DNA of 27,024 nucleotides from a virus, in the IMG/VR virus record IMGVR_UViG_3300046535_000413, positions 1 through 27,024 of that record. One strand, given 5' to 3'. This document shows positions 1 to 27,024 of the stretch, one piece after another. Position 1 is the stretch's first letter; every line of letters begins with the position of its first letter. The position numbers were made by a program, and so were the translations under genes. Below the pieces are notes generated by a model. The model saw only the letters and a list, made by a program, of their open reading frames with translations. It had not been told where the DNA came from and searched no databases.

Positions 1-53
1 AGGGGGTAGCGCAGCGTGGACAGGTCCACGCCGTCGAGGCTGGCACTCAGCAT
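1..53 (-). CDS. Partial gene running off the left edge; possible DNA ligase N-terminus
   Basis: An ATG at 53 on the minus strand opens a frame that stays open to the window edge and reads MLSASLDGVDLSTLRYP. It lies 14 bp beyond the stop of the kinase gene and on the same strand, so it is probably the next gene of the operon. I see no convincing Shine-Dalgarno (SD) sequence. The ending LRYP resembles the segment just before the catalytic KxDG motif in many small phage ATP-dependent DNA ligases, where 'LRYPxLxSPKxDG' is common. The lysine motif itself would lie outside the window, so this identity is only a guess. Confidence 0.4.
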   Translation of the reverse strand, partial: MLSASLDGVDLSTLRYP

Positions 54-67
54 TGGTGGGAACAACT

Positions 68-655
68 TCAAGATGCGTCCTCCAGGATGGCCCTGATTTG
101 ACCCACCGCAATGAGCGAGTCTTGGTGGTTGATACTGACCGTCCTCATCCCAGCCGCCTCTGCCTTGGCACGGAGCCGCTCGATGGTGACGTACTTGTCC
201 TTGGTGTTCTCAGGGTTGAACTTGGTCTTGGTACCCTGCGCCTCCCGGCGTTTGACGATCCGATCCAGGCAGGTCAGGATGGGAGTATCCATGAACGCCA
301 GAATGTAGTCGTCCCCAAGTCGAGACAGGTGCTTGCCCACGCCGCCTTGATAGGTGGAGAGCAGCAAACCTTCGAACAGCACATGGCAGTCGTTGTCCAC
401 GTAGTAGGCGTCAATGAGCTCGATGATCTTCTCTGCGTTGGACGAGAACGTGTCCATGCCCCCGCAGTTGGCCTGGTACGAGCCCAAGATGGCCAACGGT
501 GCGCTGATGTCGGGGAGGGCACACACGTAAGCCTCAGGCTTGTTCTGCCCAGAGGGGGTGATGGTCGTCACGTTGAAGGACGCCGCCATGAGGGCACGGG
601 CCACGGTGGTCTTGCCGGCCCCGGAGCACCCATGGAGCTTGATTACCTTAGTCAT
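68..655 (-). CDS. P-loop kinase, resembling phage 5-hydroxymethyl-dU DNA kinases
   Basis: This 195-residue protein is a P-loop NTPase of the nucleotide-kinase type. The Walker A motif GCSGAGKT is at residues 9-16. Two further motifs stand out: CGGMD at 64-68 and FEGLLLS at 94-100, the latter in the place of the Walker B/lid base of small kinases. This combination matches a widespread phage kinase family that I recall being connected with thymidine hypermodification, where 5-hydroxymethyl-dU in DNA is phosphorylated before other groups are attached. A plain dNMP kinase or another small-molecule kinase is the alternative. The ATG at 655 overlaps the stop of the upstream gene by 8 bp (ATGACTAA), indicating translational coupling. 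The kinase fold is secure; the substrate is inferred. Confidence 0.75.
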   Translation of the reverse strand: MTKVIKLHGCSGAGKTTVARALMAASFNVTTITPSGQNKPEAYVCALPDISAPLAILGSYQANCGGMDTFSSNAEKIIELIDAYYVDNDCHVLFEGLLLSTYQGGVGKHLSRLGDDYILAFMDTPILTCLDRIVKRREAQGTKTKFNPENTKDKYVTIERLRAKAEAAGMRTVSINHQDSLIAVGQIRAILEDAS

Positions 656-1013
656 GTGGCGGCTCCGTCCAGTCAGTCTCGACCATTTCCTCGGGGGCAG
701 TCTCCAACTTCTGGAGCATGACCCGGATGCTCGGGGCGATCTTGAACCTGCTGACGTACTCGTCGCACATGTCCATGCCGTAGAACAACAGCCAGCTGTA
801 GTTCTTGAAGTCCGATCCAGCCCACTTGCTCAGAGGGTGGTCGGGAGCGTGGGGCGACAGGATGTCGAGCCGCTTGGGCTGCTCGCTGGCGTGCCACACG
901 TTCGACAGGTGCTGGGCGATGCGGACAGGGCCGACGATCAGCCACATGTCCTCCATGCCCTTGACTGCCGTCTGCGTGTCTTTGTCCACGAACGGTAGAT
1001 CCATCTCATTCAT
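648..1013 (-). CDS. Small phage protein with HPxxxWA / CDEY signature
   Basis: This 121-residue protein has no domain I can name with certainty. Residues 59-89 contain the pattern HP-L-x-KWA-x4-NY-x-WLL...MCDEY-x-SRF. It matches a family of uncharacterised phage proteins (HP..xW...S..NY.WL....CDEY..RYG) and distantly recalls the bacterial MSMEG_6728 group, sometimes annotated as pyrimidine-dimer glycosylase-like. The conserved His, Trp and Asp-Glu suggest an enzyme or DNA-binding role, but no activity should be assigned. It starts at ATG 1013, overlapping the helicase stop by 8 bp, and ends overlapping the kinase start. It is thus translated as part of the helicase-kinase block. Confidence 0.7.
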   Translation of the reverse strand: MNEMDLPFVDKDTQTAVKGMEDMWLIVGPVRIAQHLSNVWHASEQPKRLDILSPHAPDHPLSKWAGSDFKNYSWLLFYGMDMCDEYVSRFKIAPSIRVMLQKLETAPEEMVETDWTEPPHD

Positions 1014-2394
1014 CGTGCTCTTCCTTGTAATGAACAGCCATCGTCTTCAGGGCCTCATTCAGCTTGGTCTGAGTGAAGTCCTTCTGCCCCAGCCGCTCGA
1101 TGACGACAGCGTCCAGGGTGTCCTTCGCCACAATGTGGTGGCAAATCACTATCGGGCTCGGTTGGCCTTGGCGCCAAATCCGGGCTATCGCTTGCTGGTA
1201 CAACTCCAAGTCCCAGGTGATCCCGTACCAGCAGATGTCGTGGCATACCTCCTGGAGGTTGAGACCGTGCCCCATTGACCTCGGGTGCCCCATCAGAATG
1301 GGTACCTCACCCCGGTTGAACTCCGCGATGGTCTTGAGGACATCCTTGGACTCCCCGATGTTGACCGCCCCAGGGAGGACTGCCTGGATCATCCTGGCGT
1401 CCTCGATGAACTCGTAGGCAATGAGGAGAGGCCTGCCCTGAAGCTCGTCCACCAGGTTCAGAAGCTCGTCCAGCTTGTGGCCGTGGACCGGGAGGGCCAC
1501 ATGATCCTCGTTGTAGATGAACCCATTGGCGATCTGACGGCACTTGGTCCCGAGCGCCGCTGAGGTGAAGGCCACGACTGTCTCGTCTGCGACCTTCAGC
1601 AGGAAGTTCTTCTCCATTTCCTTGTACATAGACATGTACTTCGGAGCCAGGGTGACCTCCCTGTAGACGTTCAACAGCTCCGGCATCTCAATGTGGTCCT
1701 TGGCCATAAGCCTCATGACCTTGCCCGCGATGCGCTTGTAGATGACCTCCGACATCCCTGGAGCCATCACCCAGCTGTAGCCGTCATAGGACTGTCGCAT
1801 GAACTCCATCCGGAAGTGCGTGATGTACCTCCCCAGGCTGACGCCCATGTCGACGACGTACATCTGGCCGAACAGGTCTTGGAGCCCATTCGGGGCGGGC
1901 GTCCCAGTGAGGATGATCCGCCTCTTGAACATGTGCAGGAACTTCTTGAGGTACTTGAACCGCTTCGTCGATGGGTCCTTGAACTTGGTCGACTCGTCCA
2001 CGACCAACATGTCGAGGTCTACGTGCTCCCAGGGGTCGAGGGCAAGCACCTTCTCCAATGACTCCGGGTTGATGACGTAGATGTCGAACTGCTTCTTGAG
2101 CAGCTCGATGCGAGTGAACTCGTCCCGCTCCGTCAGGTCGCAGACGGTGATGTCGTTGAAGTCCGTCCACTTCTTGGCCTCCACCGGCCAGACGGTCTTG
2201 GCTACCCGCAGAGGGGCGACGACCAGGGCGTGAGTCACATGCCCGCCCTCCTTGAGCAGTTGGAACCCTGCCAAGGTGGTCGAGGTCTTGCCCAGTCCCG
2301 GATCGAGCAGGAGTCCCCCATGGGGCTCCCGGACCAGGAACTCAAGCGAGGTTAGCTGATAGGGCCTTGGGGTCCAGGGGATTGGGGCGTTCAT
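1006..2394 (-). CDS. SNF2-type DEAD/H-box superfamily 2 helicase/translocase
   Basis: A complete 462-residue superfamily 2 ATPase that should act on phage DNA during replication, recombination or repair. In order it has a Q-like motif PYQ at 11-13, Walker A DPGLGKT at 31-37, motif II DEST at 133-136, motif III LTGTP at 162-166, motif V GHGLNLQ at 375-381 and motif VI QAIARIWRQGQ at 401-411 with both arginines. The DEST box, the xPNG after LTGTPA and the RIWRQGQ motif are typical of compact SNF2-like phage helicases. It has no extra nuclease or bromo/chromo domain. The ATG at 2394 lies inside the end of the upstream gene (53-bp overlap) and has no obvious SD, so translation is probably coupled. 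Confidence 0.93.
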   Translation of the reverse strand: MNAPIPWTPRPYQLTSLEFLVREPHGGLLLDPGLGKTSTTLAGFQLLKEGGHVTHALVVAPLRVAKTVWPVEAKKWTDFNDITVCDLTERDEFTRIELLKKQFDIYVINPESLEKVLALDPWEHVDLDMLVVDESTKFKDPSTKRFKYLKKFLHMFKRRIILTGTPAPNGLQDLFGQMYVVDMGVSLGRYITHFRMEFMRQSYDGYSWVMAPGMSEVIYKRIAGKVMRLMAKDHIEMPELLNVYREVTLAPKYMSMYKEMEKNFLLKVADETVVAFTSAALGTKCRQIANGFIYNEDHVALPVHGHKLDELLNLVDELQGRPLLIAYEFIEDARMIQAVLPGAVNIGESKDVLKTIAEFNRGEVPILMGHPRSMGHGLNLQEVCHDICWYGITWDLELYQQAIARIWRQGQPSPIVICHHIVAKDTLDAVVIERLGQKDFTQTKLNEALKTMAVHYKEEHDE

Positions 2395-3157
2395 AGGGGG
2401 TCAATGGCACTGGTTTGAGGAATTCAAGGAACAGAGGGGCGCTCTTGAGCTGCTTGCGACGGTCCAGCAGGTCTTGGCCAACTGCGTAGTCGCCGTTGTA
2501 CCAACCACGTAGGGCGCAGAGCATGGTCTCGGCTTCAGACAGGCCGCACTGTCTATTGGGAAGCCCCGGAGCAGTGAACCGGGTCAAGAATCGAGTCATA
2601 GCACTGAGGACGCCCAATAGCGGTACATCTGGCCATAGCAAGGTTGCGCCCTTCTTGGCCTCGTCCGGCATGTGTCTCACAGCCTCGTGCATCTCCAGCT
2701 TGACGGGCCTGCCGAGCACCCGATCCTGGTAGTCCATGACCTTCCACACGAAGTAGGGGCCATAGCCGCAGCCGTGGAACTTGTCTTGGAACTTCTTGAC
2801 CAAGGCCGTGTAGTTGGGCGCCCACGCTTCCTCAAGGAACACGCTGGGACTGCCGATCTTCTCGCAGTTTGCCACGTACTTCCTGCCGATGTCCCCTCTG
2901 GAGTGACGTCTGTTCGTTCCACGTGGGAAGTGGTCATAGTTGGAAATGACGTAGTCCCAGAACGAGCCCTCACTCGTGAGGTCTGCGGCGTGACAAGCCC
3001 CGCCAACGTCATAGAACGTGAGCAAGTGGGTGACGAACCGGGCCGTCCACAAATCGTTCCTGGCCTTATTGGCCGCCACTGTGAAGTCGTACAAGGGGTC
3101 CAAGTCCCCCGTCAAGATCACGGCTTCGCAGAGCTCACGCCAGTTTGTTATCAGCAT
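2342..3157 (-). CDS. Helix-hairpin-helix-like protein, candidate thymine-hypermodification enzyme
   Basis: This 271-residue, mostly helical protein starts at ATG 3157 behind a strong SD (GGAGGGATC). Its central segment, HGCGYGPYFVWKVMD at residues 128-142, resembles the GxGxGP...D hairpin of helix-hairpin-helix (HhH) DNA glycosylases. It also resembles the helical proteins predicted in hypermodified-thymine phages (alpha-glutamyl/putrescinyl-thymine pyrophosphorylases and the helical domain of hmdU DNA kinases). ACHAADL and FWDYV motifs lie at 54-60 and 67-71. A P-loop kinase with hmdU-kinase-like motifs is encoded three genes downstream in the same operon, which raises the likelihood. Which subfamily it belongs to, or whether it is instead an ordinary glycosylase-fold protein, cannot be settled by reading. 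Its C-terminus overlaps the helicase start. Confidence 0.6.
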   Translation of the reverse strand: MLITNWRELCEAVILTGDLDPLYDFTVAANKARNDLWTARFVTHLLTFYDVGGACHAADLTSEGSFWDYVISNYDHFPRGTNRRHSRGDIGRKYVANCEKIGSPSVFLEEAWAPNYTALVKKFQDKFHGCGYGPYFVWKVMDYQDRVLGRPVKLEMHEAVRHMPDEAKKGATLLWPDVPLLGVLSAMTRFLTRFTAPGLPNRQCGLSEAETMLCALRGWYNGDYAVGQDLLDRRKQLKSAPLFLEFLKPVPLTPYERPNPLDPKALSANLA

Positions 3158-3431
3158 GATCCCTCCACTTCCTGAGTTGGGCCTTGCCGCGCTGAACGTC
3201 GTCGATCACCTCCACCTCGAAGCCTGCCCGGATCAAGAGGCTATGCATGTGGATCTGAAGAGGGGTGGCCTTCTCTCCAGCTGCCTTGAACTCGATGAAG
3301 AAGGCTCGCCCCCTGTACAGGTAGAGTCGGTCAGGCCAGCCGCTCCCACTGATCGCCCCCATCTTGGTCTGGATGAAGCCGAGGGCCTTGGCCTCTACAT
3401 TGACCTTACTCTCAATTTCACTTTCCAACAC
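3135..3431 (-). CDS. VRR-NUC domain nuclease
   Basis: A stand-alone 98-residue VRR-NUC nuclease, the usual size for phage members. The catalytic core of this PD-(D/E)XK fold is visible: an N-terminal glutamate helix (ESEIESK), GWPDR at 31-35 with the metal-binding aspartate, IEFK at 46-49 supplying the E-x-K, and a downstream Q59. Such proteins cleave branched or flapped DNA and usually sit next to SNF2-like helicases in phage replication modules, as here. The start is a GTG at 3431, preceded by AAAGGA 8-9 bp upstream. An ATG at 3436 is out of frame. It overlaps the stop of the upstream nuclease by 14 bp and the next start by 23 bp. Confidence 0.92.
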   Translation of the reverse strand: MLESEIESKVNVEAKALGFIQTKMGAISGSGWPDRLYLYRGRAFFIEFKAAGEKATPLQIHMHSLLIRAGFEVEVIDDVQRGKAQLRKWRDHADNKLA

Positions 3432-4092
3432 GACATGGTCCTTTCTTGCGAATTGAGTAATCGCACCACTTGCACTTCTGCTCGCTCGGCGTGGCCTTGT
3501 ACTCCACGTCAGTCATGAGCTTGATGCCCCGCTCGCTCCAAGACCTGATCTTGGAGTTCAACATGTCGCCCCGGAGCAGTGCGCCGTCGTTGGAGGTGTG
3601 GCCCGTGTCGAGGTAGATGGCATTGTACTCGACCCTCTTGGCCTGAGGATAGACTTGGAGTCCGATCGTGCCGTACAGATCCAGTTGGTCTCGATGCTCA
3701 GGATACTCCCGCCCACTTTTGAAGTCATGGACGAACAGAGTGTGACCTTCAAGAACGTGGGCGTCAATGATCGCCTTGACCCAAGCCATGCGAGACTCCC
3801 GCACTGGGTACCACATCGAATCTGCGATCCACACGACCTCAGCCTTGGCGCGGCGGGCTTTGAGGTCCTCAAGGATCTTCTTGACCTTGCGAAGCTCGTA
3901 GTGAACCTCGGGCTGGACACCGTTGAGATAGTCCTCACACAGCTTGTGAAGCCGCGATCCCCGCAGCATAGCTGCGTTCTCAGCGGTCGGAATGTGCTCG
4001 ATGTAGCTGTAGTACCACTGACGAGGGCAGTTCTCATAGGTGGATATGCTGCTGTACGACCACCTAGTGGGTTTCATACTTGGCGAGGTCAT
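3418..4092 (-). CDS. PD-(D/E)XK exonuclease, Cas4/RecB-like with four cysteines
   Basis: A 224-residue nuclease of the Cas4/RecB family, expected to process DNA ends in replication or recombination. Visible elements are the YSSISTYENCPRQW opening (13-26), RGSRLHK (44-50) with the conserved histidine, D110, the DFK catalytic pair (123-125) and the downstream Q136. One cysteine at 22 and three near the C-terminus (207, 210, 220) suggest a 4Fe-4S clasp like those in Cas4 and AddB, though the last gap is CxxC-x9-C. I chose ATG 4092 because ACGGAG lies 9 bp upstream. A longer TTG-started frame from 4137 lacks such a site, and another ATG lies at 4077. It overlaps the PolA end by 29 bp. Confidence 0.9.
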   Translation of the reverse strand: MTSPSMKPTRWSYSSISTYENCPRQWYYSYIEHIPTAENAAMLRGSRLHKLCEDYLNGVQPEVHYELRKVKKILEDLKARRAKAEVVWIADSMWYPVRESRMAWVKAIIDAHVLEGHTLFVHDFKSGREYPEHRDQLDLYGTIGLQVYPQAKRVEYNAIYLDTGHTSNDGALLRGDMLNSKIRSWSERGIKLMTDVEYKATPSEQKCKWCDYSIRKKGPCRVGK

Positions 4093-5830
4093 GCCAGTTG
4101 GCTCCGTATTCAATTTCAGCAACGAATGGGACGTCAAAGCCTGGCAGGGACTCCATGGAGTGCTTCAGGGCCTCCACGTTCTCCTTCAGGTCATCGATGG
4201 ACGAGCTGGTGACGTTCTCATCGTGAACAGTCATCAGAAACCTACCTGGAGCACCGGTCTTGTGGTACTCGATGATGGAGTCCTTCGTTTGGTCAGCGGC
4301 TGAGCCTTGGATCAAGTGGTTCGGCAGGCGATACCCCCACTGCGGACCCTCCTTGGGAATCCACCGACCACCCCAGGTCTTGATGCCGGGCCTGCTAGAC
4401 GCATCGTCGATGAACTCCTCCAACCCAGGAATGGACTGGAGGTACGCATTCCTGATCCTGCGGACCGTGGGAATGTCCTTGGTCATCCCCAACTGGCCCG
4501 CGAGGTTGGGCACCCCGGCGCCATAGATGAGGCTGAACCCGACTATCTTGACTGGCTTCCGCTTCAGGTCAATCCCTGCTTCGTCGTGGACGATGTCACG
4601 GGCGATCTGGTGGAAGTCGGCTCGTGGGTCATCACGGTAGATTTGAGCTGCCCGGCCTTCAGCGAAGTGAGCCAGGAGTCGCATTTCCTGGCCGTTGTAG
4701 TCGGCTGCGACGATGACCTCACCCTCGTCTGGGAGGATGTACTTCCGCATGAAGGGCAATGGAGGGTATCCGAGCAGGTCCAGCCCTTCAAACTCGGTCG
4801 GGACATTCTGGAGATTTGGGTTTGAACAGGATAGCCGTCCAGTGCGCGTACCATACTCGTCGCCCTTGACTTGGTTCCAGGAGGGATGGAGGTGGCCGTC
4901 GTGGGCCGACATCTCCAGCCACGGCTTCATGAAAGTGCCCAGGAGAGTCTTGAGGGCTCCCCTGTAGCGGATCATCTTGGTCAGGATGCTGTCATTGAGC
5001 GCCCCGTCCAGGCTGTCCTTGGATGTACTGAGACGACCCGTGGGCGTCCGCAGGAAGTCTGACTCCTTGGCGAACCCCTTGCTCAGAAGGGCACGCGCTA
5101 CCTCAGCACCCGAGTCCAGGTTGATGTCGCCCAGTAGGGCGCAGACCTGATCGGTGATCTGCTTGAAGTAGAAGCTGTACAGGACGATGTCCGTGTAGAG
5201 CAGCTCACGGTTGATCCTGACGCCCTTGCGCTCGGCGTCCAGCATATGGGGCATGAGATCGAGCTCACGCTGATAGCCACGCTCCCACTTCTTCTGGACG
5301 ATCTCATCATGGAGACGCTCGTGGAGCAGGCCTGTGCGCCAGGTGTCCCCGTTCGCATAGGGCTCGATCAGACTCACGGGGCACCTGGCGATGAACGCCC
5401 CGGCCTCAGTGGGCTTGCGGGTCCACCCCTGGGCTAGCACATAGTCCTTGACCCGGTCCTGCTCTTCAGGAGGGATGCCAAGAATGGTGTTGGACGACGG
5501 CTTGAGGCTCGTCGTCTTGGCCAAAGGGTTGTGGAGGTAGATTTGGAACATGGTATCGTGGTAGCGCTTGGGCTTGGCGAAGCCCCAATGCTGCTCTGCG
5601 ACACCAACGTCGAACTTGGCGTTGTGAAAGACAGGCTCTTTGTCCCAGACCGCCGCAACCGCGTTCTTGGCCTGGTACTCTTCACAATTGTTGCCCTCAG
5701 GATGTCCCCAAGCCATGTACTTGGGCTGCTCACCGGGGAGCCAGATCGACACGCCAACAGGGGCGGGCGCTTGCCCAGTTCCGTCAACGATGGCTTGTGT
5801 CTCGAAGTCAACAATCGGAACTGTAATCAT
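4064..5830 (-). CDS. polA: DNA polymerase I (family A) with 3'-5' exonuclease
   Basis: A full-length 588-residue phage replicative polymerase. The proofreading domain has Exo I DFET (8-11), Exo II FHNAKFD (68-74) and Exo III Y158/D162. The polymerase domain has RTGRLS at 329-334, QNVP at 341-344, motif A VAADYNGQE (374-382), motif B K428...F432...YG (436-437) and motif C VHDE (535-538). Phenylalanine at 432 occupies the position that governs dideoxynucleotide discrimination. There is no 5'-nuclease domain, as expected for phage enzymes. I chose ATG 5830, with AGGG 6-9 bp upstream, over a GTG two codons earlier. An intrinsic-terminator-like hairpin lies just upstream, so expression probably depends on partial read-through from the upstream genes. 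Confidence 0.97.
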   Translation of the reverse strand: MITVPIVDFETQAIVDGTGQAPAPVGVSIWLPGEQPKYMAWGHPEGNNCEEYQAKNAVAAVWDKEPVFHNAKFDVGVAEQHWGFAKPKRYHDTMFQIYLHNPLAKTTSLKPSSNTILGIPPEEQDRVKDYVLAQGWTRKPTEAGAFIARCPVSLIEPYANGDTWRTGLLHERLHDEIVQKKWERGYQRELDLMPHMLDAERKGVRINRELLYTDIVLYSFYFKQITDQVCALLGDINLDSGAEVARALLSKGFAKESDFLRTPTGRLSTSKDSLDGALNDSILTKMIRYRGALKTLLGTFMKPWLEMSAHDGHLHPSWNQVKGDEYGTRTGRLSCSNPNLQNVPTEFEGLDLLGYPPLPFMRKYILPDEGEVIVAADYNGQEMRLLAHFAEGRAAQIYRDDPRADFHQIARDIVHDEAGIDLKRKPVKIVGFSLIYGAGVPNLAGQLGMTKDIPTVRRIRNAYLQSIPGLEEFIDDASSRPGIKTWGGRWIPKEGPQWGYRLPNHLIQGSAADQTKDSIIEYHKTGAPGRFLMTVHDENVTSSSIDDLKENVEALKHSMESLPGFDVPFVAEIEYGANWHDLAKYETH

Positions 5831-5840
5831 GTGCACCCTG

Positions 5841-5868
5841 AAAAAGATGCCCCGTAACGTGGAGGCAT
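5841..5868 (-). terminator. Intrinsic terminator / attenuator upstream of PolA
   Basis: On the minus strand ATGCCTC and GGGGCAT form a 7-bp stem (one G-T pair) around an 8-base loop, followed by C and five T residues. It lies between the candidate single-stranded-DNA-binding gene and PolA, only 10 bp before the PolA start. It would therefore reduce PolA transcription relative to the upstream genes rather than end an operon. I saw no strong promoter between it and PolA. Confidence 0.65.
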
Positions 5869-5950
5869 ACGGTCGGTCTCAGGAGAGTGCGGTCCCTATC
5901 CGACTGTAGCTGTTAGGCACCTGCTACTGGCCATGGCCCCTGCGAAGGGT

Positions 5951-6751
5951 TCAGTACTTCCCCGACTTGGGAGTGCCGGCTTCGCGCTCGGCCAGTTCCT
6001 CCTTGGTCGGGTACTTGGGGAACTCAGCCTGCTCGGCTTTCCAGTTCCGTTGTGAGAGAGCCTCCAGCACGGAGTCGCTCCTGATCTGCTCCATTGCCTT
6101 GAAGTACACCTGGAACAGCGTGTCGTCGTGGGGCTTGACCGACATTTCGACCACCACCTGGTAGGGGGCCAAGCCGGCCGGCGCCAAGTCGTTGACGAAC
6201 TTGCTGAAGTTTTTCACCGATGTGACCGGCAGGTCGCACTGGAGGAACTCCACCCGGCTGATGGTGTCGGGCTTGTTCACGACGTCAGCGGGCAGGAGGA
6301 ACAGCCGCCGCGTGTTGGTGCACGCCTTGCCGCGTCCGCCCTTGGGGGACGAGCCCCAGTCGTTCATCGGACAGCCGACGCAGTAGCCAGCCTCGCCGCC
6401 CTGCGGGTCGTCTGCGGTCGGCTCGGGCATGAGCTCAGCGTCGTCCCGGCTGAAGGCGTAGCAGGCTGGGCTGGCGATCTTCTTGCTGTCGTATGGCGTG
6501 TCGTAGTACTTGTTGTGGAAGTACGAGTCGACAATGATGCACTCGATCTTGTCGCCGGGCATGACCGTGTCGCCGACTGAGAGCCGGCCAGACTTGAAGC
6601 TGATGTAGCCGCCTTGGGGCTTCTCCTGCTCTGCCGTCTTCACGGCGACCTGCTTCATGCGCTCGCGCCAGTCCATGGGCATGCCGACGCCAGTCTTGGC
6701 GGGAGCGGCAACGGCTGTGCCGGGGATGGGTGTTGCGGGTTTGTCTGCCAC
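5951..6751 (-). CDS. Replication-module protein, candidate single-stranded-DNA-binding protein
   Basis: This 266-residue protein lacks a motif that names it outright. Position just before the polymerase, a flexible N-terminus, a central domain and a charged C-terminal helix (KYPTKEELAEREAG) suggest a DNA-binding replication factor, possibly the phage single-stranded-DNA-binding protein. Residues 124-171 hold a cysteine-rich block (ACYAF, GYCVGCPMND, KACTN) that could bind zinc. The start is a GTG at 6751 with CCGGAG 8 bp upstream. The reading frame is clean and its upstream neighbour ends 18 bp earlier. I do not see a classical OB-fold signature or an acidic tip, so the function is an inference from context. 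Confidence 0.85.
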   Translation of the reverse strand: MADKPATPIPGTAVAAPAKTGVGMPMDWRERMKQVAVKTAEQEKPQGGYISFKSGRLSVGDTVMPGDKIECIIVDSYFHNKYYDTPYDSKKIASPACYAFSRDDAELMPEPTADDPQGGEAGYCVGCPMNDWGSSPKGGRGKACTNTRRLFLLPADVVNKPDTISRVEFLQCDLPVTSVKNFSKFVNDLAPAGLAPYQVVVEMSVKPHDDTLFQVYFKAMEQIRSDSVLEALSQRNWKAEQAEFPKYPTKEELAEREAGTPKSGKY

Positions 6752-6769
6752 GATGTGACTCCGGTGATG

Positions 6770-7132
6770 TTACAAGGGCTTGATGTCGTACTTGACGACG
6801 GGGGACACGCCGGGGATGGTCTTGCCTTCCTCCCAACGTTGCTTGACGGCGGATGCGGTCACCCGCTTCTGGAGCAGGTCGATCTCACCGGTTTCTTTGA
6901 TGTGCTGGATGAGCTCTGACCAGTTCTCGACGTTGGGCTCTTCAGTCTGGGACATCTTGACCCCGACCGTCAGATCGCCGTGATGCTCTTGCATCCTCGT
7001 GACGCCGGCCGCACGGAGTTGGTCGACCAGATCAGCCTTGAGCTGCTTCTCCTTCTGGTCCATGACATCGACCTTCTTCTGGAGGTCGAGCCGCTCTTGA
7101 CGAATGTTGAGATAATCAGACAATGTAGACAT
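6770..7132 (-). CDS. Small coiled-coil phage protein of the replication operon
   Basis: This 120-residue hypothetical protein is the first gene of the leftward replication operon. Residues 8-45 form a likely coiled coil (RQERLDLQKKVDVMDQKEKQ) followed by a compact domain with WSELIQHIKETGEIDLLQKR at about 82-101. Similar short coiled-coil proteins often sit next to phage single-stranded-DNA-binding or recombination genes, but I cannot name it. I chose ATG 7132 over the GTG at 7144 because AGGTG lies upstream of it at a usable distance and the promoter at 7182-7210 gives a leader of about 40 bases. Confidence 0.8.
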   Translation of the reverse strand: MSTLSDYLNIRQERLDLQKKVDVMDQKEKQLKADLVDQLRAAGVTRMQEHHGDLTVGVKMSQTEEPNVENWSELIQHIKETGEIDLLQKRVTASAVKQRWEEGKTIPGVSPVVKYDIKPL

Positions 7133-7181
7133 GTTACAATGCACCTATGAGTTGTGAGGTAGGGCCGGTCGCCCCAAGGCT

Positions 7182-7210
7182 ATTATAAGCTGAAACCCCC
7201 TTTCAGTCTA
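7182..7210 (-). promoter_or_regulatory. Sigma70-like promoter for the replication operon
   Basis: Reading the minus strand, TAGACT (7210-7205), a 17-bp spacer and a perfect TATAAT (7187-7182) precede the coiled-coil gene, giving a predicted transcript start near 7175. The same architecture recurs at 8504-8532. The spacer contains the inverted repeat listed separately. Confidence 0.75.
7190..7206. repeat. Operator-like inverted repeat CTGAAA-N5-TTTCAG
   Basis: CTGAAA (7190-7195), five C residues and TTTCAG (7201-7206) form a perfect 6-bp inverted repeat. It lies between the -35 and -10 of the promoter, where a bound repressor would block RNA polymerase. The same repeat occurs at 11459-11476 in another minus-strand promoter. 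Confidence 0.6.
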
Positions 7211-7232
7211 GCGGTTTCGACTGGTTGCCCAG

Positions 7233-7358
7233 TCAAAAGTCCGTGTCAGTCCAATGGTAGCCATCATGGTCATTCCTGTGGATAAGAGCCCAGACGATGA
7301 GGCTACCAACTGCCGCGACTATCACGACAGCGAGAATGAGGAAGAGCACGTTAGGCAT
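7233..7358 (-). CDS. 41-residue single-pass membrane protein
   Basis: A short frame starting MPNVLFLIL and ending TDTDF. Residues 4-27 form one hydrophobic helix and the last 14 residues are polar with His and Asp. It is the last of five tiny genes read right to left, and its ATG overlaps the preceding stop by 8 bp (ATGCCTAA), which supports a real coupled gene. No SD is clear. The function is unknown; small phage membrane proteins of this type include superinfection-exclusion and lysis accessory peptides, but nothing here decides between them. Confidence 0.6.
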   Translation of the reverse strand: MPNVLFLILAVVIVAAVGSLIVWALIHRNDHDGYHWTDTDF

Positions 7359-7524
7359 TGATGTCAACCCAGATGAAGCCCAGGAGGTACTTCATACAAA
7401 AGCGGTTCCACCAGGGCGGCTTGACCGGCATGTAGAAGCGGGTGGCTGGACCAGTCGTGTCTGAGCCTGGGAACAGCCAGTACCCGACATCGGGCTTGGT
7501 CTCGACGAAGTGCATGCTGATCAT
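7351..7524 (-). CDS. 57-residue hypothetical protein
   Basis: A short frame starting MISMHFVETK and ending IWVDINA. The ATG at 7524 directly abuts the TGA of the previous gene, so reinitiation after termination is the likely start mechanism; ATG 7515 is an alternative. The protein is rich in aromatic residues (GYWLF, RFYM, PPWWNRF) with a short hydrophobic stretch near the end (YLLGFIWV). The gene continues the tight chain of small open frames in this belt. I recognise no family. Confidence 0.55.
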   Translation of the reverse strand: MISMHFVETKPDVGYWLFPGSDTTGPATRFYMPVKPPWWNRFCMKYLLGFIWVDINA

Positions 7525-7653
7525 TCAGTACAAATCATGTAGGTCTTCAGGACGCGGATCGTTGGTCAGGAACCAGTAGAACAGGCCGACGCCAACCATG
7601 CCCCCGAGCACGAAGGCCACGAATAGTGACCAACCGAGTAACCAACCATTCAT
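7525..7653 (-). CDS. 42-residue single-pass membrane protein
   Basis: Starts MNGWLLGWSL and ends EDLHDLY. Residues 4-28 form a hydrophobic helix with GG and GVG packing glycines, followed by a polar acidic tail (TNDPRPEDLHDLY). The ATG at 7653 forms an ATGA overlap with the stop of the 22-residue gene, which decides the start. A much longer frame to 7782 exists but crosses two other small genes and has no supported start. Function unknown; the topology would suit a membrane accessory or antiholin-like peptide. Confidence 0.65.
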   Translation of the reverse strand: MNGWLLGWSLFVAFVLGGMVGVGLFYWFLTNDPRPEDLHDLY

Positions 7654-7718
7654 TGTGCGCACCACCCCAATATGAAGAGCAGCGCTGCCAGGATGACGAA
7701 GGCTAGCAAGCGCAGCAT
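7650..7718 (-). CDS. 22-residue hydrophobic peptide
   Basis: A very short frame, MLRLLAFVILAALLFILGWC followed by two residues. It is essentially one membrane helix. It is supported only by context: GGTAGG lies about 7 bp upstream of its ATG, it begins just after the stop of the zinc-finger-like gene, and its stop overlaps the next ATG in an ATGA tetranucleotide. It could be a leader peptide that couples translation of the next gene rather than a working protein. Confidence 0.45.
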   Translation of the reverse strand: MLRLLAFVILAALLFILGWCAQ

Positions 7719-7724
7719 GATGAC

Positions 7725-7904
7725 CTACCCCAAGTTGGGATTGATCTGATTGTTCTTGCGTTCTCGGCCGCAGGTGGTGCACATGACGGAGTCAGTCCAG
7801 ACTGGACCGAGCCATTTCCATACCCAGTTGTGATCAACCTGAGCTTGGACAGCCACTCCGTCAAGACCAACTTTGGTGATGACGCACTTATCCTCTTGAT
7901 CCAT
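7725..7904 (-). CDS. 59-residue protein with a CxxC knuckle
   Basis: Starts MDQEDKCVIT and ends NNQINPNLG. A CTTC knuckle at residues 42-45 and an isolated Cys7 suggest a small zinc-binding or redox-active fold; three tryptophans (27, 29, 31) precede it. An AAGGAG SD lies 7 bp before the ATG at 7904, the best SD in this cluster, and a perfect 10-bp hairpin lies immediately upstream of that SD. It is the first gene of the tiny-gene chain. Small CxxC proteins are common in phage accessory regions and include host-takeover factors, but no specific role can be read. Confidence 0.7.
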   Translation of the reverse strand: MDQEDKCVITKVGLDGVAVQAQVDHNWVWKWLGPVWTDSVMCTTCGRERKNNQINPNLG

Positions 7905-7917
7905 GACCGACTCCTTG

Positions 7918-7943
7918 AGGGGAGGGGTGGTGGCCCCTCCCCT
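7918..7943. repeat. Perfect 10-bp hairpin between two minus-strand genes
   Basis: AGGGGAGGGG and CCCCTCCCCT are exact inverted repeats around a 6-base loop. On the minus strand the hairpin sits 5 bp after the stop of the 169-residue gene and just before the AAGGAG SD of the next. No T-run follows, so it is not a canonical terminator. It may stabilise the upstream mRNA end, act as a processing site, or modulate access to the SD. Confidence 0.7.
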
Positions 7944-7948
7944 GTCGA

Positions 7949-8458
7949 TCAGCGCTGGGCCTTCTTGCCTTTGACCGGCTCGGCCGGCGCTGCGGGCGCG
8001 ACCAGCTCGGCGGCTGCTGCCGGCGTGGCCGTCTCACCGTTGGCCGCTGCGGCCTCGCCATCGCCCTTCTTGGCGTCCCGGCGCTTCTGCGCGGACTTGG
8101 CGCTGGCGTCGGCCACGGCCTTGCGGTCCACCTTCGCCGGTGCGAAGTCATAGCCCTCGGGGAAGGCCAGGGTGTAGTTGAGCGTGCGGTCGAGCGCGCC
8201 CAGGACCCAGAACGACACGCCCTGGACGGTGAAGTAGTTGTACTTCTGGCCCTTGAACTCGGTCTGGGCCGCGTCCACCTCGACGCCGTTGATGCGGAGC
8301 TTGAAGCCCTCGCCCTTCAGCGGCATCGGGTACTTGCCGGCGATCTTGATGTCGGCGATGCCGTCGGCCTTCAGGTGGAGCACGTGGCGGGGCTTGGCAA
8401 CCTTCTTGGCTGCGGCGTCTGCGACGGCGGTGGTCTCTGCGGTGGTTTCGGTGTTCAT
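7949..8458 (-). CDS. Small protein with disordered basic Ala/Lys-rich tail
   Basis: This 169-residue protein has a folded middle (about residues 25-105, with KADGIADIKIAGKYPMPLKG and a beta-rich stretch up to FPEGYDF). It is flanked by a short Thr/Ala leader and a C-terminal low-complexity tail of Ala, Pro, Lys and Glu. I recognise no family. Its own promoter (8504-8532), a GAGGA SD and a GC-rich downstream hairpin suggest strong, independent expression. The 122-residue protein at 14416-14784 has the same build, a compact domain plus a Lys/Ala/Glu/Pro tail. A nucleic-acid-binding or decoration role is possible but unproven. Confidence 0.8.
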   Translation of the reverse strand: MNTETTAETTAVADAAAKKVAKPRHVLHLKADGIADIKIAGKYPMPLKGEGFKLRINGVEVDAAQTEFKGQKYNYFTVQGVSFWVLGALDRTLNYTLAFPEGYDFAPAKVDRKAVADASAKSAQKRRDAKKGDGEAAAANGETATPAAAAELVAPAAPAEPVKGKKAQR

Positions 8459-8503
8459 GAAAGTCCTCGTTGGTGGATGATCGGGCTGTTGTGCCCGGAA
8501 GCT

Positions 8504-8532
8504 ATTATAGCTGGAAAGAACGTGTCAGTCGA
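8504..8532 (-). promoter_or_regulatory. Sigma70-like promoter for the 169-residue gene
   Basis: On the minus strand TCGACT (8532-8527), 17 bp and TATAAT (8509-8504) lie between two genes, with a predicted start near 8497 and a leader of about 39 bases. The -35, spacing, -10 and following AGC match the promoter at 7182-7210. The spacer has only a degraded version of the CTGAAA/TTTCAG repeat (CTGGAA...TGTCAG). Confidence 0.75.
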
Positions 8533-8540
8533 GTCATTCC

Positions 8541-8873
8541 CTACTGGCACGTAGGGTCTTGTCCTCCTTCACGGTTTCTGCGAATGATCTTCGCAGCCTC
8601 CCCCGGATCGGCCCATGTAGGGTCGTTCCATGAGGTGGGATACTGAGTTGCATGGAACTTGCCCTCGGGGCCGCAATGGTTCCTGGCCCAATCGCCAGTG
8701 CCACGGTAAGCCTCCATGCGCTCGATCTCAGCGAATGCCGGCTCACCCTGCCCATCCCTGACGGCGGTGCAGAAGGGATGGTTGAGCTTCACGGGGATGA
8801 TCCACAGGACCGTCCCCTTGGGCCTGTAGTGCACGCATGTCGTACACGGCTTGGGGTTGTCAGGAAGGGTCAT
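8541..8873 (-). CDS. Cysteine-rich small phage protein (zinc-ribbon-like)
   Basis: This 110-residue protein has CTTC at 10-13 followed by HY, then PFC (33-35) and HCGPEG (66-71). The series C..C-H ... C ... CGPEGK(F/Y) matches a common uncharacterised phage protein that probably binds one zinc ion. The start at ATG 8873 has a strong AGGAGGG SD and overlaps the previous stop by 4 bp (ATGA). It is the last gene of the leftward chain from 11412, with the promoter at 8504-8532 directly beyond its stop. Confidence 0.75.
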   Translation of the reverse strand: MTLPDNPKPCTTCVHYRPKGTVLWIIPVKLNHPFCTAVRDGQGEPAFAEIERMEAYRGTGDWARNHCGPEGKFHATQYPTSWNDPTWADPGEAAKIIRRNREGGQDPTCQ

Positions 8874-9121
8874 GCGACCCTCCTGAGCTGGAACGACCTC
8901 AACGGCTTGACCGCCTCCACCGTCACCGTCATGCGGTCCTTGGACACCCGCACGCGGGCGATGTCCTGGTTGGTCCGCTTGTCGGTGATGGTGGCGTTGG
9001 TGTAGCCGTCAGAGACGCAATGCCGCGAGGCAGCGTTGATTGCCCCCTCGCGGGTCTTGGCATGGCCGTCCCAGCACCCTGGGTAGGTGATGAGGAACGG
9101 CCTGGCGTAGAAGGTGGCCAT
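8870..9121 (-). CDS. 83-residue hypothetical protein
   Basis: Starts MATFYARPFL. The composition is that of a soluble alpha/beta mini-protein, with GYTNATITDKRTNQDIARVRV at about 39-59 looking like paired beta strands. Its ATG forms a TGATG overlap with the upstream stop. The SD is weak (GGTGAT), so coupling is likely. No family recognised. Confidence 0.7.
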   Translation of the reverse strand: MATFYARPFLITYPGCWDGHAKTREGAINAASRHCVSDGYTNATITDKRTNQDIARVRVSKDRMTVTVEAVKPLRSFQLRRVA

Positions 9122-9408
9122 CAGATCACCGTCACCTTGAGCGGCGGCTCAGCTTGCTCGACGATGCCAACCATCGTGAAGACGGCATAGACATGACCGA
9201 ACTTCTTGGCTGCCCACTCGGCGGCGTGGCAGGCCGACTCCTTGTCGGGCCAAATGGCCTTCTGGTTGTCGTCGAACCGTTGGTGAGGGACGAACTGCCC
9301 CCGGTTCAACGGCGTCCTGGAGTAGTCGTCGATGCGGAGCACCACGGACGGCGCCGTCATGGCGCGCTCGGCCAGCCACTCGTGGGCTGCTTCTTGGCGG
9401 CGCCTCAT
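9121..9408 (-). CDS. 95-residue hypothetical protein
   Basis: Starts MRRRQEAAHE behind a strong GAGGAGG SD. The middle (PDKESACHAAEWAAKKFGHVYAVFTMVG) looks like a helix followed by a strand, as in small proteins that normalise phage or host signals, but I know no match. It overlaps its upstream neighbour by 4 bp and its downstream neighbour by 1 bp. Confidence 0.72.
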   Translation of the reverse strand: MRRRQEAAHEWLAERAMTAPSVVLRIDDYSRTPLNRGQFVPHQRFDDNQKAIWPDKESACHAAEWAAKKFGHVYAVFTMVGIVEQAEPPLKVTVI

Positions 9409-9614
9409 TTCGCCTCCTCAACCGTCAGATTCAGAGTCTTGGGCGGCTGGCCGGTGCTGGCCCAGGTGGCGCTGATCTTGCCGAACGTCGCCTTGCGGAA
9501 GTACACCGTGCAGACGGTGCCGTCGTCTCCAACGAGGGGGTTGCCTGCCGCGTCTGCTTCCGCATAGCGCACAGCGCCCTTGGTGATGTCGTTCAATTCA
9601 AGTCTGATATTCAT
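9405..9614 (-). CDS. 69-residue hypothetical protein
   Basis: Starts MNIRLELNDI at ATG 9614 with AAGGA 6 bp upstream, which decides the start against a longer frame to 9776 that overlaps the neighbour. It is predicted to be mostly beta strand (VRYAEADAAG, VCTVYFRKAT, KTLNLTVEEA). Function unknown. The stop overlaps the next ATG (ATGA). Confidence 0.72.
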   Translation of the reverse strand: MNIRLELNDITKGAVRYAEADAAGNPLVGDDGTVCTVYFRKATFGKISATWASTGQPPKTLNLTVEEAK

Positions 9615-9651
9615 GTTGATCCTTAAATGGTTGATTCGCAGGGGTTGTAGT

Positions 9652-9933
9652 TCAGTCCGGGTCGTGGCTTGCCCTCCCTTGTTGATGTGCGTCGTACTCC
9701 GACATGGTGATCCACTTGGCCCCGACGACGTTGGGGAAGTACTCATTGGTGACGCCGTTGCCGTCCAGCCGCACATAGACGCGACCTGTGGACGCCTCCG
9801 TGTGGGGAGCGCGACCGCCAGTGACGGTCACGATGTCGCCCTTGCCAGTCGAGCAGACGTCACCGACCTGGACAGGACGGTGGGACTTGGCCCAGACGAG
9901 GATCATGTCGCGGATAGGATTGGTGATATTCAT
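9652..9933 (-). CDS. 93-residue hypothetical protein, beta-barrel-like
   Basis: Starts MNITNPIRDM. Residues 21-70 (VQVGDVCSTGKGDIVTVTGG, then GRVYVRL) have the look of a small SH3- or KOW-like barrel with the typical V-x-x-GD-x-V opening. The ATG at 9933 overlaps the stop of the upstream membrane gene (ATGA). The longer frame to 10227 reads through two other small genes with serine/proline-rich nonsense and is rejected. Confidence 0.7.
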   Translation of the reverse strand: MNITNPIRDMILVWAKSHRPVQVGDVCSTGKGDIVTVTGGRAPHTEASTGRVYVRLDGNGVTNEYFPNVVGAKWITMSEYDAHQQGRASHDPD

Positions 9934-10049
9934 TTGATCGGGGGCATGTAGTAGAGGATGAGGGCTACAGCGCCAAAGGAAATGGCGGCGTAGATGAGGA
10001 TGTACACGATGACGATCCAGATCAGCACCGTGAGGGCGAACTTCAACAT
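9930..10049 (-). CDS. 39-residue membrane protein
   Basis: Starts MLKFALTVLI and ends YYMPPIK. Nearly the whole protein is hydrophobic and could form one long helix or a tight hairpin of two. The ATG at 10049 shares its A with the preceding stop (TGATG) and AAGGTG lies about 9 bp upstream. The stop overlaps the next ATG. Both junctions fit the coupled architecture of this belt. Function unknown. Confidence 0.65.
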   Translation of the reverse strand: MLKFALTVLIWIVIVYILIYAAISFGAVALILYYMPPIK

Positions 10050-10240
10050 CAGCCGTACACCTTGATGATGACGATGAGAGCCGCCGCTGCCAGGAGGCAG
10101 GCGATGGTGACCACCGTGTCGGGTTTGAACTTGAACATTCTGGGTCCCTCGATTGCACAGGCATATTGGGCGTCGGGGACTTGCTCTCCCAGACGGCGGC
10201 TGAAGCGGACCCCGGTGCCGGAGTCATGAAGGGTTCTCAT
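10049..10240 (-). CDS. 63-residue protein with C-terminal membrane helix
   Basis: Starts MRTLHDSGTG behind AAAGGA at ideal spacing. The N-terminal half is polar and the C-terminal 20 residues form a membrane helix (VTIACLLAAAALIVIIKVYG). A second plausible start is ATG 10138 (MFKFKPD..., 29 residues) with GAGGGA upstream, which would give only the helix. Both starts may be used. No family recognised. Confidence 0.6.
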   Translation of the reverse strand: MRTLHDSGTGVRFSRRLGEQVPDAQYACAIEGPRMFKFKPDTVVTIACLLAAAALIVIIKVYG

Positions 10241-10458
10241 TGGCGTCCTTTGCGTACGTTGATGCCGAAGTCCTCAGTGGTTCGGGCGATGGTGGCGCGC
10301 AGCTTACGCTGTTGCTCCAGGTCGTGCTCAGTGCTGTCATAGACCACACTGCGCTTGATAGGATTGCGACAGGCCTTGATGATCCAAGCCACGAGGGCCA
10401 GGAGCAAGAGCCAGCGGGCGTTCCAGATGGCGGTGAACAGATATGCGATGAGGTCCAT
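10237..10458 (-). CDS. 73-residue single-pass membrane protein
   Basis: Starts MDLIAYLFTA. Residues 10-28 form a membrane helix ending in a basic stop-transfer (KACRNPIKR), followed by a charged, helix-forming tail (EHDLEQQRKLRATIARTTED) that could be a short coiled coil. The N-out/C-in topology and size resemble Rz/spanin-type or accessory membrane proteins, but there is no lysis cassette nearby. The start overlaps the previous stop (TAATG). Confidence 0.7.
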   Translation of the reverse strand: MDLIAYLFTAIWNARWLLLLALVAWIIKACRNPIKRSVVYDSTEHDLEQQRKLRATIARTTEDFGINVRKGRQ

Positions 10459-10664
10459 TACGCCGGCACCCTCGTGCGCCTATGAAGGGAACGGAGGCTG
10501 TTGGAGACTCTGATCCGCCTCTCAATCTCCTTCTGCGCGTTGTAGTAGAACGTCCAGTCATCCTCGGACCAGCCGGGGTTGCCTGCGTTCGTCCCGATGG
10601 TGTGGGTCACCGCTTCCAGCGCCCACTCAAGGATGTCGATCTGCGTGATGTCGCGCCTATTCAT
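10458..10664 (-). CDS. 68-residue hypothetical protein
   Basis: Starts MNRRDITQID at ATG 10664, which forms an ATGA with the preceding stop; a GTG three codons upstream is less likely. Largely helical, with GNPGWSEDDWTFYYNAQKEI at 28-47 as the most distinctive stretch and an Arg-rich end. No family recognised. Confidence 0.7.
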   Translation of the reverse strand: MNRRDITQIDILEWALEAVTHTIGTNAGNPGWSEDDWTFYYNAQKEIERRIRVSNSLRSLHRRTRVPA

Positions 10665-10927
10665 TTGAAGCACCCCAGTTCGATGAGGCGGTTCGACAGA
10701 TGTACAGCCTCGACCGTGTTGTGTTGAAGGTTAGCTGCGTCGCGGGCCTTGAAGAGAGACACGCAAATTGGTGACCGCTCGGGCGGATGTGTCTCCGCAT
10801 AGAGAGCGACCCCCGCCAAGACGATGGCGACAGGGACCCAGACCGGCGCAGTGAGGACGACGCCCCAGAATAGCAATGTCTGTACTGCCCCGTCGACACC
10901 GCCTGTGGTGCGGTAGTAGGTTCTCAC
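10661..10927 (-). CDS. 88-residue membrane protein
   Basis: Starts MRTYYRTTGG from a GTG at 10927 that overlaps the previous stop (GTGA), with GGAG about 9 bp upstream. Residues 14-44 are strongly hydrophobic (VQTLLFWGVVLTAPVWVPVA onwards) and probably form a helical hairpin. The C-terminal half is soluble. Function unknown. Confidence 0.7.
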   Translation of the reverse strand: MRTYYRTTGGVDGAVQTLLFWGVVLTAPVWVPVAIVLAGVALYAETHPPERSPICVSLFKARDAANLQHNTVEAVHLSNRLIELGCFK

Positions 10928-11412
10928 GCCGGGGTCTCCTCACCGTCGCACGTCAGCTTGTAGATCGGCTGCGGCTCGACGGCAGGGCGGTAGCCCACCA
11001 CGACCTTGCGGCAAGTCTCGCTGTCCTCACCGAAACGTGCCTCGACGCAGACGACCATGTGACGGTCCGTGTTGTCGACATCGTGCCAGTAGAACTTGTA
11101 CGTCCGCTCCATGCCGGCCGGGAAGTCCTGCGATTCCTCCTTGTCCGCGTCCGCATGGAGGAGGGAGTTGAGGAGCGAGTCAAGGCGCTCGTCCTTGAGA
11201 CCCGTCAGGTGGTTGAGATGGTACGACACGTACACGTACATGTTGTCGATGCTGTGATACAGATAGCCACCGTGACGCTCCTTGAGCGACTCCAGAAGCG
11301 TGATCGCGTACCGCGTGCGCTTGTCGTGGAGGACCCACGCCTTGGTAGCACGCAAGTTGGTGACCTTCTGCTCTGCCTGTTCGCGGAGCTGGTCAAGGAT
11401 GTAAGCACTCAT
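10924..11412 (-). CDS. 162-residue hypothetical protein, first gene of the accessory belt
   Basis: Starts MSAYILDQLR at ATG 11412, about 32 bases from the predicted transcript start of the promoter at 11451-11479. The N-terminal half is helical and charged; the C-terminal half (YKFYWHDVDN, HMVVCVEARFG) is beta-rich. No SD is clear, which is unusual among its neighbours. As the promoter-proximal gene of a leftward early-type operon it would be expressed first, so a host-takeover or regulatory job is conceivable; no motif supports a particular one. Confidence 0.8.
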   Translation of the reverse strand: MSAYILDQLREQAEQKVTNLRATKAWVLHDKRTRYAITLLESLKERHGGYLYHSIDNMYVYVSYHLNHLTGLKDERLDSLLNSLLHADADKEESQDFPAGMERTYKFYWHDVDNTDRHMVVCVEARFGEDSETCRKVVVGYRPAVEPQPIYKLTCDGEETPA

Positions 11413-11450
11413 TTCAAAGGGGGCCCAAGGGCCGTAGTGATCGACCCCCT

Positions 11451-11479
11451 AGTATAGCCTGAAACAGCCTTTTCAGGTA
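11451..11479 (-). promoter_or_regulatory. Leftward promoter of the accessory belt
   Basis: On the minus strand TACCTG (11479-11474), 17 bp and TATACT (11456-11451) precede the 162-residue gene, with a predicted start near 11444. It resembles the promoter at 7182-7210 in spacing, -10 and the CTGAAA/TTTCAG repeat in the spacer. The -35 is weaker. Confidence 0.65.
11459..11476. repeat. Operator-like inverted repeat CTGAAA-N6-TTTCAG
   Basis: CTGAAA (11459-11464) and TTTCAG (11471-11476) form a perfect 6-bp inverted repeat with a 6-base centre, inside the promoter spacer. This is the second copy of the element at 7190-7206. Confidence 0.6.
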
Positions 11480-11510
11480 GTGGAATCGCCTGGCATCGTA
11501 TGCTTGACTA

Positions 11511-11540
11511 TAGACGCCTTATTGCTGAAGGGGGTATAAT
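11511..11540 (+). promoter_or_regulatory. Rightward promoter of the primase operon
   Basis: TAGACG (11511-11516), an 18-bp spacer and TATAAT (11535-11540) lie 33 bp before the primase ATG, with a predicted start near 11547. The -10 is embedded in GGGGGTATAAT, so it contains one copy of the GGGGGTA element found in the origin candidate. It diverges from the leftward promoter 32 bp away, so the two could be switched against each other. Confidence 0.7.
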
Positions 11541-11572
11541 CGAAGGCTCCACCAAACCCCCTAGGAGTGCCC

Positions 11573-13747
11573 ATGGCCACTTTCCCTACAGCCATCTCAA
11601 CGTTGGCTGGGGTGTTGAACAAGCGTCAAATCACGCCAGACGAAGCCAAAGGCATCGATCTGAAGATTTGCTCTCAATCAGAAGCCGAGGATGAACTGAG
11701 GGACCGTCTATACGGCAACATAGATTTCTGCGAGCGATTGCCCTACCACGGGCTACATGGCGAGTTCTTAGACTTCGCACGATACCGGATCAACTACAAG
11801 GACGCAGGTACATGGATTGATCGGGAGGGCAAAGTCCAGACATATCCCAAGTACCGCCAGATGAAGGGGCTCAAACAGCAGTTTGTGTACCTTCCCAAAG
11901 TCGCAGGGATCGACTGGGAGAACACGATCATCAACCCGGCAGAGCCGCTGATGATCACCGAGGGCGAGTACAAGAGCGTCACCGCATGCAAGGCAGGTAT
12001 CCCTTGCGTGGGCCTCGGCGGCATCTGGATGTTTAACCACCTGGGCAATAACCTGCCGGCTCCGCTTGACCAAGCTGGGTGGGTAGGCAAGCCAGTCATT
12101 ATCTGCTTCGATGCTGACGACCAGTCCTCGGTCGATACTCCTTTGAAGCCACAGGTAGCGCAAGCAGCTCTTGCTCTTGCCACTAAACTGTACCGCTTGG
12201 GGGCCAAGCCTGAGCTGGTGTACCTGGCTCGCACCAAAGCGTTTGCTGAGGCCAGAACAAAGAACTCGCACGCCAAGATGGGTCTGGACGACTTCATCAT
12301 GGCAGGAGGGGACATTGGGGAGCTGTTCGGTACTCGCAGCGACCCGATCCAGTGCGAGGACATGGCCATCCTTAACAGCCAATACGCGGTATGCCGCGGC
12401 CAGGCGGGGGTGGGTGTAATGGACATTGGCCTGGGAAAGCTGTACAGGACCCACGACTTCACAAAGTCAATCGAAAACAACCGCATACGCATCTCAATTG
12501 GCCCAAAGGGCGGCGTCACTAAGACCTATGTCGCTGAGGAGTTCTTGGAGCAGCGTGACAGGCCGACGGTCGAGCAGATCGTGTTCGAGCCAGCGTGGCA
12601 GGTAGGCTATGACCGTGAGAACGCGATCTACAACCAGTGGACAGGCTGGCCTGACTTGGGGCCGGGAGGCAGGGCAGAGGACAAGCGTGAGATTGACAAC
12701 ACGTGGCGGTGTTTGATCGAGAAGCTGTTTGGTGAGCACGCCGACTACTTTGAGCGATGGTGTGCTCACTTGGTACAGCGGCCGGGTGAAAAGACCAGCA
12801 TAGGCGTGATCTTGGTGTCCGTGCTAAACGGTGTTGGGAAGTCGTTGCTTGGCGAGGTACTCAGAGGTGTGGTGGGGGAGACTCATGGTAGGGCCGTTCC
12901 ACTTGAAAGGCTCAAGTCCAACTTCAATTCAGTGTTGGAGCGTTGTCTGTTCTTGCAGATGGACGAGGCCAACGGTCTACAAGATGGGTTGGAGACGAAG
13001 CTGAATGACTTGATCACGGCTGACAAAGTCACGATCGAGCGCAAGGGATTTGATGCGGTGACGGTTAACAACTACATGCGCATCTACATGACCTCAAACT
13101 CAACGAGGCCGATCAGGGTCAACAAGGAGAATCGCAGATGGCTTGTCATACACGCAGGAGTAACCGCAGGAGAGTTGGCAAACTGGAGCTCTTGGTGCGG
13201 TGTCGCAGCGAAGAAACTGAAGACACAGAATGGTCTAGCGGCACTCAGGGAGAGGCTGGAGAGAGTGGATCTGAGGGACTGGAACCCGACAGGTCGAGTG
13301 GTCGTGACGGAAGCCATGGAAGACATGGCAGAGAGCAGTCGGACCTGGAGCAATGTTGAGGTCGATGGCTTGATGGAGCTTTGTCGTGAGGATTGGGAGA
13401 ATGGCAAGCTCTGGATGATGACCTCAGAGATAGTGGCCTTGGGAGGGGGCAAGTCATTGACCGATCTCAAGGCATACGTTCAAGTGAATGGCGGCCGATT
13501 GGTGAAGCACCAAGTGAGGGTCGGCGGCAAGAAGCTGTCAGGAACAGTCCTCGATCTGGACTCAGTGTTGCCCAGGAAGGGCGAGTCAAGGGGAGTGGGT
13601 CAGGCAGACAAACAAGTCTTGGATACTTCAGAGGGTCTTGGGCGCTTTGAAGGCAGCACTTGGAACGAGGCAGTCATGCGGGTCACAGCAGCATGGAACA
13701 CCATGAGCATCAGAATCAAGGGGGACAGAAGCAATGGCAAATACTAG
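11573..13747 (+). CDS. Primase-helicase: TOPRIM-like domain fused to SF3/D5-type helicase
   Basis: A 724-residue replicative protein. The N-terminal half has a TOPRIM-like core of the DUF3854 type: ITEGEYKS at 128-135 with the catalytic glutamate and CFDADD at 178-183 with the metal-binding aspartates. The C-terminal half is an SF3 helicase of the D5/DUF5906 type, with Walker A NGVGKS (419-424), Walker B FLQMDEAN (460-467), sensor 1 MTSNS (506-510) and the arginine pair at 521-522. It should unwind DNA and prime synthesis for the phage polymerase. ATG 11573 follows AGGAG at 6 bp; an upstream GTG at 11567 lies within that SD. By eye it is less GC-rich than the virion genes, perhaps of separate ancestry. 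Confidence 0.93.
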   Translation: MATFPTAISTLAGVLNKRQITPDEAKGIDLKICSQSEAEDELRDRLYGNIDFCERLPYHGLHGEFLDFARYRINYKDAGTWIDREGKVQTYPKYRQMKGLKQQFVYLPKVAGIDWENTIINPAEPLMITEGEYKSVTACKAGIPCVGLGGIWMFNHLGNNLPAPLDQAGWVGKPVIICFDADDQSSVDTPLKPQVAQAALALATKLYRLGAKPELVYLARTKAFAEARTKNSHAKMGLDDFIMAGGDIGELFGTRSDPIQCEDMAILNSQYAVCRGQAGVGVMDIGLGKLYRTHDFTKSIENNRIRISIGPKGGVTKTYVAEEFLEQRDRPTVEQIVFEPAWQVGYDRENAIYNQWTGWPDLGPGGRAEDKREIDNTWRCLIEKLFGEHADYFERWCAHLVQRPGEKTSIGVILVSVLNGVGKSLLGEVLRGVVGETHGRAVPLERLKSNFNSVLERCLFLQMDEANGLQDGLETKLNDLITADKVTIERKGFDAVTVNNYMRIYMTSNSTRPIRVNKENRRWLVIHAGVTAGELANWSSWCGVAAKKLKTQNGLAALRERLERVDLRDWNPTGRVVVTEAMEDMAESSRTWSNVEVDGLMELCREDWENGKLWMMTSEIVALGGGKSLTDLKAYVQVNGGRLVKHQVRVGGKKLSGTVLDLDSVLPRKGESRGVGQADKQVLDTSEGLGRFEGSTWNEAVMRVTAAWNTMSIRIKGDRSNGKY

Positions 13748-13940
13748 CAAGTTCATCCAAATCCTTGTGGCTCCGGCCCAACGTCCTGAGGGCAAACCAA
13801 TGCTAATGGCCCTGGATGATGTAGGCCAAATCTGGGGTTGGGACCGCTCTTCTGGCTTCTGGAAGCGATGGGAATGGGACAGATACCCTCTTGAGGACGA
13901 TGGATCAATCAACGATGAGGACTTCTTGGGCTACTGGTGA
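13734..13940 (+). CDS. 68-residue tryptophan-rich hypothetical protein
   Basis: Starts MANTSKFIQI, overlapping the primase end by 14 bp with GGGGGA upstream. Five tryptophans cluster in the second half (IWGWDRSSGFWKRWEWD, then the final W68), separated by charged residues, which looks like a small beta-sheet protein that binds a partner or nucleic acid. It ends exactly where the G-rich repeat array begins, so it may take part in replication initiation, but no family is recognised. Confidence 0.75.
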   Translation: MANTSKFIQILVAPAQRPEGKPMLMALDDVGQIWGWDRSSGFWKRWEWDRYPLEDDGSINDEDFLGYW

Positions 13941-14131
13941 GGGGGTACGGGGGGACTGACGGGGGTATCTGACTGGGCAGAGCTAAGTCCGCGCCGGGCC
14001 ACGGTTTTCACATTCCAAGTACCCCCGTACCCCCTGGTACCCCCTGTAAAAAGTCGTATTATGACCGCTCCGTGGTTTGTTGTTTATAAAAAGCGATTTC
14101 CACACAGGGGGTACCGGGGGTCCGGGGGTAT
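13941..14131. other. Candidate replication origin: GGGGGTA iteron array around an AT-rich core
   Basis: This non-coding 191-bp stretch after the primase operon holds eight copies of an 8-bp element. On the plus strand there are GGGGGTAC (13941), GGGGGTAT (13961), GGGGGTAC (14107), GGGGGTCC (14116) and GGGGGTAT (14124). On the minus strand there are three GTACCCCC copies (14019, 14027, 14037). Between the inverted arms lies an AT-rich segment (14045-14103) with TATTATG and TTTATAAAAA, suitable for melting. Iterons, an AT-rich core and position next to the initiator-type helicase are the hallmarks of an origin. The runs of five or six G could also fold into G-quadruplexes. Confidence 0.6.
14030..14120. 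repeat. Long inverted repeat within the iteron array
   Basis: The arm at 14030-14047 (reverse complement ACAGGGGGTACCAGGGGG) matches 14104-14120 (ACAGGGGGTACCGGGGG) apart from one missing base. The 56-base spacer is the AT-rich segment. The arms could extrude a cruciform or hairpin on single-stranded DNA, presenting the AT-rich region as a loop. Confidence 0.8.
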
Positions 14132-14186
14132 CTCACATGGTGATCAACAAGAGGTTCTGCTGTTGCCCAGAATCACAGCGCAGACA

Positions 14187-14211
14187 ATAAAAAATCCTGA
14201 AAGCCAGGATT
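14187..14211 (-). terminator. Intrinsic terminator, leftward
   Basis: On the minus strand AATCCTG and CAGGATT form a perfect 7-bp stem with a 5-base loop, followed by a run of T residues (complement of the A-run at 14189-14194). It would end leftward transcripts from 14784 and 14358 before they reach the iteron array. Confidence 0.75.
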
Positions 14212-14262
14212 GGGTGGACGCCATGGTGGCATGGCACAACACACCATGAGTGTGCTGGCTGC

Positions 14263-14358
14263 TCAGTGGATCAGCCACCACAGCAGCATGAGGCCGCCGA
14301 TGCGCCACGACATGAAGAAGAACACGAACAGCGAGACCAACAACCAACTGATGTACAC
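14263..14358 (-). CDS. 31-residue membrane peptide (GTG start)
   Basis: Reads MYISWLLVSL and ends LLWWLIH. It starts at GTG 14358 with AAGGA exactly 7 bp upstream. Residues 3-17 and 22-31 are hydrophobic with an SWRIGG turn between them, so it may form a helical hairpin. It sits between two leftward intrinsic terminators. The upstream one would limit its expression to read-through transcripts. Function unknown; the good SD is the main support. Confidence 0.5.
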   Translation of the reverse strand: MYISWLLVSLFVFFFMSWRIGGLMLLWWLIH

Positions 14359-14383
14359 GATGGGTCCTTGAGATGGGTGAGTC

Positions 14384-14408
14384 AAAAAGAGGGGGCTTGC
14401 GCCCCCTC
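14384..14408 (-). terminator. Strong intrinsic terminator after the 122-residue gene
   Basis: On the minus strand GAGGGGGC and GCCCCCTC form a perfect 8-bp GC-rich stem closed by a GCAA tetraloop and followed by TTTTT. It is 7 bp beyond the stop of the gene at 14416-14784 and is the clearest terminator in the window. Confidence 0.9.
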
Positions 14409-14415
14409 CTGGCTG

Positions 14416-14784
14416 TTACGCCTTGGCCTTTTCCTTGGTGGCCTTCTTGGGCTCTTCCTTGGTGGGCTCGGCCGCCACGACGATGGGCTTCAGCTCCAGC
14501 ACCATGGTCTTGTCAGCCTTGAGCGCCGCGTAGGTGGCGTCCGTGAGCTGAATCCACTCCTGGCGCTCCGCGTGGGTGAAGTACACAAAGTACTTCATGG
14601 CCGACGCCTTGCCCTGCCCGCTGGTGAACCGGCAAACCTGCGGTTCTGTGGCGTCGCCGAACCTGAGCTGCTTGCGCGGCTCCGACTCGCCGAAGCTGTT
14701 CCAGGTCTTGGGTGCGACCTGGTAAGAGTAGGGGCTAACTTCGCCCACGACGGTCATGTTGGCATTCACACTGATCTTGGCCAT
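14416..14784 (-). CDS. 122-residue protein with Lys/Ala-rich tail, in its own transcription unit
   Basis: Starts MAKISVNANM behind AGGAG at 7 bp. A compact, probably beta-rich domain spans residues 1-100 (MTVVGEVSPYSYQVAP, then KYFVYFTHAERQEWIQL). It is followed by a disordered basic tail of Lys, Ala, Glu and Pro. It has a private promoter upstream (14831-14859) and a strong terminator downstream, so it is probably produced in quantity. The domain-plus-basic-tail plan resembles that of the 169-residue protein at 7949-8458. A DNA-binding or architectural role would fit but is not shown. Confidence 0.85.
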   Translation of the reverse strand: MAKISVNANMTVVGEVSPYSYQVAPKTWNSFGESEPRKQLRFGDATEPQVCRFTSGQGKASAMKYFVYFTHAERQEWIQLTDATYAALKADKTMVLELKPIVVAAEPTKEEPKKATKEKAKA

Positions 14785-14830
14785 TTGGCACTCCTGTTTG
14801 GGGCCAGGGAAATCCCGACCCGCTGAAGCA

Positions 14831-14859
14831 AGTATACGCCCACCGGCCTGCGCCGTCTA
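14831..14859 (-). promoter_or_regulatory. Leftward promoter of the 122-residue gene
   Basis: On the minus strand TAGACG (14859-14854), 17 bp and TATACT (14836-14831) give a predicted start near 14824 and a leader of about 40 bases. The -35 is identical to that of the primase promoter. Two direct repeats directly upstream look like an activator or repressor site. Confidence 0.65.
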
Positions 14860-14860
14860 T

Positions 14861-14893
14861 ACCGTTCGTCTGTGTCATTCGACCGTTCGTCTG
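14861..14893. repeat. 12-bp direct repeats spaced 21 bp, operator-like
   Basis: ACCGTTCGTCTG occurs exactly at 14861-14872 and 14882-14893. The 21-bp period is two helical turns, so a dimeric regulator could bind both copies on one face, immediately upstream of the leftward -35. No other copy was noticed in the window. Confidence 0.65.
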
Positions 14894-14932
14894 ATAGCGC
14901 AGCACTATGACTCCCACTGGCGTGGTCATCCA

Positions 14933-14955
14933 TGCCATAGGCAGCACCTATGGCA
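14933..14955. repeat. Perfect 9-bp inverted repeat in the second control region
   Basis: TGCCATAGG (14933-14941) and CCTATGGCA (14947-14955) surround a 5-base centre. It lies between the leftward and rightward promoters with no T-run on either side, so an operator is likelier than a terminator. Confidence 0.65.
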
Positions 14956-15065
14956 CCCACCCACTTGCTGCGCAGCCACATCAGCTCGCGGCGGGTGGGG
15001 GTGGGGTCAGCGCAGCGCAACCTCCGAGATTGACGCGCCCAAAGTTTCCAAGCACACACAATTAC

Positions 15066-15083
15066 TTAGGGTAAACCCTCTAA
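15066..15083. repeat. Small palindrome upstream of the rightward virion promoter
   Basis: AGGGT-AA-ACCCT (15068-15079) is flanked by TTA and, after one extra base, TAA. It covers the place where a -35 element would lie for the TATAAT at 15105, so a bound regulator could replace or block the -35 contact. Confidence 0.4.
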
Positions 15084-15104
15084 CTACCCAACCAGCCTCG
15101 CGCG

Positions 15105-15110
15105 TATAAT
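15105..15110 (+). promoter_or_regulatory. Candidate -10 of the rightward packaging/virion operon
   Basis: A perfect TATAAT lies 8 bp before the ATG at 15119, with no good -35 hexamer 16-18 bp upstream. Transcription would begin at about 15117, giving an almost leaderless message. Lack of a -35 suggests dependence on an activator, as expected for late phage genes. The GCGTATAATC context recurs at 21064. Confidence 0.5.
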
Positions 15111-15118
15111 CCGAACCC

Positions 15119-15520
15119 ATGAGCGATGAGGAAACCCCAGTTGGCGGGCTTGCGGAGCAGGTGCTCGGGGATGCCGAGCTGGAGCTGTCCAAGGAGTTGA
15201 TGTCTCTGCTGTCCAAGGACATGCTAGGTGATGCCCTCCCTCCTGTCCTCCGCACATCAAAAGCTGCCCGTGCCTTCGAGCAAGCCTTTGAGCTGATCGG
15301 TGGCGTCCCACGCCTGGCCCTGTGGGCCGACCGAAACCCATCCAAGTTCTACGCCATGTTCTCCAAGATGATCCCCGCCACGGTGCAGGGCAACATCCAG
15401 AAGGACATCAAAGTCACGATCGCCTGGGCCTCGCCCCAGCGATTGTCTTATCAGCACACGCCCCAAGGGGATGTGGTTGATGCTGTGCCTGTCCTGTTGG
15501 ACCAACCCCTACCTCATTAG
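15119..15520 (+). CDS. Putative small terminase subunit
   Basis: This 133-residue protein opens the packaging operon. The segment AFEQAFELIGGVPRLALWAD...NPSKFYAMFSKMIP at about 51-86 matches the phage pattern 'G-G-V-x-x-L-x-x-W-A-x-x-N-P-x-x-F-Y-x-x-x-x-x-x-I-P' often seen in small-terminase-like proteins next to the large terminase. It would bind the packaging site and regulate the large subunit. No classical helix-turn-helix is obvious. No SD precedes the ATG, and the promoter -10 is only 8 bp away, so translation may be leaderless. Confidence 0.72.
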   Translation: MSDEETPVGGLAEQVLGDAELELSKELMSLLSKDMLGDALPPVLRTSKAARAFEQAFELIGGVPRLALWADRNPSKFYAMFSKMIPATVQGNIQKDIKVTIAWASPQRLSYQHTPQGDVVDAVPVLLDQPLPH

Positions 15521-15531
15521 GAGACCCTCTC

Positions 15532-15786
15532 ATGGAAGCCTACCAAGAGCGCCTGATCGACGAACACACAGAGCTGGCCGAGAGGGTGGAGAAGCTCCAA
15601 GCATTCATCCACAGCCCGGACTTCCCCAAGCTGTCCGGGATCGACCAGGGCTACCTGCAGGCCCAACTCCCGTACATGGTCGGCTACCTCCGTGTGCTGT
15701 CCAGTCGGGTCGCCGTCATGGAGATCGACTCACCGCCTGCCGGTGCTGCCGACGAGTACGAGGACACCGAGCCAGACCACAAGTAG
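15532..15786 (+). CDS. 84-residue helical phage protein (crAss001_48-like)
   Basis: Starts MEAYQERLID after a TAGGAGA SD. The pattern 'YQ-x-R-x-x-x-E-x-x-E-L-x-x-x-x-x-K-L-x-x-F-I' followed by Q-x-x-Y and RV matches a widespread short phage protein that I recall as related to crAss001_48. It is a long helical hairpin with an acidic tail. Its role is unknown; it lies between the small and large terminase genes. Confidence 0.75.
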   Translation: MEAYQERLIDEHTELAERVEKLQAFIHSPDFPKLSGIDQGYLQAQLPYMVGYLRVLSSRVAVMEIDSPPAGAADEYEDTEPDHK

Positions 15787-15792
15787 CCCCCC

Positions 15793-17148
15793 GTGCTGGA
15801 GTACACCCCACGGGAGCAGTTCCTCCCGTTCCACAACAGGCGCCAAAGATGGGCCACCCTCTGCACCCATCGGCGTGCAGGCAAGACGGTGGCCCTGGTG
15901 AACGACGTGGTGGTGGGTTCCCTCCAGTGCCCCCTGCGTAAGCCCCAGCATGCGTACGTGGGTCCGACTTTCACCCAATCGAAGCGGATCGCGTGGGCGT
16001 ACCTCAAGGACTACGCTGAGCCGTACTTCTCCAAGCCCCCATCTGAGTCTGAGCTAAAGGTCACCCTGCATGGAGACAGAACGATATATTGCCTGGGCGC
16101 GGACAACCCTGATTCACTGCGCGGGATGTACCTCGACGGCGGTGTGGGTGACGAGTATGCTCTCTTCAGGCCGTCGGTCTTCACCACTATCATCCGACCT
16201 GCTCTGTCTGACCGCAATGGCTGGTGGGTGTTCGCCTCGACCCCCCGAGGCAAGAACTTATTCCATAAGCAGTTCAAAACTGCTGTCGCCAACCCCAAAG
16301 AGCACTACTCCCTGCTCCTCAGAGCCTCCGAGTCAGGGCTCATCCCGGACGATGAGCTCACGGCCCTCCGCAAGGACATGGACGCTGAGGAGTACGCTCA
16401 GGAGTACGAGTGCTCGTTCGATGCTGCACTGAAGGGTGCCATCTACGCCAGCGAGGTCAACGACACTTTCGCTGGCCATCGTGCCCTGGCCAAGGGCCTG
16501 TACGACCCCAACCTGCCCACCCATGTCGCCTTTGACCTGGGTTTCACGGACGCCTCAGTTGCCATTTTCTGGCAGGAGCATCGTGACGGCACCATCCGCA
16601 TCGTCAAGGTGGTCGTGACCCAAGGCGTGGACATTTTCACCCACATCGAGCACCTGCAGAAGCTCAACGTTGAGCTGGGTGAGGTGTGGCTGCCCCCGGA
16701 CGCCAAGGCAAAGAACTTGCAGACTGGCCGGTCCATTGTCGAGCAGTTCCTCGCTGCTGACCTCCGTCCGCAGATCGTCCCAGTCCATAAGGTCCGTGAC
16801 CGCATCGCTGCCACTCGACGCTTGTTCCCCAGGGTCCACTTCGACATGGAGGACGAGGGCGTCGAGGACTTGCTGGAGGCCCTGAAGGGGTACCACCGGA
16901 AGTGGGACGAGAACCTCCTGGCGTTCTCCGACCACCCGGAGCATGACTGGTGCTCAGACTACGCTGACGCCTTTGGCTACATGTGCGTGGTCGCTGCCCC
17001 GCGCTTCGGTCATGCCAAGGGCAACATCTCAGACACGACGCGCAGGGGCTCTGACCCCAAGAGGCCATTCCTGGAGCAGTTCCACCTAGAGGGGCTGTTC
17101 GCAGACAATGAGGCCAAGATCGCTGCCCAACGCAGAAGGATAATGTGA
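15793..17148 (+). CDS. terL: Terminase large subunit
   Basis: A 451-residue packaging motor. The ATPase domain has Walker A HRRAGKT (26-32), Walker B ending in GDE (119-121) and the coupling motif FASTPRGKN (148-155). The RNase H-fold nuclease has D248 in DLGFTD, D303 in PPDAKAK and the C-terminal acidic cluster HDWCSDYAD (384-392). The start is a GTG at 15793 without SD, 6 bp after the previous stop, so translation is coupled. YTPREQFLPFHNR at 4-16 is the normal N-terminus for this group, which supports this start. It cuts concatemers and drives DNA into the prohead through the portal encoded next. Confidence 0.96.
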   Translation: MLEYTPREQFLPFHNRRQRWATLCTHRRAGKTVALVNDVVVGSLQCPLRKPQHAYVGPTFTQSKRIAWAYLKDYAEPYFSKPPSESELKVTLHGDRTIYCLGADNPDSLRGMYLDGGVGDEYALFRPSVFTTIIRPALSDRNGWWVFASTPRGKNLFHKQFKTAVANPKEHYSLLLRASESGLIPDDELTALRKDMDAEEYAQEYECSFDAALKGAIYASEVNDTFAGHRALAKGLYDPNLPTHVAFDLGFTDASVAIFWQEHRDGTIRIVKVVVTQGVDIFTHIEHLQKLNVELGEVWLPPDAKAKNLQTGRSIVEQFLAADLRPQIVPVHKVRDRIAATRRLFPRVHFDMEDEGVEDLLEALKGYHRKWDENLLAFSDHPEHDWCSDYADAFGYMCVVAAPRFGHAKGNISDTTRRGSDPKRPFLEQFHLEGLFADNEAKIAAQRRRIM

Positions 17149-19562
17149 TGGACTCCCTCCCGAACGGCCCAACCATTGTCTCGCCAGACGACCCGAGCCT
17201 GACGCCGTACAAGCGTTGGACGGTTGAGCTCCAGTACGCTGAGAAGGAGCTCATTACTTTCAGAGAGCGTGGGCGGCGCGTCATTCGCCGGTACGTGGAC
17301 GAGCGCGATGCGATGAACAGCATGGACAAGTGGTTCAACTTGTTCCATGCCAACACCAACATCATGAAGAGTGCCCTGTACGCCAAGATACCTCAGCCTG
17401 AGGTGAAGCGTAAGTGGGACGACTACCAGGACGACCTGGCCCGGGTCGCGGCTCAGATACTCCAGCGGTGCATCAGCCCGGACAAGGACGACCCCAGGGA
17501 CCAGTTCGACCCCGTGATGAAGCATGCGGTCGAGGACCGTCTGCTGCCTGGCCTGGGGACCGCTTGGCTCAGGCTCGAGACTGACACCGAGGACGCTGAG
17601 CTCTCCATCAACAGTTACGACGCAGGCTCGTACGCCACTCCCCAGCCGTTCGCCGGGTTCAAGACCGACACTGCCCCTGATGAGCAGGCCGCAGCCGCTG
17701 CTGCCAATCCACCGCCGCCTCCCCCGCCCATGCCGCCCCAGCCACAACCTGCTGGCCCTGGCATGCCCCCGCCTCAGCCGATGATGCCGCCTGGCGCGCC
17801 TCCCGGCATGCCCCCGCCCGGTGGCCCCGGCATGCCCCCGCCCGATGGCGTGCCCCCTCCGCAACAGATGGCCCCGCCACCGCCTCCGCAAGTCATCAAG
17901 TACAAGCGGATCACGGATCAGCGCGTCTGCGTGGACTACGTGTTCTGGGAGGACTTCCTGTGGTCTCCCTGCCGCGTGTGGGAGGAACGCAGGTGGACCG
18001 CGCGCCTGGTCTACATGGACCGTGAGGAGCTGAAGAAGCGGTTCGGCGCTGAGATTGGCGAGAAGGTGCCGCTTAACTTCAGGCCCACGACCCTCAACCA
18101 CACGCCTCAGGGCATCACGCCCAAGAACGAGGCTGTCCAACGCGCCAAGATATATGAGATCTGGGACCGCGACAAGCGCCAGGTCATCTGGCTGTGCAGG
18201 GACTACCCGGAGCTGCTCGACACCAAGGATGACTTCCTGAAGCTCATCGGGTTTGAGCCCTGCCCGAAGCCGATGTTCGCCAACACGACGACCAGCAACA
18301 CTGTCCCCAGGCCGGACTACTACATCGTCCAGGACCAGTACAACGAGCTGGACACGATCAACAACCGCATCTCCATGCTGGTCCAGGCCTGCAAGGTGGT
18401 CGGTGTCTACGACCGTGCGGCTGAGGGCGTCCAGCGCCTGCTCCTGGAGGGCTTCGACAACCAGCTGATCCCGGTTGACAACTGGGCGATGTTCAGCGAG
18501 AAGGGTGGCGTCAAGGGCCAGGTCGACTGGTTGCCCTTGGAGCAGGTCGTCAATGCCCTCCAGCGGCTGTATGAGGCCCGTGAGGCCATCAAAGCTCAGA
18601 TCTATGAGCTGACCGGGATCGCGGACATCATCCGTGGCGCCTCCAAGGCGTCTGAGACCCTGGGCGCCCAGCAGATCAAGGCCAAGTTCGCCTCCATCCG
18701 CATCCAGGACGTACAGGACGAGGTTGCCAACTTCGCTTCAGCGATCCTCAGGATCAAAGCGGAGATCATGTGCAAGCACGTTGAGCCTGGCATCATGCTT
18801 CGGAAGTCCAATATCATGCGGACGGACGATGCCCACTTGGCCGACCAGGCCATGGCTCTCCTGCAGTCTGAGGAAGGCTTCGAGTGGCGGATCACGGTCA
18901 CGGCTGACCAGTTGGCCCAGGCCGACTATGCCATGGAGAAGGAGGACCGCATCGAGTTGCTGACCACCGCTTCCGGCTACATGGAGAAGGGGGCTGGCCT
19001 GATCCAGATGATGCCCCAAGCTGCCCCGCTCGTGGTTGGCCTGCTCAAGTGGGCGGTGTCCGGCTTCCGTGGCGCACGAGACATAGAGGGCATGCTCGAC
19101 CGTCAGCTTGACATGCTGTTGAAGCAGCCGCCTGAGCAGAAGCCTGATCCTGAGCAGGCGAAGGCCGAAATGGAGATGAAGACTGCCCAGCAGAAGGCGC
19201 AGCTTGACTCTCAGTCCAAGCAGCAAGATATGGCCATCAAGAAGCAGATGGCCCAGATGGACATGCAGATGAAGCAGATGGATCTCATGTTCAAGGAGAA
19301 GGAGCTTCAGTTCAAGGAGCGCGAGCTCACCATGAACCAGCAGTTCGATGAGGCGGAGCAGGCTCGCAAGGAGCGCACCGCTGTCATGGAGCAACTGCTG
19401 ACCCTGAAGTCTCAACAAGACCAGCACCAGCAGGCCCAGGAGTTTCAGCAACAGGAGCATCAACAAGCTCAGGAGCACCAGCAACAGGACCATACTCTGA
19501 AGCTGACCCAGGCCAAGCAACAAGCGAAGCAACAAGCCGCCGCCAAGAGGACATTGCAATGA
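17148..19562 (+). CDS. Portal protein with proline-rich insertion and Gln-rich coiled tail
   Basis: An 804-residue portal subunit, large for this group. It starts at ATG 17148 in a TGATG overlap with the terminase stop, with AAGGA upstream. The N-terminal region (KWFNLFHANTNIMKSALYAK, 61-80) and the core (YYIVQDQYNELDTINNRISM, then AREAIKAQIYELTGIADIIR, then KASETLGAQQIKAKF) are typical of podoviral portals, forming clip, wing and stem. Residues 187-247 are an inserted low-complexity Pro/Gly/Met segment with PPPPPPP and repeated GMPPP units. The last ~130 residues are Gln/Lys/Glu-rich with heptad character, probably a long helical barrel or tail. The dodecamer is the DNA gate and tail docking site. 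Confidence 0.95.
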   Translation: MDSLPNGPTIVSPDDPSLTPYKRWTVELQYAEKELITFRERGRRVIRRYVDERDAMNSMDKWFNLFHANTNIMKSALYAKIPQPEVKRKWDDYQDDLARVAAQILQRCISPDKDDPRDQFDPVMKHAVEDRLLPGLGTAWLRLETDTEDAELSINSYDAGSYATPQPFAGFKTDTAPDEQAAAAAANPPPPPPPMPPQPQPAGPGMPPPQPMMPPGAPPGMPPPGGPGMPPPDGVPPPQQMAPPPPPQVIKYKRITDQRVCVDYVFWEDFLWSPCRVWEERRWTARLVYMDREELKKRFGAEIGEKVPLNFRPTTLNHTPQGITPKNEAVQRAKIYEIWDRDKRQVIWLCRDYPELLDTKDDFLKLIGFEPCPKPMFANTTTSNTVPRPDYYIVQDQYNELDTINNRISMLVQACKVVGVYDRAAEGVQRLLLEGFDNQLIPVDNWAMFSEKGGVKGQVDWLPLEQVVNALQRLYEAREAIKAQIYELTGIADIIRGASKASETLGAQQIKAKFASIRIQDVQDEVANFASAILRIKAEIMCKHVEPGIMLRKSNIMRTDDAHLADQAMALLQSEEGFEWRITVTADQLAQADYAMEKEDRIELLTTASGYMEKGAGLIQMMPQAAPLVVGLLKWAVSGFRGARDIEGMLDRQLDMLLKQPPEQKPDPEQAKAEMEMKTAQQKAQLDSQSKQQDMAIKKQMAQMDMQMKQMDLMFKEKELQFKERELTMNQQFDEAEQARKERTAVMEQLLTLKSQQDQHQQAQEFQQQEHQQAQEHQQQDHTLKLTQAKQQAKQQAAAKRTLQ

Positions 19563-19858
19563 CCAGACGCGTTTGGGTCTACTACAAGGGTGAGATGATC
19601 GAGAAGGGCACCGAGCCGCAAGCGGCATCGGGGGTCACTTTCATGCCTGACCTGCCTGACTTCGTCAGTCCGATCGACGGCAAACTATATCGCGGGCGCG
19701 CGGGCATGCGTGAACACAATGCCATGCATAACGTCGTCCCCACAGCTGACCTCGCGGGTCTGCCCTTCAAGACCTCCGCCACGGAGTACAAGCCCGACCG
19801 TGCGGCGATCAGGGAGGAGATCAAGAAGACCATGTACCAAAAGGGCTACTTGAGGTAA
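19559..19858 (+). CDS. 99-residue conserved virion-module protein
   Basis: Starts MTRRVWVYYK in an ATGA overlap with the portal stop. The middle, FVSPIDGKLYRGRAGMREHN (residues 35-54), resembles a short phage protein often found after the portal ('SPxDGxxxxGRxxxREHNxxH'). No catalytic or zinc-binding set is complete. It may be a minor head protein or assembly factor. Confidence 0.8.
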   Translation: MTRRVWVYYKGEMIEKGTEPQAASGVTFMPDLPDFVSPIDGKLYRGRAGMREHNAMHNVVPTADLAGLPFKTSATEYKPDRAAIREEIKKTMYQKGYLR

Positions 19859-19862
19859 CGCC

Positions 19863-20054
19863 ATGATCGACCAGCTCATCACATTGCTTGTTTTCGTCCT
19901 CGTTGCGGGGGTACTCTGGTGGGTATTCACCTCACTCGTGCCACTGCCTGACCCGTTCCTCAAGGTCGCCAAGGTCATCTTGGTGCTGATCTTGCTGCTC
20001 ATGCTCGTCGCCATCTTCTTTGGCGGCTACCATCTGCCGCTCCTTCGGAGGTAG
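19863..20054 (+). CDS. 63-residue protein with two membrane helices
   Basis: Starts MIDQLITLLV after GAGGT. Residues 5-25 and 35-55 are hydrophobic with a short linker (PLPDPF), and the end is basic (LLRR). It resembles the small Thivi_2564-type membrane proteins found in phage and bacterial genomes. A holin role is possible for a two-helix phage protein, but no endolysin is near in this window, so the function stays open. Confidence 0.75.
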   Translation: MIDQLITLLVFVLVAGVLWWVFTSLVPLPDPFLKVAKVILVLILLLMLVAIFFGGYHLPLLRR

Positions 20055-20056
20055 TC

Positions 20057-20230
20057 ATGCCCAGCTCGTCGCCCAAGCAGGCTCGGTTCATGGCTGCCGC
20101 AGCCCACAGCCCGTCGTTTGCTCAAGCGGCGGGCATCCCCTTGAAGGTTGCCCGAGAGTTCAACCTGGCCGACTTGTCTAAGCGCAACAAGTCGTTCGCC
20201 CTCGCATCTGCGCTGAGAAAACCCAAGTAG
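20057..20230 (+). CDS. 57-residue small virion-module protein
   Basis: Starts MPSSSPKQAR and ends SALRKPK, behind a strong GGAGG SD. The pattern 'S-x-x-Q-A-R-F-M-A-A-x-A-H-x-P-x-F-A-x-x-x-G-I-P-x-x-V-A-x-E-F' matches a very common tiny phage protein located near the portal and capsid genes. Its job is unknown; it is helical and basic. The stop lies only 10 bp before the scaffold start, fitting a packed operon. Confidence 0.8.
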   Translation: MPSSSPKQARFMAAAAHSPSFAQAAGIPLKVAREFNLADLSKRNKSFALASALRKPK

Positions 20231-20240
20231 GAGCACCACC

Positions 20241-21296
20241 ATGCCCGAACCATCACTTCGTGAAGCCCTCGACACAGCAGTTGCTGACCATGAGGCCGCT
20301 GTGGCCAGTCCCGAGACTGGCACTCCTGCGCCCGCCCCGGCGCCTGCGGCCCCTGCTGAGGCTCCTGCCGAAGCGCCTGCGCCCCAGGAGGGTGAGCAGG
20401 TCCAGGCCAAGGCTCCTGGCATCGAGCCGGCCCCCAAGCCTGGCGAGACCATCGACCCCTTGGCGGAGGCGCCCAAGTCGTGGAAGGCCGCCAATCGCAC
20501 TCACTGGGGGGTCATCCCCAAGGAGGCGCGTGAGGAGATTGTCCGCCGCGACAAGGAGGTGTTCCGCATCCTTGGCGAGAGCGGCCAGGCCCGCAAGCTC
20601 CAGGCCGAGCTCACGGACATTGTGCGCCCATTCGAGGCGCGCATTCGTTCCTCAGGCCAGACCCCGCTCCAGGTCATCAACAACCTCCTGGGCTTCGACT
20701 ATGCGCTTTCCAGCGCCCCACCGGCACGGCGTGCCCAGCTCGCAGCGAAGCTGATCGGTGACTACGGCATCGACATCCGCGAGTTGGATGCAGCCTTGTC
20801 CGGCAGCGCGCCTGCGGACCCTGTCCAGGCCACGGTCGACCGCCTGCTTGCCGAACGTCTTGCGCCGTTCCAGCAGTTCATGCAGACCCAGCAGACCATG
20901 GAGCAGCAGCGCAACCAGAGCTTCTCCAATGAAGCCACGCAGACGGTCGAGTCCATGGCCACGGACGTCACGAAGTATCCGCACTTCGAGACTGTCCGCG
21001 AAGACATGGCCGACCTGGTCGAAATGGGTGCGAAGAGGGGGGTTTACTTCTCGCCCGACCAGGCGTATAATCGGGCCGTAGCGATGAACCCTGAACTCGG
21101 CGCCCATGTGGTGGCTCAGAGACAGCAGGAAGCCCAGCGCCAAACAGCCTTGTCACAACATGACCGGGCTCAGAAGGCCTTGCTAGCATCCTCGTCTGTC
21201 TCTGGTTCGCCCCTCGGCACTCCCGGCTCTGGTGGTTCGGCTGCGGACTTGCGTAGCGCTGTTGAGTCAGCTTTCAACTCCGTGACGTCGAGGTAG
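20241..21296 (+). CDS. Scaffolding protein
   Basis: This 351-residue protein directly precedes the capsid genes. The N-terminal 75 residues are Ala/Pro/Glu-rich and disordered. The body is helical and Gln/Glu/Arg-rich (KEAREEIVRRDKEVFRILGE, then PFQQFMQTQQTMEQQRNQSF). The C-terminus carries a short basic helix, as expected for a scaffold that binds coat protein. No protease motif is visible, so the scaffold probably leaves the prohead intact. The start ATG follows GGAGCACCACC, the same initiation sequence as at 23849. A promoter-like sequence lies inside the gene at 21043-21071. Confidence 0.82.
   Translation: MPEPSLREALDTAVADHEAAVASPETGTPAPAPAPAAPAEAPAEAPAPQEGEQVQAKAPGIEPAPKPGETIDPLAEAPKSWKAANRTHWGVIPKEAREEIVRRDKEVFRILGESGQARKLQAELTDIVRPFEARIRSSGQTPLQVINNLLGFDYALSSAPPARRAQLAAKLIGDYGIDIRELDAALSGSAPADPVQATVDRLLAERLAPFQQFMQTQQTMEQQRNQSFSNEATQTVESMATDVTKYPHFETVREDMADLVEMGAKRGVYFSPDQAYNRAVAMNPELGAHVVAQRQQEAQRQTALSQHDRAQKALLASSSVSGSPLGTPGSGGSAADLRSAVESAFNSVTSR
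21043..21071 (+). promoter_or_regulatory. Internal promoter-like sequence before the capsid genes
   Basis: TTTACT (21043-21048), a 17-bp spacer and TATAAT (21066-21071) lie inside the scaffold gene, about 370 bp before the major capsid ATG. The GCGTATAATC context equals that of the virion operon promoter. It could raise capsid mRNA; being inside a coding sequence, it could also be chance. Confidence 0.4.
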
Positions 21297-21298
21297 AC

Positions 21299-21427
21299 AT
21301 GCTCAGGTTCCTCAAGGTAGCCATGCAGTTGTTCTATCCTCGGGTCAGGCAGGTGAGCCCTCCAGTAATCCGGCAAGTGCGCAACGACCCTGGCATTCCG
21401 CCACCCAGACCCAAACCAACCGAGTAG
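21299..21427 (+). CDS. 42-residue hypothetical protein between scaffold and capsid
   Basis: Starts MLRFLKVAMQ and ends RPKPTE. It has GAGGT 6 bp upstream and ends 12 bp before the capsid ATG, and it fills the only gap between the two genes. It is basic with a proline-rich end (GIPPPRPKP). Spacing, SD and codon use support a real gene, but I know no relative. It may be a minor virion component. Confidence 0.55.
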   Translation: MLRFLKVAMQLFYPRVRQVSPPVIRQVRNDPGIPPPRPKPTE

Positions 21428-21439
21428 GAGCTCATCACC

Positions 21440-22420
21440 ATGGCATTCGCCAACTCAGCGGTCAGCGACATCATCGCGACCACCATTCAATCCCGGACGG
21501 GTGTCATCGCCGACAACGTCACGAAGAACAACGCCCTGTTGGCGCGGCTCAAGCAGCGCGGCAACATCAAGATGTTCTCCGGCGGCAACGTCATCCTCCA
21601 GGAACTGTCCTTCCAGGCCAACGGCAATGCCGGCTGGTACGCTGGCTATGACCTGTTGCCCATCGCGGCGCAGGACGTGCTGTCGGCGGCTCAGTACGAC
21701 ATCAAGCAGGCCGCGTGCCCCGTCACGATCAGCGGTCTGGACCAGCTCCAGAACTCGGGCAAGGAGCAGATCATCGACCTGCTCGAAGCCCGCGTGAACG
21801 TGGGCGAGTCGTCCATGGCGAACCTGATCGCCCAGGGCGTCTACAGCGACGGCCTCGCAGCCGGCGGCAAGCAGATCGACGGCCTGGCCAAGCAGGTCAT
21901 CGCGGTGCCGACCTCAGGCATCGTCGGCGGCATCGACCGCCTGACCTGGACGTTCTGGCGCAACCAGACGTTCGACGCCAGCACCGACGGTGGCGCCGCG
22001 ACCACGGCAGCGAACATCCAGAGCTACTTCAACCGGCTCTGGGCCAAGCTCGTTCGTGGCATGGACCGTCCCGACCTGATCGTGGTCGACAACGTCTACT
22101 GGGGCCTCTACATGGCGTCCCTGCAGGCGATCCAGCGGTTCAGCGGCACCGATGACGCCAAGCTCGGCTTCGTATCCATCAAGTTCATGGACGCGGACGT
22201 GGTGCTCGACGGCGGCATCGGGGGCTTCATGCCCGCCTCCACGGCGTACTTCCTCAACACGAAGTACCTCCACTATCGGCCGCACCGCGACCGCAACATG
22301 GTCCCGCTGTCGCCGGGTCAGCGCTACAGCGTCAACCAGGATGCCGCCGTGCAAATCCTGGCCTGGGCCGGGAACCTGACTTCGTCAGGCCTCCAGTTCC
22401 AGGGGATCATGGTCGAGTAA
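21440..22420 (+). CDS. Major capsid protein
   Basis: A 326-residue coat protein, by position after the scaffold and by sequence. The N-terminus (AFANSAVSDIIATTIQSRTG) and LQELSFQANGNAGWYAGYD are typical of short HK97-fold capsid proteins of podoviruses, followed by a long helix (EQIIDLLEARVNVGESSM) and a P-domain-like C-terminal part. There is no N-terminal delta domain, in line with a separate scaffold. The ATG at 21440 follows GGAG at 10 bp. A hairpin directly after the gene may mark the end of an abundant short transcript. Confidence 0.9.
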   Translation: MAFANSAVSDIIATTIQSRTGVIADNVTKNNALLARLKQRGNIKMFSGGNVILQELSFQANGNAGWYAGYDLLPIAAQDVLSAAQYDIKQAACPVTISGLDQLQNSGKEQIIDLLEARVNVGESSMANLIAQGVYSDGLAAGGKQIDGLAKQVIAVPTSGIVGGIDRLTWTFWRNQTFDASTDGGAATTAANIQSYFNRLWAKLVRGMDRPDLIVVDNVYWGLYMASLQAIQRFSGTDDAKLGFVSIKFMDADVVLDGGIGGFMPASTAYFLNTKYLHYRPHRDRNMVPLSPGQRYSVNQDAAVQILAWAGNLTSSGLQFQGIMVE

Positions 22421-22433
22421 TCGACCTCCAACT

Positions 22434-22458
22434 TGGGTGGGCTGCTTCGGCCCACCCA
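22434..22458 (+). terminator. Hairpin after the major capsid gene, possible partial terminator
   Basis: TGGGTGGGC and GCCCACCCA form a perfect 9-bp stem with a 7-base loop, followed by a pyrimidine-rich stretch (CTCTCTTCTTC) rather than a clean T-run. It lies between the capsid stop and the next gene's SD. It could terminate part of the transcripts or stabilise capsid mRNA. Confidence 0.6.
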
Positions 22459-22480
22459 CTCTCTTCTTCAGGAGAACCAC

Positions 22481-23134
22481 ATGCCCGCAGGTCTTCCCGG
22501 CTCAACGGCCGTTCAGAATGCGGCAAACCCGTCGCTGGGCTCAGCGGTCAGCTTCGACCTGCTGAGTGGCCCCAAGGGTTCGCCGTTCGACAACGACAAG
22601 GACTACGGCAACGCAGTCTACCCCTTCTTCAAGTTGGACACGACCACACCGGCCGTGGCCAACGCCAATGCCTCGACCGGCGCGCTCAGCACCGGCATCG
22701 GCATGACGCCGCAGGTGCTCATCGGTCCCTTCAGCGACCCGCTCGTCAGCAACGCTGTCCGTGGCATCCGCAATGCCGGGTTCTTCGATGACGAGATTCC
22801 AGGCGTGTCGATCCCGGCAGGCACCTCCAGCCCCGACAGTACCATCATGTACATCGGCGGCGGCAAGTGCACCAAGAACGTCGATGGCCTTGCGCCCCCG
22901 GTTCCGTACACGGCAGGCTTCGGCATCGGTGCTGCTGGCCAGGGCGGCTCGCGTGACGCAGGCGCAGGTCCGGCTCCGTTCACAGGCTTCGCCATGAAGA
23001 TGGTCACGGCTGCGGCCGGCGTTGCCGTCGGTGGCGTGGTCGAGACTGGCTTCGTCAACCGCACGGGCCAAGCGCTGCTCACCGACCAGTCGGTGTTCGG
23101 CTCCAGCACCACGGCGTCAGCAACCCCAGCCTGA
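22481..23134 (+). CDS. 217-residue virion protein, possibly head decoration
   Basis: Starts MPAGLPGSTA at ATG 22481 behind AGGAG; an upstream TTG start at 22433 would read through the hairpin and is rejected. The protein is rich in Gly, Ala, Ser and Thr, with beta-prone segments (FAMKMVTAAAGVAVGGVVETGF) typical of abundant capsid-associated or decoration proteins encoded right after the coat gene. I cannot name the family. Confidence 0.75.
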   Translation: MPAGLPGSTAVQNAANPSLGSAVSFDLLSGPKGSPFDNDKDYGNAVYPFFKLDTTTPAVANANASTGALSTGIGMTPQVLIGPFSDPLVSNAVRGIRNAGFFDDEIPGVSIPAGTSSPDSTIMYIGGGKCTKNVDGLAPPVPYTAGFGIGAAGQGGSRDAGAGPAPFTGFAMKMVTAAAGVAVGGVVETGFVNRTGQALLTDQSVFGSSTTASATPA

Positions 23135-23141
23135 GACTGGC

Positions 23142-23825
23142 GTGCTGAACGTCCAGCTCCTGGCGCTCTCAGGGGGGCGCGTTCGCAACACGAGCGCGTC
23201 CCCTGTCGCCTTCAATGGGGGTACGCCGACCAATGCGGCCGGCGTCCTTTGCACGTCCAGTTCCGTGCCCCAAGTCTCCCTTGGGGGCTTGGGATACTTG
23301 AACAACGGGGCATTGTCAGTTGCTCTTGGCGGGACACCTGTGTACTTCGCAGGCGGGATACCTGTCGCTGCCGACGGCAGAACATGCGTCGAGGCGGCTG
23401 TCGCCACCAAGTACTCCGCAGGGGGCATCCCGCTCACCGCGACAGGACGAGTCGCCCTGGCCACGGCAGAGCTTGTGTTCCTGGATGAGATGAGTGTCTC
23501 ACACATCTTGACGGTCGGCATCAATCCCGGCGGCAATCGTGTGGGCTACCGTCGTGGAGAGTGGGGAGACTTCCAGCCCAACGATGTGCCGTCCCTGTCG
23601 CGGCTGTTCACCAACCTGAGCAACAATCGGTTGGTGGTCCAGGCGGACGGAGACATGTCGACTCTGGTGATCTCAAACATCCACATCCACCGCATCTCCA
23701 ACGGCGCGAACTTCAACTTCGGTGCGCCGAGCAGCGTCCTATTTGACGGGGTCGTCACGGACTTCACCTGGATCGTTCCATTCGACTTTGTACTGGGCGA
23801 GCAGTACACGGTCTCATTGTCCTAA
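23142..23825 (+). CDS. 227-residue virion protein with three AGGIP-type repeats
   Basis: Begins at GTG 23142, seven bases after the previous stop, so coupled translation is likely; there is no SD. Residues 24-106 hold three imperfect repeats (FNGGTPTNAAG, FAGGIPVAADGR, SAGGIPLTATGR) that suggest a repeated beta element. The C-terminal half (RLVVQADGDMSTLVISN onwards) looks like a beta-sandwich. It could be a decoration, fibre-like or tail-associated structural protein. A longer frame starting at 23022 overlaps the previous gene and reads as low-quality Arg/Ser sequence, so it is rejected. Confidence 0.72.
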   Translation: MLNVQLLALSGGRVRNTSASPVAFNGGTPTNAAGVLCTSSSVPQVSLGGLGYLNNGALSVALGGTPVYFAGGIPVAADGRTCVEAAVATKYSAGGIPLTATGRVALATAELVFLDEMSVSHILTVGINPGGNRVGYRRGEWGDFQPNDVPSLSRLFTNLSNNRLVVQADGDMSTLVISNIHIHRISNGANFNFGAPSSVLFDGVVTDFTWIVPFDFVLGEQYTVSLS

Positions 23826-23848
23826 CTCGCCTCAAACGGAGCACCACC

Positions 23849-24418
23849 ATGCCCACCCCAATCTACGACGAACCCAACTACACCGATGACATGTACAGGG
23901 ACGACAACAAGTTGTTCGTCATGTTCTACCCGGAGGCGGTGAAGAACGAAGTCAAGTCAGCTGCGGAAGGCCGGCCCATCTTCGACCAGCGTCACATGAT
24001 CAAGGTCATCACGCCGGGCTCCAAAGACATCATGGTCAACAAGGCCACCGAGAACTACCAGCGCAGGTTCGCCAAGCAATGGGAGCGGTACAAGGCAAAC
24101 CAGGATCAGACGCCCGATGGCACTCCGTTGGACCAGGTGCCGTTCCTGTCCGTGACGCAGATCGCGGAGCTCAGGGCCCTCAACGTCATGTCGTTGGAGG
24201 GTCTGGCTGGTATGGCGGACACTGTCGCCCACCGGTTCATGGGGTTCCACGAAATGCGGACCAAGGCCCAGAAGTACCTGGACGCGGCCAAGTCGGCGGC
24301 GCCCATCACGGCCTTGCAGGGCCAAGTCGACGACCTGAAGAGCACGAACGAGGTTCTTCAGCGCCAGATCACGGCGCTGATGGCGGCGAACGAAGCCAAG
24401 GCCAAGACTCAAGAGTGA
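23849..24418 (+). CDS. 189-residue virion protein with C-terminal coiled coil
   Basis: Starts MPTPIYDEPN after the GGAGCACCACC initiation sequence. The N-terminal part is mixed alpha/beta. Residues 97-108 (VPFLSVTQIAEL) and the following 'LRALNVMSLEGLAGM' resemble a small HhH-like pair seen in some phage head proteins. Residues 149-187 form a coiled coil (ALQGQVDDLKSTNEVLQRQI). A minor head or connector-associated protein is likely; the family is not certain. Confidence 0.72.
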   Translation: MPTPIYDEPNYTDDMYRDDNKLFVMFYPEAVKNEVKSAAEGRPIFDQRHMIKVITPGSKDIMVNKATENYQRRFAKQWERYKANQDQTPDGTPLDQVPFLSVTQIAELRALNVMSLEGLAGMADTVAHRFMGFHEMRTKAQKYLDAAKSAAPITALQGQVDDLKSTNEVLQRQITALMAANEAKAKTQE

Positions 24419-24425
24419 GGTCCTG

Positions 24426-25151
24426 ATGGACTACTGGACTGCTGCGGACCTGATCAAGCAACTTACGGGTGAGCTTGGTCTGCCGAACCCCGCGGACATC
24501 ACGTCCACGGATGACATGGCTGCGCTCCAACTCCTGGCGTTCTTGAACGCTGCGGGGAACGACCTGGTCACGTACTACCCGTGGGAGCAATTTGTCAAGC
24601 AGTTCAGTTTCGACACGGTGGATGGTCAATCAGGCTACGACCTCCCTGCTGACTGGTGCTACTTTGTCGACCAGACTCAGTGGGACCAGACCAACCACTG
24701 GCCCCTGCTCGGGCCCAAGTCGCCTCAGGAGTGGGCCTGGCTCAAGGGTGGGCTCGTTGCCATGGCTCCGCGTTCGCGCTACAGGGTCATGGACAACCAG
24801 ATTGCCCTCTTCCCCACCCCTGGCTCCAGTTCGTTCCACATGAACATGGAGTACATCAGCAAGAACTGGGTGTTGAACGCTACCCTCACGGAAGCGTCCA
24901 TGGTCACGAGCGGCGCCGACACCGTGCAGTTCTACCCATGGCTGATCATGAAGTACGTCAAGCTCAAGTTCTATGAGCTGAAGGGCTTCGACACGACCGC
25001 AGTGACGTCCGACTTCATGCGTTCCTTCCAGTCCATGACGGGCAAGAGCAAGGGTGCGCCGAAGCTGTCCCTGTCGCCTCGCTTCCCGCCCTTGTTCATC
25101 GGACCATGGAGCATCCCTGACGGTTCTTGGGACACCAGCGGATCGCCTTGA
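24426..25151 (+). CDS. Head-tail adaptor-like protein
   Basis: This 241-residue protein lies between minor head genes and a large tail-hub protein. YYPWEQFVKQFSF...GQSGYDLPADWCYFVDQTQWD (residues 50-87), followed by PLLGPKSPQEW, matches the phage adaptor pattern 'W-x-x-L...F-x-T-V-x-G-Q-x-x-Y-x-L-P-A-D-x-x-x-x-x-D-x-T-x-W-D'. That pattern is typical of P22 gp4/T7 gp11-like connector proteins. It would form the ring under the portal. It starts at ATG 24426, 5 bp after the preceding stop. Confidence 0.78.
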   Translation: MDYWTAADLIKQLTGELGLPNPADITSTDDMAALQLLAFLNAAGNDLVTYYPWEQFVKQFSFDTVDGQSGYDLPADWCYFVDQTQWDQTNHWPLLGPKSPQEWAWLKGGLVAMAPRSRYRVMDNQIALFPTPGSSSFHMNMEYISKNWVLNATLTEASMVTSGADTVQFYPWLIMKYVKLKFYELKGFDTTAVTSDFMRSFQSMTGKSKGAPKLSLSPRFPPLFIGPWSIPDGSWDTSGSP

Positions 25152-25152
25152 C

Positions 25153-26760
25153 ATGCCGTTCGCCCACTTCACTGCCCCTTCTCAGCTGTCGGCGGACCTG
25201 ACGTCGATACCTGCCCCTATTGGGGGATTGAACGCAATCGACAGTCTCGCGGCCATGCCGGCCACGGACGCGATTGTGATGACGAACGTCGTGCCCCAGC
25301 CTTACGGTGTGATGGTTCGCAAGGGGTACGTCCAGCATGCTACGGGCCTGCCTGGTCCCGTGCCTTCCTTGGCGGAGTTGGCCAGCCGGAACGGCTCCAT
25401 CAAGATGTACGCGTGGTCCGGCGACGGCATGTACGATGTCACGGCCATCGGTGCTGTAGGTGCTCCGGTCGTCACAGGTCTCAGTAGCCCGTGGTGGCAG
25501 CATGTCCTCATGGGCAACAGCGCCGGGACACACTTGATCGCGTTCAATGGGTCCGACCCCGGCATCTGGGTTCATAACAATGGTGGCACCATCACTCGCC
25601 TGACGGCGGGCGACGGCATTGTCACGGGCACCTGGAACGGTGTTGACCCCGTCAACCTGATTCAGTGCACCATTCACCAACACAGGCTTTGGGCCGTTCA
25701 GGAGGACACCACCATCGGTTGGTACCTGCCTCCGGACCAAATCTTTGGCGTTGCTGCACCCTTCGACTTCGGGCCACTCTTCAAGCATGGTGGTTACCTC
25801 ACCGTCCTTGCCACTTGGACTGTCGACTCAGGAGACGGGTCGGACGACAAGCTTGTGGCCATCAGCTCCAACGGAGAGGCGGTGGTGTTCTCGGGCATCA
25901 ACCCTTCCAGCGCAGATACCTGGACGCTAGTTGGGGTGTACTTCGTTGGCACACCTGTGCGGGGTCGCAGGTTCTACACCAACGTTGCCGGCGACCTGTT
26001 CTTGATCACCCTCACGGGGGTGGTCTCGATGGCTACCCTGATCACGTCCACACAAGTGAACGTGTCCGCCAACAACACTTACAGCAAGAAGATTCAATTC
26101 TTGCTGAGCGACCTCACGAGCACGTTGGGGGATTTGGACGGGTGGCAGATCGCCATGTTCCCGTCGATCAACCTGCTCTTCATCAACGTGCCGTCAGTGT
26201 TCTTTGGCGGCTCGGGTCAGATCGTTGCCAACCAGATCAACGCAGCCTGGTGTTTGTTCACCAATATGGACGCTCTTGTCTGGGAGCGAGTTGATGGCCA
26301 GCCGTACTTCGGTGCGCCTGACGGGACTGTGTATCGCGCCTGGGCAGGAGACACTGACAAGGTGCTGACGGACCTCACTGGCGGGACCAACATCCAGTCT
26401 CGCGTTCAGTCGGCCTACAGCTACTTTGGCAAGACTGCGCTTCAGAAGCAGATCGGCATGTACCGTCCGAACCTGTCGGTGGTGAGGCCGGTATCTCTCA
26501 GTCCTCAGTGGCTGTTCGACTTCAGGCAGATCGGAGACACGTTCCCCTCAGGAGCGCCTCCCACACCCGGAGGCTCAGCCATCTGGGGCATAGCCATCTG
26601 GGGCCTCGACTTGTGGTCCGGAGGCATGAAGGTCCAACGGGATTGGTACCAGGCTGTCGGCCTCGGTGTGGCGGCATCCCTCGACATCAGGTTCTCGACA
26701 GACTGCGAGACTCTCTGGATTTCCACGGACCTGTCCCTCAAGTCAGGACTGCTGCTATGA
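25153..26760 (+). CDS. Tail-hub / stabilisation protein (P22 gp10- or T7 gp12-like)
   Basis: A 535-residue protein beginning MPFAHFTAPS one base after the adaptor stop. The N-terminal segment (PIGGLNAIDSLAAMPATDAI...NVVPQPYGVMVRKGY) is a very common opening of podoviral tail-tube or stabilisation proteins ('GGLNxRDxLxxMPxxDAxxLxNxxPxxxGVxxRxGY'). The rest is Gly/Asp/aromatic-rich with repeated short beta segments, consistent with a beta-propeller-like nozzle. It would close the head below the adaptor and hold fibres. The longer frame from 25054 overlaps the adaptor and reads as noise. Confidence 0.85.
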   Translation: MPFAHFTAPSQLSADLTSIPAPIGGLNAIDSLAAMPATDAIVMTNVVPQPYGVMVRKGYVQHATGLPGPVPSLAELASRNGSIKMYAWSGDGMYDVTAIGAVGAPVVTGLSSPWWQHVLMGNSAGTHLIAFNGSDPGIWVHNNGGTITRLTAGDGIVTGTWNGVDPVNLIQCTIHQHRLWAVQEDTTIGWYLPPDQIFGVAAPFDFGPLFKHGGYLTVLATWTVDSGDGSDDKLVAISSNGEAVVFSGINPSSADTWTLVGVYFVGTPVRGRRFYTNVAGDLFLITLTGVVSMATLITSTQVNVSANNTYSKKIQFLLSDLTSTLGDLDGWQIAMFPSINLLFINVPSVFFGGSGQIVANQINAAWCLFTNMDALVWERVDGQPYFGAPDGTVYRAWAGDTDKVLTDLTGGTNIQSRVQSAYSYFGKTALQKQIGMYRPNLSVVRPVSLSPQWLFDFRQIGDTFPSGAPPTPGGSAIWGIAIWGLDLWSGGMKVQRDWYQAVGLGVAASLDIRFSTDCETLWISTDLSLKSGLLL

Positions 26761-27024
26761 TCTACGAGGATCAAGCCAAGCTTCGCGAGTACATGGAGAG
26801 TCGGCTGGACCGGCCCTTCACGAAGCATGCGCGCTTCCTCGGCAGCAAAGTGGGCGACGAGATCATTGGCGGCGTGGCCTACGATGACTGGACAGGACTG
26901 GCCTGCTCGGTTCACATTGCCGGCGAGCACCCTGGCTGGGCCGGGGCAGAGCTCATGTACTATGGGTGCTACTACCCATTTGTCGAGTGCAATTGCGAGA
27001 CGTTGCTAGCTGAGGTGACAGACC
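26757..27024 (+). CDS. Partial GNAT-like acetyltransferase-family protein
   Basis: The frame starts MIYEDQAKLR in an ATGA overlap with the tail-hub stop and runs 89 residues to the window edge. IGGVAYDDWTGLACSVHIAG (37-56), the following LMYYGCYYPFVECN and LLAEV resemble phage GNAT-fold proteins, in which strand 4 and the following helix carry 'V-x-V-Y-D-x-F...H-x-A' and 'YPF-x-x-x-x-x-x-x-x-x-A-x-V'. Such genes are often found between tail genes and may modify a phage or host protein. The acetyl-CoA-binding segment (R/Q-x-x-G-x-G/A) is not clear, so it could be a structural relative. Confidence 0.65.
   Translation, partial: MIYEDQAKLREYMESRLDRPFTKHARFLGSKVGDEIIGGVAYDDWTGLACSVHIAGEHPGWAGAELMYYGCYYPFVECNCETLLAEVTD

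Follow-up and report, generated by a model that had tools for sequence, protein, structure and literature searches.

Gene content and organization of the locus

The DNA analyzed here, hereafter the window, makes up the whole length of a linear virus record (27,024 bases; IMG/VR record IMGVR_UViG_3300046535_000413); this record is a fragment of a phage genome and stops 67 bases beyond a kinase gene. Its leftmost 5.8 kb hold seven minus-strand genes, overlapping or abutting and all running in one direction (Table 1). An earlier note on this DNA had placed two of their products, a P-loop kinase and a helical protein, in one operon with an SNF2 helicase and two nucleases. This arrangement is borne out by the same-direction overlapping or abutting genes and by the matches of the neighbors to PF00176, PF12705 and phrog_93; the coordinates and motifs of the two ORFs proved exact, and the note had omitted their strand, which is minus. 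The gene order is shared by more than 12 related viral contigs and hence is not a product of chance. The place of the 121-aa protein between the SNF2 helicase and the kinase is likewise conserved in most close relatives.

Table 1. Features of the leftmost part of the window
Feature	Position	Strand	Evidence and remarks
Family A DNA polymerase	4064..5836	-	PF00476 E 2e-46; 61% identity with relative L006; first in the conserved block
RecB/Cas4-like PD-(D/E)XK exonuclease	3418..4137	-	PF12705 E 4e-19
VRR-NUC-type nuclease	3135..3431	-	phrog_93 E 2e-18; PF08774 only E 0.05
ADDT/PUGT-family protein, 271 aa	2342..3157	-	PF18724 E 1.5e-5; structure match 8z2m/8z2n
SNF2-type helicase	1006..2394	-	PF00176 E 8e-22; phrog_62 E 4e-127; syntenic among relatives
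121-aa protein between SNF2 helicase and kinase	648..1013	-	phrog_624 'DNA binding protein' E 6e-11
5-hmdU DNA kinase, 195 aa	68..655	-	PF18748 E 1.2e-7
Partial ORF, cut by the contig end	1..71	-	TTG start overlaps the kinase stop; begins MKLFPPMLSASLDGVDLSTLRYPL

The kinase belongs to the 5-hmdU DNA kinase family

The kinase, whose sequence reads MTKVIKLHGCSGAGKTT... and contains the motifs CGGMD and FEGLLLS, matches the Pfam family of 5-hmdU DNA kinases (PF18748) with 31.9 bits, above the curated cut-off of 27, and aligns with gp54 of Pseudomonas phage M6 across 98% of its length at 33% identity (tblastn, E 4e-12). The dNMP, thymidylate and polynucleotide kinase families yielded matches confined to the P-loop (E 0.0003-0.06), whereas PF18748 matched most of the protein at 1e-7. 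In a 57-sequence alignment of the family, G9, G14, K15, G66, D68 (of CGGMD) and E95 (of FEGLL) are invariant, and CGGxD and EGLL can thus be regarded as family signatures; the window protein retains all ten invariant columns, including those of the P-loop, CGGxD and EGLL(x)S motifs. Its predicted structure (pLDDT 95.2) displays the P-loop NMP/polynucleotide-kinase fold, with Z-scores of about 13 against adenylate kinases and of about 12 against polynucleotide kinase, and such a predicted fold is by itself not revealing of the substrate. By family the protein is a 5-hmdU DNA kinase, predicted to phosphorylate DNA-borne hmdU at its 5-hydroxymethyl group, in agreement with the hmdU-kinase-like reading of the earlier note over that of a dNMP kinase. 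In vitro, a 5-hmdU DNA kinase phosphorylates the 5-hmdU of phage DNA (PMC7653180); for the M6 enzyme, this activity has been reported in an unpublished result quoted in PMC6449724. The name 'terminase small subunit', which PHROG 800 gives to the kinase, was dismissed as a carried-over annotation. The kinase of Rhodoferax phage P26218 is annotated with the same name.

The helical protein is a member of the amino acid:DNA transferase family

The helical protein encoded at 2342-3157, which contains the motif HGCGYGP, is predicted to be all-helical and scores 25.3 bits (E 1.5e-5) against the Pfam family of amino acid:DNA transferases (ADDT, PF18724), just below the cut-off of 26.2. Two of its close relatives lie above this cut-off (L088, 29.4; L089, 34.1) and one below it (L006, 15.9). 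A profile of 66 relatives recovered from the PDB the amino acid:DNA transferase 25qc (E 4e-100) and the glycinyltransferase 8z2m (E 6e-92), and the window sequence alone recovered both (E 9e-11 and 7e-8, respectively). The AF2 model of the protein (pLDDT 96.6, pTM 0.93) matched 8z2n in Foldseek searches (E 2e-9, TM 0.78-0.80) and superimposes on the 5-phosphomethyl-dU glycinyltransferase of phage PaMx11 (gp46/PUGT; 8z2m, 8z2n) with Z 28.5 and an rmsd of 2.0 Å over 243 residues, the two sharing a common fold and 24% of their residues. The next structural matches are archaeal 8-oxoguanine glycosylases and AlkA (Z 6.5-7.1), most of the matches at about 7 being DNA glycosylases. The glycosylase-like helical fold that the earlier note had proposed is accordingly present, in the form of a DNA-glycosylase-like fold whose solved counterpart is a 5-PmdU glycinyltransferase.

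All 12 residues that are invariant among 66 family sequences, the window included, are present (D20, P21, Y23, Y49, R79, R83, G133, K139, D142, E208, E210 and C214); position 82 is Asn in the window and its nearest relative, L007, and Glu in nearly all relatives. As judged by sequence profiles and the structural model, the protein is a member of the ADDT/PUGT family, and it is predicted to exchange the phosphate of 5-phosphomethyl-dU for an amine or amino acid. The characterized kinases and transferases of the two families act on 5-hmdU and 5-PmdU (PMC7653180; the title of PDB 8z2m names a 5-PmdU glycinyltransferase). A literature search found no paper on the PaMx11 PUGT.

Comparison with known systems

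The window locus is of a known kind, a 5-hmdU kinase with an ADDT as in phage M6, and is leaner than this best-studied version. M6 encodes the ADDT gp51, the kinase gp54, the HMUDK_hel protein gp55 and the thymidylate-synthase (TS)-like gp58; the window kinase and ADDT are 33% and 27% identical to their M6 equivalents, and counterparts of gp55 and gp58 are found in relatives of the window as well. In contrast, the PLP (gp52) and radical-SAM-like (gp53) tailoring genes of M6 have no counterpart in the window or in any of its close relatives, and M6 is a 59 kb siphovirus whereas the fuller relatives of the window span about 39-45 kb.

Two complete small podovirus genomes, those of Rhodoferax phage P26218 (NC_029061) and the uncultured MW202557, are likewise devoid of tailoring genes and have a polymerase, nuclease, SNF2 helicase, ADDT, kinase, TS-like hydroxymethylase and HD hydrolase arranged in a single run. 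They differ in having SNF2 before the ADDT, in lacking HMUDK_hel and in the absence of the RecB-like nuclease from the run. The best match of the window ADDT in the phage database is gp109 of Delftia phage phiW-14 (31% identity, E 4e-28), a phage whose DNA contains alpha-putrescinylthymine. Like the relatives of the window, phiW-14 possesses HMUDK_hel and TS genes and lacks radical SAM and PLP genes; however, it is a 157 kb myovirus, in which PF18748 detected no kinase.

Genes beyond the contig end and co-occurrence of the pathway components

Relatives of the window were recovered by a polymerase scan, which yielded L006, and by scans with SNF2 and ADDT alignments; single-sequence ADDT or kinase scans of viral contigs found none, whereas the alignment-based scans succeeded. 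Wherever the sequence of a close relative extends far enough, the gene order is POLA-RECB-VRR-ADDT-SNF2-KIN-HMUDK_hel-TS, followed by an HD hydrolase in all of these relatives but L007, whose contig stops soon after the TS-like gene. The 27 kb of the window contain neither a TS-like hydroxymethylase nor HMUDK_hel (PF18723). That the hydroxymethylase would lie outside the window had been anticipated, and in the relatives a TS-like gene is found 0.7-2.6 kb downstream of the kinase. PF00303 is present in all ADDT-bearing records searched except the window, a 17.9 kb contig that ends directly after HMUDK_hel, and two contigs of less than 7 kb; PF18723, the family of M6 gp55, is present in 18 of 23 records. 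The TS homologs, which in the ADDT-bearing relatives are 37-47% identical to M6 gp58, retain both the catalytic Cys (PCN) and, in the GAN motif, the Asn that the residue rule of the TS and dCMP hydroxymethylase families leads one to expect for dUMP. One such protein was scored against the models of true thymidylate synthases and fell below their curated cut-offs. Judged by the fuller relatives, about 12-18 kb of the phage genome appear to be missing from the window; those of 41-45 kb would put the missing part at roughly 14-18 kb.

The ORF that follows the kinase does not resemble the start of the HMUDK_hel gene of the relatives, which makes an insertion or loss after the kinase possible in the window phage, and searches of Pfam and of phage records with its peptide gave no match. 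A likeness to the start of a DNA ligase, seen by eye, was discarded upon finding no Pfam or phage match for the ORF and PF01068 in 0 of 18 records.

In the window and its relatives the kinase and transferase lie in a single cluster. Counting only ADDT-bearing viral loci flanked by no less than 3 kb upstream and 5 kb downstream (n=43), a kinase is present in 42 and a TS-like gene in 40; among 40 SNF2-related loci without ADDT the numbers are 3 and 21. As these loci are related by descent and ADDT or SNF2 served to select them, the counts are a strong description rather than a formal test of co-occurrence.

A proposed pathway and its alternatives

We consider it very probable that the block represents the left-end part of an operon for both replication and thymidine hypermodification, the latter as the earlier note had suggested. 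From family membership, fold, motifs, synteny and co-occurrence, we infer the enzyme activities, the genes missing from the window, the product and its protective role. By the most likely route, a TS-like hydroxymethylase, presumably encoded beyond the contig end, would form hydroxymethyl-dUMP, which the polymerase would incorporate into DNA as 5-hmdU; the kinase would then phosphorylate selected 5-hmdU residues to 5-phosphomethyl-dU, and the ADDT would substitute an amine or amino acid for the phosphate. HMUDK_hel, which judging by the relatives would also be encoded past the contig end, probably assists the ADDT step, and the attached group probably remains as installed. Speaking against this reading are the lack of a hydroxymethylase and HMUDK_hel in the window, the dissimilar ORF after the kinase, the ADDT score slightly below the Pfam cut-off and the Asn at position 82 of the ADDT.

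It is unlikely that the pathway is instead decayed or incomplete, with the hydroxymethylase or HMUDK_hel lost and thymidine not hypermodified. Such decay would account for the absence of both genes from the contig and for an ORF after the kinase that differs from the gene at that place in the relatives. However, the contig stops 67 bases after the kinase, one to three small unrelated genes often intervene between kinase and HMUDK_hel in the relatives, and both window enzymes retain all their invariant residues. Less credible still is the pairing of an ordinary dNMP or polynucleotide kinase with an unrelated DNA repair glycosylase in what is merely a replication operon: the kinase does have the NMP/polynucleotide-kinase fold and DNA glycosylases do share the helical fold, but the former families match the P-loop only, the similarity to the glycinyltransferase (Z 28.5) dwarfs that to glycosylases (about 7), and the kinase and ADDT genes nearly always occur together. 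Comparably improbable are targets other than the thymidines of the phage itself, whether the DNA of a host or competitor or a base different from hmdU, such as hmdC, given that the TS homologs of the relatives keep the GAN Asn and that the characterized members of both families act on 5-hmdU and 5-PmdU.

A tailoring-free clade of ADDTs and its possible donor

Returning to hypermodification as the preferred reading, a tree of 70 ADDT proteins falls into two sides (support 100/99). On the M6 side, PLP, radical-SAM or flavin genes are found nearby in 33 of 38 loci; on the other, which unites the window with P26218 and phiW-14, such tailoring genes occur in 0 of the other 29 viral contigs. In whole-record searches of 23 records, radical SAM and PLP genes were found only in M6. 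The two sides are also distinguished by their motifs: GFGPWIxFK (W-I-x-F/W-K across M6-like ADDTs) and ETxLCK, with Lys after ETxLC, versus GxGPYFxWK and ETxLC[AMVG], the window ADDT having Y-F-x-W-K and Ala in the latter position. Since its clade is free of M6-type tailoring enzymes, the group attached by the window system is probably left untailored, and the differences from M6-like ADDTs in clade and sequence motifs suggest that glycine may not be its substrate. The ADDT of phiW-14 forms a long branch that groups with the window clade at a support of 99/86, but this grouping is not significant, since a tree constraining it to the M6 clade could not be rejected (p-AU 0.295); accordingly, putrescine as a donor is kept as a lead only.

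A proposed exchangeable capping site

Among 64 loci with both HMUDK_hel and a TS-like gene, 45 carry kinase and ADDT, five the kinase alone, ten a TAGT-type glycosyltransferase and four some other protein, and these gene sets are mixed in none of the 64. Where the gene order is that of the window, the glycosyltransferase occupies the position of the kinase. As a glycosyltransferase thus replaces kinase and ADDT at the same place, we read the locus as an hmdU-capping site, and this exchange shows that the link between HMUDK_hel and the kinase in its Pfam name is not obligatory. The slot genes of two loci (L014 and L031) looked GT-B-like by eye, an assignment that we rejected: Pfam and PHROGs returned nothing for either, and the PDB nothing for L014 and only one match, at chance level, for L031.

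Combining these strands, we propose tentatively, with slightly less than even confidence, that the ADDT of the small-phage clade might install in one step an untailored amine other than glycine, putrescine-like or another amino acid, yielding a base that is as yet undescribed or known from phiW-14 only, and that kinase and ADDT might form a cassette exchanged with glycosyltransferases at one fixed locus, with the hydroxymethylase and HMUDK_hel staying in place.

Significance

In pathways of this kind, thymine in phage DNA is decorated with an amino acid or a small amine, which hides the DNA from bacterial restriction enzymes. Among the Type II restriction enzymes tested, thymidine hypermodification blocked 48% in M6, 71% in ViI and 69% in phiW-14 (PMC6449724). 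What the present analysis adds is a minimal, tailoring-free version of thymidine hypermodification in small phages, the position in relatives of the hydroxymethylase missing from the window, and evidence for interchangeable capping enzymes. The minimal gene set separates the step that attaches a group to the base from the later chemistry, and the availability of a single cultured relative, P26218, makes it possible to test which donors the ADDT family accepts.

Alternative proteins in the kinase slot

In seven loci from SNF2/polymerase relatives of the window that lack both the 5-hmdU DNA kinase and the amino acid:DNA transferase (ADDT), the kinase's place in the gene order is filled by a TAGT-like glycosyltransferase adjoined by HMUDK_hel and a thymidylate-synthase-like (TS-like) gene; HMUDK_hel occurs here without its kinase. 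Glycosylated hmdU is the predicted product of these loci. In two further related loci, L014 and L031, the slot is occupied by proteins with no Pfam, PHROG or solid PDB match; homologues of the former are seen in L038 and L041, and HMUDK_hel and TS accompany all four. Given their shared slot, the L014 and L031 proteins, and likewise these homologues, may be new hmdU-capping enzymes. By eye only, the L014 and L031 proteins look GT-B-like.

Genes discussed, by related locus (L) or window
Feature	Location	Basis or remark
TAGT-like glycosyltransferase	L015:9901-10731	PF20691
TAGT-like glycosyltransferase	L016:4262-5056	PF20691
TAGT-like glycosyltransferase	L019:3307-4161	PF20691
TAGT-like glycosyltransferase	L028:9806-10606	homology only
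TAGT-like glycosyltransferase	L029:7565-8386	PF20691
TAGT-like glycosyltransferase	L036:9807-10637	homology only
TAGT-like glycosyltransferase	L048:8740-9519	PF20691
Candidate protein, no family match	L014:10122-11264	Pfam, PHROG, PDB searched
Candidate protein, no family match	L031:6094-7017	Pfam, PHROG, PDB searched
Candidate protein	L038:715-1983	homologue of L014 protein
Candidate protein	L041:725-1981	homologue of L014 protein
Methyltransferase-like gene	L009:5710-6372	by eye
Methyltransferase-like gene	L089:12721-13380	by eye
Methyltransferase-like gene	L093:12788-13399	by eye
Gene start, MKLFPPMLSASLDGVDLSTLRYPL...	window 1-71 (-)	directly after kinase

Kinase annotation and context

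In public annotation and in PHROG 800 the kinase family (window 68-655; NC_007809 gp54; NC_029061 gp15) goes under 'terminase small subunit', a misleading name where phage genomes are annotated. The gene start following the window kinase is unlike the HMUDK_hel start of relatives. In several close relatives, but not in the window, the kinase and the 121-aa protein are separated by a gene that by eye resembles a DNA methyltransferase (DLFGGVG, DPHKGT). Five loci (L021, L023, L024, L026 and L039) combine kinase, HMUDK_hel, TS and HD hydrolase without ADDT; their end product may be phosphorylated hmdU, or else they may use another, unrecognised acceptor enzyme.
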